Positions 1 through 64,000 of a stretch of DNA of 64,000 bases are shown here, in pieces. Positions within the stretch are counted from its first letter, which is position 1. Each line of letters opens with the position of its first letter. A model generated the notes under the pieces. That model was given only the letters and a program-made list of their open reading frames with translations, searched no databases and was not told where the DNA came from. The translations under genes were made by a program, and so were the position numbers. Source of the stretch: Defluviitaleaceae bacterium (GTDB lineage: Bacteria; Bacillota; Clostridia; Lachnospirales; WQUN01); NCBI GenBank assembly GCA_009781755.1, contig WQVD01000001.1:1-64000 (forward strand). Direction: 5' to 3'.

Positions 1-28
1 CGGCGATTTTTTTGGTTTGTTTGCCCAT
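1..28 (-). CDS. Start of a gene continuing past the left edge (DUF4340-like expected)
   Basis: Only the first nine codons are visible (MGKQTKKIA). The ATG overlaps the TAA of the upstream GldG-like gene (TAATG) and has a good AGGAG site about eight bases upstream. In GldA-GldF-GldG type ABC operons the next gene usually encodes a membrane-anchored DUF4340 protein; that identity is inferred from context, not from the nine codons. Confidence 0.55.
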
Positions 29-1461
29 TAGCTATGTCTCCTGCGTAACCAAATTAGCATGCCTGCTGTCAGCGTTGCCACGGGTAACACACCCATCGCG
101 AAGCCCGCAATCATGTTGGCTTCAAATTGGTTAAGCTGCAAGCGAGATACACCGGGGGTGCGCGTGGGGATGAACAACCCCGGCCCTTGCCCTGCCAGCC
201 ACCGCATGGCATTGGCCACAAATGCAAAATTATTATCACCCACAACCTCACGCGAGCCGGAAGCGAGGATGTCAATGCCTGCGATGACCACGATTTGCGT
301 GTCGATCATGCGATCGAAAGTGGAGTCCGTGATGGCAGCTGCGGTCGTGAAGGGTCCGCCGCCCACATCAATGCCCTCGTGGTACAGGGGTGATTCCAAT
401 TGCAAATCTGTGCGGCCAAATGCGCTTACGGATGTGATGAGCAATCGATCGATGGTAGTGGTGGCGCGTACCATGTCGGTGGTTTCGACCGCGCCGACCA
501 TGCTCAAGAACAGGGTCATGCGGTTTTGCGCCACCAAAGGTAAGTTGACTTCGTGCGGATATAATTGCGGTACGGTGAACATCGGCAGCATGATATGCTG
601 GCGTGGGTCGGGATCCATAATGACAAAATCGCTGATACGCACGCCGTATGCTGCCAGCACGCGGTCAACGTTGGGCAGCCTGCCGGTGACTTGCGGGCTC
701 ATTACAAACATCGCCCGTCCGCCGTTGTCAAGGAAGGTTAGGATGCGATCGGCTTTTTCTGCCGGCCAATCCCATTGTGGGGTGGACAGTAGCAAGATGT
801 CTGCAGTGGCGGGGATGCCGTCACGGATCATCGTAATTGCGTCTACACTGCGCATAATAAAGTTTTCGGTTTGGAGGAAGGAAACGACTTCGGCTTCTAG
901 GGGGCGTTCGCCGCTGCCCATTACTTGATACACGGTGGCGATTTCGCCCCGCGTTACGGAATGGATGGAGGTGGTGATTTGCCGCTCCATGGCAATGGTG
1001 ATGATTGTTTCGCCCTGTGGGTTGCGGCTCAGCGATGCCATTAAATCGGGTGTGATGACGCGGTGTTGTGTCCCGCTTTGCACGATGATGGAATGACTAG
1101 GAATCGCATCTCCCGCCGCGGCGAATTGTTGCACGAAGCCCGGATTCACCATTGGATCGCGGAATGCCGTGCTAATGTGTGAGCTGGTGCTTGCGTATTC
1201 TTCCAGCAATGCCACGAATATAGGGTCTTCTGTACCTGTAGGTGCGATGAGCGTAAGCGTCACATCGGTGTCCAATGTTGCCAAAAAGTCGCGCGATTGC
1301 TGCGACAGCGTGAATAATTGATCTTGCGTCAAATCCCACGTGCGGTTAAGTTCCCCGGCGAAGAGATTCACAAAAACGAATAACAAAACCGCTAACAGCA
1401 TCATCGCAGTCGAAAATGTGCCGTAGCGGAACCGCTTGTCCTTCCACTGTGCCAGTTTCAT
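28..1461 (-). CDS. GldG-like auxiliary protein of an ABC-2 exporter
   Basis: 477 residues. One membrane helix lies near residues 15-37 and a second at the very C-terminus before an Arg-rich tail (WLRRRHS). The long middle part is the extracytoplasmic GldG/ABC-uncharacterised domain, with the typical LTxDQLFTLS segment soon after the first helix. The start chosen is the ATG at 1461, which overlaps the stop of the permease gene by one base (TGATG) and has an AGGAAG site; the same frame stays open upstream but would begin inside the permease gene. It is third in a translationally coupled ATPase-permease-GldG-next gene operon. Substrate unknown; homologues in Bacteroidota take part in gliding, while Firmicutes versions are uncharacterised exporters. 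Confidence 0.8.
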   Translation of the reverse strand: MKLAQWKDKRFRYGTFSTAMMLLAVLLFVFVNLFAGELNRTWDLTQDQLFTLSQQSRDFLATLDTDVTLTLIAPTGTEDPIFVALLEEYASTSSHISTAFRDPMVNPGFVQQFAAAGDAIPSHSIIVQSGTQHRVITPDLMASLSRNPQGETIITIAMERQITTSIHSVTRGEIATVYQVMGSGERPLEAEVVSFLQTENFIMRSVDAITMIRDGIPATADILLLSTPQWDWPAEKADRILTFLDNGGRAMFVMSPQVTGRLPNVDRVLAAYGVRISDFVIMDPDPRQHIMLPMFTVPQLYPHEVNLPLVAQNRMTLFLSMVGAVETTDMVRATTTIDRLLITSVSAFGRTDLQLESPLYHEGIDVGGGPFTTAAAITDSTFDRMIDTQIVVIAGIDILASGSREVVGDNNFAFVANAMRWLAGQGPGLFIPTRTPGVSRLQLNQFEANMIAGFAMGVLPVATLTAGMLIWLRRRHS

Positions 1462-2330
1462 CAGCGCCACTTCCTTTTCTCGATGATGTTCATTGTTAGG
1501 TATACGAACAGCGCGGCGAAGGAGAAGTAGTACACCAAGTCCGCGAGGTTTAACACGCCGTGCGAAAGCACATGGAACCGTGTGTAAATCGAGAACCATA
1601 ATAATGCGCGCACGATAATTGCGTCATAAATTAAATTGTCGTAGAAATATAAACCGACCGCCGCGCCCAAGCCTAGAACCGCCAGCATAGCCGACGATAT
1701 CCAATGCCGCGTAGAATAATACCAAATGGCCGCCACCGCCAAGATTAATGCTGCCACGAAAACCAGCGACGCGGCCGCCGATATAGGCATGGTCATGGCA
1801 ATCGACTCCATGATAAACATGGCGTATATCGCCGCGAAGGTTGCTACTGCCGCGATGATTTGGTTATCAGTCAACACAGAAATAAACATACCCACCGCAA
1901 TACAAGCCGCACCCACTAAAATAAAGCCGATGTACGACCCTACGATTTGGCTTGTAGGCAAGCCGTCTATAGCATACCGCCGCATAATCAACGGGAACAA
2001 CACCGTCGCGCCAACGCCGATAACAAACAACGAAAACGCCGCCAAAAATTTGCCCACTACGATTTGCGCTACGGTTAGCGGGCTGGTGAATAGTAATTGA
2101 TCGGTTCTATGCCGCGTTTCTTCGGAAAACAAGCGCATGGTGAGGATGGGCACGAGTATAAAAAATAAAATCCCCGCGTTGGCCAACGTGCTCCCAAAAT
2201 TGCCGCTGCTGGGGAAGATATTGACGAAAATGAAAAACATCCCCACCAGCAAAAGCATAAACGCTAAAAACGCATACCCCACCATCTGCGTGAAGTACGC
2301 GCGCAACTCCTTCTTATATATAGCGGTCAT
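1461..2330 (-). CDS. ABC-2 type permease, GldF-like
   Basis: 289 residues with about six membrane helices. The N-terminus (MTAIYKKELRAYF) and the following long hydrophobic segment are typical of ABC-2 permeases of the GldF/NosY type. The start overlaps the end of the ATPase gene by four bases and the stop overlaps the GldG-like start, so the genes are translationally coupled. It would form the membrane channel of the exporter with the neighbouring ATPase. Confidence 0.85.
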   Translation of the reverse strand: MTAIYKKELRAYFTQMVGYAFLAFMLLLVGMFFIFVNIFPSSGNFGSTLANAGILFFILVPILTMRLFSEETRHRTDQLLFTSPLTVAQIVVGKFLAAFSLFVIGVGATVLFPLIMRRYAIDGLPTSQIVGSYIGFILVGAACIAVGMFISVLTDNQIIAAVATFAAIYAMFIMESIAMTMPISAAASLVFVAALILAVAAIWYYSTRHWISSAMLAVLGLGAAVGLYFYDNLIYDAIIVRALLWFSIYTRFHVLSHGVLNLADLVYYFSFAALFVYLTMNIIEKRKWR

Positions 2331-3274
2331 GATGTCCTCCTATCGCCCGTTAGTTTAAGGAAAACTTCTTCCAGCGACAAATCCATGCTGCGCATCGACA
2401 AAATCGGCAAGTTATGTTTGGCAAAGGCACGGAAAATCGCTTCACGGATGTCTGCGCCGCTTTCGCCTGCCAATTGCAAGTCAACTGTGCCAGGCTCGTC
2501 ACTGGCGGAGATTTCCACATGGCGGATGACGGTGAAGTCCTTGAGTGCGGCGCGGGCGGCTTCGGACGTGGCTTTGACGCGCAACTGGTTCATGCCTTCG
2601 GCTTTGGTAAGGCTGGCGGATAGCTCCTTGGGCGTGCCTTGCGCCACAATGTTGCCGCGGTTGATGATGATGACGCGGTCACACACGGCACTGACCTCTT
2701 GCATGATGTGCGAAGACAGCATGACGGTGTGCTTTTTGCCCAAGGACTTGACCACATCGCGCATTTCAATGATTTGCTTGGGATCCAAGCCGATAGTGGG
2801 CTCGTCCATGATGATGACGCGTGGATTACCCACCATGGCTTGCGCTAACCCCACACGCTGCCGATACCCGCGTGACAAATTTTTTATCAAGCGGCGAGAT
2901 ACATCCAGGATTTGCACTTGCGCTTTTATTTGATGCAGCATGTGCTTACGGTCGCCGCGGGGCACTTTTTTTATATCTGCCACGAAGCCTAGATATTCGT
3001 CCACACGCATGTCGCCGTACACGGGCGGGGTATCGGGCATGTAGCCGATTTGCTGTTTGGCCTTCTCCGGTTCGGCAATGATGTCTTGCCCGTCGATGGC
3101 TACATCACCCCGTGTGGCGGCGATGAACCCCGTCATAATATTCATCGTCGTTGTCTTACCCGCGCCGTTGGGGCCCAAGAAACCCACGATTTCGCCCGCG
3201 TTGACGGTAAAGTTCAAGTCACTGATGGCCGTGTGGGTACCGTATTGTTTGGTCAGATTTTTTACTTCAATCAA
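2327..3274 (-). CDS. ABC transporter ATP-binding protein, GldA/CcmA type
   Basis: 315 residues. Walker A GPNGAGKTT is about 40 residues in; the signature region is LSRGYRQRVGLAQAM and Walker B is VIIMDEPTIGLD, followed by the SSH switch histidine. A C-terminal extension of about 90 residues is common in drug or lantibiotic-type exporters. The frame stays open to a TTG at 3325, but a TTG at 3274 gives the canonical start MIEVKNLTKQYG and has a GAGAGGAG site nine bases upstream, so 3274 is preferred. First gene of the exporter operon. Confidence 0.9.
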   Translation of the reverse strand: MIEVKNLTKQYGTHTAISDLNFTVNAGEIVGFLGPNGAGKTTTMNIMTGFIAATRGDVAIDGQDIIAEPEKAKQQIGYMPDTPPVYGDMRVDEYLGFVADIKKVPRGDRKHMLHQIKAQVQILDVSRRLIKNLSRGYRQRVGLAQAMVGNPRVIIMDEPTIGLDPKQIIEMRDVVKSLGKKHTVMLSSHIMQEVSAVCDRVIIINRGNIVAQGTPKELSASLTKAEGMNQLRVKATSEAARAALKDFTVIRHVEISASDEPGTVDLQLAGESGADIREAIFRAFAKHNLPILSMRSMDLSLEEVFLKLTGDRRTS

Positions 3275-3298
3275 TGGTGGGAGCTCCTCTCGATATAA

Positions 3299-3330
3299 TT
3301 TCAGTTGGTTAGTGAGCGTTACCAACTGGA
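3299..3330. repeat. Diverged copy of a CAGTTGGT palindromic element
   Basis: CAGTTGGT (3302-3309) faces ACCAACTG (3321-3328) across an 11-base spacer. Together with the TTTCAG start it resembles the 33-bp perfect palindromes at 35983 and 63030, but the centre has drifted. It lies in the leader between the divergent ABC ATPase and acetyltransferase genes. Confidence 0.45.
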
Positions 3331-3347
3331 TTTGCGAAAACCTTTAT

Positions 3348-3375
3348 TTGACGCATTATAACCCCGTGATATAAT
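3348..3375 (+). promoter_or_regulatory. Sigma-A promoter for the acetyltransferase pair
   Basis: TTGACG at 3348, 16-base spacer, TATAAT at 3370. Transcription would start near 3382, about 30 bases before the start codon of the first GNAT gene. Confidence 0.7.
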
Positions 3376-3412
3376 TTTTGCGAGGAAATTATACATAAAA
3401 CGGGAGGCACGC

Positions 3413-3991
3413 ATGACAAAAATAATCCCCCCATCCGATTATCCCCGCCTACATGCAATCGTTGCCGAATACTTGCCCGGCACGGAGGCCGCTGCATTGG
3501 ATAAAATGTGCGCAGATAATCCCTTTGCCATGGTCGGGTATTACCACGAAAACGAATGCCACAAAAGCGAATTAATCGGCGTGTGCTACGGTGGCGCAGG
3601 CAAGGACGGCGATTTCTCGCTGGACGGTATCGCTATCGTACATCCGCACAACGCGCAGGGGTGGGGTGGGGAATTGCTCGCTTTCTTCGAAGCGCAAGTG
3701 GCGGCGCTGGGATATACGTCCGTGTCGTTGGGTTCGGCAGACGGCTACGTGGAGCGGTTCTACTTAAAAAACGGCTACACACCCACCGAATTAAAGATGT
3801 ATGTAACCGCCGATTGTGATCCGTCATCGGCCAAGGACGCGTCGCTCCCGGTGTCCTACACGCAGCCCGAAGGCAGCCGTTTAAAATTAGTGTTCTCCGT
3901 AGATAATTATCACGAAATAGACAAGGCCTCGCTGTGCAAACATTACAACGGCAGCGACGCGTTCTACGTTTTCGTCAAAAAATTGAAATGA
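3413..3991 (+). CDS. GNAT family N-acetyltransferase
   Basis: 192 residues. The acetyl-CoA binding core is recognisable around residues 70-125, with DGIAIVHPHNAQGWGGELL as the motif A strand-loop-helix and FYLKNGY as the motif B region that normally contacts CoA. The start has a GGGAGG site. Substrate unknown. It shares a promoter with a second GNAT gene that starts nine bases after its stop. The C-terminal 50 residues are not part of the usual GNAT fold. Confidence 0.75.
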   Translation: MTKIIPPSDYPRLHAIVAEYLPGTEAAALDKMCADNPFAMVGYYHENECHKSELIGVCYGGAGKDGDFSLDGIAIVHPHNAQGWGGELLAFFEAQVAALGYTSVSLGSADGYVERFYLKNGYTPTELKMYVTADCDPSSAKDASLPVSYTQPEGSRLKLVFSVDNYHEIDKASLCKHYNGSDAFYVFVKKLK

Positions 3992-3999
3992 GGCTTACC

Positions 4000-4587
4000 A
4001 TGCAATTCGCAAAAGCAAGCGAGCTTACTTTTGACCCCCGCGCACAAATGGCAGAAATCTTCGCCGAAGGCTTCTACGACCAAGGGATAAAATTCTTCTC
4101 TAAAGACAAAGCAAAGTTGGCGCGTGCGTTCGCGCATATGTTCATTTTGGACGGCTTCTACGTAGCCCTCGATGGCCAAACCATCATGGGCTTTGTAGGC
4201 GTGGCCGAAAAAAAGCCGCCGCCCATTAAGTTGGACAAGCGGATATTGATACGCGGGCTGGGTTTCCTGCGTGGTCGGCTAGCGTATTGGGGGCTCAACC
4301 GCTTTAGCGTCAACAATCCATACCCCTTTGACATGGACACCCAAACTGCGTCCATTGAATTCGTCGCCACCGCGCCCGCCTACCGGGGCAGGGGTGTGGC
4401 AACCCAATTGCTAACCCACGCTATGCAGGACTTCGCCTTCAAAAAATATGTACTGGAAGTCGTAGACACCAACCCCGGCGCCATCTCTGTCTATGAAAAA
4501 CTAGGTTTTGTCGAATTCCAACGCAAGCCATCCCCCGCACCCAAGCGGTCGGGGTTTAATTATTTCATCTACATGCAGCGGGGGTAA
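4000..4587 (+). CDS. GNAT family N-acetyltransferase
   Basis: 195 residues. Motif A is clear (ATAPAYRGRGVATQLL), followed by a motif B of the form NPGAISVYEKLGF, so CoA binding is expected to be intact. Two ATGs compete: 3988 overlaps the previous stop (ATGA), while 4000 has a GAGG site six bases upstream; 4000 is preferred. Substrate unknown. The gene ends directly against the convergent MBL gene with no spacer. Confidence 0.8.
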   Translation: MQFAKASELTFDPRAQMAEIFAEGFYDQGIKFFSKDKAKLARAFAHMFILDGFYVALDGQTIMGFVGVAEKKPPPIKLDKRILIRGLGFLRGRLAYWGLNRFSVNNPYPFDMDTQTASIEFVATAPAYRGRGVATQLLTHAMQDFAFKKYVLEVVDTNPGAISVYEKLGFVEFQRKPSPAPKRSGFNYFIYMQRG

Positions 4588-5295
4588 TTAATTATTTACC
4601 GAATCCTTCATCTTCACATAACCGCTATGATAAGCCACCACACCCGACATGGGATACTGCTTCATCTTTTCAATAGAAACCCGCGCTTCATCGATATCAT
4701 GAATAAACGCGGGTTTAAAATCCGTAAATTCGCCATCTTTAATACCGGCGGCGTCACCAATCACCATGATGCAGCTTTTGCGGAAGTACAAGCAAATATG
4801 CCCCGGGGTATGGCCGGGCGTATGTACGATTTCGATGCCACGGCAAATAGGCAAGACATCGCCGTCATTCACCTGCATATCCAAACGGATGGGAACGTTT
4901 TTGTACGTATTTCGCCAATTATCCAACCCGGCGCGTTGTTCTGCGGTCATAGTTTCGTATTCTTGTAAGCGTTTCGCCAATTTTATGGGTAGCGTGCGGC
5001 CATCAATGTACGGTGCCTCTAGCACATGCGCGACAACTTTGACGCTCGGTGCGCGTTTTTGCAAATCGCGTACACAACCGACGTGGTCCCAATCTTGGTG
5101 GGTGAGGATGATGTGCGTAAGTTGCGTAGCATGATGGCCTGCGGCGGCAATGGCTTCGACAATGATATCGGTTTGTCCCGGCAATCCGGCGTCAATGAGT
5201 ACGAGGTTATTTTCATCCCACGCCAACACCGGATGCAACGTTCCCGCATCCTCGCGGACGATGGGTAATACGGCGATATTGTTTGCAATCTTCAT
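4588..5295 (-). CDS. MBL-fold metallohydrolase
   Basis: 235 residues. The metallo-beta-lactamase metal motif appears as THQDWDH at residues 65-71, where the middle His of HxHxDH is replaced (H66, D68, D70, H71), followed by HTPGHTPGH and a later GDAAG aspartate. THxDxDH variants with Gln are common in the YflN/glyoxalase-II-like branch. Probably a cytosolic hydrolase of thioesters or lactones; substrate not predictable. Start overlaps the end of the upstream gene by four bases (ATGA). Confidence 0.8.
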   Translation of the reverse strand: MKIANNIAVLPIVREDAGTLHPVLAWDENNLVLIDAGLPGQTDIIVEAIAAAGHHATQLTHIILTHQDWDHVGCVRDLQKRAPSVKVVAHVLEAPYIDGRTLPIKLAKRLQEYETMTAEQRAGLDNWRNTYKNVPIRLDMQVNDGDVLPICRGIEIVHTPGHTPGHICLYFRKSCIMVIGDAAGIKDGEFTDFKPAFIHDIDEARVSIEKMKQYPMSGVVAYHSGYVKMKDSVNN

Positions 5296-5624
5296 AATAT
5301 ATTCCCCCTGCCAAGTAATTTTTCGATTTTCTCAACTTTGCCCGTCAATTTATTCTTCGCGCCGATTTGCACGTCGGCTTTCAACGTAACGCTAACGCGC
5401 AAGCCCTTCTGCGCCAACACAAAGGTCGCATCCTTAACTACTTGCATCACCGCATCCCACGCACCCTCAACCTCCGTGAACATCGAAGTGGTGCGGTGCG
5501 GCAAGCCGGACGCTTCAATTACCTTGATAACCTCAACAACATACTCCGCCAACGATGCCCCCGCCGTGCTCAGCGGCGCGATGTTAACAGCGACAAGTGC
5601 GTTCATATTTTTACTACAAGCCAT
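5292..5624 (-). CDS. Thiamine-binding (MTH1187/YkoF) family protein
   Basis: 110 residues. The short alpha/beta layout with LVAVNIAPLS at the start, HRTTSMFTEVEG in the middle and VSVTLKADVQ near the end fits the MTH1187/YkoF-like (DUF77) family, which forms oligomers and binds thiamine or related ligands. An ATG at 5633 sits only one base from the AGGAG site, so the next ATG (5624, ten bases away) is preferred. Overlaps the MBL gene by four bases, suggesting co-translation. Confidence 0.75.
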   Translation of the reverse strand: MACSKNMNALVAVNIAPLSTAGASLAEYVVEVIKVIEASGLPHRTTSMFTEVEGAWDAVMQVVKDATFVLAQKGLRVSVTLKADVQIGAKNKLTGKVEKIEKLLGRGNIL

Positions 5625-5663
5625 ATCAATCATGCTCCTTTTTGCAAATCATATCATGTACAT

Positions 5664-5696
5664 AAAAAAGCCCGCAAATCATGGATGATTTGCGGG
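5664..5696 (-). terminator. Rho-independent terminator after the 40-residue ORF
   Basis: Twelve-bp perfect stem (CCCGCAAATCAT / ATGATTTGCGGG) followed on the minus strand by CTTTTTT. It begins immediately after the stop codon at 5697, supporting transcription of the small ORF. Confidence 0.8.
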
Positions 5697-5819
5697 TTAT
5701 TTTTCACTTTCGGCTTCTTTAATAATTTCATTGATAACTTCTAATGCCGCCTCAGGTTTGCCGACTTCATGCAACTTCTTTAATGAACGCAGCACAGTCA
5801 TCAGTCCCAACTTGGTCAT
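5697..5819 (-). CDS. Small protein of 40 residues, unknown
   Basis: Reads MTKLGLMTVL and ends IIKEAESEK. A GAGAGG site precedes the ATG by six bases and a strong terminator follows the stop codon. The sequence is likely all-helical and charged at the end, with no signal peptide or cysteines. No family recognised. It sits between the tRNA terminator and the thiamine-binding-type gene, so it may have its own promoter. Confidence 0.55.
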   Translation of the reverse strand: MTKLGLMTVLRSLKKLHEVGKPEAALEVINEIIKEAESEK

Positions 5820-5835
5820 AAAGCACCTCTCATAA

Positions 5836-5874
5836 AAAATAAAAACCTGCGAGCCCAGTGGCCGGCAGGTTTTT
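5836..5874 (-). terminator. Terminator downstream of tRNA-Arg
   Basis: AAAAACCTGC (5841-5850) pairs with GCAGGTTTTT (5865-5874). On the minus strand the hairpin follows the tRNA 3' end and is trailed by T-rich sequence. Confidence 0.75.
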
Positions 5875-5883
5875 GGGTTATGT

Positions 5884-5957
5884 TGTGCGAGAAAGGATTT
5901 GAACCCTCGACCTTCTGGTCCGTAGCCAGACGCTCTATCCAGCTGAGCTACTCACAC
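5884..5957 (-). tRNA. tRNA-Arg (anticodon ACG)
   Basis: 74-nt cloverleaf. The acceptor GTGTGAG pairs with CTCGCAC (one G-T pair), the D arm contains AGCTCAGCTGGATAGAGC, the anticodon loop is CTACGGA and the T arm holds GGTTCAAATCC. CCA is not encoded. ACG reads CGN arginine codons after deamination to inosine. Confidence 0.95.
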
Positions 5958-6007
5958 ACTCAGTAACGAGCGCGAGTATAGCATATTTGGGTGCGGGTGT
6001 GCAAGCA

Positions 6008-7042
6008 TTATTTTTTCCACCCATTCAGCAGGATGATGACGACCAAGAACAAACCTAGTAGGCCAAATACCGGATACACATACGCCACAATCCGCGAAAA
6101 GCCGATGTGCGCCGCACCCACGCCCAGTAAACACAGTGCTGCTGCGGCTTTTTTCTTGTCGGTCAGGGGGCCTTGGATGTGCGTACCCAGCCATTGCAAA
6201 ACGGCAAATCCGTTGCACGCCGCCGTCGTAAATAACGCGCTCACCAACACGGCCAAATATAAAATGCTAAATAATTGCCCGTAGTTGACGACGATGGCCA
6301 ACAGAGGAATTTCCAAATTTATTACTTGATTTTGGTACAAAAACAGCGGTAATGCCAATGACAAACCCAACAATGTGATAATCCCGCCGCCAATGATACC
6401 CCCCATGGCGGCATGGGATTTTCGCGTGGCCAGCTTAGAAGTGGCTGCCAATACGGGAATCCCTGTGACCAAATTGTAAGAAGCATACACAATAGCCGTA
6501 ATGACCCAACCCGAATGCACCCCCCCAATCCCCGCGAAAACGGGGCGCGACGCCGCCAAAAACGCATACAGCCCCACAAAAAATCCGCCCAACATCATCA
6601 ACGGCGCCAACACCAAATTGATCTTCACTACACCGTCCAAGCCAAAAATCAACACAAGGAAAACCAACAACCCAATAACCCCCGCACCCACGGTAAACGG
6701 TATGTTAAAAGCCTGCTGCGCTGTTGCTCCTGCTCCTGCCAGCATCGCTACAAAAAGGCAAAATAAAAACACCGCCACCAGCCATTCCGTGGCAATACCC
6801 ATCCGCTTGCCCAACAAATGCTGCATCAAGCCGTTATATGTATTAACATTCTCGCGGTGGCAAATGTTCAATGCCGCCCAGCCCGTAAGCGCGAACAACG
6901 CCCCCGCCAGCACCAATCCCACTGCACCCATCGGCCCAAACCCCACAAAGTACCGTATCAACTCTTGCCCCGATGCAAACCCCGCGCCCAAAAACACCGA
7001 CGCATACACGATGGCAATTTTCAACCCATTGGATAATCGCAT
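6008..7042 (-). CDS. YkvI-family membrane transporter
   Basis: 344 residues and about ten membrane helices. The N-terminal GAGFASGQE motif in the first helix is the hallmark of the YkvI/COG3949 family, which has an APC/LeuT-like fold; substrates are not established. Two ATGs are possible: 7042 (MRLSNGLKIA) has GGGGGA five bases upstream, and 7054 lies four codons earlier with a more distant AAAGG; 7042 is chosen. The C-terminus ends in a short basic tail (GWKK). Monocistronic between glgA and the tRNA. Confidence 0.8.
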   Translation of the reverse strand: MRLSNGLKIAIVYASVFLGAGFASGQELIRYFVGFGPMGAVGLVLAGALFALTGWAALNICHRENVNTYNGLMQHLLGKRMGIATEWLVAVFLFCLFVAMLAGAGATAQQAFNIPFTVGAGVIGLLVFLVLIFGLDGVVKINLVLAPLMMLGGFFVGLYAFLAASRPVFAGIGGVHSGWVITAIVYASYNLVTGIPVLAATSKLATRKSHAAMGGIIGGGIITLLGLSLALPLFLYQNQVINLEIPLLAIVVNYGQLFSILYLAVLVSALFTTAACNGFAVLQWLGTHIQGPLTDKKKAAAALCLLGVGAAHIGFSRIVAYVYPVFGLLGLFLVVIILLNGWKK

Positions 7043-7116
7043 AAAATCCCCCATATCATGAAATTGCCTTTCATATATATGGGGGAAGGGTGGGGATTAT
7101 GTGCCGTTAGCGTTTA

Positions 7117-8556
7117 TTAATACGTTTTCACGTGTTTGTACATATCAATATATTCGCTCGCCACGCTGCTCCACGAGAAGTCGCATGACATTGCATTGTG
7201 CACCAATGTATCCCATGCATCCGTATCGTACAGCGCCAATGCTTCGCGCATGGCCCACATTAACCCACTGGCCACAAAATCCTCGAATACAAAGCCGTTG
7301 CCTTCACCCGCTTGCGGGTCAAAGTGTTTGATCGTGTCAGCGAGGCCGCCTGTTTTGCGCACGATGGGGATTGTACCATAGCGCATGGCGAATAATTGTC
7401 CCAAACCGCATGGCTCATACACCGACGGCATAAGGAACATATCTGACCCGGCGTAGATGCGTTGTGCTAATTTTTCCACGTAGGTGATATTCGCGCTTAC
7501 CTTGTGCGGATAGCGCATAGCAAAGTTACGGAAGAGGCTTTCGTACCGCCCTTCGCCCGTTCCTAGCACTACCAATTGGATATCCATTGTCATGAGTTCT
7601 TCTAAGATGACGCTGACAATATCCAGCCCTTTTTGCTCCACCAGCCGCGAAATGATGCTGATAACGGGCATATCACCCACGGGCAGATTTAATTGCTTTT
7701 GTAATTCGTGTTTGTTGGCGCGCTTTTCTTCCTTGCCGCCGATGGTAAAGTTTATGATGATATTGGGGTCAGTAGCGGGGTTGTATTTGTCGTCGTCGAT
7801 GCCGTTGGTGATGCCGAACAAGCGATTGCCGCGTTGGCGCAGCAGGCCGTCCATGCCGTAGCCGAAGTCAGCGGTTTGGATTTCTTGCGCGTAGGTGCGG
7901 CTTACGGTGGATACCGCATCCGCATGTAATATCCCGGCTTTCAAATAGCTGGCATTGCCAAAAAATTCTAAGTCGCCGCAGGTATAGTAACCGTCGTTGA
8001 GCCCTACATTCCACAATGTATCGCGCCCAAACACGCCTTGATAATGCAAGTTGTGAATTGCCATGATGCTTTTCATGTCCTTGTAAAACGTAAATCCACG
8101 ATAAAAATCACGCAAATATGTGGGCCCCAAGCTCGTGTGCCAATCATTAAAATGGAGAATATCCGCTTGGAAGTCGATGACGCTCAGCATTTCAATGGCA
8201 GCCTTCGTAAAAAAAGAAAAACGTTCAAAATCATCGCCGTAACCATAAAAACCATCCCGTGCGAAGTAATGATCGTTCTCGATTAAATAAGTGGAGTCGC
8301 CGTCGCCATGTTCGTCGATGGCCAATATATTGGCTTGCTGCGAATATCTCGGGAAATGAATCGTGCAATTGCCAGCAAATTTGCACGCCGTTAATAATTC
8401 CGTTTTAATCGAGCGGTATTTGGGCAATACCACACGCATGTCCACGCCCGCGGTACGTAATGCCTTGGGCAACGCTCCCGCCACTTCGCCAAGCCCGCCG
8501 GATTGGCAATAAGGTGCAGCTTCTGCCACAACAAACAATATTTTTAATTGTTTCAC
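7117..8556 (-). CDS. glgA: Glycogen synthase (ADP-glucose:starch glucosyltransferase)
   Basis: 479 residues, the usual GlgA length, with a GT5 N-terminal Rossmann domain and GT1-type C-terminal domain. The ADP-glucose loop, normally KxGGL near residue 15, reads QSGGLGEV here, so the first Lys is replaced by Gln. The C-terminal catalytic region EPCGLGQL and the following KTGG are intact. Starts with GTG after AAGGAG. No glgC, glgB or glgP lies nearby, so it stands apart from a classical glycogen operon. It extends alpha-1,4-glucan chains in the cytoplasm. Confidence 0.9.
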   Translation of the reverse strand: MKQLKILFVVAEAAPYCQSGGLGEVAGALPKALRTAGVDMRVVLPKYRSIKTELLTACKFAGNCTIHFPRYSQQANILAIDEHGDGDSTYLIENDHYFARDGFYGYGDDFERFSFFTKAAIEMLSVIDFQADILHFNDWHTSLGPTYLRDFYRGFTFYKDMKSIMAIHNLHYQGVFGRDTLWNVGLNDGYYTCGDLEFFGNASYLKAGILHADAVSTVSRTYAQEIQTADFGYGMDGLLRQRGNRLFGITNGIDDDKYNPATDPNIIINFTIGGKEEKRANKHELQKQLNLPVGDMPVISIISRLVEQKGLDIVSVILEELMTMDIQLVVLGTGEGRYESLFRNFAMRYPHKVSANITYVEKLAQRIYAGSDMFLMPSVYEPCGLGQLFAMRYGTIPIVRKTGGLADTIKHFDPQAGEGNGFVFEDFVASGLMWAMREALALYDTDAWDTLVHNAMSCDFSWSSVASEYIDMYKHVKTY

Positions 8557-8579
8557 TATTATTCACGCTCCTTGGTGTG

Positions 8580-8608
8580 AGTATATTAGATAGAATCCGC
8601 AATGTAAA
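8580..8608 (-). promoter_or_regulatory. Promoter of glgA
   Basis: On the minus strand TTTACA and TATACT are separated by exactly 17 bases, ending about 24 bases before the glgA start codon. Confidence 0.65.
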
Positions 8609-8696
8609 GGCATTACAGCCTATGCACCCGCTATGGAATGCGTTATATTACACAAGAATAAGAATCAATCGGCTAGTTGCATCAGGAGGTTTTTAT

Positions 8697-9773
8697 ATGA
8701 AGAAAGTATTTTTTGCCCTGTGTCTTTTCATTAGTATGATTATATTTGCATCGATTGTATACGCAGATTATTCGCCCGCAAGCACAACGCCACGTGTCAT
8801 TGATCCTACGCGTCCTATGGTTGCGCTAACCTTCGATGATGGGCCTGCCGCACGTAATACCGCGCAGATTTTGGATGTGTTAGAAGCGCATCAATCAAGC
8901 GCTACTTTTTTTGTTGTGGGCAACCGCATACGATACCATGAACCGTTGGTGCGGCGTATGCATGACAATGGCTTCGAAGTGGTCGGGCACTCATGGAACC
9001 ACGCCAACATGACGCGCTTGACCGATTATGAAATCCGCAGCCAAATTTTGATTCCGCACAACACGATTGAGAAAACCGTCGGCGGCGCCGTGCCATTTAT
9101 TTTTCGTGCGCCGTATGGCGCGGTTAATGCGGCGGTTCGAGTTATGTCGCAAGAGTTGGGTTTTGCGTTAATCGATTGGAGCGTGGACCCCAGGGATTGG
9201 GAAGCGCGTAACGCGCAAACGGTTGCCTACCGCGTACTGCGCGATGTGCGCGATGGGGACATCGTATTGCTGCACGACTTGCACGCATCCACCGCCGCCG
9301 CAACGGAATTGATTGTTCCTGAGTTAGTAACGCGTGGTTACCAACTCGTGTCGGTGTCGGAATTATTTTATTATCGGGGTATCGAACCGCAGGCGGGGAA
9401 TGTCTATTTCCATGCATCGCCGCACGGGGTTTATGTGAATGGAGCGCGCCTGCGTACAGAGATACCCCCGCTGCGGATAAACGGGCGGTTCATGATACAG
9501 TCCACACACCTAGCCAACGCCATGAATGCCCGCCACCACTGGAACGCAAACACGCAAACCATCACAATGATACACCGTTGTCGTGTGCTTATCATGCAAA
9601 TAAATAACCCCGAAGCGCGATTGTTCGCGAACGGGGCAGATACGATTTATGATTTGGGCGCGGCACCCATGATGCGGCGCGGCAGTACGTTGATACCCAT
9701 CCGCGCGTTGGAATTATTGGGCGCAACCGTTCAATGGCAAAATCCCGATGTGATAATTACAACGACATGGTAA
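8697..9773 (+). CDS. Secreted polysaccharide deacetylase with copper-amine-oxidase-like C-terminal domain
   Basis: 358 residues. A signal peptide spans about residues 1-23 (basic MKK, hydrophobic core, VYA). The NodB domain shows the metal motifs TFDDGP (45-50) and HSWNH (98-102), FRAPYG, and LLHD as the catalytic His strand, so it should be an active CE4 enzyme acting on peptidoglycan or other N-acetylated glycans. The last 110 residues repeat the VNGxxL / RxGxTLIPIRAL pattern of copper amine oxidase N-terminal-like wall or glycan domains. The ATG at 8697 has AGGAGG; the frame is open upstream but that part encodes no signal peptide. Confidence 0.9.
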   Translation: MKKVFFALCLFISMIIFASIVYADYSPASTTPRVIDPTRPMVALTFDDGPAARNTAQILDVLEAHQSSATFFVVGNRIRYHEPLVRRMHDNGFEVVGHSWNHANMTRLTDYEIRSQILIPHNTIEKTVGGAVPFIFRAPYGAVNAAVRVMSQELGFALIDWSVDPRDWEARNAQTVAYRVLRDVRDGDIVLLHDLHASTAAATELIVPELVTRGYQLVSVSELFYYRGIEPQAGNVYFHASPHGVYVNGARLRTEIPPLRINGRFMIQSTHLANAMNARHHWNANTQTITMIHRCRVLIMQINNPEARLFANGADTIYDLGAAPMMRRGSTLIPIRALELLGATVQWQNPDVIITTTW

Positions 9774-10179
9774 GTATGGTTGTACTGCCGACTTTGATGA
9801 TAATTTCGCGCCGTGCTTTTTTGTATGCGATGGCGTCGATTTGTACGTGCAAGCCGTTTTCGCCGCTGGCATGGGCGAAGTCGGTGGAAATGGTTTTGCG
9901 GGCGGGGTAGGCGCCCTTGAAGCGTTCGCGGAAAACTTTTTCCATGATGGGGATGTTCCATACGTCGCGCATCATTACGTCTACTTTGACGACCGATTCT
10001 AACTTTAATCCAACGGTGCGGAGCCGTTCTTCTATATCGTCCAGTGCGCCATGCACTTGCGATTCCATGTTCATACCCACATTGCCCGCACAAAACGATA
10101 AAAATACATAATCACCAGCCTCGACGATTTCCGACCATGCGTTGTCCTCGTTGATGCCGTGTCTTATTATTTTGCTCAT
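9757..10179 (-). CDS. RidA family (YjgF/YER057c/UK114) protein
   Basis: 140 residues. The fold markers are AGDYVFLSFCAGN, a helix with IEERLRTVGLKLESVVKVDVMMRD, and a Phe-rich centre, which place it in the RidA superfamily of enamine/imine deaminases. The conserved Arg/Glu pocket is only partly recognisable, so catalytic activity is uncertain. Start chosen at 10179 (AGGAG, eight bases), overlapping the aldo/keto reductase stop by four bases. Its 3' end overlaps the convergent deacetylase gene by 17 bases. Confidence 0.75.
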   Translation of the reverse strand: MSKIIRHGINEDNAWSEIVEAGDYVFLSFCAGNVGMNMESQVHGALDDIEERLRTVGLKLESVVKVDVMMRDVWNIPIMEKVFRERFKGAYPARKTISTDFAHASGENGLHVQIDAIAYKKARREIIIKVGSTTILTMSL

Positions 10180-11318
10180 GATGCATCTCCTAGCAAACGT
10201 TCCGCTTCTTTTACATTGTTGATGACTGTCACGCCGAAGGGGCAGCGTTTTTCGCAATGGCCGCATTCGATGCAAGGTGCGGTGTTTAATGATTGGTAGT
10301 GCGATTTGATGGACGGCGGCACGACATCGGGCGTGAGCCGCGCGATGTCCAAATATTTGTGTACGGCGGCGATGTCAATGTTGACGGGGCAGGGCTGGCA
10401 ATGGCTGCAATAAACGCAATTACCGCGGAAATCATTGCGCACGGTGGCGAGGACCTCCGCGTAGTCTTTTTCTGCGTCGGTGGCGTTGATATAGCCGACG
10501 ATTTGGCGCATTTCTTCGGCAGTCTGGCAGCCGGGTAATACGCTGGCCACGGCGGGGCGGCTGAGCGCGTAATGGGTGCATTGGTGTACGGTCAATGGTT
10601 TGGCGTAAGGGGTATGCTCTGCGGACAGCAACTTGCCTGAACCGTAGGATTTCATGGTGGTGATGCCGACGCCTTTTTGCTCGCACAGGGCGTACAGCGC
10701 GGCGCGGTCGGGGTCAATACCGCGGAAAAGACCCGCTCCAAAGTCTTTGTTTGAATGGTCAAATACATATTCCGTGGCGGGCAGCATGTCAAACGCGGGA
10801 TTGATGGAGAACATCATCATTTCTACCAAGCCGGTTTCTACGACTTTCTTTGCCGTAATGGGATTGTGAGAAGAGAATCCGATGTGGCGAATATCGCTGT
10901 TTTGCTTGAGCCGCTGGGCATAGGTAAGGAACTCTGTATGGAATACATTGTCGAAATCCGCTTGAGAGTCGATGAAAAACAGCATGCCAAAGTCGATATA
11001 GCCGAACAGGTGCAGGAGCTTTTCAAAGTATTTTTTGACAGTGGGCATGTCGCGGCTGATGTCATATTGCTGGTTGACATCTGTGGCTCCGATGTGCCCT
11101 TGGAGCATCACTTCGCGCCGCCGCGTGCCGAACGCTTTGGCGATATGTTCACGTACTTCGTCTCCGGGCATGAACACGTCCATCAAGTTAATGCCGTGTT
11201 CCAATGCTTCGTCCATGGTGGATTTGACTTGCTCGTAGGGCTTGCGGTCTACGTGCTCAAGCCCCAAGCCGATAATAGAAACGTCCAAGCCGGTTTTGCC
11301 TAACGGGCGATAAATCAT
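10176..11318 (-). CDS. Aldo/keto reductase with C-terminal 2[4Fe-4S] ferredoxin-like domain
   Basis: 380 residues. The N-terminus MIYRPLGKTGLDVSIIGLG is typical of the AKR family. After the barrel come two cysteine clusters, CVYCSHCQPCPVNID and CIECGHCEKRCPFGV, each able to bind an iron-sulfur cluster. The classical AKR catalytic Tyr is not obvious in the DVFMPGDEV segment. This fused form is common in anaerobic Clostridia and is thought to do redox chemistry on small aldehydes or sugars; substrate unknown. Translationally coupled to the RidA-like gene. Confidence 0.85.
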   Translation of the reverse strand: MIYRPLGKTGLDVSIIGLGLEHVDRKPYEQVKSTMDEALEHGINLMDVFMPGDEVREHIAKAFGTRRREVMLQGHIGATDVNQQYDISRDMPTVKKYFEKLLHLFGYIDFGMLFFIDSQADFDNVFHTEFLTYAQRLKQNSDIRHIGFSSHNPITAKKVVETGLVEMMMFSINPAFDMLPATEYVFDHSNKDFGAGLFRGIDPDRAALYALCEQKGVGITTMKSYGSGKLLSAEHTPYAKPLTVHQCTHYALSRPAVASVLPGCQTAEEMRQIVGYINATDAEKDYAEVLATVRNDFRGNCVYCSHCQPCPVNIDIAAVHKYLDIARLTPDVVPPSIKSHYQSLNTAPCIECGHCEKRCPFGVTVINNVKEAERLLGDAS

Positions 11319-11334
11319 ATGAATTTCTCCTTTT

Positions 11335-12597
11335 TTAAGCGCGGCGTATAATGTCGTATTGTGTTACGGGCGTGTTTAATTTTATTTGCACTTTTTGTTT
11401 GGGGTGGGGGGCGGATGTGATGGGTTTGTTGTGTTCGTCGTACATGGCTTCGATGGTTTGTGTGTGGTGCTGTGCATTGGCGCGGAAGATTTGGATGGGG
11501 TCGCCGATAACAAATTTATTACATTGTTCCACTGTTGCCAACTCCGTGGCGGGATCGTAGCTTTCCACAATCGCCAAAAAATCTTGCAACGAGAAGCGAT
11601 TGTCGCCCGTATAGCTGTGGTCGTCGGCGCTGGGCTTGCCGAAATAGAAGCCCGTGGAATATCGTCCGCTTCCTAGTCGTGCCAGCGCGGCGGCGTAGTC
11701 ATCGCGTTTAGTCATGTACAATTGCGGATCATTGTAATAATCGTCGATGGCTTGGCGGTAGGCGGCTACGGTGGCGGCTACATAGTAAGCGGTTTTCATG
11801 CGGCCTTCGATTTTAAAGGAGCGTATGCCCACATCCACCAAATCGGGGATGTGGCGAATCATGCACATATCACGGGCGTTCATTATATAGGTGCCACTTT
11901 CGTCCTCATGCAGGGGCAGGACTTCACCGGATTTTTTTTCAATTAAATCAGCGGAAAGCTTTAAATCATATTCCCAGCGGCAGGGTTGGATGCAATCGCC
12001 GCCGTTGGCATCGCGGATGGGCGCATCGGCGTGTTTTGTGTTGCCGATGTAATTACTGATCAGGCACCGCCCACTGTACGCCATGCACATGGCTCCATGG
12101 ACGAAGCATTCGATATGAAGGTCGGGCACTTGGCGGTTAATTTCACGGATTTCTGCCATGCTCAACTCACGTGCAAGGATGACCCGCGCCGCGCCCGCAT
12201 TGCGCCAAAATGCCGCCGCCGCATAATTGGTGCAATTAGCCTGTGTGGACAAATGCAACTCCATATTCGGCATCACCGATCGCGCTAACGAAAAAACGCC
12301 CAAGTCAGAAACAATGAGCGCATCTGCTCCCATTTCCTGCAAGGACGTAAAATAATCCGCCATACCCTCAAAATCCGCGTTGTGCGCGAAAATATTTGCC
12401 GTTATGTAAACCTTCTTGCCGTGCGCATGCGCGTAAGTAATCCCTTCTGCCATTTCCTGCGGCGAGAAATTCTTCGCGTTGGCGCGCATTCCCAAAGCTC
12501 GCCCGCCCATATAAACGGCATCTGCACCATAAGCAATGGCAACCTTCAATTTTTCCAAATCTCCCGCAGGGGCGAGCAACTCAGGCTTTGTCATCAT
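11335..12597 (-). CDS. Peptidase U32 family protein (YrrO/TrhP-like)
   Basis: 420 residues. The start PELLAPAGDLEKLKVAIAYG and the central block ARELSMAEIREI followed by FVHGAMCMAYSGRC are diagnostic for the U32 family; the cysteine-containing VHGAMCMAYSGRCLISNY segment matches the metal or cluster-binding region. Members of this length act in prephenate-dependent 5-hydroxyuridine formation in tRNA (TrhP) or are described as collagenase-like peptidases; the tRNA role is better supported in Bacillus and E. coli. Ends 16 bases before the aldo/keto reductase start, so probably one operon. Confidence 0.8.
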   Translation of the reverse strand: MMTKPELLAPAGDLEKLKVAIAYGADAVYMGGRALGMRANAKNFSPQEMAEGITYAHAHGKKVYITANIFAHNADFEGMADYFTSLQEMGADALIVSDLGVFSLARSVMPNMELHLSTQANCTNYAAAAFWRNAGAARVILARELSMAEIREINRQVPDLHIECFVHGAMCMAYSGRCLISNYIGNTKHADAPIRDANGGDCIQPCRWEYDLKLSADLIEKKSGEVLPLHEDESGTYIMNARDMCMIRHIPDLVDVGIRSFKIEGRMKTAYYVAATVAAYRQAIDDYYNDPQLYMTKRDDYAAALARLGSGRYSTGFYFGKPSADDHSYTGDNRFSLQDFLAIVESYDPATELATVEQCNKFVIGDPIQIFRANAQHHTQTIEAMYDEHNKPITSAPHPKQKVQIKLNTPVTQYDIIRRA

Positions 12598-12730
12598 GCA
12601 ACCATGCTACCAAAACATCACCCAAGCATCAAGTAGGCAAATTGATTAAACCAATCATTAATCAATTTCTCAAACCTAATTAACGCAACCCCTAATCAAA
12701 ATCGTCAAATCAATTCACAAACCCCCATTA

Positions 12731-12798
12731 TTGGGGGTCAAGGGGGACTGTGTTCCCCTTGCGGGTCTGGGCAGCGCCCGGGGTCTTAATCTTTTGAA
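12731..12798 (+). repeat. Intergenic repeat family 1, copy A
   Basis: Contains the blocks GGGGGTCAAGGGGG, CCTTGCGGGTCTGGGCAGC and GGGTCTTAATCTTTTGA, shared with copies near 22014, 22981 and (inverted) 21774. The region 12598-12867 holds no convincing gene; apart from this repeat it is AT-rich upstream sequence of the U32 gene and leader of the permease gene. Confidence 0.8.
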
Positions 12799-12867
12799 CG
12801 CCTTCCCACACCCCAAACAATCTTGTACAATCACAGAAAAATTCGAATTTCAAATCCGGAGGTACAT

Positions 12868-14283
12868 ATGCAAGCGTTAAAGCGTCAACATGGTCTATTC
12901 GTGACCACCTGCTTTGTGGTCGGCTTCTTGGTCGGTACTGGGATATTCTTTTTGCCCGGGCGGATTTTATATGAAGTGGACGGTAATGTTGGGTTGGGTG
13001 TAATGGCATGGGTCATTGGCGGGTTAATGATTGCGCCATGTGTGTTCATGTTTAGCCAATTTGCTGCGCGATACGAGAAGATGCATGGCTTTGTGGATTA
13101 CGCAGAGGCAATTGTAGGGCGTCGGTATGGTTATTTGGCAGGTTGGTTCTTCGCGGTGATGTACCAGCCGGCGGGATACGCGATTATCGCGTGGATAACG
13201 TCGGGCTTTACGGCTACGTTGGTGGGGATGGAACCGGGTAGCGAGGTATATTTGCCGTTTCGGTTTTTTATTTCTGGGTTTTTTATGGCGGTTACGTTTG
13301 TTGTAAATTATTTGGCGCCCAAGGTGCCGGTCAAATTTAATGTGGTTACTACGGTGGCGCGGATGATTCCGCTGGTGCTGATGGGTACAGTGGGCGTACT
13401 GATTGGGTTAGTAGTGAACCGTTCGCACCAGCCGGAGGTTATTGAAACACTTAACTTGCTTGGCAACGCACGCGGGTACACGTCGCTGTTTGCAGCTATT
13501 TCCGCGACGGCGTTTGCATTTAATGGCTGGCAAGCAGCGTTGGCATTTAACACCGAAGTAAAGGATTCGAAGCGGAAATTTCCGATTGCATTAATGGGTG
13601 GCTTTGGGTTAGTAATTGTCGTATATGTACTTTATTTCATCGGCATCACCCATGCGTCGCCGGAAAGCACCGCGCTTATCATGCAGGGCGGCGGCGCGAA
13701 TTTTGCCCAAGGTACGCGTCATGCATTTGAGTATATCTTTGGCCGCGCGGGTGGTTGGCTAGTGATTTTCATGATTATTTCTGGATTGGGTATATTAAAT
13801 GCTTGTTGTTTGGGAATGAGCCGCGCCATGTATGCGCTGGCCAAGCGCAATACTGGACCCATGCACGACCGCATGAGCGAATTGGATGCCAAAACAAACG
13901 TACCTAATAATTCTATGTTCATGGCGGTGGGGATTGGTTATGTTTGGTTGTTTGTTATATTCAGCAATACAATGGAGTGGTTTGGTAGTTTTTCGTTTAG
14001 CTTGCCTGATTTTTATAATTACAGCTTTTTTGGTTTGTTGGTGCCCATTTTCGTATGTTATGCCATTCGGCAAAAAGATTTGCATTTCGTCAAGCGTATT
14101 ATTTTCCCGGTAGTTGCAACGGCGGGTGCGGCGTTTATGTTTACGACATATTGGCTGGGCAGTACACGGCATGCAATCGTATACAGCGTAACTTTTATTT
14201 GCTTGGCATTGGTGGGTTGGATTTGGTACAAAGATACTCCTATATCCGCGGATATAAATATTGCAGGTGCGCAAAATGAATGA
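12868..14283 (+). CDS. APC family amino acid permease
   Basis: 471 residues, about 12 membrane helices. The first helix contains GFLVGTGIFFLPG, matching the GxGIF signature where APC permeases unwind to bind substrate. Further typical parts are FNGWQAALAFNTEVKDSKRKFP (GWE-like region of helix 6) and SRAMYALAKR after helix 8. Start at 12868 (CCGGAGG, five bases). Exact amino acid unknown. Followed after 35 bases by the FIST/kinase genes on the same strand. Confidence 0.85.
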   Translation: MQALKRQHGLFVTTCFVVGFLVGTGIFFLPGRILYEVDGNVGLGVMAWVIGGLMIAPCVFMFSQFAARYEKMHGFVDYAEAIVGRRYGYLAGWFFAVMYQPAGYAIIAWITSGFTATLVGMEPGSEVYLPFRFFISGFFMAVTFVVNYLAPKVPVKFNVVTTVARMIPLVLMGTVGVLIGLVVNRSHQPEVIETLNLLGNARGYTSLFAAISATAFAFNGWQAALAFNTEVKDSKRKFPIALMGGFGLVIVVYVLYFIGITHASPESTALIMQGGGANFAQGTRHAFEYIFGRAGGWLVIFMIISGLGILNACCLGMSRAMYALAKRNTGPMHDRMSELDAKTNVPNNSMFMAVGIGYVWLFVIFSNTMEWFGSFSFSLPDFYNYSFFGLLVPIFVCYAIRQKDLHFVKRIIFPVVATAGAAFMFTTYWLGSTRHAIVYSVTFICLALVGWIWYKDTPISADINIAGAQNE

Positions 14284-14318
14284 TAATATTACAAGTAATT
14301 ACAATTTGGAGGTGGCAT

Positions 14319-15479
14319 ATGACAAAAACATTTACTGCAAGTACCATTGAATTGGAAAATAGCGAAATAGCCATCAAAGAAATAAAATCACAACTTAATT
14401 TTGACTCCAATCTTTTGCACAATACCATTGGAATCCTGTCTTGTCATCAGGAGTTCGTATTGAATGGTATTGCACAAGCCATCATTGCCGCGTTGCCTTT
14501 CAAAGTCGTTGGAACGGTTGCGTCTGTCCAATCAATAGGAGCCGAAGCACCAGAACCGTTTTTATTAACACTTATGGTGATAACCAGTGATGACGTGGAA
14601 TACAAAACAATATTGACCCCATCCATTTTAGAAAATCCCAAGCAAGTAATTGCCGATAGCTACAAAAAATGTGCTGCAGACAAAGCGCCCGCGTTAATTA
14701 TTATGCTGTCGTCATTTATCATGCAAAATTCTGCAGCGGAATATGTTAACGTTCTTACGGATATATCTGGCGGCGTGCCTTGCTTCGGTACGATTGCGGT
14801 AGACGATACCTTTAATTTTGAGCACAGTTATTTAATATCCGATAGCGAGTTTTACAATGATCGGATGTGCTTAGTGCTTGCATACGGCAATCTTTCACCT
14901 AAGTTCTATGTAGCCAATATATCGCCATCCAAGGCAATCGGAAGTAAAGCCATTGTTACCAAAAGCGAAGGACATTTAATTAAAGAAATCGACGGGCAAT
15001 CGGTCGAAACTTTTATGCGTGGCATGGGCATTAATATAGATATCACTACGGGATATGACATGGCGCAGTTGCCGTTTTTGATTGATTATAACGATGGTTC
15101 GTTGCCGGTATCACGATTGTTGATTGCCATGACGCCAGAAGGGTATGCCATATGCGCCAGCGATGTGCCGGAAGGCAGAGGCATACAATTTGCACAAAGC
15201 GATGCCGAAGATGTAATCTACACATTGGATCAAACTGCGGAAGAACTTAAAGCCGATATAAGCAATGCCAACGGCTTATTGGCCTACACTTGCATTGCCC
15301 GCTGCGTTACACTGGGTAGCAACCAATACGGCGAAATGAAAAAATTGAGCGAAAAAATCGCAAACAAAATTCCGTTCATGATGACCTCATCCGGCGGGGA
15401 AATTTGCCCCATTGACAGTATTGGCGGAAAAACCATAAACCGTGCGCACAATAATGCTTTCATCGCCTGCCTATTCTAA
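14319..15479 (+). CDS. FIST domain sensor protein (first copy)
   Basis: 386 residues without signal peptide or membrane helices. An N-terminal FIST domain (through about residue 200) is followed by a FIST_C domain with MTPEGYAICASDVPEG, IARCVTLG and a terminal FMMTSSGGEICPI block. FIST proteins bind small molecules, proposed to be amino acids or derivatives, and feed histidine kinases or chemoreceptors. Start has GGAGG. It lies directly upstream of a soluble histidine kinase that starts 18 bases after its stop, and a second FIST gene follows the kinase. Confidence 0.85.
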   Translation: MTKTFTASTIELENSEIAIKEIKSQLNFDSNLLHNTIGILSCHQEFVLNGIAQAIIAALPFKVVGTVASVQSIGAEAPEPFLLTLMVITSDDVEYKTILTPSILENPKQVIADSYKKCAADKAPALIIMLSSFIMQNSAAEYVNVLTDISGGVPCFGTIAVDDTFNFEHSYLISDSEFYNDRMCLVLAYGNLSPKFYVANISPSKAIGSKAIVTKSEGHLIKEIDGQSVETFMRGMGINIDITTGYDMAQLPFLIDYNDGSLPVSRLLIAMTPEGYAICASDVPEGRGIQFAQSDAEDVIYTLDQTAEELKADISNANGLLAYTCIARCVTLGSNQYGEMKKLSEKIANKIPFMMTSSGGEICPIDSIGGKTINRAHNNAFIACLF

Positions 15480-15497
15480 ATGTTGGGAGTAAACGGC

Positions 15498-17165
15498 TTG
15501 AATGAAGAAATTATTAAATTACAGGCGGAAATTGATCGATTAAACGTTGAAATCCGCAAACACATACGTGAAGCAAAAGTGGCCAAAGGCTTTTTGGAAA
15601 AAGTGACCCGCGCAACCGAGTCTAAAGAAATCGTAAACAAAGCCCTAACAGCCGCCAATGCCCGCCAAAAAGAATATACCGATTTACTATTGCAAAATTG
15701 CCCCAGTATCATTGCATTGCTGGATGTAAACGGTAATTTTGTGCTGTCTACAAATGCATTGCTTGACGCGCTCAACCTACCCAAATTCGATTTAATACGA
15801 AACCGCAGCTTCGAAGAAATATTAAAGCCTTATATCAGACCTGAAGCAATGAATGAATTAAAAAAGGCCATCAATCGCGTAAGCATGACGGATAAAGTCA
15901 TTAAATTCGAAGCTTGGGTGGATTTTAACCTGCATAACCAACCTCGCTTTTATTCGGTCGAATTACGTGGCTTGCACAACGGTGTGTTGGTATTAATGAC
16001 CGACTTGACGGATTTCATACTGGAAAAACAACGCGCCGAAGTTGCCAACGAAGCAAAATCCACATTCTTGGCCAATATGAGCCACGAAATACGCACGCCC
16101 ATGAACGCAATCATCGGCATGAGCGCGGCATTGGCACGCAGCAATTTATCAGCTGAGCACCAAAAATATGTAGACAATATAAATTCCGCTTCCGGATCGT
16201 TGATGAACATCATTAATGATATCCTCGACTTTTCAAAAATTGAAGCGGGTAAAATGGATGTCCACGCGCAACATTATAAAATCGTTGCTATGCTTGAAAA
16301 TTTATATGCCATGTTTTTGGAATTGTGCCCGCAAGACCGCGTTAAACTGGATTTTAATATCAGCTTAGACTTTCCTGAAATGATATACGGCGACGAAAAA
16401 CATCTACGCCAAGTTCTAACCAATCTTTTATCCAATGCCGTCAAATACACACAGCAAGGCGAAATTACCTTTAGTGCATGTGTGCTTGATGATGATATGC
16501 TGTGCTTTGAAATTAAAGATACGGGCGCAGGAATCAAAGAAGAACATATTCAATATTTATTCAAGCCTTTTGTCCAATTCGATACACATAAAAACCGTAA
16601 TATCATAGGCACTGGTTTAGGACTGGCGATATGCCATAATTTATGCCAACTCATGAATGGGGAAATTCATGTAAAAAGTGAATACGGCAAGGGTTCGACT
16701 TTTACGGTGTTGATTCCGTATGACCGATTGGCTGCTTCTGATTATATTGAGACGCCTCCGGTGCATTCATTTATTGCGCCTGACGTGCGCGCGTTGGTTA
16801 TCGATGATATCGAAATAAACTTGACCGTTGCGGAAGTGAATTTGGATATTTTTCAAATAAAAGCGGACTTTGTGAACAATGGATATGAGGCCATTGATCT
16901 GGCCAAGAAAAACGAATACGACATCATTTTTATTGATCATATGATGCCGGGCATCAACGGCGTTGATACGTGCAAAGCCATTCGCGCGTTAAATAGTGCA
17001 AATAATAAGATTCCGATCGTGGCATTTACGGCCAATGTGGTGCAAGGTGCGCGTCAAATGTTTTTGGATAGTGGATTTGACGATGTGCTGGCTAAGCCGC
17101 TGGTGCTGAATGAATTAAATGCATGCTTGCGCCGTCATTTGCCGGCGGAATCTATAATTGAATAA
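15498..17165 (+). CDS. Soluble hybrid sensor histidine kinase (PAS-HisKA-HATPase-REC)
   Basis: 555 residues from a TTG start at 15498 with GGGAG eight bases upstream; an ATG at 15480 abuts the FIST stop but has no binding site. Domain order: coiled coil (about 1-55), PAS (60-175), HisKA with MSHEIRTP (phospho-His about 196), HATPase with N box [16 protein letters not shown] and GTGLGLAI, and a C-terminal receiver with IDD acidic pair, phospho-Asp near 480 (FIDHMMPG) and Lys in AKPL. No membrane segment, so it senses cytoplasmic signals, probably through the flanking FIST proteins. No output response regulator is adjacent. Confidence 0.92.
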
Positions 17166-17185
17166 AATCTTGGAGGAAATCTAAT

Positions 17186-18352
17186 ATGATCAAAGCGGCA
17201 TCAGTCCAAACCAACCATATCGATGATATACAACGCGCATGCGACGATTTAAAAAGCCAATTGCAACATAAATTGCCTTTGTTAAAAAACAGCGTGGGCA
17301 TCGTACAATGTGACCCGGAATATATAGAAGCAGGGATGATGGAACGGTTATATCGCGAATTTGGCTTCCCGTTGGTGGGGGGAACAACGGTTTCTGTGAC
17401 AACCAACAACGCGCCGCCTGAAACACATGCATTTTCCATGATGGTTATTACTAGCGACAACGTTCAATTTATTGCATCTATGACCAATGGCATCAAGGAC
17501 AATCCGGTGCGCGCCATAGAAACAGCGATGGAGCAAGCCATAACGGCCGCAACAAAACCGGTGAAGCTTGCGCTTGTATTCCCTACCGTGACTGACAATG
17601 CGAATATGCCCGGTGATTTATATTTTGAAGCGGTGGAAGGTGTTTGTCCGGGGTTGCCGGTATTCGGTACGCTGTCGGTGAACGATTCTGTAGATGAATA
17701 TGAGCGTAGTATGTCTGTATATAATGCGCAGTTTTCTACATTGGAAATGAGCTTTGTAATGGTGTGCGGCGATGTGAACCCCCGCTTTTTTGTGACGGCG
17801 GCTTTTGATCAATCGAGCGCGATTGAACCGGCCAAAATTACCAAAGTAGAAAACCAATTAATTTGCGAAATAAATGGAATGCTTGCACTGGATTACTTTA
17901 AAAGCGTAGGTTTCGCTGCGGATGGCAAGCTGAGCAAGGGCGTATACTTCTTGCCGTTATTAATCACCGAGCAGGGTGAAGACGGAATTGATCGCACCAT
18001 TGTACGCGCCATGGTGCAATTTACGCCCGAGGGGTACATTCCGTGCCGTGGGAAAGTGCCCGAAGAAGCCCATATTTCGTTTGGCTCATTGGAAGCGGCA
18101 GAAATCTTAGAATCTACGGAAACCGTGTTGGCGCAAATGAACATAGAAAATGAAATTAATGCGGCGTTGGTATTTTCATGCATTATCCGGCAATTAAGTA
18201 TCGGCACCAATGTTATGGGTGAATTGGAGCTTATTGGAAAGACGATACGTGATGGGGTGCCGTTTTTGGCATCGTACTCCGGTGGAGAATTGAGTCCACT
18301 GGGCGCGAAAAATTATTTTCATAATTACACGTTGATTGCTTGTATATTGTAA
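17186..18352 (+). CDS. FIST domain sensor protein (second copy)
   Basis: 388 residues, the same two-part FIST/FIST_C architecture as the protein before the kinase, with FTPEGYIPCRGKVPEE, IIRQLSIGTN and a closing FLASYSGGELSPLG. The two FIST proteins share architecture but have clearly diverged along their whole length, so this is an old duplication. No signal peptide. Start has GGAGG nine bases upstream. Likely a ligand-binding input protein for the hybrid kinase. Confidence 0.85.
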   Translation: MIKAASVQTNHIDDIQRACDDLKSQLQHKLPLLKNSVGIVQCDPEYIEAGMMERLYREFGFPLVGGTTVSVTTNNAPPETHAFSMMVITSDNVQFIASMTNGIKDNPVRAIETAMEQAITAATKPVKLALVFPTVTDNANMPGDLYFEAVEGVCPGLPVFGTLSVNDSVDEYERSMSVYNAQFSTLEMSFVMVCGDVNPRFFVTAAFDQSSAIEPAKITKVENQLICEINGMLALDYFKSVGFAADGKLSKGVYFLPLLITEQGEDGIDRTIVRAMVQFTPEGYIPCRGKVPEEAHISFGSLEAAEILESTETVLAQMNIENEINAALVFSCIIRQLSIGTNVMGELELIGKTIRDGVPFLASYSGGELSPLGAKNYFHNYTLIACIL

Positions 18353-18377
18353 AAATTAAATAATGGAGATGATAAAA

Positions 18378-19610
18378 ATGGAAAAAAGCAAATTGATGAA
18401 GTACGCGCAATTATTGGTAAAGTCCGGCGGCAATGTGCAGCCCGGCCAAGTTGTGGTTATTGGTTGCGGTGTGGAACACGCCGAATTTGGGCGGATGGTG
18501 CAAGATTGCGCTTACGATGCGGGCGCGTCGGAAGTTGTGATGGATTGGTCGGACGATTATTCTGCCCGGGCCAAGTATCTGCGTGCGGATAGCAAGATTT
18601 TCGATGAATTCCCGCAGTGGAAAGTGGATTGGTACAAGCATTATGATGACCGCGGTGCGGTGTACTTGCGCATCAATGGCTCTGACCCCGATTTGTTGGC
18701 GGGCGTTGACCCGGACAGATTGCGCCGCTTTGCGAAGGTGGCGGGTGTTGCTACCCGACCGCATAGTGCGATTATGATGAGCAACACTTGCCGATGGAGC
18801 GTGTTGGCGATACCCACACCCGCATGGGCGAAGAAAGTCTTCCCTGATGTAACGGAAGCAGAAGCGATTGAAAAATTGTGGGACGCAATCCTCAAAGGCG
18901 CGCGCGCCGACGGTGCCGACCCCATCGCAGATTGGGAAGCGCACAAAGGCAACTTTGCCGAACGTGTAAATTATTTGAATGGCAAAGCGTTTGACGCGCT
19001 GCGCATAACCACAGGGCTAGGAACGGACTTGACCATTGGGTTGGCCAAGAATCATGTGTGGGTAGGCGGCGGTGATATAGGTAAGGAGGATGGCGTACCA
19101 TTTTTCCCCAACCTGCCTACGGAAGAAATCTTCACCATGCCGGATCGTATGCGTGCAAACGGGCGCGTGGTGGCATCGATGCCGTTGTCGCACCAAGGCA
19201 ATCTGATTGAAGGCTTCGAGATGACCTTCAAGGATGGGCTGGTTGTGGACTATAAAGCGGACAAGAATCAAGAAACGTTGTCAAATATTCTTTCCATGGA
19301 CGAAGGTGCAAAGCGCTTGGGTGAGGTTGCACTTGTGGCCGATTCATCGCCCATCAGCCGCATGGGGATTTTGTTTTATAACACGTTATTTGACGAAAAT
19401 GCATCCAGCCACTTGGCGTTGGGCAAGGCGTATCCCAACAATATGCAAGGCGGCGACGATATGGAAACCGACGCGTTGGTAGCCGCTGGTGGCAATGATT
19501 CTCTGGTGCATGTGGACTTTATGTTTGGCACGCCAGACATGAAAGTTGTAGGCATCGCTGCCGATGGTTCGGAAACGGTATTTTTTGAAAACGGCGAATT
19601 CATAAAATAA
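18378..19610 (+). CDS. M29 family aminopeptidase
   Basis: 410 residues, typical for thermophilic-type M29 metallo-aminopeptidases (AmpS/PepS). It begins MEKSKLMKYAQLLVKSGGNVQPGQ and has the C-terminal metal-binding parts: NLPTEEIFTMPDRMRANG (first ligands), ALVADSSPIS, FDENASSHLALG with ENAxxHxAxG carrying metal ligands, and HVDFMFGT. It removes N-terminal residues from peptides in the cytoplasm. Start has GGAG nine bases upstream; overlaps the next gene by one base (TAATG). Confidence 0.9.
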   Translation: MEKSKLMKYAQLLVKSGGNVQPGQVVVIGCGVEHAEFGRMVQDCAYDAGASEVVMDWSDDYSARAKYLRADSKIFDEFPQWKVDWYKHYDDRGAVYLRINGSDPDLLAGVDPDRLRRFAKVAGVATRPHSAIMMSNTCRWSVLAIPTPAWAKKVFPDVTEAEAIEKLWDAILKGARADGADPIADWEAHKGNFAERVNYLNGKAFDALRITTGLGTDLTIGLAKNHVWVGGGDIGKEDGVPFFPNLPTEEIFTMPDRMRANGRVVASMPLSHQGNLIEGFEMTFKDGLVVDYKADKNQETLSNILSMDEGAKRLGEVALVADSSPISRMGILFYNTLFDENASSHLALGKAYPNNMQGGDDMETDALVAAGGNDSLVHVDFMFGTPDMKVVGIAADGSETVFFENGEFIK

Positions 19611-20332
19611 TGGCGGATCATATTCATACCATACCCGTACTGGACGCGCTGCGCGAAAATAAAGGCTGCGCGTTTTGTACGATGTTTGAAATGCTGGAAA
19701 AAGCCGCGATTGGCTTCATCATGTCGCCGGCATATATGGAGGATGATGTGCGCAAGGCCACCAACCGCGTGGGGTTTTGCGCACGGCATCTTTCGCAGAT
19801 GTATGACGCGCAAAACCGATTGGGCTTGGCGTTGATGTTGCATACGCATTTGCAAAAATTGAATGCGGATATGGCAAAAATAGCGAAGGCACGCGTGAGC
19901 GGGTCGTTTTTTGGCGGGGATGCAGGGCCGGTGGTGAAGCTGCACAGCTATGCAACCGAAGTGAACGGTAGCTGTTATGTATGCACCCGCGTGGATACGA
20001 CTTTTGAACGGTATGTCGATACATTTTTTCATTTGTGGGGCAGGGGAGGCGATGAGGGGGCGTTGATTAAAGCGCAACCGGGCTTTTGTATGCCGCATTT
20101 TGCCAAACTTGCAAGTGCGGCGGCGAAAATGGGGAAGGGCAAGCGCGACCGTTTCGTAGAAGAATTTGTCACCAAGCAACTGGCGCATATGCAAGCACTG
20201 GCCGACGACTTGGACTGGTTTACACAAAAATTTGACCATCGCAACGCCGATTTGCCTTGGAACAATGCAAAGGATGCATTGTTGCGTAGCGTTGCGTTGT
20301 TGGGCGGCACACACGGGGGCAAAAATGACTGA
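19610..20332 (+). CDS. DUF6062 family protein with CxxC motifs
   Basis: 240 residues. Four cysteine motifs are spaced along the protein: CAFC (about residue 20), GFCARH (about 58), CYVC (about 123) and GFCMPH (about 163), a layout like a duplicated CxxC/CxxH metal-binding unit. This matches DUF6062, whose function is unknown. No signal peptide. Coupled to the aminopeptidase (TAATG) and overlapping the next gene by eight bases, so it belongs to a four-gene unit ending in a CPBP protease. Confidence 0.7.
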   Translation: MADHIHTIPVLDALRENKGCAFCTMFEMLEKAAIGFIMSPAYMEDDVRKATNRVGFCARHLSQMYDAQNRLGLALMLHTHLQKLNADMAKIAKARVSGSFFGGDAGPVVKLHSYATEVNGSCYVCTRVDTTFERYVDTFFHLWGRGGDEGALIKAQPGFCMPHFAKLASAAAKMGKGKRDRFVEEFVTKQLAHMQALADDLDWFTQKFDHRNADLPWNNAKDALLRSVALLGGTHGGKND

Positions 20333-20948
20333 CGGTGTAGGCTTCCGCCAACATGTGCGTGATGAAATTGCCAAAATGCGCGCCATGAATTTCACGGACA
20401 GGCGGCAGTATATTTGGGAATATTACAAGATGCATATTATTGGGTTGCTCATCGGTATCTTTGCTTTGGGCGCGTTTATTAACACAATGTTTATTAACCC
20501 CGCGCCACGGGATTATTTGTATATTGCGTGGTTGGGTCCACAGCCTGAAATCGGGCAATTGGAAGCATTGGCGCAAGCGTTGCAACCGTTGGTACCCGAG
20601 GATTTGCATGAAGTGGTATCGGTGCATTCTTATGCGGCATCGTTCGACCCGATGATGAATACGGTGTTGCAACAGCGCTTTGCAACAATGGTGCAAATTG
20701 GTGGCATGGATGCAATTTTGACCACGTCGGTAGGTGTGCAGGAATTAATTGACGCATTGGATTGGCTGCGCCCGATATACGAATTGCCGGGTGCGCCCAT
20801 AGCCGTGAGCTTGTATGGCTCGCCGTTGTTATATGAAGTGGGTATCGATTCTTATGATTTGTACTTGAGCATGCTGATAAATACTGCAAACGTTGACCGT
20901 ATATTGCGTATGTTGGACATGTTGCTCGATGGGGTGCCCGCGTTATGA
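20325..20948 (+). CDS. Single-pass membrane protein, unknown
   Basis: 207 residues. A positively charged N-terminus is followed by one helix (about residues 38-60, MHIIGLLIGIFALGAFINTMFI) and a roughly 140-residue soluble part, presumably outside the cell, with a fold resembling small substrate-binding-like domains but no motif I recognise. Start at 20325 overlaps the DUF6062 gene by eight bases; its end overlaps the CPBP gene by four. The tight coupling suggests a joint role with both neighbours. Confidence 0.6.
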   Translation: MTDGVGFRQHVRDEIAKMRAMNFTDRRQYIWEYYKMHIIGLLIGIFALGAFINTMFINPAPRDYLYIAWLGPQPEIGQLEALAQALQPLVPEDLHEVVSVHSYAASFDPMMNTVLQQRFATMVQIGGMDAILTTSVGVQELIDALDWLRPIYELPGAPIAVSLYGSPLLYEVGIDSYDLYLSMLINTANVDRILRMLDMLLDGVPAL

Positions 20949-21772
20949 TAAAGTCTAACGGTACGTTATTTTTTTTATTTTTGGTCGTATTTCAATTTTT
21001 GATGACCGGGTTGTTTTTGTCGGTTCGGCATCTTTTGCCGGAGGCAATATTATTGTCGCCGGTTTTTTTGATGGTTTGGATGGTGGTGATGTTCCTGTTG
21101 CCGTTGGCCATATGGCTCGGCATAAAAAAAGAACGTTTATCGCTGCATATGCCCAATGCGCATTTGGGTGCAGTTAACACCCTTTTGGTGCTGGGCATAT
21201 CTTTTTTCCTGATCCCGTTTATGGCGTTGATTGCGTCGGTGACGACATTGTTTACGCCCAATGTGGCGGCAGATTTTATGGAACAAACGCAAGCGCATTC
21301 GCTTTGGCTGATGCTGCTGGCGGTGGCGGTGGCGCCCGCCGTTGTGGAGGAAGTCGTGTTCCGCGGTTACATACAATCGCAATACCTGAACTGGCCGTTC
21401 TGGTGTGTGGCGGTCATGAATGGGTTCTTGTTCGGGTTGATACACATGAATTTTTCGCAGTTTTTCTACGCGTTTTTTATGGGTGTGATATTTGCGTATA
21501 TGGTGCATCTAACGCGCTCGATATGGGCAGGGATTTTGTCGCACTTTTTTTTAAATGCGGTAAATGTCGTGATGTTTCGTGTGTTGTCGTGGGCGGCTGA
21601 CCAACGAGCCGAAGCCGATGTTTTATATGAATCGGTAGAAATTACTCCCGTTGATACGGTTATATCCGTAGGGATTATTGCGCTGATATTTGCGCCGTTT
21701 TTGGTGTTGCTTTGGTATCGTTTTGTTGCATATAACCGACGGCGGTTTGGTGGCGCTGGCGATTGCAGCTAA
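20945..21772 (+). CDS. CPBP family intramembrane metalloprotease (Abi/CAAX)
   Basis: 275 residues, about seven helices. The family motifs are intact: EEVVFRG (EExxxR), FGLIHMN (FxxxH) and SHFFLNAVN (HxxxN). Such proteins cleave prenylated or membrane peptides, or serve in bacteriocin self-protection. Start ATG overlaps the upstream stop (ATGA). Last gene of the unit; composite repeats follow at once. Confidence 0.88.
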   Translation: MIKSNGTLFFLFLVVFQFLMTGLFLSVRHLLPEAILLSPVFLMVWMVVMFLLPLAIWLGIKKERLSLHMPNAHLGAVNTLLVLGISFFLIPFMALIASVTTLFTPNVAADFMEQTQAHSLWLMLLAVAVAPAVVEEVVFRGYIQSQYLNWPFWCVAVMNGFLFGLIHMNFSQFFYAFFMGVIFAYMVHLTRSIWAGILSHFFLNAVNVVMFRVLSWAADQRAEADVLYESVEITPVDTVISVGIIALIFAPFLVLLWYRFVAYNRRRFGGAGDCS

Positions 21773-21773
21773 A

Positions 21774-21914
21774 GTCAAAAGACAAGACCCTGGGGACGCT
21801 GTCCCAGACCCCGCGAGGGTGCCGGCTAAAGCCTTATTTGGCGCACAGCCCCCTCGACCCCAGTTTCTGGGCGTCGCCAAATAAGGCTTTAGCCGGTACC
21901 CCCTCTCAATCATG
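21774..21914 (-). repeat. Composite element: inverted family 1 repeat enclosing family 2 repeats
   Basis: 21774-21819 is the reverse of the family 1 tail (GTCAAAAGAC...GACCCTGGGG...CCCGCGAGGG), and 21850-21861 is the reverse of its head (CCCCTCGACCCC). Between them lies GTGCCGGCTAAAGCCTTATTTGGC (21818-21841), and the reverse of that sequence follows at 21875-21898. The two family 2 units make a large hairpin. The non-coding stretch 21773-22103 contains this element, a terminator and repeat copy B, and no convincing gene. Confidence 0.8.
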
Positions 21915-21936
21915 GCAAGTGCATAATTTCAAGTAC

Positions 21937-21965
21937 AAAAAATCCGCGCGCGGCGCGGATTTTTT
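21937..21965. terminator. Bidirectional terminator between CPBP protease and isomerase genes
   Basis: AAAAAATCCGCGC and GCGCGGATTTTTT form a 13-bp stem around GCG. A and T runs on both sides allow termination on either strand; it separates two convergent genes. Confidence 0.85.
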
Positions 21966-22013
21966 AATAGTTTTATTTTTGCACTTAACAATAATTGCGT
22001 TGCGGTAGCATGC

Positions 22014-22082
22014 AGGGGGTCAAGGGGGCGAGTCGCACCCTTGCGGGTCTGGGCAGCAGCCCAGGGTCTTAATCTTTTGACT
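22014..22082 (+). repeat. Intergenic repeat family 1, copy B
   Basis: AGGGGGTCAAGGGGG, CCCTTGCGGGTCTGGGCAGC and CAGGGTCTTAATCTTTTGA blocks, nearly identical to copy A and with a different short variable middle. Confidence 0.8.
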
Positions 22083-22103
22083 TTGATGTTTACTTTCGGC
22101 TGT

Positions 22104-22859
22104 TTAGATGCCCTGCTTTCGGAAATTCTCTAAACATAAGCGGATGCCTTCGAGTTGTTCGTATTTTGCGTCTTCGTACTCTATGATGTGCCATGCAATG
22201 TCTTGGTGTGCGTCGCATAAGGCGAAGGTGCGTTGCCAATCTATGTCATCTTGGCCTACCATTGTGGCGTGGCCGTTTTTGAACGAGTAGGGTTTTTGGT
22301 GCGTGGTGCGGATGCGGCCGGGGTATTTGCTGAGCAGTGTGTACACATCGGTGTCGTTGCCTGCGCCCATGGCGTTGCCATTGTCGAATTGGAGGCCGAT
22401 GTCGGGGGTAGTATTGTCTAGGAAATAATGGATGGGTAAGTCGCCCTCCATGGGTTTGAATTCTTCGGCATGGTTGTGGTAGGAGAGTTTCATGCCGTAG
22501 GGTGCAAGCTTGGCGGCGACTTCGTTAAACTGCCGTGCGGTTTCCAACCATGCGGCTTTGGAGTTTGTCATTTCGTGGGGCAGGCCGGGGATGGTGAGCT
22601 CTGTATTGCCGATGATCTTGTTGTAAGTAATGGTGCTCATCAGGTTGCCGGGGCTCACATAATGCCAAGGTGTATGCCATCCGCAACACACCAACCCGGT
22701 ATCGCCCAGCGCGGCCTTCACTTCCTGCGCAGTGCAGGGGAATTCCCAAAAAAATTCCACCGCGTCGTACCCCATCGTTTTCACCTTGCGGAGCGTACCC
22801 CACATGTCCTTGGCAAACTCATCCCGTACTGAATACAACTGTACACCAAATTTACGCAT
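22104..22859 (-). CDS. Sugar phosphate isomerase/epimerase (TIM barrel, AP-endonuclease-2 family)
   Basis: 251 residues. Begins FGVQLYSVRDEFAKD and contains LSYHNHAEEF, QFDNGNAM and a closing HIIEYED, the metal-ligand strands of the xylose-isomerase-like barrel. Start at 22859 has AAAGGGG eight bases upstream, removing 17 upstream residues of open frame. Closely parallels the gene at 63064-63885, which has the same QLYSVRDEFA start. Probably interconverts a keto-sugar or inositol derivative; substrate unknown. Confidence 0.85.
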   Translation of the reverse strand: MRKFGVQLYSVRDEFAKDMWGTLRKVKTMGYDAVEFFWEFPCTAQEVKAALGDTGLVCCGWHTPWHYVSPGNLMSTITYNKIIGNTELTIPGLPHEMTNSKAAWLETARQFNEVAAKLAPYGMKLSYHNHAEEFKPMEGDLPIHYFLDNTTPDIGLQFDNGNAMGAGNDTDVYTLLSKYPGRIRTTHQKPYSFKNGHATMVGQDDIDWQRTFALCDAHQDIAWHIIEYEDAKYEQLEGIRLCLENFRKQGI

Positions 22860-22898
22860 TGTATTAACCCCTTTCAAATTATGTTGCCAGATATCGCA

Positions 22899-22928
22899 AG
22901 TATACATCACAGCAGGATGTAATCACAA
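22899..22928 (-). promoter_or_regulatory. Promoter of the sugar isomerase
   Basis: Minus strand TTGTGA, 18-base spacer, TATACT, ending about 40 bases before the start codon. Confidence 0.55.
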
Positions 22929-22980
22929 GAAATCCGCAATAAATCGCATTAGCCAATATTGAATTAGGCGGAAGCCAAAG

Positions 22981-23045
22981 CGCAGGGTCGAGGGGGAACG
23001 CTTCCCCCTCGCGGGTCTGGGCAGCGCACAGGGTCTTAATCTTTT
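22981..23045 (+). repeat. Intergenic repeat family 1, copy C
   Basis: CAGGGTCGAGGGGG, CCCCTCGCGGGTCTGGGCAGCGC and CAGGGTCTTAATCTTTT blocks. The stretch 22860-23176 contains only the isomerase promoter, this repeat and the following terminator. Confidence 0.8.
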
Positions 23046-23068
23046 AATTATAATCCGTCACAAAAGAC

Positions 23069-23103
23069 AAAACCCGACCACAGGGGGGGTGGGGTCGGGT
23101 TTT
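23069..23103 (-). terminator. Terminator downstream of topB
   Basis: AAAACCCGACC pairs with GGTCGGGTTTT over 11 bp around a G-rich loop. On the minus strand it is followed by a T-rich GTCTTTTG tail. Confidence 0.7.
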
Positions 23104-23176
23104 TGAGGGGGGATATTTAGTTGCCCTAAACGGATGTTTAAGGTCATGGGTGAATCGTTGCCAAGTATTTCGTAGA

Positions 23177-25063
23177 TTATACCTTTTTGGCCGCGTCAAC
23201 GAGATAACAAATATAACGCTTGATGCTGGCCATGAATTTTTCGGGCTCTAGTTCGCCAGCGGCTATGCGTGACAAGCCGCGTTCCCATTTGCCGGTGGTT
23301 TCGGGTGATCGTAGCTCGGGCGGTACGATGGCGATGAGTCGCATGCCTTTTTCGGTAGGGATGAGGTTCTTTTTTTTGCGCTCGACGTATTTTGAGGCGA
23401 TGAGCTTTTCAATTATGGCGGCGCGGGTGGCGGGGGTGCCTAGGCCAGAGGCTTTGAGGGCTTCTTTGAGTGCTTCATCGTCTACGAAGCGGCCTGCATG
23501 TTCCATGGCGGACAGGAGGGTGGCTTCGGTGTAGGGCTTGGGCGGGGAGGTCTTTTTGGCGAGGACTTCGGCGGATTGGAGGGTTACGGTGTCACCCTTG
23601 GATAACAAGGGAAGGAGGGTATCGACTTCTTCGGTGGATTTATCGCTTGATTTTGCCTTTTTGCCGGATTTTTTTGCGGTATTTTCATCGGCGTTTGCAT
23701 TCGATTTATCGGTGCTTTTTTCATGCGCATACAATGCCGTCCATCCGGCGGATTTTTCCATCCGTCCTTTTGATTCGAAAAGATGCGCCACTTCTGCTTG
23801 GCACTTGGTTACCATGACGGTCACATCATAAACATGGGGTGGGTAAAATGCGGCAATGAAATTACGCAGGATACGATCATATACGGCGCGTTCGTCGGGC
23901 GTGAGCGCGGAAAGGGGTTTCTTGGAGCCGGTCGGGATGATGGCGTGATGGTCGGTGACTTTGGCATCGTTGACGATGCGGTTGGTGATGGGCAGCTTCT
24001 CCATCGCCAGCAAAGGCGCGGCAAATTCTTTGTACGGCTCGGTTTGCAAATTTTGCAACACGGCGGGCAGCTTGGGCGCCATGTCGGCACTTAAATAGCG
24101 GCTGTCGGTACGGGGGTAAGTGATCATCTTGTGCTTTTCATACAGGGATTGCGCCAGCGCCAAGGTCGTCTGCGCAGAGAAACCCAACTTGCGGTTGCAT
24201 TCGCGTTGTAATTCGGTCAGGTCGAAGAGTTGGGGTGCGGGAACGCGCTTTTCAGTGGTTTCGATGGATTCGATGGTGCAGGGGCGGCCGGATGTGGCGG
24301 CTACGATGGCTTCTGCTTTATCGCAATCGGGTAAGCGGTGCTTGTTTTCCTCGGCGACGGGGTTAAACCATGTGCCGCTATAGCATTCGCCGTTAAGCGT
24401 TTTGAATTGCGCTTCCACTTCAAAATATTCCTTCGCGTCGAAGGCTTCAATTTCCTTTTGACGCGTGGCAAGGATGCCCAGTGTAGGTGTTTGCACACGC
24501 CCCATCGGTAGCAAGTCATCGTGTCGCAGTGTAAAGGCGCGGGTGGCGTTCATGCCCACGAGCCAATCCGCCTCCGCCCTGCATCGCGCCGACGCAAATA
24601 AATTGTCATATGCCGTACTTGACTTCATGCCGGCCAAGCCTTTTTTTATCGCCGCGTCTGTTAGGCTGGATATCCACAACCGCTCGACGGGTTTTTTGCA
24701 TCGCGCCCATAAATATATGTATCGGAAAATCAGTTCCCCTTCGCGTCCGCTATCAGTGGCGCAAATAATGCGTTCGGTTTTGGGGTCGTTCATGATGTCC
24801 TTCAGCAATTTCAATTGCTTGATGGTTTTGGGGATGGGCTTCAAGTCCATTTTGTACGGCAAGATTGGCAAATCTGTCATGCGCCACTTCTTCAATGTGG
24901 GGTCATAATCCTCCGGCTCGGCCAATGTAGCCAAATGCCCAATGGCCCAAGAAATAACATACCCCTCGCCATGGATATATCCGTCGCCCTTGCCCGTGCA
25001 ATTTAACACCCGCGCAATATCGCGCCCAACGGATGGTTTTTCTGCAATAATTACCGTGCGCAC
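23177..25063 (-). CDS. topB: DNA topoisomerase III (type IA)
   Basis: 628 residues. The TOPRIM domain starts VIIAEKPSVGRDIARVL and includes the acidic ATDSGREGELIFRY motif; the active-site Tyr is in KMITYPRTDSRYL. Further blocks are MGRVQTPTLGIL and ATLLSAMEHAGRFV. A Lys/Ala/Ser-rich insert of about 45 residues (around 450-495) precedes the last domain and looks like a flexible linker. A GTG at 25063 with GGGGG five bases upstream gives the usual N-terminus; an upstream ATG adds 13 residues without a binding site. Relaxes negative supercoils and resolves replication or recombination intermediates. Confidence 0.93.
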   Translation of the reverse strand: MRTVIIAEKPSVGRDIARVLNCTGKGDGYIHGEGYVISWAIGHLATLAEPEDYDPTLKKWRMTDLPILPYKMDLKPIPKTIKQLKLLKDIMNDPKTERIICATDSGREGELIFRYIYLWARCKKPVERLWISSLTDAAIKKGLAGMKSSTAYDNLFASARCRAEADWLVGMNATRAFTLRHDDLLPMGRVQTPTLGILATRQKEIEAFDAKEYFEVEAQFKTLNGECYSGTWFNPVAEENKHRLPDCDKAEAIVAATSGRPCTIESIETTEKRVPAPQLFDLTELQRECNRKLGFSAQTTLALAQSLYEKHKMITYPRTDSRYLSADMAPKLPAVLQNLQTEPYKEFAAPLLAMEKLPITNRIVNDAKVTDHHAIIPTGSKKPLSALTPDERAVYDRILRNFIAAFYPPHVYDVTVMVTKCQAEVAHLFESKGRMEKSAGWTALYAHEKSTDKSNANADENTAKKSGKKAKSSDKSTEEVDTLLPLLSKGDTVTLQSAEVLAKKTSPPKPYTEATLLSAMEHAGRFVDDEALKEALKASGLGTPATRAAIIEKLIASKYVERKKKNLIPTEKGMRLIAIVPPELRSPETTGKWERGLSRIAAGELEPEKFMASIKRYICYLVDAAKKV

Positions 25064-25149
25064 ATTAACCCCCAATAAATTAAATAACGCGGCATTATAC
25101 ATGATTTATTGAAAGGATGATACGCATGCATAAAAGTAACGACATGTCA

Positions 25150-25378
25150 AGATGATGGCGATTGTAAATGCCGATTATACTTGCACCCGACTCAACAAGC
25201 CGCTGGCCAGCGCAGAGTCAACCATAGGTTTGTACTTTTATAGGGCCCTCCCTAGCAAGCGATAAACATACAAAAAAATAAAACCGGAAACAGCTAGCCA
25301 ACGATTCGTTATACGTGCACCGAATTATATGGCGGCTTCCCTTCTATCCTACACGATTTATTTGTGTAGGATTTTTTT
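25150..25378 (+). ncRNA. Candidate free-standing structured RNA
   Basis: The 460-base gap between topB and the nucleoid-protein gene has no convincing frame but many local pairings in one direction: GACTC...GAGTC enclosing CGCTGG/CCAGCG (25190-25223), TTTGTA...TACAAA enclosing TTTAT...ATAAA and AGGG/CCCT (25230-25282), GGCGATT...AATGCC, and a strong terminator at the end. Size near 200 nt and a terminator point to an independent small RNA. It does not resemble tmRNA, RNase P RNA or SRP RNA as I know them. A raiA-type RNA is a possibility because of size, taxon and conserved-looking unpaired tracts, but I cannot confirm it. Confidence 0.5.
25346..25378 (+). terminator. Terminator of the candidate structured RNA
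   Basis: ATCCTACAC and GTGTAGGAT form a nine-bp stem with a nine-base loop followed by seven Ts on the plus strand. No plus-strand protein gene ends upstream, so it most likely ends a non-coding transcript. Confidence 0.85.
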
Positions 25379-25458
25379 GAAAATTTGCAAAATTCACAAC
25401 AAGCCGGACAATCCTTCACCATGGCGCATTACGAACAACACCGCGCTCAATTTGCGCC

Positions 25459-25486
25459 TTGATAACGTTAAAAAACCCGTTATAAT
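25459..25486 (+). promoter_or_regulatory. Promoter of the nucleoid-associated protein gene
   Basis: TTGATA, 16-base spacer, TATAAT. The predicted start near 25493 leaves a short leader of about 30 bases. Confidence 0.75.
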
Positions 25487-25523
25487 ATCATCATGCAGTA
25501 AATAATCCTTGGGAGTGGTTTGA

Positions 25524-26513
25524 ATGGCATTGAATATAAAAAAGGCGATCTTGCATATTTTGCGCAGTGACGGTGCGCCGTCGGTTTTGTCACAGGTGGA
25601 GTTGGACATTGACAGTGAAGTTTGTGAAACTTTTATTTTAAAGCACGTGAAGAAATTGATTAACAACCCCGCCACGCGATCGGCTGTGTTTAAGCCGGAG
25701 TCGGCGGTTTTTTCCGTTTTGGGAGAATATCAAAGCGGTGCGGTGTATTTTAAAGAAACGAGTGTTGCGTTGGCTGAGCGGATGCTGTCGTTGATGGAGC
25801 GGTTCAAGAAGCTGCCGCCGTGCGATTTGCTGGTGGTACATATCGCCAACAAGGGTGCGGAGTCGTTGGCGATTGTAAAATTGGGTTATCAAGAAGTGTA
25901 CAACCACCAATCCAAGGATGCGGACAACCAATTGACCAAGTCTACGGCGTTGCCGTTTGCTACGGGCAAGGTGGAATATGCTTGTTTGATTGACCTAAGC
26001 GGTGCCGCCATGCCCATCCACTTGATTGAAAAAGCAGAGGTGTTGGAAGGCAACGCCGTGCCGTACTTCTCCGAGTTGTTCTTGGAGTGCGACGCGTCGC
26101 CATCCAAAAAAGAGCAGGCCAAGCATATCGATGAATTGAACAACGAATTTGTGCAAGAATTTTTTAATAACGACCCCAAAATGACCGCCAAGATTAAATC
26201 TGCGTTGGTGGAAGAAGCCGAAAATGAAGAAGGTTTTGTGTCCATTGACAATGTGGCGGCGCAGGTTTTTGCCGAGGACGAGGCGCAGAAGGCGCAATAT
26301 GTATCCACGCTGCGCGAGGCGGGCGTGGTTGCCGATGTACCCTTGGGCGAGCGTGTGGCGCGGTCGCAATTTGCCACGGCGCGCATCAAGGGTGACAATG
26401 GTGTGGAAATAAAATTCCCGGCGCATATGGCGGTGGACGAAGATGAAATTGAAATTACGACCCATGCGGACGGTACGGTGACGGTATTAATCAAGCGCTT
26501 GCGGTTGATGTAA
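25524..26513 (+). CDS. Nucleoid-associated protein, NdpA/YejK family
   Basis: 329 residues, the family's usual length. Begins IKKAILHILRSDGAP, followed by the SQVELDI and FILKHVKKL segments that mark this family. The C-terminal half holds an acidic helical region (EEAENEEGF) and a final beta strand-rich part. Family members bind the nucleoid, but the molecular role in Firmicutes is poorly defined. GGGAG site and own promoter. The kinase gene starts three bases after its stop. Confidence 0.8.
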   Translation: MALNIKKAILHILRSDGAPSVLSQVELDIDSEVCETFILKHVKKLINNPATRSAVFKPESAVFSVLGEYQSGAVYFKETSVALAERMLSLMERFKKLPPCDLLVVHIANKGAESLAIVKLGYQEVYNHQSKDADNQLTKSTALPFATGKVEYACLIDLSGAAMPIHLIEKAEVLEGNAVPYFSELFLECDASPSKKEQAKHIDELNNEFVQEFFNNDPKMTAKIKSALVEEAENEEGFVSIDNVAAQVFAEDEAQKAQYVSTLREAGVVADVPLGERVARSQFATARIKGDNGVEIKFPAHMAVDEDEIEITTHADGTVTVLIKRLRLM

Positions 26514-26516
26514 CCC

Positions 26517-27809
26517 GTGCACAACACACTATCTTTCGGCGAAGGCCGCGTGGCCATCGATGTTGGCGCGTCCAGCGGGCGCGTCATGTTGGGGCAGGGG
26601 AGCGCGATACGCGAAATACACCGCTTCCCCAATGAAATCATACAATCGGGCGGTCAACAATGTTGGGATGTTGATGCGCTTGAACGTGAAATCCGCACCG
26701 GTATAGGTAAATGCGGCGTGCCTTTGCGTAGCATTGGCGTTTGCACATGGGGTGTGGATTTTGTTTTGCTTGACGCACACGGCAATCGGTTGGGCAATGC
26801 CGTAGCCTACCGCGACAAACGCACACAAAACATCCGCGATAAAGTACACGCAATCATCCCCGAAGCGGAATTGTACACGAGCACGGGCATGCAGCCCATG
26901 ATTTTTAACACGATTTATCAATTGGCAGCTTTGCAAGAAAGCGCGCCTTTTTTATTAGAGCAAGCGGCGCATTTATTGATGATGCCTGATTATTTTCATT
27001 ATCGTTTGTGTGGGGCGATAACGCAGGAATATACCAATGCCACCACGACGGGTTTGGTAAATGCCCGCACCCGCACATGGGATGGGGAAATGATTGAGCG
27101 CTTGGGTTTGCCCGCGCGGTTGTTTATGCCGTTGACGCAACCGGGCACGGTGATTGGGCAGTACACGCCCGATTGTGCTGTGATTACTCCGGCTACGCAC
27201 GATACGGCATCGGCCGTGGTGGCCGCGATGGACGATGCTATTTATATCAGTTCGGGCACGTGGTCGTTGATGGGGATCAAATTGGCGCAACCCGATACGT
27301 CGGAAGCGGCGCGTATTGCGGGGTTTTCCAACGAAGGCGGCATCGGCGGAAATATCGTTTTTTGCAAGAACATCATGGGTTTATGGATGATACAAGAAGT
27401 GCAACGCGAATTGCGCGCGCAAGGCAACGATTTTACCTTCGCTGCACTGTGCGAAATGGCTGAGGCTGTTGCAATCCCCAGTATAATAGATTGCGAAGAT
27501 ACGCGGTTCTTTTCTCCGGATAGCATGATTGCGCAGTTGCAAGCCGCCTGTGCGGAATCCAAACAGCCCGTGCCGCGCACCCCGGGCGAATTGGCGCGCG
27601 TCGTATATCAAAGTTTGGCGGTGGGATACGCCAATACTGCGCAACAAATCGAGGCGCTAACCGGGCGCAAGTACGGCAAGATCAATATCGTCGGCGGCGG
27701 CGGCAAGGCCAATTTCTTGAATCGCTTAACCGAAGAACACAGCGGGAAAAAGATAATTGCGGGGCCGTATGAAGCCACCGCCATGGGCAATATTTTGGGT
27801 CAAATGTAA
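26517..27809 (+). CDS. FGGY carbohydrate kinase, rhamnulokinase/fuculokinase type
   Basis: 430 residues from a GTG. FGGY ATPase motifs: DVGASSGR (phosphate 1), TWGVDFVLLD, AYRDKRT, PATHDTASAVVA and YISSGTWSLMG (phosphate 2), and IVGGGGKANFLNRL (adenosine). These match rhamnulokinase (RhaB) and the related kinases that Firmicutes use for L-fuculose. It phosphorylates a 1-position hydroxyl of a ketosugar with ATP. The GTG lacks a clear binding site and lies three bases after the upstream stop, so translation is probably coupled; an in-frame GTG twelve codons later is an alternative. A class II aldolase follows after 27 bases. Confidence 0.85.
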   Translation: MHNTLSFGEGRVAIDVGASSGRVMLGQGSAIREIHRFPNEIIQSGGQQCWDVDALEREIRTGIGKCGVPLRSIGVCTWGVDFVLLDAHGNRLGNAVAYRDKRTQNIRDKVHAIIPEAELYTSTGMQPMIFNTIYQLAALQESAPFLLEQAAHLLMMPDYFHYRLCGAITQEYTNATTTGLVNARTRTWDGEMIERLGLPARLFMPLTQPGTVIGQYTPDCAVITPATHDTASAVVAAMDDAIYISSGTWSLMGIKLAQPDTSEAARIAGFSNEGGIGGNIVFCKNIMGLWMIQEVQRELRAQGNDFTFAALCEMAEAVAIPSIIDCEDTRFFSPDSMIAQLQAACAESKQPVPRTPGELARVVYQSLAVGYANTAQQIEALTGRKYGKINIVGGGGKANFLNRLTEEHSGKKIIAGPYEATAMGNILGQM

Positions 27810-27836
27810 TCAACACAGCACTCAGGAGGAATGGCA

Positions 27837-29120
27837 ATGAAATCAAATTATCTGCACCCCGCCGATCAATTGGTGGCCATTATGAATCGGATTTACGAAA
27901 GAGGGCTCACGACGACATCGGGCGGCAACTTATCTATATTGGAGGACAACGGCGACATATGGATAACCCCCAGTGGCATTGACAAAGGTGCGCTGACGCG
28001 GGCAGATATCTGTTGTGTCAAACCCGATGGCACGGTCGAAGGGCTGCACGCGCCGTCGGTGGAATTGCCGTTTCATGCGTTGGTATACAAAAAGCGGCCC
28101 GATATACGCGCAGTTTTGCACGCGCACCCGCCGCACATGGTGGCATTTTCTGTAGCGCGGTGTTTGCCGGCGTTAAATTTGATTGCCAATGCGCGGCAAG
28201 TTTGTGGTAAGTTGGCCATGGCGCCCTACGCGGTGCCCGGCTCGCCGGAGTTGGGCGAAAAAATTGCGGCGGAATTCGTCAAGGGCTTTCATATTGTGGT
28301 CATGGAAAACCACGGGCTGGTTGTGGGCAGCGGCAACTTATTCGATTGCTATTTAAAATTTGAAACGCTGGAGAATACCGCGCAAACGCAAATGCTAGCG
28401 GGCAAGTTGGGCGCATTGCAAGCCTTTGATGAAGATGATTATATAAAATCGCGCCATATTGCACGGCCAGAAAGCTTTGTCGTGGGGTCGCACAACGCGG
28501 AGGAAAATGCCGCCCGCCGCGATATGATTTTTTTCATCCGCCGTGCATACAGGCAGGGCTTGATTGGAGCGGCATCGGGAACATTTTCTGCGCGGTTGTC
28601 CAATGGTCAATTCTTGATCACGCCTGCGGGTGCGGACAGGGCGCATTTGACCGAAGGCGATTTGGTGCTGATGCACGGCGCATGTGCGGAATACGGCAAA
28701 ATGCCCTCGCGTTTGGCAGTATTGCATAAACAAATTTACGACCGTCACCCGCAAATTAATTCGATTATGGGTGCGCAACCACCGCACGCCATGGCCTTTG
28801 CTGTAACAGATGCACCGTTTGATTCGCGTACCATCCCCGAAAGTTACATCATGCTGCGCAACATGAAAAAAACGACATTCCGCAATGTGTATCACGCGCC
28901 GGAAGCAGTAGCAGAGGTGATATCACCCCGCACGCCCGTGGTCATATGCGAAAACAATCAAATATTGGCGACAGGGGCTACGCTCTTGCAAGCTTTCGAC
29001 CGATTGGAAGTGTGCGAGGCCACCGCCAAGGCCATTATAGCGGCCAAGGATATTGGTGCGCTGGTGCGGATATCGGACGAAGAAGTGGCGGATATCGACC
29101 GCGCATTTAAGTTGCCGTAA
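27837..29120 (+). CDS. Tandem class II aldolase/adducin protein (fuculose/rhamnulose-1-phosphate type)
   Basis: 427 residues, double the normal class II aldolase. The first half is complete: TTTSGGNLS, TPSG, HAHPPH (zinc His 95 and 97) and ENHG. The second half keeps the fold (AASGTFSARLSNGQFLITPAG) but the His sites read GAQPPH and ENNQ, so all three zinc ligands are lost and it is probably structural or regulatory. The start at 27837 is seven bases from AGGAGG; an ATG at 27831 is too close. With the kinase it fits deoxysugar breakdown to dihydroxyacetone phosphate and lactaldehyde. Confidence 0.88.
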   Translation: MKSNYLHPADQLVAIMNRIYERGLTTTSGGNLSILEDNGDIWITPSGIDKGALTRADICCVKPDGTVEGLHAPSVELPFHALVYKKRPDIRAVLHAHPPHMVAFSVARCLPALNLIANARQVCGKLAMAPYAVPGSPELGEKIAAEFVKGFHIVVMENHGLVVGSGNLFDCYLKFETLENTAQTQMLAGKLGALQAFDEDDYIKSRHIARPESFVVGSHNAEENAARRDMIFFIRRAYRQGLIGAASGTFSARLSNGQFLITPAGADRAHLTEGDLVLMHGACAEYGKMPSRLAVLHKQIYDRHPQINSIMGAQPPHAMAFAVTDAPFDSRTIPESYIMLRNMKKTTFRNVYHAPEAVAEVISPRTPVVICENNQILATGATLLQAFDRLEVCEATAKAIIAAKDIGALVRISDEEVADIDRAFKLP

Positions 29121-29148
29121 TGTAACGAAAAATTGAACGAACTTCATG

Positions 29149-29180
29149 CAACCGGTTGCAAATTGCAACCGGTTGTTTTT
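29149..29180 (+). terminator. Terminator after the kinase-aldolase operon
   Basis: A perfect 13-bp stem (CAACCGGTTGCAA / TTGCAACCGGTTG) around a single A, followed by TTTTT. It separates the sugar operon from the TetR promoter. Confidence 0.85.
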
Positions 29181-29207
29181 AGTTTACCGATAATATTTCT
29201 GTGGGCG

Positions 29208-29258
29208 TTGACAAAATGACATCCGTGTCATATCATGCGTATATGACGCTGGTGTCAT
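29208..29258 (+). promoter_or_regulatory. Promoter with two TetR-type operators
   Basis: TTGACA (29208) and TATCAT (29231) are spaced by 17 bases. ATGACATCCGTGTCAT (29216-29231) fills the spacer and ATGACGCTGGTGTCAT (29243-29258) lies just downstream. Both are 16-bp inverted repeats with ATGAC/GTCAT arms, 27 bp apart. Binding by the adjacent TetR protein would block RNA polymerase, so autorepression together with the transporter is likely. Confidence 0.8.
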
Positions 29259-29303
29259 TGTCATTTTACAAATGATTTACATACACAAAGAGGAGGGAAC
29301 TGC

Positions 29304-29897
29304 ATGGCGCGTCCGCATATCGAACGCAGGCGAAAGGATAAACAAAAAAAAATCCTTGAGGCGGCGCGCCGTGTTTTTTGCCGCAAGGGATTTTTGGCGG
29401 TCAAGATGCAAGACATTATCGACGAATGCGGCATCAGCCGCGGGGGGATTTATATTTATTACGCATCCGTGGACGAAGTTTTTTTGGACGTGATGCGGCA
29501 GCGCAATGCAGAGGGGATTTCGTCGATTAACAAATCGGTGGAAACGCGCGAGCCGTTTTGGCATGTGCTGGATACGTACATTGCCAAGCAAAAGGAAAGA
29601 TTGGTTCGTTTCGAGAACAGCCTTTTCCGTGCGTACTGTGAATATATCTTCTCGAAGCCGATGGCTGCGGTGCATGCATTCCGCGATTCACAATTGGCGA
29701 ATTTGCGGGGTAGCGTGGAGGCAATTTTGCGCTTGGGCGAGAGCCAGGGCGTGGTGGCGAACGGTGATATCACGCAGTTGGCAATATTTTTTATTGCGGT
29801 GATAGACGGACTAAGCGTGTTGGCGCTAGGTGATGCGCTGACACAGGAAACAATGGACGCGCAATTCGAGTTGTTGCGCAATGTGATTGCACAATAA
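29304..29897 (+). CDS. TetR family transcriptional regulator
   Basis: 197 residues. The N-terminal helix-turn-helix covers residues 15-60 (ILEAARRVFCRKGFLAVKMQDIIDECGISRGGIYIYY). The C-terminal ligand domain has no close relative I recognise. Preceded by a promoter carrying two palindromes and followed after 15 bases by a phosphonate-type transporter, which it probably represses. Inducer unknown. GAGG site upstream of the ATG. Confidence 0.9.
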   Translation: MARPHIERRRKDKQKKILEAARRVFCRKGFLAVKMQDIIDECGISRGGIYIYYASVDEVFLDVMRQRNAEGISSINKSVETREPFWHVLDTYIAKQKERLVRFENSLFRAYCEYIFSKPMAAVHAFRDSQLANLRGSVEAILRLGESQGVVANGDITQLAIFFIAVIDGLSVLALGDALTQETMDAQFELLRNVIAQ

Positions 29898-29912
29898 GGG
29901 AGCGGTTTATAA

Positions 29913-30803
29913 ATGAAAAAAGTCTTGTTGGCAGTATTTTTATTAGTGATGGTTGCGGTGTTGGGCGCATGTGGGCGTGGCGACGATGAAACAGTGCAAT
30001 CGATACGCATTGGTTTGACGGTGGACATGTCCAACCCTGTGGACGGACTGGCGGCCAGCCGTGCCATGGCGCAGGCGCTGGGGGATTTCTTGGGCATGCC
30101 CGTGGTAATGTACGAAGACATCAATTATTTGATCGGCACCGAGGCCATGCGCGGCGGGCATTTAGATATTATGCTGGTGTCAGCGTTCAACTATATTCAT
30201 ACGTCGGCGGCAGTGGATGTGGAAATGCTGGTGAGCCTGCCCATCCGCCCCGGCACGGTAAATAATTCTGTGTTTATTGTATGTGCGACCAACGAGGATA
30301 TTTTTGCGGCAGAGGATATGCGCGGGCGCACAGCGGCTTTTGTGTCGCCCACGAGTACGTCGGGTTTTATTTTTCCGGTGTATTATTTGGTGAGCACGTT
30401 GGGTATCAACCCCGATTTAATCACCAATCCCGGATACTTTTTTGACACAGTGCTATTCACGCAGCGGCATGAAACCAATGTGGACGGCGTATTGTTGGGT
30501 GACTTTGATGTGGCGGGCATTGGCGGTATGTTTATCGAGAACATGGTGGAACGCGGTGAATTGGAAAGTGCCGATGCGGTGCGTATCATCGCCGCCACCG
30601 ACCCTGTACCTAATCCAGCGTACATCATTCGCTCGGCGTTGGACGATGATTTAATTGAACGCATCCGCGAATTTTTCCTGACCTTCGACGACCCCGCATA
30701 TTTTGCTGAAAACTGGGGTGATTCGAATATCCGCTTCACCGCGCCGGATTTGGCGGGTTTTGCTTATGTACGCTCGGTTGTGACTACACTGGGGTTGGAT
30801 TGA
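29913..30803 (+). CDS. PhnD-like substrate-binding lipoprotein
   Basis: 296 residues. Lipoprotein signal with lipobox LGAC (Cys 20). The mature part starts IRIGLTVDMSNP and contains the PhnD-family stretches VVMYEDINYLIGTEAMRGGHLDIMLVS and AFVSPTSTSGFIFP. PhnD proteins bind phosphonate, phosphite or related anions at the cell surface. The ligand here is uncertain because no phosphonate-breakdown genes are nearby. Overlaps the ATPase start by one base. Confidence 0.85.
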   Translation: MKKVLLAVFLLVMVAVLGACGRGDDETVQSIRIGLTVDMSNPVDGLAASRAMAQALGDFLGMPVVMYEDINYLIGTEAMRGGHLDIMLVSAFNYIHTSAAVDVEMLVSLPIRPGTVNNSVFIVCATNEDIFAAEDMRGRTAAFVSPTSTSGFIFPVYYLVSTLGINPDLITNPGYFFDTVLFTQRHETNVDGVLLGDFDVAGIGGMFIENMVERGELESADAVRIIAATDPVPNPAYIIRSALDDDLIERIREFFLTFDDPAYFAENWGDSNIRFTAPDLAGFAYVRSVVTTLGLD

Positions 30804-31543
30804 TGGCACTATTGGAAATCCGCGGACTGGTAAAAAAATTCCCCCAATCGGATGCGGAGGTCTTGCATGGCATAGACCTGAACATAGAAGCGGGGGAATT
30901 TGTCGTAGTCATCGGCCCGTCGGGTGCGGGCAAGACGACGTTGGTGCGTTGCATCAACCGGCTCATCGACCCCACAGCGGGCGAAATATTTTTTGACGGA
31001 CAATTTACGCTAGGGTTGCGGGGCAACCGGTTGCGCAAATTGCGCGCACAAATGGGCATGATTTTCCAAGACTACAATTTAATCTACCGCAGCAATGTGA
31101 TGCAAAATGTTTTGCACGGAAGGCTGGGGCAAATGCCGTTTTATCGATCGGCGTTGGGGTTGTATGCGCGTGATGACTTGCAACAGGCATACGACTTACT
31201 AACCGCCGTGGGGCTAACGGACTTCATGCATGTGAAGGCGCAAACCCTTTCCGGCGGGCAAATGCAACGCGTGGGCATCTGCCGCGCCATGATGCAAAAC
31301 CCCAAGTTGTTGCTGGCCGATGAACCGATTTCGTCACTGGACCCGGCCAGCGCAAAAGTTGTGTTGGATCAAATCAAGTCACTGACCGCCGCACGCGGGT
31401 TGACCAGCATCGTCAATCTGCACCAAGTCGAATTTGCAAAGCAATACGCCAGCCGCATCGTGGGCTTGCGCCGTGGGCAAATCGTATTTGACGGCACGCC
31501 GGATGCATTAACCGGCGATGTGACCAATTATATTTATTCCTAA
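30803..31543 (+). CDS. PhnC-like ABC transporter ATPase
   Basis: 246 residues. Walker A GPSGAGKTT, Q-loop IFQDYNL, signature TLSGGQMQRVGICRAM and Walker B LLLADEPISSLDP, then the switch His in NLHQVEFA. The layout, with a ITYRS-like insert (LIYRSNVMQNVLHGRLG), is that of PhnC. Starts at the ATG overlapping the PhnD stop (TGATG). Energises the fused permease that follows. Confidence 0.92.
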   Translation: MALLEIRGLVKKFPQSDAEVLHGIDLNIEAGEFVVVIGPSGAGKTTLVRCINRLIDPTAGEIFFDGQFTLGLRGNRLRKLRAQMGMIFQDYNLIYRSNVMQNVLHGRLGQMPFYRSALGLYARDDLQQAYDLLTAVGLTDFMHVKAQTLSGGQMQRVGICRAMMQNPKLLLADEPISSLDPASAKVVLDQIKSLTAARGLTSIVNLHQVEFAKQYASRIVGLRRGQIVFDGTPDALTGDVTNYIYS

Positions 31544-31569
31544 GTGATTCCTAAGCGGGAGGCCATGCC

Positions 31570-33171
31570 GTGTACGACGAACGATTTCGCATAAAATTTG
31601 GATTATCTGTTTTCGCCGTAGCCATTGTAGTTGTGGCGTGCTTTTTTTATTTGCGATTAGATGCGATTGCGATTTTTACAGTCGCGCCTGCTTTTTTATC
31701 TTTCATAGCGACGGAATTTATGCCCCCGGCATTGGATAATGCAAGTGCCTTTTTACTTCCCGCTTTATTTACGGTTGCATTTGCGGTGGTGAGCACGTTA
31801 ATTTCGGCGTTTTTTTCATTTATATTTGCATTGATGATGACCGAAGCGATTATGCCGTATTGGACGGTGCGTTTTTCGGTGCGGTTCGTGATGACCTTTG
31901 TACGCAATATACCCGTCGTCATATGGGCGGTAATGATGGTGTTGATTTTTGGCGTTGGATCCATGGTGGGATTGATGGCGTTGATTATGGCAACCACGGG
32001 CTTTCTTTCACGCTCTTATGCGGAAAGCATCAATGAAATAGCCGTGCGCAAGCTGGAGCCTATGCGGGCCAGTGGGGTGGGGAAGCTCGCGATGATACGC
32101 CACGGCTTGCTGCCGGAGTTTGCCCCCGCATGGGTAAATTGGACGTTGTTTTCATTTGAATTAAATGTGCGGGCATCGGCTGTGCTGGGGTTGGTCGGCG
32201 TTGGAATTGGCATGGGGTTGACAATACAAACGCGCCTAACTTTCCGCCGCTTTCAAGACGTTGCGACCATGGTGTTGATATTGATCATTGTGGTGTTGGC
32301 AACAGAATTTATTGCCAATTGGATGCGTAATCGTTTCATGAACAATGTTAACGCAGCTTCGTCCGCTGCTCCGCCAAAAAATAATGTTTTGCGGGTTGTT
32401 CCCTTGCACGCATTAATAAAAAAATGGTTTGCCATCGTGGTTATTGTTTCTGTTTTTGTTCTGTGTATATTTTATATTGATTTGGATGTAGCGCGGTTTG
32501 TTGGGCGGCTGAACCGCGCACCTGATATCTTGCGGCAATTGATGCGAATTGACATAGGAATAATTACAACAGGGCTCCGTCAATTTTCAATTTCGTTTGC
32601 AATGGGGCTGGTGGGGTTGGTGCTGGGCGGATTATTGGCGTTTATGCTTGCTTTTTTGGCAGCAGACAATATCGCTCCATTTAAACCCTTAGCGATGGCT
32701 ATAAAAGGGTTTGTAAGCATTGTCCGCGCTGTTCCTTCGTTAATATTTATCCTCATGATTGTAGCTGCGGTCGGGTTGGGGTACACAGCCGGGGTTGTGG
32801 TCTTAATTTTGTCATCCATGGGTTATTTAACAAAGGCGTTTGTAGGAACCATTGAAGAGCAGCACCGGGGCATTATCACAGCCATGCGCGCCACAGGTGC
32901 AGGCTGGTGGCAAATAGTATTGCATGGGTTGCTGCCCGCCGTTTTGACGGGTTTCTTCGCATGGCTCGCCATCCGTATGGAAACATCCGTAGCCGAATCT
33001 GTAACGCTAGGTGTTGTTGGCGCAGGTGGCATAGGTACATTAATAAGCCGGGCCGAACGCAACAGAGACTTTGCTGCTTTGACGACGTTGATTTTAATTA
33101 TTGTTATATGTATGGCGGCGTTGGAGTGGGGATCGAATTATTTGAGGCGGCGGGTGGTTGCTAGGGGCTAA
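31570..33171 (+). CDS. Fused PhnE-PhnE ABC permease
   Basis: 533 residues carrying two PhnE permease units in one chain, each with about six helices and an EAA-like loop: ESINEIAVRKLEPMRASGVG in the first, GTIEEQHRGIITAMRATGAG in the second. The pair would replace the usual homodimer. Starts with GTG; GGGAGG lies seven bases upstream, while an earlier ATG is out of frame. Ends immediately before a structured repeat. Completes a binding protein-ATPase-permease set. Confidence 0.9.
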   Translation: MYDERFRIKFGLSVFAVAIVVVACFFYLRLDAIAIFTVAPAFLSFIATEFMPPALDNASAFLLPALFTVAFAVVSTLISAFFSFIFALMMTEAIMPYWTVRFSVRFVMTFVRNIPVVIWAVMMVLIFGVGSMVGLMALIMATTGFLSRSYAESINEIAVRKLEPMRASGVGKLAMIRHGLLPEFAPAWVNWTLFSFELNVRASAVLGLVGVGIGMGLTIQTRLTFRRFQDVATMVLILIIVVLATEFIANWMRNRFMNNVNAASSAAPPKNNVLRVVPLHALIKKWFAIVVIVSVFVLCIFYIDLDVARFVGRLNRAPDILRQLMRIDIGIITTGLRQFSISFAMGLVGLVLGGLLAFMLAFLAADNIAPFKPLAMAIKGFVSIVRAVPSLIFILMIVAAVGLGYTAGVVVLILSSMGYLTKAFVGTIEEQHRGIITAMRATGAGWWQIVLHGLLPAVLTGFFAWLAIRMETSVAESVTLGVVGAGGIGTLISRAERNRDFAALTTLILIIVICMAALEWGSNYLRRRVVARG

Positions 33172-33172
33172 G

Positions 33173-33228
33173 GTCAAGACATCCGGGGGTGGCCCCGGAC
33201 GCCGCAAAAAGGGTACGCCCTTCTTGAC
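33173..33228 (+). other. Predicted branched RNA structure after the transporter operon
   Basis: An outer stem GTCAAGA (33173-33179) / TCTTGAC (33222-33228) encloses two hairpins, TCCGGGG-GTGG-CCCCGGA (33182-33199) and AAGGG-TACG-CCCTT (33209-33222), giving a three-way junction right after the permease stop. The intergenic stretch 33172-33402 holds this structure, a terminator and a family 2 repeat, and no gene. Confidence 0.6.
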
Positions 33229-33284
33229 TACCCATATGGCTTCGCCGTCATTCGGTTATGAATAGTGCAAATTAATTGTATAAA

Positions 33285-33309
33285 AAAACCCGCCGAATGG
33301 GCGGGTTTT
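33285..33309. terminator. Terminator shared by the transporter operon and rpmB
   Basis: AAAACCCGCC / GGCGGGTTTT stem with loop GAATG. A run of seven As on the left gives a T tract on the minus strand, so it ends the ribosomal operon as well as the plus-strand operon. Confidence 0.85.
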
Positions 33310-33324
33310 AAATTTAATCGATTC

Positions 33325-33371
33325 ATGATTGAGAGGGGTGCCGGTTAAAGCCTTATTTGGCAACGCCCAAG
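33325..33371 (+). repeat. Family 2 intergenic repeat
   Basis: CATGATTGAGAGGGGTGCCGG...AAAGCCTTATTTGGC...ACGCCCA matches the reverse strand of 21866-21914 over about 47 bases. It is followed by a tail related to family 1 (GGTCTTGAGCTTTTGAC). Confidence 0.75.
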
Positions 33372-33402
33372 GTCTTGAGCTTTTGACCTTAATCCTTTGA
33401 CT

Positions 33403-33606
33403 TTATACCGAGCGCGTAACTAACTTAGAACGCAAACACCTTGTGCACACCTTTGCACGGCGGACGGTGCCGTTCTTTTCTACAATCTGTACACGCTTTA
33501 CGTTTGAGCGCCAGATTTTGTTGGCGCGGCGTGACACTTGGCTACGCGTAATGCTGATGCGGTGGCCGGTTTGGATGGATTTATCACATACTTCACATTT
33601 AGCCAT
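33403..33606 (-). CDS. rpmB: 50S ribosomal protein L28
   Basis: 67 residues, full length, starting MAKCEVCDKS with TGHRISITRSQVSRRANKIWRSN and a second cysteine pair CTRC, so this is the zinc-binding form. GGAGG site. It lies 41 bases after rplA on the same strand, an unusual neighbour; the usual rplJ-rplL pair is absent. Confidence 0.95.
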   Translation of the reverse strand: MAKCEVCDKSIQTGHRISITRSQVSRRANKIWRSNVKRVQIVEKNGTVRRAKVCTRCLRSKLVTRSV

Positions 33607-33624
33607 GGGGAACCTCCAGGAATG

Positions 33625-33643
33625 AATTCTCGAAGAGAATTCG
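33625..33643 (-). promoter_or_regulatory. Stem-loop between rplA and rpmB
   Basis: GAATTCTC / GAGAATTC, eight bp with a three-base loop, without a T tract. It could be a processing or stability element between the two ribosomal protein genes. Confidence 0.45.
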
Positions 33644-33647
33644 TTAT

Positions 33648-34346
33648 TTAGTCATTCACACGCAGGGGATTGATGCGCACGCCCGGACCCATGGTGCTGG
33701 CCAGGGTGATTGAACGCAGGTACGTCCCTTTGGCGGCGGTTGGTTTTGCCTTGATGATCGCACCGATGAGTGTGGTAAAGTTTTCGGCGAGTTTCTCGGT
33801 GCCAAAGCTGACCTTGCCCATGGGTACGTGGATGATGTTGGTGCGGTCAAGGCGGTATTCTATTTTACCCGCTTTTACGTCGGATACGGCTTTGGCTATG
33901 TCGGTGGTTACAGTGCCTGCCTTGGGGTTGGGCATCAAACCCTTGGGACCCAGTAAGCGACCAATGCGGCCAATAAGACCCATCGTGTCCGGCGTGGCAA
34001 TCATAACGTCGAAATCAAACCAGTTTTCCGTTTGGATTTTGTTGATCATTTCTTCTGCGCCTACGTAGTCTGCACCGGCTTGTTCGGCTTCGGTGGCTTT
34101 GTCGCCTTTGGCGATAACGAGCACGCGCAGGTTACGGCCTGTGCCGTGGGGTAATACAACCGTGCCGCGTACTTGCTGGTCGGCATGGCGTGAGTCTACG
34201 CCCAAGCGGATGTGTGCTTCTACGGTGGCGTCAAACTTGGATGTGCTGGTTTTTTGTACAAGTTCGACAGCTTCGTTAACGTCGTATAGTTTCAAGGCCT
34301 CGACCAGTTTTGCGGCCTCTACGTATTTTTTTCCTCTTTTAGCCAT
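33648..34346 (-). CDS. rplA: 50S ribosomal protein L1
   Basis: 232 residues, full length. Recognisable blocks are [30 protein letters not shown] and [13 protein letters not shown]1 forms the stalk at the E site and usually represses its own operon by binding the mRNA leader. Thirteen bases after rplK. Confidence 0.96.
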
Positions 34347-34359
34347 TATCTAACCCTCC

Positions 34360-34788
34360 TTAACCTTCCACGACAATGCCCATGCTGCGCGCGGTGCCCG
34401 CAACCATGCTCATGGCCGTTTCAACTGATGCGGCGTTTAAGTCGGGCATTTTGAGCTCGGCTATCTTGCGCACTTCGTCTTGGGAAATGGTGGCGACTTT
34501 GGCGTTGCGGTTGGCTTCGCCGGATGCTTTGTCCAATCCGCAAGCTTTTTTCAGCAGGACGGCCGCGGGGGGTGTCTTGGTGATGAAACTGTAGCTGCGG
34601 TCGGCATACACGGTGATGACTACGGGGATAATCATACCCGCTTGAGACTGTGTGCGCTCGTTAAACTCCTTACAGAAGTTGGGGATTGCCAGCCCGTGTT
34701 GACCCAATGCAGGGCCTACCGGGGGGGCAGGGGTTGCTTTGCCAGCCTGGATTTGCAATTTAATCAAGGCCATGACTTTCTTTGCCAT
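34360..34788 (-). CDS. rplK: 50S ribosomal protein L11
   Basis: 142 residues. Starts [30 protein letters not shown], with the GTARSMG block near the end that contacts 23S rRNA. The start at 34788 has GGAGG; the open frame extends 18 codons upstream into leader sequence. Confidence 0.96.
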
Positions 34789-34859
34789 TCGTTTTCCTCC
34801 TTGTGGTGTTGGCGACGCGTCCATTGCATGCGCATCTCCCACTTATTTATGAAAGATTA

Positions 34860-35435
34860 TTACATGCGTTGTAGCACGTGATAATCCAATTCAACCTGTG
34901 TTTCACGTCCGAATACGCTAAGCGCAATTGTAACGGTTTTCTTGTGGTGATTGACTTCGCGGACGTGGCCGATAGATGATTCGAACGGACCAGCGATGAC
35001 ACGCACCGTTTCGTCCACGTTCAAGTCTAGCTCGAAGTCGGGTACTTCTACGCCCATGGCGATAATTTCTTCATCAGTCAGGGGTACGGGCTTGGATGCG
35101 GGGCCTACAAAGCTGGTTACGCCGCGCGTGTTGCGGATGACGAACCAAGTGTCTTCGTTCATAACCATTTTGAGCAGTACATAACCGGGATAAATCTTGC
35201 GCTTGACGACCTTTTTTTGGCCGTTTTTCATCTCCAGCATTTCTTGCTCGGGTACGACGATTTGGATGATAACATCATGCAAGCCGCGGGTTTCAACGAT
35301 TTTCTCAATGTTGGCTTTTACTTTGTTTTCGTAGCCGGAATAGGTGTGTACGACGTACCACTTTGCATCGGGGTGTATCGCCTCGACCAATTCCTCCGGG
35401 ATAATGTCGGGATTGATTTGTACAGTATCACTCAT
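34860..35435 (-). CDS. nusG: Transcription termination/antitermination factor NusG
   Basis: 191 residues. NGN domain with WYVVHTYSGYENKVKANIE, KRKIYPGYVLL and RNTRGVTSFVG; C-terminal KOW motif VRVIAGPF. Binds RNA polymerase and Rho or ribosome. Starts four bases after secE ends. Confidence 0.96.
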   Translation of the reverse strand: MSDTVQINPDIIPEELVEAIHPDAKWYVVHTYSGYENKVKANIEKIVETRGLHDVIIQIVVPEQEMLEMKNGQKKVVKRKIYPGYVLLKMVMNEDTWFVIRNTRGVTSFVGPASKPVPLTDEEIIAMGVEVPDFELDLNVDETVRVIAGPFESSIGHVREVNHHKKTVTIALSVFGRETQVELDYHVLQRM

Positions 35436-35439
35436 GCCA

Positions 35440-35676
35440 CTAACCTAAGAAAAACAAAATGAAGTTGCGCAAACCAAAGCTGAAAACACCGTCCAAAGTG
35501 GCAATGTAAGCACCAAAAAGAAGCGACACGACAATAACCGTTATCGTGTGTTTAATCAGCACTTGATTGGACGGCCATACAATGCGGCGGAATTCCGCTT
35601 TGTAATCATAAAAAGTGCTTGTAACCGGATCAGGAGCAGATGATTCATGTTTTTCTTTCTTTTTATCTTCGTTCAT
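35440..35676 (-). CDS. secE: Preprotein translocase subunit SecE
   Basis: 78 residues: a charged N-terminus, EFRRIVWPS (family signature) and one membrane helix (about residues 45-65). Stabilises SecY. Position between rpmG and nusG is the standard bacterial order. Confidence 0.94.
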   Translation of the reverse strand: MNEDKKKEKHESSAPDPVTSTFYDYKAEFRRIVWPSNQVLIKHTITVIVVSLLFGAYIATLDGVFSFGLRNFILFFLG

Positions 35677-35687
35677 GTCCTGCCTCC

Positions 35688-35837
35688 TTATCTGGTTTCG
35701 CGGTGTTCGGTGTGAGAGTTGCAAAAACGGCAGAATTTCTTTACTTCCATGCGGTCGGGATGTTTCTTTTTGTCTTTGGTGGTTTGGTAGTTTCGTTGCT
35801 TGCAGGGTACACAAGCCAGCGTGATTTTCGTGCGCAT
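35688..35837 (-). CDS. rpmG: 50S ribosomal protein L33
   Basis: 49 residues, starting [17 protein letters not shown] and ending [14 protein letters not shown]; the two CxxC pairs make the zinc-binding form. GAGG site. First gene of the rpmG-secE-nusG-rplK-rplA operon. Confidence 0.95.
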
Positions 35838-35886
35838 GTGGTTTCCTCTTTTCTAGGTAGTTTGTATCAAAATTACAACATCAAAA

Positions 35887-35941
35887 AAGCGCGTCCGCGC
35901 TTGATAGGGGAAGAATAGCATATTCCGCCTGACGCTGTCAA
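35887..35941 (-). promoter_or_regulatory. Promoter and 5' leader hairpin of the rpmG-secE-nusG operon
   Basis: Minus strand TTGACA (35936-35941), 18-base spacer ending in TGC (extended -10) and TATTCT (35912-35917). The transcript would begin near 35905, immediately in front of the hairpin AAGCGCG/CGCGCTT (35887-35902) that is followed by TTTTTT. It looks like a terminator but sits at the extreme 5' end, so it may stabilise the mRNA or pause polymerase. Confidence 0.7.
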
Positions 35942-35982
35942 CATTTTTTAATGATTGATACACGAAAAGCGCAACAAAAAAA

Positions 35983-36015
35983 TTTCAGTTGGTAACTGTC
36001 AGTTACCAACTGAAA
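35983..36015. repeat. 33-bp perfect palindrome, copy 1
   Basis: TTTCAGTTGGTAACTG, a single T, then CAGTTACCAACTGAAA: 16-bp arms. On the minus strand it follows the cyclophilin gene and is trailed by a seven-T run, so this copy can act as a terminator. The identical 33 bases recur at 63030-63062. Confidence 0.9.
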
Positions 36016-36047
36016 TTTTAAAAAGTGCTTAGAATTTATTGCGTGGA

Positions 36048-36527
36048 TTATACGGCTTTAATGGATTCGATTGTTTGCGCTTGACGCGGGCGGTCATTAG
36101 CGCCTTTGTCGCATGCAGCGATGGCATCCAGTACTTCAAAGCCTTCAAGCAATTTGCCAAACGCGGCGTAACTGCCATCCAAGTGGGGTGCGTCTGCGTG
36201 CATGATGAAGAATTGGCTGCCAGCAGAGTTGGGATCGCCGCTGCGTGCCATGGACAGTACGCCACGCACGTGATTAACGGGATTGGCTATGCCGTTGGAT
36301 GCGAATTCACCCTCGATTTGATAGCCAGGGCCACCCATGCCGGTGCCGTCGGGGCAACCGCCTTGAATCATAAAGCCCGGTATCACGCGGTGGAAGATCA
36401 AGCCGTCGTAGAAGCCGTCGTTGACCAAGCTAAGGAAATTTTTTACGGATTTGGGTGCGGTGTCGGGGTACAGTTCGAGTTTCATTTGCCCGCCGCTCTG
36501 CATGGTGATGATTACTTGTGGGTTCAT
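36048..36527 (-). CDS. Cyclophilin-type peptidyl-prolyl cis-trans isomerase
   Basis: 159 residues, cytoplasmic (no signal). Conserved active-site parts are FHRVIPGFMIQGG (catalytic Arg), NSAGSQFFI and the LDGSYAAFGKL loop. GGAGG site. Assists folding at prolines. Followed 33 bases later by the 33-bp palindrome. Confidence 0.93.
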   Translation of the reverse strand: MNPQVIITMQSGGQMKLELYPDTAPKSVKNFLSLVNDGFYDGLIFHRVIPGFMIQGGCPDGTGMGGPGYQIEGEFASNGIANPVNHVRGVLSMARSGDPNSAGSQFFIMHADAPHLDGSYAAFGKLLEGFEVLDAIAACDKGANDRPRQAQTIESIKAV

Positions 36528-36627
36528 TTTTTATTCCTCCAACATATTTTTTTCAACTGTATCACAGACAACATAAGTTGGAAAGGCGTGGTGCATACAC
36601 TGTTTCACCGGGGGGAGGAACGATGAA

Positions 36628-36981
36628 ATGAAACGGGTGACTTTGCACACAGAGCACTACATACCATTGCTTAGAGAATTTGCGCAGTCGTGGGGGCGCG
36701 GCGCGTGGGTTGCGGATATCATGCGGCTGCTGGCCGAAGTAGCCATGCGCGAGAATGCTATTTATGCCCACGCGCCACGTATGCGCGAATTTGCGCAGTC
36801 ATTGTCCGATGCGCCCATGTACCGGCGCGAAGCCGCACAGTTGAAGCGTTTTTTGCACGACAACGACCGGTTGCATTTAGAAGGATACGTGCGCTTTCGA
36901 ATGCGTGCTTATGCCGAAATGCTGGATATGCTGTCGTATCGGCTGATAAAAAAATTAAGAATTTGCGCGAATGAGGACTAG
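36628..36981 (+). CDS. Unknown protein, similar to the C-terminal part of YtxC
   Basis: 117 residues, soluble, Arg-rich. The segment LHLEGYVRFRMRAYAEML resembles the EGFxxFRLKDY stretch near the C-terminus of the sporulation-related YtxC family, but YtxC is more than twice as long. Start has GGAGG nine bases upstream. It lies 60 bases before the V-ATPase genes on the same strand; function and link to them are unknown. Confidence 0.45.
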   Translation: MKRVTLHTEHYIPLLREFAQSWGRGAWVADIMRLLAEVAMRENAIYAHAPRMREFAQSLSDAPMYRREAAQLKRFLHDNDRLHLEGYVRFRMRAYAEMLDMLSYRLIKKLRICANED

Positions 36982-37041
36982 CCCTGCATGGAAATATATG
37001 GTAGTTATTAGCGCAATGAATTTTATCGAGGGGTGGTAAAC

Positions 37042-37344
37042 ATGCGCGAAGTTTTAAGCACATTGCTGGAAATTGAAAATGAAGCACGCAACGCGTCATA
37101 TGTTGCCGAAGATGACGATTATACAACGCAAGCAGAAATCAAGCGGCGTGTAACCCAAATTGAGCGCGAAGCAAAAATGCGCATCGCAGCCCTAACACAC
37201 GAAGCCGCAAACGAAACCAACGAGCGCATTAAAGAAATCGAAAGAGATTATCAGCAAAAAAATGCCGCAATGGAGTCCTTCTTCGCGCGTGCACATGACG
37301 GTCTTGTGGATAAAATTGTAAATGAGGTGCTGCATGCGCATTAA
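37042..37344 (+). CDS. V-type ATPase G/H-like peripheral stalk subunit
   Basis: 100 residues, almost entirely a charged helix rich in Glu, Arg, Lys and Ala (EIKRRVTQIEREAKMRIAAL), as expected of the stalk coiled coil that pairs with subunit E. ATG at 37042 is preferred over a GTG nine bases earlier because of GAGGGG. Overlaps the next gene by 11 bases. First of the V-ATPase genes. Confidence 0.65.
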   Translation: MREVLSTLLEIENEARNASYVAEDDDYTTQAEIKRRVTQIEREAKMRIAALTHEAANETNERIKEIERDYQQKNAAMESFFARAHDGLVDKIVNEVLHAH

Positions 37345-37936
37345 TTACGCAGCATTGAATGCCAAAATTGCCGGGCGGCACAAGGTGTCCGCGGGGGATG
37401 GTGCGATTATTTTGCGCTGGTTACCGCACGGACCGGTGCGGGTGTTGATAGCAAATATGGTTGCCGTGCCAGGATATGCACGCACGGTCGAAGATTACAT
37501 ACGAATCTGGAAAAACGCCCGGCAATTAAGAGGTGTTAACGCACGCGTGGCGCAGGCCATTTTGGGTGCGGAAATTGATTTGCGTAATTTCATTTGGATG
37601 TACCGCTTGAAAAAATACCGCGGCATCACTGGGGAAGAAGCATTTGGCAAGCTGGTGCCTGTGCGGTGGCGGTTAAAAAACGCTTGTTGGCGGCGATTGG
37701 TCAATGCTCCCGATGAAGTGGCATTGCTTGGTGCATTGGCCGATGGCCCATATGCGAAAATTTTCGGCTCCTTTGTGCGGCCGGAGCATGCATTAGATGC
37801 CGCCGTAGCGCGTGTATGCCACACAGAGGCTAAGCGTCACCCCCAATCAATTGCCGCATTATTCGGCTTCCTTTTAAAAGTGCCGGCTTCGCCTTATGTG
37901 GTGCCGGCTTCGCCTTATTTGGTGCCAACATGGTAG
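37334..37936 (+). CDS. V-type ATPase subunit C (NtpC/AC39), short form
   Basis: 200 residues against about 330-350 in normal subunit C. The central part ILGAEIDLRNFIWMYRLKKYRG followed by LVPVRWRL fits the AC39 repeat. The final 20 residues are generated by a tandem 21-bp repeat giving VPASPYV VPASPYL VP and look non-functional. GAGG six bases before ATG 37334. Subunit C connects the rotor D/F to the membrane ring, so its shortening matters together with missing D and F. Confidence 0.65.
   Translation: MRINYAALNAKIAGRHKVSAGDGAIILRWLPHGPVRVLIANMVAVPGYARTVEDYIRIWKNARQLRGVNARVAQAILGAEIDLRNFIWMYRLKKYRGITGEEAFGKLVPVRWRLKNACWRRLVNAPDEVALLGALADGPYAKIFGSFVRPEHALDAAVARVCHTEAKRHPQSIAALFGFLLKVPASPYVVPASPYLVPTW
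37880..37921 (+). repeat. Tandem 21-bp repeat inside the subunit C gene
   Basis: GTGCCGGCTTCGCCTTATGTG and GTGCCGGCTTCGCCTTATTTG, with GTGCC starting a third. The unit differs from the intergenic family 2 core GTGCCGGCTAAAGCCTTATTTG by only a few bases. It encodes the end of subunit C just before the subunit I start. Confidence 0.85.
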
Positions 37937-39801
37937 AAAAAATGACCTATGTAAACATCGTCGGGCACATCGGCAGCATGAACCATGTGGTAAACCGATA
38001 TTTCTCGCGGTACGACATCCAATTAGAGCCGGGTGAGACACACAGCGAAATGGAGCCCTTCTCCACGAGCAACCCCTATGCCGCCACGTTGCAAAAAGCA
38101 GAACGCTTCATGTTAATGATGGGTCATACGCCGCCGATTTTGCCCAGCATGGATACAGCAGAAGCCGTCAACCTCGTTGAAGACGCATATCGTTTGTACG
38201 AGGCGCGGGAAGAAGCCTTGCGTGCGCGTGAACATGCAATGACTCAAATGGAAGAATATCTGGCACGCATCGCTCCGTTTACGGCGATTATTGACGACTT
38301 GCGCAAGCTGGGTGAAAGTACGTTTCTTCATTATAAATGCGGTCGACTGGACACCGTGCATTACAAGCAATTCGAAACATTCAAGCACGAGGACGAAAAA
38401 ATTATATTCATCCCTACCCAACGCAACGCAGAGAGCGTGTGGGGGGTGTATTTTACGCCCATGCAGCACGCGCAAACGGTAGATGCGATATTCGCCGGGT
38501 TCAATTTTGAAGTGATTTCGTTGGAGGGTGAAGGATCGGCGGCGGCACGCGGGCGGTTGGCGCAAGAGGTGCGTAGCTTGTCGCAGGAGACACTGGCGCG
38601 GCTGGTTATCGAAGGGGTTAACCCCATGCGCTTGTTCGCAGCTTGTGCACATGTGCGCACGTTGTATAAAAAATTTGATGTAAAAAAATACGCCCGATTG
38701 AGTCGCGGGCGGCGTGTATTTGCGTTTTCCGGTTGGATGGGTGCGGACGATGCAAATGCATTGGATAAAGAAATGCAAGCAGATAATCTGCTCCTATTTA
38801 CCCTTGGCGAATCCAACGCAGGTGCCCCCACGCGGTTGCGCAATTGGCCTGTGGTGCGGCAATTTGAATTTTTCACCCTGATGTACGGCTTGCCGTCGTA
38901 TGGTGAGGCCGATCCGACATTTGTGTTGGCGGTGACGTATACGCTGTTATTTGGCTTGATGTTTGGCGATGTGGGGCACGGGATGGTGCTGGCGGCTTTG
39001 GGTGCTGTTTTATTGTGGATACATCGTAAACCGCTGGGGGGGATTGTCGCGGTGGTGGGTGTGTCGGCCATGGCTTTTGGGTTTTTATATGGCAGCATCT
39101 TTGGTGTGGAAACGATGTTGCCCGCTTTATGGCGGCGACCCGCGCAGGATATTACCGGGATGCTACTGTTCGCGGTGGGGCTGGGTGTGGTACTGGTGGT
39201 TATTTCGATGGGTATCCATATGTACAACGCGTTGTGTCGTAGCGATGTGGGTGCGTTTATTTTTAGCGCGAATGGGTTAGCGGGGTTGCTTTTTTATGGC
39301 ACGGTGGTGTTTGGGGCTGTGCAGGTGTGGGGTATGGAGGGGGCATTTCCTTGGTGGGTGCTGTCGTTCCCGTTGCTACTACTAGCTGCGAAATTTCCGC
39401 TGGAGGCATGGATGGCAGGGCGTAGTGTTATCCCAGAGGGTGGTGTGGGGGCATTTATTTTCCGCACTGTCATGGAAATATTTGAAACGCTGCTGACGTA
39501 TTTGACCAATACCATATCCTTTGTGCGGGTGGGGGCGTTTGCCATCAGTCATGCGGGCATGATGCATGTAGTGGTGCAATTGTCGCAGGGCACGCGTGGT
39601 GCCAGCAGTTTAATCATTTTTATTTTGGGCAATGCGTTGGTGATCATTATCGAGGGGTTGTTGGTGGCAATCCAAGCGTTGCGGCTTGATTTTTATGAAA
39701 TATTCAGCCGGTTTTACCGTGGGGGCGGGCGGGTGTTTTCATCGCACAAAATTAGTGGTTCGGACAATCCGCACCGCATTAAGGGAGCAGAACGAAGATG
39801 A
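37930..39801 (+). CDS. V-type ATPase subunit I (a subunit)
   Basis: 623 residues. About 300 N-terminal residues are cytoplasmic and helical (stalk contact); the C-terminal half has about seven to eight membrane helices with YTLLFGLMFGDVGHGMVLA, TISFVRVGAFAISHAGMM and EGLLVAIQALRLDFYE, the blocks around the conserved proton-path Arg. It forms the ion half-channels next to the K ring. Overlaps subunit C by seven bases; the ATG lacks a good binding site, so coupling is likely. Confidence 0.9.
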   Translation: MVEKMTYVNIVGHIGSMNHVVNRYFSRYDIQLEPGETHSEMEPFSTSNPYAATLQKAERFMLMMGHTPPILPSMDTAEAVNLVEDAYRLYEAREEALRAREHAMTQMEEYLARIAPFTAIIDDLRKLGESTFLHYKCGRLDTVHYKQFETFKHEDEKIIFIPTQRNAESVWGVYFTPMQHAQTVDAIFAGFNFEVISLEGEGSAAARGRLAQEVRSLSQETLARLVIEGVNPMRLFAACAHVRTLYKKFDVKKYARLSRGRRVFAFSGWMGADDANALDKEMQADNLLLFTLGESNAGAPTRLRNWPVVRQFEFFTLMYGLPSYGEADPTFVLAVTYTLLFGLMFGDVGHGMVLAALGAVLLWIHRKPLGGIVAVVGVSAMAFGFLYGSIFGVETMLPALWRRPAQDITGMLLFAVGLGVVLVVISMGIHMYNALCRSDVGAFIFSANGLAGLLFYGTVVFGAVQVWGMEGAFPWWVLSFPLLLLAAKFPLEAWMAGRSVIPEGGVGAFIFRTVMEIFETLLTYLTNTISFVRVGAFAISHAGMMHVVVQLSQGTRGASSLIIFILGNALVIIIEGLLVAIQALRLDFYEIFSRFYRGGGRVFSSHKISGSDNPHRIKGAERR

Positions 39802-40142
39802 ACAAAAGCAGAAAAAAGCGGTGGCTGGCCGCACAAATCGTGATTTTTGCAGTTATTTATATAACGGCGGCGGTATTTTTATTTGGTGTGCGGGTACAAG
39901 GCGCACAGGCAGATGACGGCAATGATTGGGCTGTGGCGGCGGCATTTATTGCTGCAGGACTGGCCACGGGGCTGGGGGCAATCGGTACGGGCATCGCGGT
40001 GAGTTCGGCGGCGTCGGCAGCAATCGCAGCGGTGAGTGAAAATGAGCAGAATTTCGGCAAGGCGATGATTTTTGTGGCGATGGCAGAAGGGATTGCGATT
40101 TATGGATTATTAATCGCATTCATGATTTTGGGGCGGGTGTAA
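39798..40142 (+). CDS. V-type ATPase subunit K (rotor ring)
   Basis: 114 residues. A basic N-terminus and a first helix (13-34) are followed by a two-helix hairpin: AAGLATGLGAIGTGIAVSSA and AMIFVAMAEGIAIYGLLIAF. Glu 97 in MAEGIAIYG is the ion-binding carboxylate. It is shorter than the four-helix K of Enterococcus and has a single hairpin, as in several Clostridia. Proton or sodium use cannot be decided here. Confidence 0.85.
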   Translation: MNKSRKKRWLAAQIVIFAVIYITAAVFLFGVRVQGAQADDGNDWAVAAAFIAAGLATGLGAIGTGIAVSSAASAAIAAVSENEQNFGKAMIFVAMAEGIAIYGLLIAFMILGRV

Positions 40143-40147
40143 TAGAT

Positions 40148-40726
40148 ATGGTTGAAGCGCATTTAGATTACTTTGCACAAGCAATGCTGGGCGAAGCTGC
40201 CGCCATGAAGCGGCGCATGGCACGCGCTAACGAAAAAAAGCGCCAAGCTGCGATCATGGCTGCCATTAATGAATCACGCGCACGCGTAGCTGAAGAAGTT
40301 CAAAAAAGCACACAGCAATTGTTAATTGAACGCAATAAAAAATTAGCAGCGTTGGTCACGCAATCACGCGAGAAGTATTGGCAGCACAAACAAAAATTAC
40401 TGCACGATTTATTTGATGTAGCTGAAAATCGTATAAATAATTTTGTCGCATCGGATGCATATCCAAGATATATGCAGGAGCGAATACATGCCGCAATGCG
40501 TGTAAATGAGTTTACCACCGTGCAATTGATGCAACGCGACATAGAAGCAGCATTTGAGTTGCCGAAAAATTTAACCGCAGAAGCAAGCACGGATGATTTT
40601 ATTGGGGGATTTATTTTAATAAATGAAGCGCGCACACAAAGAATCGATTACACCCTATTAACCCAATTAAAAGAGGCTGAAGACCATTTTGATGAACGGT
40701 TTGGTGGCGATATTGGTGATAAATGA
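40148..40726 (+). CDS. V-type ATPase subunit E
   Basis: 192 residues: a long N-terminal helix (about 1-90, rich in Lys, Arg, Ala and Glu) and a C-terminal domain ending with DDFIGGFILINEARTQRIDYTL, typical of subunit E. Pairs with the G/H-like protein as the peripheral stalk. Overlaps the subunit A frame. Confidence 0.8.
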   Translation: MVEAHLDYFAQAMLGEAAAMKRRMARANEKKRQAAIMAAINESRARVAEEVQKSTQQLLIERNKKLAALVTQSREKYWQHKQKLLHDLFDVAENRINNFVASDAYPRYMQERIHAAMRVNEFTTVQLMQRDIEAAFELPKNLTAEASTDDFIGGFILINEARTQRIDYTLLTQLKEAEDHFDERFGGDIGDK

Positions 40727-42272
40727 TAAATCGGCTGACAAACAAAGCGGCGTAATCATGGGTATAGACGGGCCAGTGGTGCGTGTCATAACCGACAAAA
40801 TCGGTATTTTTGCGGTGGGGGAGATTGTGCATGTGGGGGCGCGTGCTATGATGGGGGAAGTGATTTCGTTGCGTAGTGTGGAGGGTGACGCCATCGTTGG
40901 GCACGATTCCGCACAAAACGGAGTCGCGGATAAAGATGAAGCCGTTGTGCAGGTATTCGAAGATACTACGGGTTTGTATGTGGGGGAACCGGTGCATGGA
41001 ACGGGGCGTCCATTGTCGGTGCGGATTGCGCCCGGCTGGGTGGGGCACGTGTTTGACGGTATTGGCCGGCGGTTGGATGCGCCCGGCGAAAAAAAATGGA
41101 ATGTACATATCTGCGTAAAACCGGGTGACTCACTTGACCATCATGCAGAATGGGCGCATGTGCATGAAACAGAAGCCGTAATCTTTAAAGCCATGCTGCC
41201 GCCGAATATTTGCGGTGTGGTATTGGAATGCGCGCCCGATGGTGAATACAGTGACACAGAGCCGTTGCTTGTTTTGCAACACGGTGATGAGCGGCACGTC
41301 CTTTCATTGGCACACTTTTATCCGGTGCGTATACCGCGCCCGATTTGTCATCGTTTGCCACCGGAGCGGTTGCTGACTACTGGGGTGCGAGTGGTTGACA
41401 GCTTATTTCCTGTGGCGATGGGTGGGGTAGCAGCCATGCCGGGGGGATTTGGTACAGGCAAGACCATGCTGCAGCATGCCATTGCCAAAGGGTGCGATGC
41501 CGATTTGATTGTGTACATAGGCTGCGGCGAACGCGGCAACGAAATGGCCGCCGTATTGGAAGACTTCGGCACATTGATGTCCCGGATGGTGCTCATCGCC
41601 AATACATCCGACATGCCTGTAGCCGCACGCGAGGCGAGTATCTTCACAGGATTGGCGGTGGCGGAGGCATACCGAGATATGGGCTACAACGTAGCGGTGA
41701 TGGCAGATTCTACATCTCGCTGGGCAGAGGCCTCGCGTGAATTATCCGCGCGCCTACAGGAAATACCCGCAGAAGAAGGCTACCCCGCGGATTTGGCTGC
41801 GCGGCTGGCAGCTTTTTATGCCCGCGCAGGTGCGGTGGTGAATGTGAACGGTACGCGGGGTTCGGTCACGTTGATTGGCGCGGTATCGCCGCAGGGGGTA
41901 GATTTCTCTGAGCCGGTGACGGTGTACACCAAGCGGTATGTGCGCACTTTTTGGGCGTTGGATAAAAGATTGGCATACGCGCGGCATTATCCTGCGGTGG
42001 ATTGGCTTGCTTCATACAGCGATTACATCGATTTGCTTCCGCCGGAAACCGTTCGTCTGCGTGCGCGTTTATTGGACATTTTATTAGAAGAAGCGCGAAT
42101 TATAGAAATTGTTAAATTGCTGGGGTCACAAGATTTGTCCGACGCGCAGCGCGATACATTGCGGGCGGCTAAAGAAATTAGGGAAATCTTTTTGCAACAA
42201 AATACCTTCGATCCGGTGGACGCGTACACCCCACCGCAACTGCAAGCGCAAATGATGGCGCATTATATATGA
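40716..42272 (+). CDS. V-type ATPase catalytic subunit A
   Basis: 518 residues, shorter than the usual 580-600; most of the loss is in the non-homologous region. Motifs: P-loop GGFGTGKT (about 243), GERGNEM with the catalytic Glu, and DSTSRWAEASRE. All residues for ATP hydrolysis appear intact. The start is uncertain: GTG at 40716 (weak GGTGG) gives MINDKSADKQSGVIMGIDGPVV; the frame is open to an ATG at 40689. Overlaps subunit B by four bases. Confidence 0.9.
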   Translation: MINDKSADKQSGVIMGIDGPVVRVITDKIGIFAVGEIVHVGARAMMGEVISLRSVEGDAIVGHDSAQNGVADKDEAVVQVFEDTTGLYVGEPVHGTGRPLSVRIAPGWVGHVFDGIGRRLDAPGEKKWNVHICVKPGDSLDHHAEWAHVHETEAVIFKAMLPPNICGVVLECAPDGEYSDTEPLLVLQHGDERHVLSLAHFYPVRIPRPICHRLPPERLLTTGVRVVDSLFPVAMGGVAAMPGGFGTGKTMLQHAIAKGCDADLIVYIGCGERGNEMAAVLEDFGTLMSRMVLIANTSDMPVAAREASIFTGLAVAEAYRDMGYNVAVMADSTSRWAEASRELSARLQEIPAEEGYPADLAARLAAFYARAGAVVNVNGTRGSVTLIGAVSPQGVDFSEPVTVYTKRYVRTFWALDKRLAYARHYPAVDWLASYSDYIDLLPPETVRLRARLLDILLEEARIIEIVKLLGSQDLSDAQRDTLRAAKEIREIFLQQNTFDPVDAYTPPQLQAQMMAHYI

Positions 42273-43585
42273 AGCGCGAATACCTAGCCGCGCAAAAAAT
42301 AAGCGGCAATTTAATGGTGTTCGAAAATGTCCATGATGTAGCTTACAACGAAATCGTACAAATCCGCTTCGCTGATGATACCCGCGTCGCCACCGGGCGC
42401 GTAATCGAAATGGCGGGTGACAAGGCGGTTGTGTTGGTTTTTGATGGCGTAGCGGATTTTACGTTGACGAATACGCGCACGCGTTTTATGGGGCGGCCCA
42501 TGACGTTGGCACTTTCCCGGGAAATGTTGGGACGCGTATTTGATGGAATGGGGCGGCCGACGGACGGCACGGCACGATATGCTGCGGAAGTCACTCGTCC
42601 GATTAACGGCACCCCCATGAATCCCACTCATCGCCAATCCCCACACTTGCCTTTGCTGACGGGCGTGTCGGCCATTGATGGAATGATGACTTTCATGCGT
42701 GGGCAAAAATTGCCGATTTTTTCGGGCGATGGGTTGCCGCATGACCAATTGGCGGCGCAAATTGCCGCGCAGTTTATTAGCGTCACAGGGGAAGATGCGG
42801 TGGTGGTTTTTGCCGCTATGGGGTGCAAATTCGATACGGCTACGTTTTTTCGCCGCCAATTTGAAGAAAGCGGTGCATGGGCACAAACGGTGCTATTTCT
42901 TAACATGGCCGATGACCCGGCCGCCGAGCGGCTCATTACACCGCGGCTGGCTTTGACCGCGGCGGAATACTTCGCTTTTGATCACGCCCGCCACGTTTTG
43001 GTAATTCTCACCGACATGACTGTTTATGCCGAGAGCGTTCGTGCCATCGCATCTGCACGCGGCGAAATCCCCGGCCGTCGTGGGTATCCGGGGTATCTGT
43101 ATTCCGATTTGGCCACGTTGTACGAACGTGCCGGAACGCGCAAGGACAATCGCGGGTCGGTCACGCTCCTGCCTATTTTGACGCTGCCCGATGACGATAT
43201 CACACACCCCGTACCCGATCTCACTGGTTTCATCACCGAAGGGCAAATCGTGTTAGCACGCGATTTGCATGCGCGGGGTATCTACCCGCCGATAGCCGTA
43301 CTGCCGTCGTTGTCGCGCTTGATGAAGGATGGCATTGGCGCAGAAAAAACACATGCCGACCACGCCGCACTGGCGCGTAAAATATTTGCAATTTATGCGC
43401 AAGTGGCTGATATCCGCGTACTGCGTACCATCGTGGGTGACGATGGTCTAACCGAAGCAGATAAAAATATACTCGCATTCGGCGATGATTTTGAATCACA
43501 ATTTATCCACCAAGATGTCACGCTGCGATCTTTGGACGAAACCCTTGGCATCGCCCGCAAACTTGTGGCGTATTATCGCCTGTAG
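42269..43585 (+). CDS. V-type ATPase subunit B
   Basis: 438 residues. Non-catalytic nucleotide-binding partner of A: SGDGLPHDQLAAQIAAQF replaces a P-loop, and IPGRRGYPGYLYSDLATLYERAG is the family signature. ATGA overlap with subunit A. The normal next genes, D and F, are absent; the following gene is an RNA methyltransferase 41 bases away. Confidence 0.92.
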   Translation: MKREYLAAQKISGNLMVFENVHDVAYNEIVQIRFADDTRVATGRVIEMAGDKAVVLVFDGVADFTLTNTRTRFMGRPMTLALSREMLGRVFDGMGRPTDGTARYAAEVTRPINGTPMNPTHRQSPHLPLLTGVSAIDGMMTFMRGQKLPIFSGDGLPHDQLAAQIAAQFISVTGEDAVVVFAAMGCKFDTATFFRRQFEESGAWAQTVLFLNMADDPAAERLITPRLALTAAEYFAFDHARHVLVILTDMTVYAESVRAIASARGEIPGRRGYPGYLYSDLATLYERAGTRKDNRGSVTLLPILTLPDDDITHPVPDLTGFITEGQIVLARDLHARGIYPPIAVLPSLSRLMKDGIGAEKTHADHAALARKIFAIYAQVADIRVLRTIVGDDGLTEADKNILAFGDDFESQFIHQDVTLRSLDETLGIARKLVAYYRL

Positions 43586-43626
43586 TATACTCCGCGTATT
43601 ATTGCTAACATAGTAAGGAGCTACCC

Positions 43627-44355
43627 ATGGCCGTGATTAATTCACCCACCAATTTCCGCGTATTGCAATGGGCGAAGTTGAAGCAAAAAATCCAACGTGA
43701 CAAGTCAAAGCAATTCATCGCAGAGGGGTATCACTGCTTGGCCGAAGCATCCAAGGCCAATTGCTTACTCGAAACCATTTCTACCGAATCGGGCGCGCCC
43801 TTCGGCGTATCGCATCATCAAGTTTCCTACGATGTGTTGGCGAAATTATCGTCCATGGCCACCCCCGCCAAGATGCTGGGCATTTGTAAAATGCAACCCG
43901 CCCGCTCCCCGGGCGAAAAAATCTTATTGATTGATCAAGTGCACCACCCCGGCAATTTGGGTACGATTATCCGAAATGGGGTGGCTTTTTGCGTGGACAC
44001 AATAGTCACGCATGCATCGGTAGACATATATAATCCCAAGGTTGTGCAAGCGTCGCAAGGCATGGTTTTCCATCTGAATATAATGAAGAAACCCCTGCGC
44101 GATTACATCACGGAAATAAAAGCGCAAGGTTATCAAATCATTGGAACCGACGTGCGAGACGGCATGCCGTTGCAAAAAGCCCGCGCTGCAAGCAAACACG
44201 CCCTCCTGTTAGGCAGTGAGGGCGACGGGGTGGGGGAGGACTTATTATCGCTGTGTGACATCAAGGTACATATTCCCATGCATCCGCTGTGTGAATCATT
44301 AAATGTAGGCGTAGCGGCGGGAATACTTTTGTATGGATTAAGAAGGGAGTGCTAA
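43627..44355 (+). CDS. TrmH/SpoU family RNA 2'-O-methyltransferase
   Basis: 242 residues. N-terminal substrate-binding part (LKQKIQRDKSKQFIAEG), then the SPOUT knot motifs: HHPGNLGTIIRN (motif 1), LLGSEGDGVGEDLL (motif 2) and ESLNVGVAAGILLYGLRR (motif 3). Uses SAM to methylate a ribose in rRNA or tRNA. Site unknown. GGAG site. Confidence 0.9.
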   Translation: MAVINSPTNFRVLQWAKLKQKIQRDKSKQFIAEGYHCLAEASKANCLLETISTESGAPFGVSHHQVSYDVLAKLSSMATPAKMLGICKMQPARSPGEKILLIDQVHHPGNLGTIIRNGVAFCVDTIVTHASVDIYNPKVVQASQGMVFHLNIMKKPLRDYITEIKAQGYQIIGTDVRDGMPLQKARAASKHALLLGSEGDGVGEDLLSLCDIKVHIPMHPLCESLNVGVAAGILLYGLRREC

Positions 44356-44356
44356 C

Positions 44357-46186
44357 ATGTACCCAAAAATCGGTATTCGCCCCGCCATTGACGGCCGTTG
44401 GGGCGGCGTAAGAGAAGGATTGGAAGAAAAAACGATGGCCATGGCAAGCGCGGCGGCGCAACTCATTGGCACGTTACGTTACCCCGACGGCACCTTCGTG
44501 GAATGCGTCATCAGCCCCACGACCATTGGCGGCGGCGCAGAGGCTGCCCAATGCGAAGCTTATTTCGCAACGCATAACGTTGTTGCCACATTAACGGTCA
44601 CTCCCTGTTGGTGCTACGGGTCGGAAACGTTTGATATGAACCCGGCGACCATCAAAGCCGTGTGGGGCTTCAACGGCACGCAGCGGCCGGGCGCGGTATA
44701 CCTCGCGGCGGTTATGAGTGCCTACGCGCAAAAAGGTTTGCCTGCGTTTAGCATCTACGGGCGCGATGTGCAGGACTTGGAAGATAACACCGTGCCCGAT
44801 GACGTGCGGAATAAAATCCTTGACTTTGCCAAGTGTGCAATCGCCGTGGGATGGATGCGCAATAAATCTTATGTGAACATGGGTAGCGTCAGCATGGGCA
44901 TTGCGGGCAGTTATTGCAATGAAGCGTTCTTTCAAAAATATTTAAACATCCGAGCGGAGTGGGTAGATCTCACCGAAATCTTGCGCCGCATGAAATTGGA
45001 AATCTACGACGCAGAAGAATGCCAAACCGCCCGCGCATGGATAGCCACTCACTGTCGCGAGGGCATAGACGTAAACGAGGGTAAAGCGGTGCCCGATATT
45101 ATCACGCGTTCGAAGGTTGTACCTGCCGATGAAGATTGGGACTTTATTGCCAAGATGACCGTCATTATCAAGGATATTTTGCACGGTAATCCTAAATTGT
45201 CCGCATTAGGTTGGCATGAGGAATCACTGGGCAAGAATGCCGTAGCCGGGGGATTCCAAGGCCAGCGTCATTGGACAGATTGGCTGCCCAATGGTGACTT
45301 CACCGAAGCAATCTTGGCGTCTACTTTCGATTGGACAGGCGCGCGCGAACCCATGACCTTCGCTACAGAAAATGACACGCTCAACGGCGTGTCCATGCTA
45401 TTTGGTAAATTGGTGAGCGATACCGCACCATGTTTCCATGATGTGCGCACGTACTGGAGTCCGCAGGCGGTGGCTAAAGCGATGGAGCCTGATGTACCTC
45501 ATACCAATACTCCCCGCCAAAGCGAAAAAAATCCACCAAACCTTCCAGAGAAGGCGCGCGGCGGATTTATTCATTTGATAAACTCCGGCGCAACCGCATT
45601 GGACGGCACCGGCGCCTCCAAGGATGCCAACGGCCACGGCACGATGAAACCCTTTTGGGAAATGACGCAAGCAGACATCACTGCCTGCCTAGATGCTACC
45701 CGCTGGTGCCGCGCCAACAATGAATATTTCCGCGGCGGCGGATACTCTAGTCAATTTAAATGCCAGGCCGAAATGCCTGTAACCCTGCTGCGCGTCAATA
45801 TCATTGAAGGCGTCGGCCCCGTATTGCAAATCGCCGAAGGCCACACTGTAGTGCTTGACGACGCAATCCACGCCAAACTCGACAATCGTACCGACCCCAC
45901 ATGGCCAACGACGTGGTTTGTTCCCAACTTGACCGCCGGAAATCCTGCTTTTGCCGATGTATACAACGTGATGGCAAACTGGGGTTCCAACCATGGCGTA
46001 ACAGTACACGGCCATGTGGGCGATCGTTTAATTACACTGGCGTCCATGCTGCGCATCCCCGTGTCCATGCACAACATTGAAGCAGTGCGCATTTTCCGTC
46101 CGCACGCATGGGCAGCGTTCGGCACGGAATCACCTGAAGCAGCCGATTATCGCGCTTGTGCAACATACGGCCCGCTATATAAATAA
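44357..46186 (+). CDS. fucI: L-fucose isomerase
   Basis: 609 residues, close to the usual 590. N-terminus KIGIRPAIDGRWGGVREGLEE is diagnostic. The manganese-ligand region is ATENDTLNGVSMLFG, and further conserved blocks are HEESLGKNAVAGGFQGQRHW and VHGHVGDRLITLASM near the C-terminus. Converts L-fucose to L-fuculose (also D-arabinose). Starts one base after the methyltransferase gene. It would feed a FGGY kinase and class II aldolase like those at 26517-29120. Confidence 0.95.
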   Translation: MYPKIGIRPAIDGRWGGVREGLEEKTMAMASAAAQLIGTLRYPDGTFVECVISPTTIGGGAEAAQCEAYFATHNVVATLTVTPCWCYGSETFDMNPATIKAVWGFNGTQRPGAVYLAAVMSAYAQKGLPAFSIYGRDVQDLEDNTVPDDVRNKILDFAKCAIAVGWMRNKSYVNMGSVSMGIAGSYCNEAFFQKYLNIRAEWVDLTEILRRMKLEIYDAEECQTARAWIATHCREGIDVNEGKAVPDIITRSKVVPADEDWDFIAKMTVIIKDILHGNPKLSALGWHEESLGKNAVAGGFQGQRHWTDWLPNGDFTEAILASTFDWTGAREPMTFATENDTLNGVSMLFGKLVSDTAPCFHDVRTYWSPQAVAKAMEPDVPHTNTPRQSEKNPPNLPEKARGGFIHLINSGATALDGTGASKDANGHGTMKPFWEMTQADITACLDATRWCRANNEYFRGGGYSSQFKCQAEMPVTLLRVNIIEGVGPVLQIAEGHTVVLDDAIHAKLDNRTDPTWPTTWFVPNLTAGNPAFADVYNVMANWGSNHGVTVHGHVGDRLITLASMLRIPVSMHNIEAVRIFRPHAWAAFGTESPEAADYRACATYGPLYK

Positions 46187-46200
46187 AATTTCTTTCCTGC

Positions 46201-46239
46201 AAAAAACGCCATCCGCGGCATTGCCGGATGGCGTTTTTT
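46201..46239. terminator. Bidirectional terminator between fucI and the surface-protein gene
   Basis: AAAAAACGCCATCCG and CGGATGGCGTTTTTT, 15 bp, loop of nine bases, with A and T tracts built into the arms. Serves both convergent genes. Confidence 0.92.
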
Positions 46240-46241
46240 AT

Positions 46242-49200
46242 TTATCTTTTTGATTTCTTGTGCAGGAATAATCCAATCGCCAATAATGCAGATGAAATAG
46301 CGAGGTAGAAGCCCCATATCAAATATAAATTAATGTCGGTGTGACCCGTTTGGGGTATAGCGCCAACATTGACGCCATTGTGCGGTGCATCAACGGATGG
46401 TGCTTCTGCATGAAAGACCCACGTTGTGGTTTCATTATTCCAATGCCATGTGCCCAAGACGATCCCCACATCGTTAATTTCGATCCAATACGAATCATCC
46501 TCGGATGGAATCAATTCGTTGTTAGTACCGGTGGAGATCGGAGGAATTGTAACAACAGGGATTGTAACTATAGCGGTTTCCGGCTCAGGTTCGTGCACAT
46601 TTGCCGGTGTTGTGGTTTCTGGTGTTGTAACATCCGGCGAGGTGGACGACGGGGTGGGGTTTGATGTTGTGGCTGGCGGGGTAGTTGACGATGATGAGGG
46701 GTTTGCCGTTGTAACCGGTGGGGTAGTTGACGATGATGATGGATTTGCCGTTGTAACCGGCGGCGTAGTGTCTGATGATGAGGGGTTTGATTTTGTGATT
46801 GGCGGTGTGGTAGACGATGATAAGGGGTTTGCCGTTGTAACCGGCGGGGTAGTTGACGATGATGAGGGATTTGCCGTTGTGGGTGGTGGCGGCGTGGTAG
46901 TTGACTCTAATGGTGGTGCAGTAGTCGTGGTTGGCTGCGTTGTTGTGGGCACCGTCGTAGGTGAAGTGGTTGTAACGGATTCTGTCGTAGGCGATGTTGT
47001 TGTAGCGGGCTCTGTCGTAGGCGATGTGGTCGTTGCGGGTTCTGTCGTAGGCGGTAGCGTCGTTGGTTCCGGTTCATTGGTGACAATCAACGTGTTTATG
47101 ATACCGCGGTGGATTTCTGCATCAAATAAGTCAGAAAAATATTTGCGTTGTTCGTCCGTTACATTTGCTCCGTTAAGGGTAAAGAATGTATAAGGACGGT
47201 CGGGAAGCAAATAACCTTGTGGTGCTGCAGTTTCAACCAACATAAAGATATAAGCAAAATTCCAAACCAATGCTGTCGAAGTGAATGTAATAACGCCGTC
47301 GGCATTTGTAATACCGCTTGCGTTTATATAATAGAAGTCGATTTCGTCTATGGTGCGGCGGCGATTAAAATTTGCTCCGCTAAAAGTGCCGTGATACGGT
47401 AAATGTGTAGCATAGAGCGAAAATTCTGCACCTTGCAATGGGTTTTGGCTGTTTGTGCTTTCTTTTATCAGTTCGATGATTGCGGTTGGCGTGCTGCTTA
47501 CCAAGGCATGCATGGTATAAGTGAATCCTTCAATAGACGATTCCCATTCATAGAAACCTACCAATTCGATGGTATTGTTTATATCGTTGGGTGTATTGGC
47601 AATCGCATCTACCATTACATCATACGAAAATCGGATGGGTGCTCTGTTTGGGACAATTACGGAAAAATTTTGTGCGCTGTTAACAGACATGTACCACAAG
47701 CCATATGTGGTGCTGACAGGTTGCCTGCGCCATATACCATTCCACCGCTCGTTAACATTGTCCCAATCCTGCACTTCAATGATGAATGAATCCGGCACCA
47801 ATGATAAATTAGGGCTCATGGTATCCATTGCGGTAAATTGGTTTATGTTTGAACCAGGAGCAAGTTCGGCACCCGATTGGTTGATTACGATTTGTACATT
47901 AATTCGATTGGTGGTACCCACAGGGATCATGTCTTTTTGCAACGGGTAGCCCGGTAAATGAAAGGTATGGGGCTCTGTATTCATAAATGTACCGCGTGCC
48001 GGGCTCGTTATTGAAGGATGAGAAAAAATAATCGACTCGCTAATAGCAGTAGGGTCAACGACGCGTGTTTGATATCGGATCACCAGCCGTGGACTTACAT
48101 GTTGGGAAGAACCGGTTTGTTGAAATATTTCCAACAAATTACCCACGATGATATTTTGTGACGACATGTCCATGATGTTTAAAGCGTTTAAATCAACATT
48201 AAATCCGTTGGGCAATAGGGTTAATGCATTTGAATGAACCAATGCGCCACCGCTCTGTGCGGTAGGTTGATAAGGGCCAAAGAACCGGTGGACCATACCG
48301 CTATCGGCAACGCCGCCCAATACTTCTACATAGAACGTTCCGGGCAACAATTCCATACCGGGGTGCAAGGTTTCTGCAAAAAGGCCTGCGAAATTACCTT
48401 GCTCATCAAAAAACAGCGGATTGGTACGGTGATTAACACGCGCATTTAACTGCACGGTATGGTGAAACAACATATCATCAATCAAATCTACACTGACATT
48501 GCTGTGGATGGGCCAATCCAAACCATGGAAGTGACCGCCGATTACTGCATCGTCCAAAACAGAACCGTTGCTGTTGCCGGCTTGTACCTGCGGTTGAATA
48601 ATGTTATTGGGGCTTTGGCGCAGCAGGGATTCAATGGTCGTTACATTGCTTGCCGGTGCAATAGAACTCAAGCTCAGCGGAGACACCGAACCGACCGGGG
48701 TCAAACTCAAGGGAACATAATGCGTTACATAAATGGTTTGGTCGGTATTAAACGGCCAACGCGATTCGTTGCGGTCGGTTGCATTATCGGTGCCAAAAAC
48801 CATGACCCATTCATGCGGCGCGCTGCCGGGGATGATGGTATGCGTTACCGGTTCGCCACCGGGGTACAGCGTTACACTGCGTTGTTGGGGTATGGGGTTG
48901 TAAAATGCAATGGTGTTGGCCGTGTTGTTTAATCCAACGTCGGAATCATTAGTGCGCACAAAAAGTCTGTCCACCAGCACTACCGGTCCTTGATATTCGC
49001 TGCCCGGTACAGCAAGTCGTGTAACCAAACGTGCATACCATTCACCTGTTTCGGGATTTTGCCACAATTGGTTGCCGATTTCTGCATGGCGGCGTACCGA
49101 CATTACGCCCATGACATCATGTTGCATATATCCGCGCACGCGTTCTACCAAAGCGTTGTTACGATAATGATAAATATGATTAAAGAAGCGTACATTAGCC

Positions 49201-51185
49201 GTCGGGTTTTCATGCAGCGTATCAAACAAGAAAATAACACGATACACTTCGCCCAAGGGTTGCCCCGCACGCACGGCTGTTCCGCTTGGAATAATAAAAT
49301 CCGTAGGGGGTATTACAAACGTAAAAGAAGTTCTGCAATCGGACAGCGAAAAATACGGCGCAAGGGCATTACGTACAGCGGTGTTGGTCATATTCAATTC
49401 CGCAATGCGGTCAAGATTGGAGCCGGAAATGGCAAAATCAATATTTTGTCTTACCGTTGCACCCGAACCGCCCTGATTAACGATGGTGGGCATTCCGTAT
49501 AATCGAATGCGCATGGGTTGCGATGTAAGACCGCCCACTGCGGGAAGATTCGCATCCCGAAAATAGATGGCGCTATGGTTTCCGGCAACGGGTTGTAAAA
49601 CGTCAATCAGCATATCACCGTTCATGGGATATCTGCCGTTGCCTACGCGCGCACCCCAACGCATGCGCCAATTTGTATCGGTGGTGTGCTGCCTAAGCAA
49701 ATCAACATGGGCAGAGCCGGGGTCGCGACCTTTGCCGGATTCGGGTAACCGTCTTTCTGCGCGGCTTGCCGCATGTGCTTCAATAGGGTTTGTATTGCTG
49801 CCAACAGCGGTAGCCATGGAACGCAGTGTGATTAAAAATTCATACGTACCGCTCGCAGGATGAAAATAAACGGGTGTAGTTAAATGTAAATTGTTGTCAA
49901 TCAAAGTGTGGAGGTGTACGCGGTATTCCACAATGATGTGGTCATCCGGCTCAAGCATATTATTGCCTGGGAAATGAACCGTGAAATATTCCAACACGTT
50001 ATCCAAGCCATTCATAGATATTAATTGATATGTGACTGTAAAATTCGATACGGGAATATCGTTTGCTTGCACGCTTGTGACTTCAATGGCTGTGTTGTTC
50101 TGTGGGTTGCGAAGGGGCATGTTGGCAACGCCGCCAAAGTTACCAAAACCACCGGCAAAATCCAGCGCTACATTCAAATGCACACCGTTGGCGGCATCGG
50201 TGCCGTCAGAGCTAATGGCGGCGGTGTATTCGATAAAGCTATTGGCAACCAGCCATCTACTGTTTTGCATGATACGCAAGCGGGCAATGGGTGGGCGCAC
50301 CGTAATGGTAATAATATCAAACTCGATGGAACCGCCGGGAATGTAATCTACACGAGCGCGCACACCCAATTCAAATTGGGTATTTGTTGCAATGTCGAAA
50401 AAGTACATATAACTACCATTATGATTGATTTGGTGGAATTGAACGCGCAGCAGGCCGTTTGTATCCAACCATAATCTGCCAACCTCTTGATTGTTGGCGT
50501 TGAATATTGCTTCATTATTAATGGGGTGCCAAACAAGTACCGAAGGCAATTGATAAATAAGGTAACCGTCGCTGTTATGTTGCATTTGCAATATTTCGTT
50601 TTCGTTGAATGTAATCGCGAAGCGAACTTCTTGCCCATGTTCAATATCGCCAGCCGCCGTTCCGCCGCCGGGGTACAATGAAATATTGATGTTGGTGACA
50701 AATAAAGACAAATCATACGAATATAAAACGCCCTCAAGTGCGTCACCGAAGGTATTAATCTCGTAAGAAAAAACGTATTCGTCATCAATGCATTCGTAAT
50801 CGACGTATTCATCATCAGTGCATTCATAATCGATGTGTTCGTCGTCATTGCATTTGTAATCGGCATAATTATCGTCGGAGCATTTGTAATCGATGTATTC
50901 GTCATCGTTGCATTCGTAAGCAACGTAATCCTCATCTTCGCATTCGTAAGCGATATATTCGTCATCCTTGCATGCGTCGTCTACATACGCTTCATTTATA
51001 TCTCCATCATCAACATCATCCCAAGTTGCGGCATCGTCATCCGATGAATCGCTGTATTCGATATACGTTGATTCTTCAACATACTCGTATACATTGGCGT
51101 ATGTGTTATATACACTTCCGAATGCGATCGAAAATGCTAAAAAGCACGCCAGTACTTTGAAATTAAGTTTTTTTGTCCGTTTCAT
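46242..51185 (-). CDS. Giant LPxTG-type cell-wall surface protein with SpaA-like domain
   Basis: 1647 residues. Signal peptide 1-30 (MKRTKK, hydrophobic core, TYA). Residues 71-140 are seven acidic decapeptide repeats with one Cys each. A long beta-rich region (about 145-1260) resembles adhesin isopeptide domains. About 1265-1400 is a SpaA/prealbumin-like domain (IELIKES Lys, LVETAAPQGY Glu) able to form an isopeptide bond. A Thr/Pro/Ser stalk of repeats (about 1379-1519) follows, then IPQTG (1610-1614), a membrane helix and KKSKR, a sortase sorting signal with Ile in the first place. AGGAGG site. Probably an adhesin; no sortase gene is in the window. Confidence 0.9.
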   Translation of the reverse strand: MKRTKKLNFKVLACFLAFSIAFGSVYNTYANVYEYVEESTYIEYSDSSDDDAATWDDVDDGDINEAYVDDACKDDEYIAYECEDEDYVAYECNDDEYIDYKCSDDNYADYKCNDDEHIDYECTDDEYVDYECIDDEYVFSYEINTFGDALEGVLYSYDLSLFVTNINISLYPGGGTAAGDIEHGQEVRFAITFNENEILQMQHNSDGYLIYQLPSVLVWHPINNEAIFNANNQEVGRLWLDTNGLLRVQFHQINHNGSYMYFFDIATNTQFELGVRARVDYIPGGSIEFDIITITVRPPIARLRIMQNSRWLVANSFIEYTAAISSDGTDAANGVHLNVALDFAGGFGNFGGVANMPLRNPQNNTAIEVTSVQANDIPVSNFTVTYQLISMNGLDNVLEYFTVHFPGNNMLEPDDHIIVEYRVHLHTLIDNNLHLTTPVYFHPASGTYEFLITLRSMATAVGSNTNPIEAHAASRAERRLPESGKGRDPGSAHVDLLRQHTTDTNWRMRWGARVGNGRYPMNGDMLIDVLQPVAGNHSAIYFRDANLPAVGGLTSQPMRIRLYGMPTIVNQGGSGATVRQNIDFAISGSNLDRIAELNMTNTAVRNALAPYFSLSDCRTSFTFVIPPTDFIIPSGTAVRAGQPLGEVYRVIFLFDTLHENPTANVRFFNHIYHYRNNALVERVRGYMQHDVMGVMSVRRHAEIGNQLWQNPETGEWYARLVTRLAVPGSEYQGPVVLVDRLFVRTNDSDVGLNNTANTIAFYNPIPQQRSVTLYPGGEPVTHTIIPGSAPHEWVMVFGTDNATDRNESRWPFNTDQTIYVTHYVPLSLTPVGSVSPLSLSSIAPASNVTTIESLLRQSPNNIIQPQVQAGNSNGSVLDDAVIGGHFHGLDWPIHSNVSVDLIDDMLFHHTVQLNARVNHRTNPLFFDEQGNFAGLFAETLHPGMELLPGTFYVEVLGGVADSGMVHRFFGPYQPTAQSGGALVHSNALTLLPNGFNVDLNALNIMDMSSQNIIVGNLLEIFQQTGSSQHVSPRLVIRYQTRVVDPTAISESIIFSHPSITSPARGTFMNTEPHTFHLPGYPLQKDMIPVGTTNRINVQIVINQSGAELAPGSNINQFTAMDTMSPNLSLVPDSFIIEVQDWDNVNERWNGIWRRQPVSTTYGLWYMSVNSAQNFSVIVPNRAPIRFSYDVMVDAIANTPNDINNTIELVGFYEWESSIEGFTYTMHALVSSTPTAIIELIKESTNSQNPLQGAEFSLYATHLPYHGTFSGANFNRRRTIDEIDFYYINASGITNADGVITFTSTALVWNFAYIFMLVETAAPQGYLLPDRPYTFFTLNGANVTDEQRKYFSDLFDAEIHRGIINTLIVTNEPEPTTLPPTTEPATTTSPTTEPATTTSPTTESVTTTSPTTVPTTTQPTTTTAPPLESTTTPPPPTTANPSSSSTTPPVTTANPLSSSTTPPITKSNPSSSDTTPPVTTANPSSSSTTPPVTTANPSSSSTTPPATTSNPTPSSTSPDVTTPETTTPANVHEPEPETAIVTIPVVTIPPISTGTNNELIPSEDDSYWIEINDVGIVLGTWHWNNETTTWVFHAEAPSVDAPHNGVNVGAIPQTGHTDINLYLIWGFYLAISSALLAIGLFLHKKSKR
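46629..47051 (-). repeat. Thr/Pro/Ser repeat stalk of the surface protein
   Basis: Three to four 10-residue units (TTEPATTTSP) followed by six 14-residue units of the type TTANPSSSSTTPPV (42-bp period, 46629-46880). Such regions span the cell wall and vary in copy number by slippage. Both strands are open here because of the biased codons; only the minus frame is real. Confidence 0.85.
50766..50975 (-). repeat. Seven decapeptide Cys/Tyr/acidic repeats (30-bp units)
   Basis: Units of the pattern [EK]C-x-[DE]-[DE]-[EN]-Y-x-x-Y, for example ECNDDEYIDY and KCSDDNYADY, seven in a row without gaps at residues 71-140. Each has one Cys and mostly two Tyr among four or more acidic residues. A metal-binding or disulfide-linked spacer is possible. 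Confidence 0.9.
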
Positions 51186-51385
51186 GCCAATCCTCCTGTG
51201 TAAGCAACACGATGGTTAAATTGCCCATGGCACAATTTTACTATTGAAATTACCCTTCATGTTTAAAGGTTTCCAATAATTAATAATTTATGAATGCACA
51301 AAAAAATGCCGAACGGGTTAAGTTCGTTTTTGTGAGTCAAATGGGGTGCCGCCGTGTTACAAATATGTAGGTACTGCAGAGACAC

Positions 51386-51413
51386 ATGATACATATTTCT
51401 CAAGCTTTGTAAA
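51386..51413 (-). promoter_or_regulatory. Promoter of the surface-protein gene
   Basis: Minus strand TTTACA, 16-base spacer, TATCAT, giving a start near 51378 and a leader of about 190 bases. The stretch 51186-51460 shows no gene; a small GAAC/GTTC hairpin lies near 51310 in the leader. Confidence 0.5.
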
Positions 51414-51460
51414 GCGCTATACGGGATTGTAATATTTGCGTAATATTTTAAGTGGGGCGT

Positions 51461-52414
51461 TTATTCGAATTTACAAGCGTCAAAATAATGATTAAAGGTT
51501 GTTGCATCGCACATTTGCGTGCCTTCGCGTGTGATGGTGGCGGTGGCGGCTGCTACAGCGCAGCGCAGCATATAATCAAGCGCGATATGATTAAGTTTGT
51601 CTTTTCGCATGCCATGGATTAATCCTGCAACCATGGCATCCCCCGCACCCTGCACAGCTTTTACATCGACGGATAGCGGCGGTGCGTAATGTGTTTCATC
51701 CTTAGATATAAGCAAGGCACCCTGCGCTCCCATGGAGACGCATACAATATGCACGCCCTTGCCAATTAACACGCGAGCGAAATTAATAATAGCATCGTGC
51801 GAAGAAAGTGTTACGCCGAAAGTACTTTCCAATTCAAATAAATTGGGCTTAATGAGAAAGGGGACACGCAAGGGGGGGGCTGGTGTGTTGTAACCTATGG
51901 CCAAACGCAGCGCTTCGCCTTCGGTGTCAAGAATCACACGCCCCGGCCAAGCAGCGCATAAGCGTGCATAAAAATCAGCCGGTACATTTACAGGGCGCGA
52001 ACCGCTCAAAACAAGGATGTCCGATTTGCCGGATTGCGCGCGTGTCATAATTTTTTTTACCAATGTATCTTGCGCTGCGTTTGAAACGTATGCGCCCGGT
52101 TGGTTTAGTTCTGTCATTTCGCCCGCGGCATCGTATAATTTGATGTTTACCCGCGTGGGCGCGTCTACGTTAATGAAGTCATGCAAAATACCTGCGTTGT
52201 TTAACTGCGTGATGATTTCTGCGCCATTTTGCGTAAAGTGGAATCCTGTGCAGAAGGGATCCAACCCCAAATTTTTTAATGCAAAGCAAACATTTAATCC
52301 TTTGCCGGCGATGTCTGTACGCGTTTGGGTAACGCGGTTCATACCGCCGCGTGTGAAATGGTTAATATGCCACGACCAATCAAAGCAGGGATTGAGGTTA
52401 ACAACCGTTACCAT
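51461..52414 (-). CDS. PfkB family kinase, 1-phosphofructokinase/tagatose-6-phosphate kinase type
   Basis: 317 residues. Starts VTVVNLNPCFDWSWHI, where the LNP motif marks the FruK/LacC branch; AGKGLNVCFALKNLG is the substrate-binding GKGxN block, and VQGAGDAMVAGLIHG holds the catalytic GAGD Asp. Phosphorylates a sugar phosphate with ATP. The TAATG overlap with ddh implies co-translation, an unusual pair. Confidence 0.88.
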   Translation of the reverse strand: MVTVVNLNPCFDWSWHINHFTRGGMNRVTQTRTDIAGKGLNVCFALKNLGLDPFCTGFHFTQNGAEIITQLNNAGILHDFINVDAPTRVNIKLYDAAGEMTELNQPGAYVSNAAQDTLVKKIMTRAQSGKSDILVLSGSRPVNVPADFYARLCAAWPGRVILDTEGEALRLAIGYNTPAPPLRVPFLIKPNLFELESTFGVTLSSHDAIINFARVLIGKGVHIVCVSMGAQGALLISKDETHYAPPLSVDVKAVQGAGDAMVAGLIHGMRKDKLNHIALDYMLRCAVAAATATITREGTQMCDATTFNHYFDACKFE

Positions 52415-53313
52415 TATATAAGTCTCCGCGTTAATGTACTTTCATCGTCATATAATAAGCTGGCGATCGGGATATCCAAAAGCGTGTAGCATCCGGGGGA
52501 TTGTCTGCATGCGGCACGTGCCGCTGCTACCATAATTTGTGCGGTAAGCGCAGGGTTATTGATGCGCATATCGAAAGTAAACTGTTGGTTGTCTATACGC
52601 CCGGATGCGCCCTTGCGCACCATATTGACGCCATGCCCCACATCTTGCAATGCCGTCACATCTTCCACTTGCATGACGTGGGTTTCGTCCTTGGCGAAAT
52701 AACCATCGGTTTTGATTGCCGCCGCAACGATAGTAAAGTCATAACCGGTTTCTAATTCAATATATACCATACGGCGGTGCAATCCCGTACCCAAGGGAAT
52801 AGTCACCGACAAAGCGTTGCGCACACCTTTGATGGCTTTGGCTGCCACTGTATGCCCCATGCTCATCCCTGGGCCGTAATTGGTGTATGTGATCCCACGC
52901 GGGGCAGAAAATTCAAAAATTCCACGTATCATTGAGTTAACACCCGGATCCCATCCTGCGCCGATCACTGCCACGCTGCCATATGCCTTGCCTGCCGCAT
53001 CCAACCGCTGCCGCAAATCCACCATTGCATCGCCGTGCAGGTCATAACTATCCACCGTGTGTATGCCGCGTGATAAATATTTAATGGCGTCGTCCGGCAC
53101 CGACCTTGATGGAACGCATAATAAAGCTGCGTCGACTTTGTGCAGTTCATGAACATCTTCCGCAACCGTGAGATATGCCGGAACACCCTTTTCTTTCCAT
53201 TTCGTGCGGTCGCGCAGCACCACGCCTGCGCATTCCATATCTGGTGCGGCTTCAATAGCATCCAATACCGCCCGTCCGATATTTCCGTACCCTACGATGG
53301 TTATCCGCTTCAT
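52414..53313 (-). CDS. ddh: meso-Diaminopimelate dehydrogenase
   Basis: 299 residues. Rossmann start MKRITIVGYGNIGRAV, then CVPSRSV, VDSYDLHG, IGAGWDPGVNSMIRG and the YGPGMSMGHTVAAKAIKGV block, the last two contacting diaminopimelate. NADPH-dependent amination of tetrahydrodipicolinate in one step gives meso-DAP for peptidoglycan and lysine. Start at 53313 has GGAGG; the frame is open for 38 further codons that lack a binding site. This bypasses the acetylase/succinylase branches. Confidence 0.94.
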   Translation of the reverse strand: MKRITIVGYGNIGRAVLDAIEAAPDMECAGVVLRDRTKWKEKGVPAYLTVAEDVHELHKVDAALLCVPSRSVPDDAIKYLSRGIHTVDSYDLHGDAMVDLRQRLDAAGKAYGSVAVIGAGWDPGVNSMIRGIFEFSAPRGITYTNYGPGMSMGHTVAAKAIKGVRNALSVTIPLGTGLHRRMVYIELETGYDFTIVAAAIKTDGYFAKDETHVMQVEDVTALQDVGHGVNMVRKGASGRIDNQQFTFDMRINNPALTAQIMVAAARAACRQSPGCYTLLDIPIASLLYDDESTLTRRLI

Positions 53314-53420
53314 ATTAATTCCTCCAAGTAACCGATTGGGCTTATTTTCAAGTTTTATTTTGTAATATAAATGAAATAAATGCAAGATATAATCGGGTTC
53401 ACAACTTTTTATATTCACGA

Positions 53421-53449
53421 TTGACATTTTTCGCGCTTATATTTATGCT
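53421..53449 (+). promoter_or_regulatory. Promoter of the nucleotidase-ABC transporter operon
   Basis: TTGACA, 17-base spacer, TATGCT. The start would be near 53456, only a few bases before the GGAGG, so the leader is very short. Confidence 0.75.
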
Positions 53450-53473
53450 AGCCACGGTATGGAGGTGTTACGT

Positions 53474-54916
53474 GTGATAGAAGAATGTCAGTTGCGTATT
53501 TTGTTCACTTCAGACATGCATGGCAATATCATGTATCTACCCATTGCGGACGATGCCAATACGTTGGTCATCGATGGCGGCGATACCATCCAAGGCAATC
53601 CACTTGCCACCGTAGCTGCGAGCGAACCGGACGGTGCCGTACAAATGGCGCAAGCCATGAATGCCGCCGGGTACGACTTTGTCATCGTAGGCAATCACGA
53701 TTTTAATTTTGGCCAACCATATCTTCGTACATATTTACAAAATTTATCGGCAGTGTGTCTTTGCGCTAATGTGCAAGGACCGCTGCCTTTTTTATCCCAT
53801 ACCATCCACACAATGCAAAGCGGTTTGCGCGTGGGGTTGGCTGGCGTTGTAACCGACCATATGACCATATGGGAGGCGCCGGAGCATTTGGAAGGTCTAA
53901 GTGTCCATTGCCCGGTGGAGTCGGCGAAAAACGCCTTGACCGCGATGCAATGCAATTGCGATATAACCATTTTGGTATGCCACAGCGGCATCGCAGAAGA
54001 TTTAAACACAGGTCGCATACAAAGCACGTCTACTGAAAACATTGCATCGCAGATATGCCGTGAACTGTCTTATGATTTGGTGCTTACCGGGCATCAGCAT
54101 GTGCCTATCGAAGGTGCGAAGCACCACAATTCATACATAGTACAAACGGGTGCAGGAGGGGTGCATTACGTGCAAGTCAATGCCGCGGGCAAACGTGGTC
54201 AGTGGCGTTTCTCTTCGCAGTTTGGTAAGCCTGCGGGTTATGTACCATTTCCTGCATTGGATAAGAAGGTGTCCGCATGGCTGGATACACATGTCGCCAC
54301 GCTTCGCAATCCCGTGTTGTTGAATGGCCAAAATACGAACGACCGTCTTTATGCTGCATTGCATGGCTGCCCATTGGCAGATTGGGTGAATGCTGCACAG
54401 CACCAAGGCGCATGTGAAATGGGCTTCGCTGCCGATATATCTGTGTGCGGCATCGCCAATACGGCACCCGGTTTGCCGGCCGTCGTCACTTGGCGCGATA
54501 TTATCAACAATTATCCATATTCAAATACATTATCTGTGTTGCGTGTATCGGCTTCTGTATTAAAGGCTGCTTTGGAACGCGCCGCGGAATATATCGAAGT
54601 TGACAGCGCGGGCAATTATTTTATTTCGCGCGCATTTTTGGAACCCAAGGTCGAGCATTATAATTACGACTTCTTTGATGGCGTTACTTTCAATGCCGAT
54701 TATTCAAAAGCACACGGCAACCGCATTTCAAGTATCTACGTCGGCGGCAAGCCCGTATCGGATGCAGATACTTTTACATTGGTAACAAGCACCTTCCGCG
54801 CGGCGGGAGCAGGGGGGTATATGATGTACCAAGGCTGCCCGGTGTTAGCTACAGGCCAAAAAGAAATAAGCGAGCATATCGCCGAATATATACAAGCGTT
54901 ACAAGCAAGCAAATAA
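53474..54916 (+). CDS. Cytoplasmic 5'-nucleotidase/metallophosphoesterase (UshA family)
   Basis: 480 residues. Calcineurin-like core: LFTSDMHGN (D and H), DGGDTIQGN, VGNHDFNFG, LVCHSG and TGHQH, the five metal-ligand motifs. The C-terminal substrate domain follows with DWVNAAQ, NNYPYSN (stacking) and TSTFRAAGAGGY. No signal peptide, unlike the usual secreted members. A GTG at 53474, eight bases after GGAGG, is preferred over an ATG at 53459 that overlaps the site. First gene of an ABC importer operon, so it may process an imported phosphorylated compound. Confidence 0.88.
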   Translation: MIEECQLRILFTSDMHGNIMYLPIADDANTLVIDGGDTIQGNPLATVAASEPDGAVQMAQAMNAAGYDFVIVGNHDFNFGQPYLRTYLQNLSAVCLCANVQGPLPFLSHTIHTMQSGLRVGLAGVVTDHMTIWEAPEHLEGLSVHCPVESAKNALTAMQCNCDITILVCHSGIAEDLNTGRIQSTSTENIASQICRELSYDLVLTGHQHVPIEGAKHHNSYIVQTGAGGVHYVQVNAAGKRGQWRFSSQFGKPAGYVPFPALDKKVSAWLDTHVATLRNPVLLNGQNTNDRLYAALHGCPLADWVNAAQHQGACEMGFAADISVCGIANTAPGLPAVVTWRDIINNYPYSNTLSVLRVSASVLKAALERAAEYIEVDSAGNYFISRAFLEPKVEHYNYDFFDGVTFNADYSKAHGNRISSIYVGGKPVSDADTFTLVTSTFRAAGAGGYMMYQGCPVLATGQKEISEHIAEYIQALQASK

Positions 54917-54928
54917 AGGAGGCTTCAC

Positions 54929-55942
54929 ATGGATGTACATTTGAAAAACATCACCATGTCGTTCCAAAGTGCCGGTAGCAATGTAATCGCTGTCAATAAT
55001 TTTTCCGCTACGATAAAAAGCGGTGAAATGGTGTCACTGTTGGGTCCCAGTGGTTGCGGCAAATCTACTACACTGATGATGTTGGCCGGTTTGTACCGCC
55101 CCACGGAGGGGCAAATCTTTTTTGGCGATACCGACGTAACCAAGGTGGACGCAGAAAAGCGCGGCATTGGTATGGTGTTCCAAAATTACGCGCTGTATCC
55201 GCACATGAGCGTGTACAAAAACATCATGTTCCCGTTGAAGATGATGAAGGTAAAAAAGCCGGAAGCCAATAAAAAAGTAGAAGAAGTTGCGCGGTTGGTG
55301 CAAATCGAGCATTTGCTTGACCGCAAGCCTGCCCAATTGAGCGGCGGCCAGCAACAGCGCGTAGCCATTGCGCGTGCATTGGTGAAGGAACCGAAGCTCC
55401 TGCTGCTGGACGAGCCCTTGTCAAACCTAGACGCCCGCTTGCGCTTGGAAACACGCGAAGAAATCCGCCGCATCCAATTAAAAGTGGGCATAACCGCTGT
55501 TTTCGTTACGCATGACCAAGAAGAAGCCATGAGTATTTCTGACCGAATTATTTTGATGAAGGACGGCTTGTTGCAACAAGTGAGCCCGCCGCAAGAAATG
55601 TACCGCCGCCCTGTTAACGTATTCGCGGCGGAATTTATCGGCAACCCGCCGATTAATATGTTGGACAACCTGCCCGATTATGGCGGTAAGTTGGTGGGTA
55701 TCCGCGCGGAGCATTTCCACGTAAGCGACGCGGGTATGTTCCAAGGCGAAGTTACCCATATGGAAACCATCGGCCGCGATACCCTCATCCGCGTGACCGG
55801 AGCCAACGGGGTAAGCGTGCGTACCTTCGCCGACGCAGAAACCCGCGTCAGGTTGGGTGATGCCGTGCACCTGTCGGTCAAGCCCGAAAATATCCACGTC
55901 TTTGACAAAACATCCGGCGAAAGGGTGGGTGAAGGCGCATGA
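54929..55942 (+). CDS. Carbohydrate ABC transporter ATPase (MsmK/UgpC/MalK type)
   Basis: 337 residues. Walker A GPSGCGKST, Q-loop FQNYALYP, signature LSGGQQQRVAIARAL, Walker B LLLLDEPLSNLD and switch VTHDQEEAM. The C-terminal OB/TOBE domain (about 240-337) marks the MalK branch. GGAGG site. Forms the importer with the next three gene products. Confidence 0.94.
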   Translation: MDVHLKNITMSFQSAGSNVIAVNNFSATIKSGEMVSLLGPSGCGKSTTLMMLAGLYRPTEGQIFFGDTDVTKVDAEKRGIGMVFQNYALYPHMSVYKNIMFPLKMMKVKKPEANKKVEEVARLVQIEHLLDRKPAQLSGGQQQRVAIARALVKEPKLLLLDEPLSNLDARLRLETREEIRRIQLKVGITAVFVTHDQEEAMSISDRIILMKDGLLQQVSPPQEMYRRPVNVFAAEFIGNPPINMLDNLPDYGGKLVGIRAEHFHVSDAGMFQGEVTHMETIGRDTLIRVTGANGVSVRTFADAETRVRLGDAVHLSVKPENIHVFDKTSGERVGEGA

Positions 55943-56841
55943 CAGAACGCCGCACCATCAAAGAAACCATCCAAGCTTATTTATACCTTGCCCCCGCGTT
56001 GTTAATTTTGGGGACGTTCAGCATCTACCCGGTTATCCGCTCGTTGCTGATGAGTTTCACCACTGTTCACCGCCGTTCAATGGAAGTCGAAGAAATTGGA
56101 TTGCACAATTATCGCTTCCTAATGGAGGATCCGCGCTTTCATTTGGCATTGCGCAATACGTTTACGTTTGTACTGGGTGTTGTTCCTGTCGCGATTGTGA
56201 TATCGCTGTTTATTGCGGTGTTGCTTAACCAAAAGATACGTGGGGCGGCATTTTTCCGCAGCGTATATTTTTTGCCGTTTGTCACCAGTACAATTGCAAT
56301 TGCCATGGTGTGGAGTTGGATATTTCACAGCAACCACGGAATTTTAAATTATTTTTTAGGCTTTATCGGTATTGCACCGCGCCCGTGGATTGAACACCCG
56401 GATTATGCCATGACCGCCTTAATTATCATGAGCATTTGGTCACGGTTAGGTTTTAATATCGTTATCTTGTTGGCGGGGTTGCAAACAATTGACAAGCAAC
56501 TTTATCTTGCCGCGCGGGTGGACGGTGCGGGGGTATGGCATCGGTTCAAGGCTGTGACTGCGCCGTTGTTGTCACCCAGCATCTTCTTCTTGATGGTCAT
56601 TGGTGTGATTGGCGGCTTCCGCGTGTTTGGCGAAATTTATGCTTTGTTTGCCAGCGGAGCTACGCCATTACCCGGCCCGGCTAATAGTGCGCTAACCGTG
56701 GTGTACTACGTTTTCCAACGTTTTTGGGATGACCGCAACTTTGGCTTGGCTACGGCTGCTGCGGTAGTGTTGTTCGTTATTATTCTTATCTTCACGCTTA
56801 TCCAGTTTTGGCTGGGCAAGAAGCTTGTGCATTATAAATAA
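55939..56841 (+). CDS. Sugar ABC transporter permease (UgpA/MalF type)
   Basis: 300 residues, six helices. N-terminus YLYLAPALLILGTFSIYPV and the EAA loop LAARVDGAGVWHRFKAVTAPLL are typical. Overlaps the ATPase stop (ATGA). Confidence 0.93.
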   Translation: MTERRTIKETIQAYLYLAPALLILGTFSIYPVIRSLLMSFTTVHRRSMEVEEIGLHNYRFLMEDPRFHLALRNTFTFVLGVVPVAIVISLFIAVLLNQKIRGAAFFRSVYFLPFVTSTIAIAMVWSWIFHSNHGILNYFLGFIGIAPRPWIEHPDYAMTALIIMSIWSRLGFNIVILLAGLQTIDKQLYLAARVDGAGVWHRFKAVTAPLLSPSIFFLMVIGVIGGFRVFGEIYALFASGATPLPGPANSALTVVYYVFQRFWDDRNFGLATAAAVVLFVIILIFTLIQFWLGKKLVHYK

Positions 56842-56858
56842 GAAAGGAGCGCACAGCG

Positions 56859-57698
56859 ATGAAAACAATCAATTGGAAAGACGTCATAAAAAAAGCTGTG
56901 ATATACCTCATCGTGGGCTCCGGCGCATTGCTGATGATCGTGCCTTTCTTGTGGATGTTATCCAGCAGCTTGCAAACGAGCCACCAAGTCAATTTGCGCC
57001 CGCCTGTATGGTTTCCTAACCCGCCGCAGTGGGGTAATTATCAGCGGATTTTGCATTACGCACCTTATTTTCCGAGATATTTTTTAAACAATATTATTGT
57101 GGCGAGTGTAGGTACGATTTTGGAGTTGTCCACCAGTATTTTGGCGGCGTTCGCGTTTTCGCGGTTAAAGTTTTGGGGGCGCGACGTGGTTTTCTATATC
57201 TTGTTGGCCACCATGATGATCCCTGCAGAAATCATGCTCATCCCCAACTTCTTAACCATCGTGCGCTTGGGTTGGTTGGATACGTATCAAGCGTTGATTA
57301 TCCCGTGGAGTGCCAGTATCTTGTCGATTTTCTTGTTGCGCCAATTCTTTTTGGGCATACCTGATTCGTTGTCGCATGCGGCCAAAGTGGATGGTTGCCG
57401 CAATTTCCGCTTCTTGTGGGCGGTGATGGTGCCGCTGGCGCGGCCTGCGCTGGTGACGATTGCGTTATTGTCGATTATTTCGAGCTGGAACGCGTTTTTA
57501 TGGCCGTTGATTGTTACTAACTCGCATAATATGCGCACGCTGCCGCTGGGGCTGGCGTTATTCCGCGGCGAGGCGGGCACGTTCTTTGAACTTCTGATGG
57601 CAGCATCGGTGGTTGTGGTATTGCCCATGGTCATCTTGTTTGTAATCATGCAAAAGCACATTGTGGCGAGTGTTAGCCGCAGTGGGCTCAAGGGATAG
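56859..57698 (+). CDS. Sugar ABC transporter permease (UgpE/MalG type)
   Basis: 279 residues, six helices. Contains VPFLWMLSSSLQT, the EAA loop SHAAKVDGCRNFRFLWAVMVPLARP and a closing helix before a short basic end. AGGAG site, 17 bases after the other permease. Confidence 0.93.
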   Translation: MKTINWKDVIKKAVIYLIVGSGALLMIVPFLWMLSSSLQTSHQVNLRPPVWFPNPPQWGNYQRILHYAPYFPRYFLNNIIVASVGTILELSTSILAAFAFSRLKFWGRDVVFYILLATMMIPAEIMLIPNFLTIVRLGWLDTYQALIIPWSASILSIFLLRQFFLGIPDSLSHAAKVDGCRNFRFLWAVMVPLARPALVTIALLSIISSWNAFLWPLIVTNSHNMRTLPLGLALFRGEAGTFFELLMAASVVVVLPMVILFVIMQKHIVASVSRSGLKG

Positions 57699-57779
57699 GA
57701 GGGAATACAGGCAATCGCAACAACACGTAACGGAAGTACGAGCAACAACAAAACATACAAACCGAAAGGAATGGAGAAC

Positions 57780-59090
57780 ATGAAAAAAGTTTTAATGGCA
57801 GTGGCAGGGGTATTGTTGATGTTTGCGCTGGCAGCATGCGGCGGCAACGATTCAGCAGATTCAATTGACGGCTTTGACCCCGACAACCGCAGTGTGGTGG
57901 AAATCGAATTCTGGCACGCAATGACCGGCGCACACGAAGAAGGCATCCAACGTATCATTGATGCTTTCCACGCACAAAATCCCTATGTGCGCGTAAACGC
58001 CATGTTCCAAGGCAACTACGGACAATTATCTAACCAAATCATGCTCAACGACCTTGCAAACAATTTGCCGCACATCGCGCAAGCAACCGTAAGCGATGTA
58101 ACGCGCTACATGGTAGACGGCATGATTTTGTCGCTTAACATGTTCATGAACGACCCGAATGTAGGCATTAGCCAAGCAGAACTGAATGACATCGGCGCAG
58201 GCTTCCGCGCCACAAGCGTATTTGATGGCGAGTGGTATTCGCTACCCTTCAGCAAAAGTGTACGCGTATTGTTCTACAACCGCGATATGTTTAATGCTGC
58301 CGGCGTAGCCGTACCCGGCACATGGGCAGAGTTGCTCGTTGCCGCTGAAGCGCTGACCAACGAAGACGAAGGCATCGTAGGCTTCAGCTTCGAAAATGCA
58401 CACGATATGGAATTTGTAGCAAAATTGTTCCAATTGGGCGGAACCTACTTGGATGAAGACACCAACGAAACCGTATTTGCCAGCCAAGCAGGCATTGACG
58501 CTATGCGTTTTGTGATGGACTTGATTAACAGCCCCTACGGCCGCACCGCCGGTGCGGATGGTTTTAACAGCGGCGTATTTGGCCGTGGCGATATCGCTAT
58601 GTATATCGGTTCTTCTGCCGGTTTGCCGCACGTAACGGGTGCCGTAGCCGATACTTTTGATTGGGGTGTAGCACCCACACCCAGCACCAATGGCAACCGC
58701 GCAGTAGAATTTGCCGGCAATGACTTGGTACTTTTCGACAACAGCAACCACAGCCTTGAAGAACGCATTGGCGCGTGGGAATTCATGGCGTTTACACTTC
58801 GCCCGGAAATCGCTGCCCAATGGGCCATTGACAGCGGTTATGTGCCCGTCACTTATGCCGCAGCTGAATTGCCCATGTTCCAAAACTTCTTGGCAGCAAA
58901 TCCCCGTGCGGCAGCGGCTACGTATTCCCTGCCTTACGGCTTCTTCCGTACACGCCACGTACAAGGCGGCGCAGTACGCACCATTTTGATGGAAGAAATG
59001 GACGAAATCCGTTTCGAAATCACGACTATTGAAGCCGGCATGGCGCGCGCACAACAACGTGCCAACGAGGAACTTGCGCGTGGCAGATAA
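57780..59090 (+). CDS. Sugar ABC transporter substrate-binding lipoprotein (UgpB type)
   Basis: 436 residues. Lipobox LAAC (Cys 20). The mature protein starts IEFWHAMTGAHEEGIQRIIDAFHAQNP, a UgpB-like opening, and has YNRDMFNAAGV and DLVLFDNSNH later. Sequence fits glycerol-3-phosphate or related glycerophosphodiester binding better than free sugars, but not certainly. ATG at 57780 is preferred (AAAGGA nine bases away). No adjacent ugpQ; the nucleotidase could be the phosphate-removing partner. Confidence 0.9.
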   Translation: MKKVLMAVAGVLLMFALAACGGNDSADSIDGFDPDNRSVVEIEFWHAMTGAHEEGIQRIIDAFHAQNPYVRVNAMFQGNYGQLSNQIMLNDLANNLPHIAQATVSDVTRYMVDGMILSLNMFMNDPNVGISQAELNDIGAGFRATSVFDGEWYSLPFSKSVRVLFYNRDMFNAAGVAVPGTWAELLVAAEALTNEDEGIVGFSFENAHDMEFVAKLFQLGGTYLDEDTNETVFASQAGIDAMRFVMDLINSPYGRTAGADGFNSGVFGRGDIAMYIGSSAGLPHVTGAVADTFDWGVAPTPSTNGNRAVEFAGNDLVLFDNSNHSLEERIGAWEFMAFTLRPEIAAQWAIDSGYVPVTYAAAELPMFQNFLAANPRAAAATYSLPYGFFRTRHVQGGAVRTILMEEMDEIRFEITTIEAGMARAQQRANEELARGR

Positions 59091-60252
59091 GACGTTTTTT
59101 TGCTTTTGGGGTGGGTTAACCACCATCGGAGGCAACATTGTAGAAATCGGTTATGGCGACGCCCGGGTCTTTACAGACTTCGGGCGTGCTTATAATCCCG
59201 CCAACCCCGCCGGCATGCCTGATGGTTTGATTGAACACATTCAATCATTGTCCGGGCCGGTGGGTGTTTTTATTTCCCACTTGCACCTTGACCATATGGG
59301 CGCAATTGACGCATTGCCCGCATCGGTGCCCGTATATATGACAAAGGGTAGTGCATTGTTACATCAAGCGCTAAACGAACCGCCGCACCACGGTGATATT
59401 CGTGGTGTGGCCTATAAAACGCCCGTATCCGTGGGTGGCATCGACGTAACATTTTACGAAACCGACCACGATGTATACGGAGCTGCCGCTATCTATGTAC
59501 AAACACCCGATTTAAAATTGGCACACAGCGGTGACATACGGATGCATGGCGCCAATCCGCAAATAAACGAAGCATGGTGCACTGCCATGCGCGATGCACA
59601 ATTGGATTATTTGCTGATGGAAGGCACATCATTTTGGCCGCCGGTGCCGGAGGGCGAGGAAAGTAACGATAACAAGATTACGCAAATCGCCGAGAGTGAA
59701 GTACCCAACGCGGTGGAAGCCATTCTTCGCAAGCATACAGGTATTGCATTTGTAAATTGGTATCCGCGCAACATTGACCGCATCATTGGTCTTGCGCAAG
59801 CCGCACAAAAAGCGGGGCGCACGTTGGTGTTAGAACCTAGCGCTGCACAAATCGCATCGCGCATTGTGCCCGACTTAAAATATGTAAACGACGCACAAGG
59901 CTTGTCGCCCGAAAAATTGCTAATGCAAAATTCGTATGCAAATTTTGCGTCCATTGATGGATACGACAATGCCGATGCGGTTTATATCCACAGCAACGGC
60001 GTACCGCTGGGGCCGTTCGACCCAGCCTTCGGCGAAATGCTGACACGCCTGGAAGAGAAGGGTATCGCGTTTGCGCAAGTCTCTTCCTCAGGACACGCGC
60101 CCCCCGCAGATATCCTTGCGCTCATCGACAAAATCAAACCGAAAGTCCTGATGCCGTGGCACAGCACGACTCCTACGCAGATGATTCCTGTGGATCCGAA
60201 TCAGCAAGTGGTTATTCCACAACTGGGTGTAGATTACCACGCGGCGATTTAA
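59080..60252 (+). CDS. MBL-fold hydrolase related to RNase J
   Basis: 390 residues. Metal motif SHLHLDHMG near 65-73, then YETDHDVYG, AHSGDIRMHG, LMEGTSF, and near the C-terminus SSSGHAPPADIL and VLMPWHSTTP, the RNase J-like order of motifs with the beta-CASP insert. It is shorter than RNase J (about 555) and lacks its C-terminal domain. GTG at 59080, nine bases after GAGG and inside the end of the binding-protein gene. Role in this importer operon unknown: RNA or phosphodiester cleavage is possible. Confidence 0.78.
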   Translation: MADKTFFCFWGGLTTIGGNIVEIGYGDARVFTDFGRAYNPANPAGMPDGLIEHIQSLSGPVGVFISHLHLDHMGAIDALPASVPVYMTKGSALLHQALNEPPHHGDIRGVAYKTPVSVGGIDVTFYETDHDVYGAAAIYVQTPDLKLAHSGDIRMHGANPQINEAWCTAMRDAQLDYLLMEGTSFWPPVPEGEESNDNKITQIAESEVPNAVEAILRKHTGIAFVNWYPRNIDRIIGLAQAAQKAGRTLVLEPSAAQIASRIVPDLKYVNDAQGLSPEKLLMQNSYANFASIDGYDNADAVYIHSNGVPLGPFDPAFGEMLTRLEEKGIAFAQVSSSGHAPPADILALIDKIKPKVLMPWHSTTPTQMIPVDPNQQVVIPQLGVDYHAAI

Positions 60253-60345
60253 GGTGCGGCTAATGAAAAATGCTACGCAGCTGGTTACACGTTAGTCCAT
60301 TAAATAATTGGATAGTTAAGCGTATATTTACGCTAACGCGATAAT

Positions 60346-60381
60346 AAAAAAGAGGCTTGGCAATTTGCCAGCCTCTTTTTT
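60346..60381. terminator. Bidirectional terminator after the importer operon
   Basis: AAAAAAGAGGCTTGGCA pairs with TGCCAGCCTCTTTTTT. A and T tracts in the arms serve both convergent genes. The rest of 60253-60398 shows no feature. Confidence 0.9.
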
Positions 60382-60398
60382 GTGTTATGGAGCACGGA

Positions 60399-61733
60399 TT
60401 AATTGATAATCAACGGCGCATTTGACGTTTCGACGGTCATTTTTACGCGCTTGGCGGATGCGTCGAAGTTTGTGGAGCGCGCCTCTACTAGCGTGGGGTC
60501 GTTTATCAGGAATTGCATGCCTGTCAACCCCAAGCGGATTTCGCCCATGGCGGCGTGCGCTTTAATGTGATAGCCCAGGTTGGGTAGGGTGGGTAAGTTC
60601 ATGTTGAGTTTGGCGTTGCCGGTTTCTATGTTCCAAATATATTCGTTGTGGCGTGCGAAGTTGGACATAAGCAGCGACAGCGGGCCGTTGTAATTGGTTA
60701 GCGACAAATTGGCAATGTCGATTTCGTCGGCTTCTATGGTGCCGTTGATATTTTCCAACTTGGCGAATTCTGCGGAAACATTGGACACGACGAAGCGTCC
60801 TGCGCTGTTTTCTGCCGTCAAATTAGTGGCGGCGATGTTAGACAGGCGCAGATTTCCGTTGGCGTTGGATGCGCGCAAGTCATTGGCCGACAAACCCGCT
60901 AAGTCCACTTGCGCGTTTATGCCGTCGATTTTAATCACGCCGAAGGCGCGTTCGGGTACGTATGCATCGATGCTTACCCGCTCGAAGTCGTCGGTTTCGT
61001 AATTTAATTGGTATTTGTTGCCCAACTTCATGAGGTCGATTTCAGCGTTGGGGCGTTTGGCTTTGTATGTGATGCGGGCGGTAATTTTGTCGCCGTTGTA
61101 GCCCTTTATGCGCAACTCGCCGTTGATGCCCGACAGTGCCAACTCGTTGAAGCCGGCGGCGACTGCCATCTCAATATTGCGTTCTTGCATACCGCCGGGC
61201 GCGGTGATGGGGCGCGGTGCGGGCGCAGGGGCTGGACGGTGCGCGGATTGCTGCGTGCCGTGGTGATGGCTGGTGTGTCCGCCGTGGTGTGGTGCGGGCG
61301 GGTGTGGGTCAGCGGCGAAAGCCTTTGATAGCATGTCCGCACCTTGGGTGATTTTTTCCGCCACGGTTGCGGTGAAACTCTTTAACTTGGGTTCCATGTC
61401 TTTGGCGAAGGATTCAAACTTGCGCCCCAAGTCGTCCAAGCTGCCACCAGAAGCTGCTCGATGATGCCCGCCGGGTGCGTTAGAACGCGTGGGATCATCA
61501 TACGCAGACGCACGGGGTGGGGGTGGGGGCGTATAACCAGTAGGCGCGGGGCTTGGGCTTGGCGGCGGCGCGGTGTAACTGCTGGGCGCAGGGGGGGGTG
61601 TGGGCGGTGGGGTGGAATGACCTGCGGGTACGGCACCGCCCATTTCTACGGATTGCAAGAGCTGCGCGGCTTCAGTTGAGGTGATTCGTCCGTCTTCGAG
61701 CATTTTTAGTATGCGTAATTTTTCGTTTTGCAT
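60399..61733 (-). CDS. SHOCT-like/DUF4097 beta-helix protein with His- and Pro-rich linkers
   Basis: 444 residues. N-terminus MQNEKLRILKMLEDGRITS is a SHOCT-like oligomerisation helix. About 35-105 is a Pro-rich linker and 165-195 a His-rich stretch (HHGGHTSHHHG). From about 220 comes a DUF4097 beta-helix of short strands (LRASNANGNLRLSNIAATNL). No signal peptide or transmembrane helix. Similar proteins sit with LiaS/LiaF-type envelope stress genes, none here. Start 61733 has GGGAG; the frame remains open for another 216 codons without a site. Confidence 0.8.
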   Translation of the reverse strand: MQNEKLRILKMLEDGRITSTEAAQLLQSVEMGGAVPAGHSTPPPTPPPAPSSYTAPPPSPSPAPTGYTPPPPPRASAYDDPTRSNAPGGHHRAASGGSLDDLGRKFESFAKDMEPKLKSFTATVAEKITQGADMLSKAFAADPHPPAPHHGGHTSHHHGTQQSAHRPAPAPAPRPITAPGGMQERNIEMAVAAGFNELALSGINGELRIKGYNGDKITARITYKAKRPNAEIDLMKLGNKYQLNYETDDFERVSIDAYVPERAFGVIKIDGINAQVDLAGLSANDLRASNANGNLRLSNIAATNLTAENSAGRFVVSNVSAEFAKLENINGTIEADEIDIANLSLTNYNGPLSLLMSNFARHNEYIWNIETGNAKLNMNLPTLPNLGYHIKAHAAMGEIRLGLTGMQFLINDPTLVEARSTNFDASAKRVKMTVETSNAPLIIN

Positions 61734-61773
61734 AAATATTCTCCCTCGCGGCATGATTTTGTAGATATATACG

Positions 61774-61822
61774 AGTATAGCATACAAATCGCTTGTTACT
61801 AGCACGCGGTGCGTGTTAGTAT
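61774..61822. promoter_or_regulatory. Divergent promoters with operator palindrome
   Basis: Plus strand: TTGTTA (61793), 18-base spacer, TAGTAT (61817). The spacer carries ACTAGCACGC-GGT-GCGTGTTAGT (61798-61820), a 23-bp inverted repeat with one mismatch. Minus strand: extended -10 TGCTATACT (61774-61782). A regulator bound to the palindrome would cover the isomerase promoter and could affect the opposite gene. Confidence 0.65.
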
Positions 61823-61869
61823 GCGAAAAAATAGGCGCGTTTACTATGACGCGCCCGATGGAGGAAATG

Positions 61870-62688
61870 ATGAAAATCGGTTGTATGCTCGAAAGTTTTG
61901 CGATTGACTTGAAATTGGCGGTGGCGCGTGCGGCGGCATTGGGGTGTACGGGTATCCAAGCATATGCAGTAGACGGCGAATTGGCACCCCAAAACATGAA
62001 CGACGCAATCATCCGTGAATGGTTGGATCGAGTCAAATCGCACGGCATGGTTTTTTCGGCGATATGCGGTGATTTGTCTGCCACGCCCGAAGCTGTCGGC
62101 CACGGATTCGAAAACCGCGACGCCAACCCCGTGCTGGTAGAAAAATCCAAGCGTATTCTTGACTTGGCCAAAAAATTGGAGTGCAACGTCGTAACCACGC
62201 ACATCGGCACCGTACCCGTCGAGGAGAACGAAACCAAAAAAATCATGCGCGAAGCCTGCCGCGAGTTGGCATTGTACGCCGACTCCATCGGTTCGTATTT
62301 CGCTGTGGAAACCGGGCCCGAAATGGCCGTGGTGCTGCGCGACTTCTTAGACAGTCTGGGTGCTAAGGGTGTGCGTGTCAACTACGACCCCGCCAATTTG
62401 GTTATGGTTGTGGCGGATGATCCCGTGGCGGGTGTACACACGTTGCGTGACTACATCGTACACACCCACGCCAAAGATGGTATCCAAGTGTCTGCCAATC
62501 CACTCAAATGGCAAGAGCTGCCACTGGGCCAAGGCGGCGTAAAGTGGGATGAATACCTGAAGGCGCTACACGCAGTCGGTTTCGACGGTTACCTAACCAT
62601 CGAACGTGAATGCGGCGACACCCCCGAAGCGGACATCAAGATGGCAGCCAACTTCCTGCGCGAGCGGTTGACGGCACTGGCTTTATGA
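61870..62688 (+). CDS. Sugar phosphate isomerase/epimerase (TIM barrel)
   Basis: 272 residues. Starts MKIGCMLESF; contains VVTTHIGTVP, FAVETGPE, VNYDPANL and VHTHAKDG, the four metal-ligand strands of the xylose-isomerase-like fold, and a final YLTIERECG. The second ATG of ATGATG (61870) has GGAGG five bases away and is preferred. Sequence differs clearly from the other two isomerases. Typical of inositol or keto-sugar breakdown; substrate unknown. Confidence 0.88.
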   Translation: MKIGCMLESFAIDLKLAVARAAALGCTGIQAYAVDGELAPQNMNDAIIREWLDRVKSHGMVFSAICGDLSATPEAVGHGFENRDANPVLVEKSKRILDLAKKLECNVVTTHIGTVPVEENETKKIMREACRELALYADSIGSYFAVETGPEMAVVLRDFLDSLGAKGVRVNYDPANLVMVVADDPVAGVHTLRDYIVHTHAKDGIQVSANPLKWQELPLGQGGVKWDEYLKALHAVGFDGYLTIERECGDTPEADIKMAANFLRERLTALAL

Positions 62689-62696
62689 ATTTGATG

Positions 62697-62942
62697 TTAT
62701 AAATTCGTACACGCAGCAACCGTGCACAGCAAATCATCGCGGCTGTGATGTCCGCATGCGTCGTCGGTAGCCAGTGTACTCTTGGCGGCGGAATGCAAAC
62801 GGCCGATTGCGCCTGGTTCCTTGTCCAAATAGGCTTGTGCAGCAGCAGCAATTTCATTACAACCACCCCTGCAGTCGGGAATATGACTTTGCGCCAAGCG
62901 GTGCACAGCGTTGTCAAATTGGTCATTATTAATTTTAATCAC
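62697..62942 (-). CDS. Small Cys/His-rich protein, unknown
   Basis: 81 residues from a GTG with AAAGGG about nine bases upstream. Five cysteines (DCRGGC, ACGHH, LLC, AACTNL) and several His could bind metal. No family recognised. Its binding site is inside the right-hand arm of a long hairpin, so translation could be controlled by the fold. Convergent with the isomerase (eight-base gap). Confidence 0.5.
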   Translation of the reverse strand: MIKINNDQFDNAVHRLAQSHIPDCRGGCNEIAAAAQAYLDKEPGAIGRLHSAAKSTLATDDACGHHSRDDLLCTVAACTNL

Positions 62943-62944
62943 GA

Positions 62945-63007
62945 TAAAACGCCCTTTCGTGGAGCAGGATAATAAAAAATATCTTGCTCCGCGAAAGGGC
63001 GTTTTAT
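62945..63007. terminator. Long hairpin, possible terminator or translation control element
   Basis: AAAACGCCCTTTCG pairs with CGAAAGGGCGTTTT (14 bp), extended by GGAGCA/TGCTCC with an 18-base A/T loop. It lies between two minus-strand genes and embeds the ribosome binding site of the small protein. Confidence 0.7.
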
Positions 63008-63029
63008 TCTTGTTGCGTCCATAAAGATA

Positions 63030-63062
63030 TTTCAGTTGGTAACTGTCAGTTACCAACTGAAA
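63030..63062. repeat. 33-bp perfect palindrome, copy 2
   Basis: Base-for-base identical to 35983-36015, placed directly after the stop of the isomerase gene. Unlike copy 1 it has no T tract, so it is probably not only a terminator. Confidence 0.9.
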
Positions 63063-63063
63063 T

Positions 63064-63885
63064 TTACCAGCCCAACGATTTCAAATAATCGCGGCTGTGC
63101 TTTGCTGTCTCCAGCGGGGGAAACTCCGGAGATTGGTCATATTCCACAATGACCCATTGTGCGCCCACATCCAGCGCTGCCGTCAATATCGATGGGATGT
63201 CTTGCGCCCCACTTCCTACAGGCTTGAATGTGAATGTACCTTTGTCTGCACGATTGCCGTTGTTTACCGCGCCGATTAAGTCGTAGGGTACGCCATCGAC
63301 TTCGCCCATCAGCGTAAAGTCTTTCAAATGCACGAGTGGTGCGCGATTTGTGTACTTGCGCAAATATTGTGCCGGGTCAATGTTCACCAATTTGACCCAG
63401 CAAGTGTCGATTTGCGTTTGCAAGTATTCGGCAGGTACGGCTTCGTACAGCGCGTCCAACCCATATTGATCGCCCACTTTGCGGAATTCGAATTCATGAT
63501 TGTGGTATAACAGCGTCAATCCGTGCTTTTTTGCAATCCTGCCGAATTCTTCAATTTTGGGAATGGTTTGCGCGAATGTTTCGCCGCCCGGTGCAGCTTC
63601 CATGCTCAACCATGGGATGGCGATATATTCACACCCCACAGATTTGTATTCGGCAAAAACTTCATTTGGTGACGCCGCAATCGCATCAAACGGCACATGC
63701 GCAGAAATACAGCGCAAGCCCACTTTGTCTAACGCTTCCTTAACAGCCACCGCGCCATGCGAGCCAAACCCCGCCAGCTCAACGCCGTTGTACCCCATTG
63801 CTTTTACTTGTTGCAAAGTGCCGTGCAAATCAGCAGCAAATTCATCCCGTACCGAGTAAAGCTGTAATGCTACAGGTAGTGACAT
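63064..63885 (-). CDS. Sugar phosphate isomerase/epimerase (TIM barrel)
   Basis: 273 residues. Begins MSLPVALQLYSVRDEFAAD; contains LLYHNHEFEF, QIDTCWVKLVN, VHLKDF and VIVEYDQ, the metal-ligand strands. Closest relative in the window is the gene at 22104-22859. GGAGG is seven bases before ATG 63885; an ATG two codons earlier overlaps the site. Substrate unknown. Confidence 0.88.
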   Translation of the reverse strand: MSLPVALQLYSVRDEFAADLHGTLQQVKAMGYNGVELAGFGSHGAVAVKEALDKVGLRCISAHVPFDAIAASPNEVFAEYKSVGCEYIAIPWLSMEAAPGGETFAQTIPKIEEFGRIAKKHGLTLLYHNHEFEFRKVGDQYGLDALYEAVPAEYLQTQIDTCWVKLVNIDPAQYLRKYTNRAPLVHLKDFTLMGEVDGVPYDLIGAVNNGNRADKGTFTFKPVGSGAQDIPSILTAALDVGAQWVIVEYDQSPEFPPLETAKHSRDYLKSLGW

Positions 63886-63909
63886 TTTCATTCCTCCGTT
63901 TTTCTTGTA

Positions 63910-63918
63910 ATTATAGCA
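63910..63918 (-). promoter_or_regulatory. Extended -10 promoter of the last isomerase
   Basis: Minus strand TGCTATAAT, about 25 bases before the start codon. No convincing -35, which is usual for TGn promoters. The remaining 63919-64000 is AT-rich with no gene start. Confidence 0.5.
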
Positions 63919-64000
63919 AAGGAAATTAATCAACACCACAAATTAACTATTTTCAAACAAAATTATATCGTATATAATCCATCAGACAGGTTATGATAAT

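Follow-up and report, generated by a model that had tools for sequence, protein, structure and literature searches.

The best explanation for the intergenic DNA between a topoisomerase IA gene and an NA37/YejK-like gene in the window (the 64,000-nucleotide stretch of Defluviitaleaceae bacterium DNA analysed here) is that it carries, at about 25187-25378 of the plus strand, the gene of a free-standing noncoding RNA, which is one of the short members of a multi-copy family that is absent from Rfam, in which the same RNA occurs both as an mRNA leader and as a free-standing gene. We put the probability of this reading, which is drawn from sequence, at roughly 60%. The family, its structure, its promoter motifs, its terminators and its double use as leader and free gene were all found by computation, and the predicted RNA gene in the window appears on this evidence to be a real feature, as an earlier note on this DNA had observed.

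Boundaries and folding of the window RNA

The gap between the two flanking genes (25103-25523) contained no plausible protein gene, as the earlier note had reported, although its length is 421 bp and not the 460 bases given there. The intrinsic terminator described in that note was present, in a region where a scan found 4 terminator-like sites against 1.0 expected, and its end at 25378 stands as the end of the RNA; the start proposed at 25150, however, falls inside the promoter, and the start predicted from the -10 hexamer is near 25187 (Table 1).

Table 1. Positions of features at the window locus, and loci of a second structured RNA
Feature	Position	Strand	Basis or remark
Topoisomerase IA gene	23177-25102	-	left border of gap
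Upstream promoter element CATAAA (class B)	25129-25134	+	conserved in most of 12 class-B copies
TGTCAA box, exactly 25 nt before -10	25145-25150	+	genome-wide motif count
TATACT -10 hexamer	25176-25181	+	found at this position in 29 copies whose upstream DNA could be read
Predicted RNA, ~190 nt	~25187-25378	+	promoter and terminator positions, R3 match; 5' end placed from the -10
Domain D2: GACTC 25189-25193 with GAGTC 25215-25219, around CGCT-GGCC-AGCG 25201-25212	25189-25219	+	
Domain D3: TAGG 25225-25228 with CCTA 25251-25254; palindrome AGGGCCCT 25242-25249 in loop	25225-25254	+	
A-rich linker ACATACAA...AATAAAACCGG	25266-25287	+	conserved in alignment of copies
Variable 3' hairpin, predicted	25292-25337	+	single-sequence fold alone, z -1.6
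Intrinsic terminator ATCCTACACGATTTATTTGTGTAGGAT-TTTTTT	25346-25378	+	terminator scan
NA37/YejK-like gene	25524-26513	+	right border of gap
Second RNA, free-standing	L197 G000 C4:32935-; L201 C14:39732-; L204 C23:19418-; L209 C40:13711+		
Second RNA, leaders of DUF1659-like/DUF2922 pairs	L192, L193, L174, L175, L176, L159		

As the RNA lies on the same strand as NA37, which encodes a nucleoid-associated protein, with ~150 bp between its terminator and the first base of that gene, the window copy could be read as a cis leader or attenuator of NA37. This is very improbable, since NA37 has a promoter-like site of its own (TTGATA-16-TATAAT at 25459-25486) between the RNA terminator and the gene, no such RNA was found directly upstream of NA37 homologues in four sister species, and the gene that comes after a sibling copy lies on the opposite strand. 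At locus L084 the genes downstream of the family copy, bacA among them, are on the opposite strand, so that L084 is not a cis attenuator.

Folding energy gave z = -2.2 for 25150-25378, terminator included, and z = -0.4 for 25188-25337, terminator excluded. It was rejected as proof of structure because without the terminator the fold was no better than those of shuffled sequences; the window sequence alone is thus unable to settle the structure, and the case for a structured window RNA rests on its homologous copies.

The window copy was recognised as a family member by its D2 and D3 core, scoring 54.3 bits (E 2.3e-11) with a model, R3, trained without it, and its A-rich linker, one of the conserved-looking linkers of the earlier note, is kept in other copies. 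It lacks the 5' domain D1, with the motif AAGYC...GCTCT..CAAACG..CGTCCCTGCG...GRCTT, as does the copy L050 (on contig C10), and both carry GCACCCGACT.. directly 3' of the -10. As D1 is the most conserved part of the family, it may be that the window copy is derived or has kept no more than part of the function.

Copies, structure and promoters of the RNA family

BLAST with the region gave ten dispersed partial copies in its own genome (E 2e-16 to 3e-4), and full-length members proved to be ~330-430 nt long. These run in the order TATACT, a few nucleotides, D1, the D2 hairpin, D3, the A-rich linker and, after a variable 3' part, the terminator, with consensus GACTC..GGCC loop..GAGTC for D2 and NAGG..CCTN for D3. 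Pattern searches and a D1 model identified 28 D1 copies in the genome (E 1e-12 to 1e-41), with a mean D1 identity of 93% among own-genome copies. With a diverged copy on C14, the two copies without D1 (window and L050) and three cut by contig ends, the total comes to ~31-34 dispersed loci in 2.64 Mb, a count from which the true copy number may differ because contigs break inside copies. Such assembly breaks within family copies were seen at the G000 contig ends C10, C13, C19, C27, C28, C33, C37 and C50. Terminators were found in 17/21 complete full-length copies and in both short copies, against a background of 20%, and two of the four complete copies that lack one are leaders. Proteins flanking the copies were almost never common to different copies or species. 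One family copy has directly downstream of it an Rfam abiF RNA (38 bits; L102:1909-1945, G000 C9 ~37912-37948) and an Abi_2 protein gene.

Covariance among homologues, one of the checks named in the earlier note, bears the structure out. In the 13-sequence alignment of D1 across genera 93.5% of cells were paired, compared to 25-34% in slid controls, and both sides had changed in 21/31 pairs; because the A7 and A11 alignments, that of D1 included, had been fitted to the structure of the model, such pair counts are biased in its favour. Independent single-sequence folds of D1 from remote relatives mostly gave a similar rod of short stems, with L122 and L121 folding less cleanly than the others, and a natural internal deletion in L103 has removed part of D1 and kept its outer stems. 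The inner stem of D2 covaries at 4/4 pairs around the GGCC loop. The outer stem of D3 occurs as TAGG/CCTA, CAGG/CCTG and CAAG/CTTG in different copies and species, and its inner palindrome differs by species yet is self-complementary each time (GGGCCC, GGATATCC, GGGTACCC, GAGTACTC).

The D2 loop is invariant, unchanged in five species while the stem around it changes, and this could be explained if the RNA homo-oligomerises via its palindromic loops (GGCC in D2; GGGNNCCC and GTAC/ATGCAT in D3) to form a particle like those of OLE, ROOL and GOLLD rather than a decoy. The continued self-complementarity of the D3 palindrome is also in favour of such pairing, as is the precedent of the symmetric GGCC-type kissing loops documented in OLE (PMC12286853), which the D2 loop resembles. 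We consider it a rather unlikely alternative, as 12-base palindromes are not rare (27 in the 64 kb window) and the members are shorter than OLE, ROOL and GOLLD and have many different 3' parts. The likeness to those three, that of a conserved structured RNA of unknown function, is further qualified by the many copies per genome here, and their covariance models in Rfam gave no match.

No other known family accounted for the RNA. A search of Rfam 15 gave nothing real, either at the gathering thresholds or at a permissive one, which for the window copy and a single full copy admitted E values up to 10, and window copy, full copies and relatives were all without an Rfam match. Free-standing, structured RNAs of ~200 nt are known from Clostridia as raiA RNAs, and the RNA found here is likewise free-standing and structured, of similar size and from the same class; it differs in having no match to the Rfam raiA model, even at the permissive threshold. 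The earlier note had suggested a raiA-like RNA and listed 6S among the families to check, and with no Rfam match for the copies searched, 6S included, neither assignment is supported. Its broader proposal of a free-standing structured RNA, perhaps of a new class, is the one that agrees with the results: the RNA has its own promoter motif and terminator, covarying homologues and no Rfam match.

Upstream DNA was readable for 29 copies and showed two promoter forms, TTTTTCTTAGAA-N19-TATACT in 17/29 and CATAAA-N8-CATGTCAA-N25-TATACT or close variants in 12/29, with similarity among copies fading ~50 nt upstream of the -10. In the whole genome CTTAGAA-N19-TATACT occurs 15 times (control 0) and precedes a family member in 15/15 cases. 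TGTCAA-N25-TATACT also occurs 15 times (reversed control 1); 11/15 precede family members, the window copy included, and the remaining 4/15 lie ahead of a different structured RNA, likewise conserved and free-standing, which is called the second RNA below.

By analogy only, boxes at such fixed positions recall the regulons of response regulators, for instance that of CiaR and its streptococcal csRNAs, which comprise 2-6 copies of 51-202 nt (PMC3091779). Both groups are sibling small RNA genes with shifting genomic positions, own terminators and, at a constant distance from the -10, a box of the regulator type, for which there are two alternatives here. Unlike the csRNAs, the present RNAs number ~30 copies of 190-430 nt and double as mRNA leaders, and their boxes are CTTAGAA and TGTCAA, not the TTTAAG-N5-TTTAAG of CiaR control.

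Distribution, leaders and a second RNA

Among the genomes sampled the family appears confined to one, mostly termite-gut, family of Clostridia. Remote homologues in other genera were reached with a D1 model. The D1 model R2 had matches in 11/392 genomes of the order, all in Defluviitaleaceae (at least 8 matches each in G001 and G031, 6 in G022, 5 in G033 and 3 in G004). A search of 391 genomes of the class found nothing further, using the stricter filters of Infernal, with which weak relatives could be missed. Scanning 84,980 named genomes for the D1 pattern yielded eight true matches, all in termite-gut Defluviitaleaceae MAGs that probably come from the higher-termite set of PMC7024585. Phages, plasmids and viral contigs yielded nothing, the core pattern had no match in genome contigs or viral contigs, and when relatives were searched by BLAST with the sequence of the window locus, just short chance matches turned up outside its own genome. 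A D1-pattern match in Bipolaricaulota and an R3 match in G331, in an apparent ATP synthase gene region, were judged to be chance, and an R2 match in G006, which is without a promoter, is doubtful. In the Co191P1bin4 MAG the family RNA lies directly upstream of a serine recombinase gene (PF00239) at two places (L127 and L128).

Some copies in G000, G002, G004, G031 and G033 lead without a break into a ribosome-binding site and the 64-aa gene of a DUF1659-like protein (so labelled by resemblance, with no Pfam match). In intact pairs a 69-aa DUF2922 gene (PF11148) comes next. These leaders and the free copies have promoter, D1, D2 and D3 in common. Two points weigh against the main reading: neither DUF1659 nor DUF2922 has a solved relative or a known RNA-binding activity, and DUF2922 genes are present also in family members without this RNA.

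The second structured RNA (ACAACAAACGAAAGGCACTCCGCG..AGTCCCCTGCGTTTGTTGT), which is conserved, apparently unrelated to the first and without an Rfam match, is likewise both free-standing and the leader of other DUF1659-like/DUF2922 pairs (Table 1), which in G002 and G003 are under the promoter boxes described above. At L194 (G000 C2:49300-51000) four tandem small DUF1659/DUF2922-like genes follow a short leader, with an CTAAGAAAA repeat upstream, possibly a third arrangement.

The wide dispersal of the free copies may be explained in two further ways, by mobility or by descent from leaders, neither of which explains why promoters, D1 and terminators are constrained. Were the copies a non-autonomous mobile or selfish repeat, spreading promoter and RNA together, one would understand the ~30 dispersed loci with flanking genes almost never in common, the many copies at contig ends and the serine recombinase downstream of two relatives' copies. 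We regard this as improbable, since no terminal repeats were noticed, nor any transposase beside copies in the own genome; similarity starts at the promoter, ~50 nt before the -10, there is great divergence among copies on the 3' side of D3, and structure and promoters are under strong constraint. Slightly less probable still is that the free copies are relics of DUF1659/DUF2922 leaders after loss of the genes. The elements common to leader and free copies would fit such an origin, as would the loss of D1 from short copies such as that of the window, but exact spacing of promoter boxes, near-identical D1 and strong terminators are not expected in leftovers, and free copies occur also in G001, G003 and G004.

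A possible role for the leader and free copies

The reading of the window RNA as a free-standing gene of a dual-use family would allow the following mechanism. Each copy would be transcribed from one of the two dedicated promoter motifs and, leader-type copies excepted, end at its own terminator, while the same RNA forms the 5' leader of DUF1659-like and DUF2922 operons under the same promoters. A single regulator would turn on leaders and free copies at the same time, and the latter would bind a partner that acts on the leader; candidates are a small protein, perhaps one of those encoded by the operons, or another leader, reached via the palindromic GGCC loop. Copy dosage would thereby tune the small-protein operon in trans. 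That the copies are co-regulated, trans-acting and in competition with the leaders for a common binding partner is a tentative proposal, for which we infer expression, regulator, partner and effect; such titration would explain why leader and free copies have common domains and promoters. Its logic, extra RNA copies titrating the partner of an mRNA leader, is the one likeness to titrating RNAs of the CsrB/RsmZ type, from which the family differs in having no link to CsrA.

Equally tentatively, the two unrelated RNA folds might constitute a dedicated regulon, each being the leader of DUF1659-like/DUF2922 operons and also present as free-standing genes (for the first fold, ~30 of them in a single genome). 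Driven by common promoter motifs, the two would then work jointly as an RNA or RNA-protein machine of a kind not yet described.

The RNA family and its use as both leader and free gene are new, although relatives of the proposed logic (csRNAs and Csr/Rsm decoys) are already known. It is unusual for a structured RNA to be multiplied to ~30 dispersed genes plus mRNA leaders in one 2.6-Mb genome, and the family may offer a handle on two questions, the role of the DUF1659/DUF2922 proteins and the way in which a structured RNA shifts between cis-leader and trans-acting gene.
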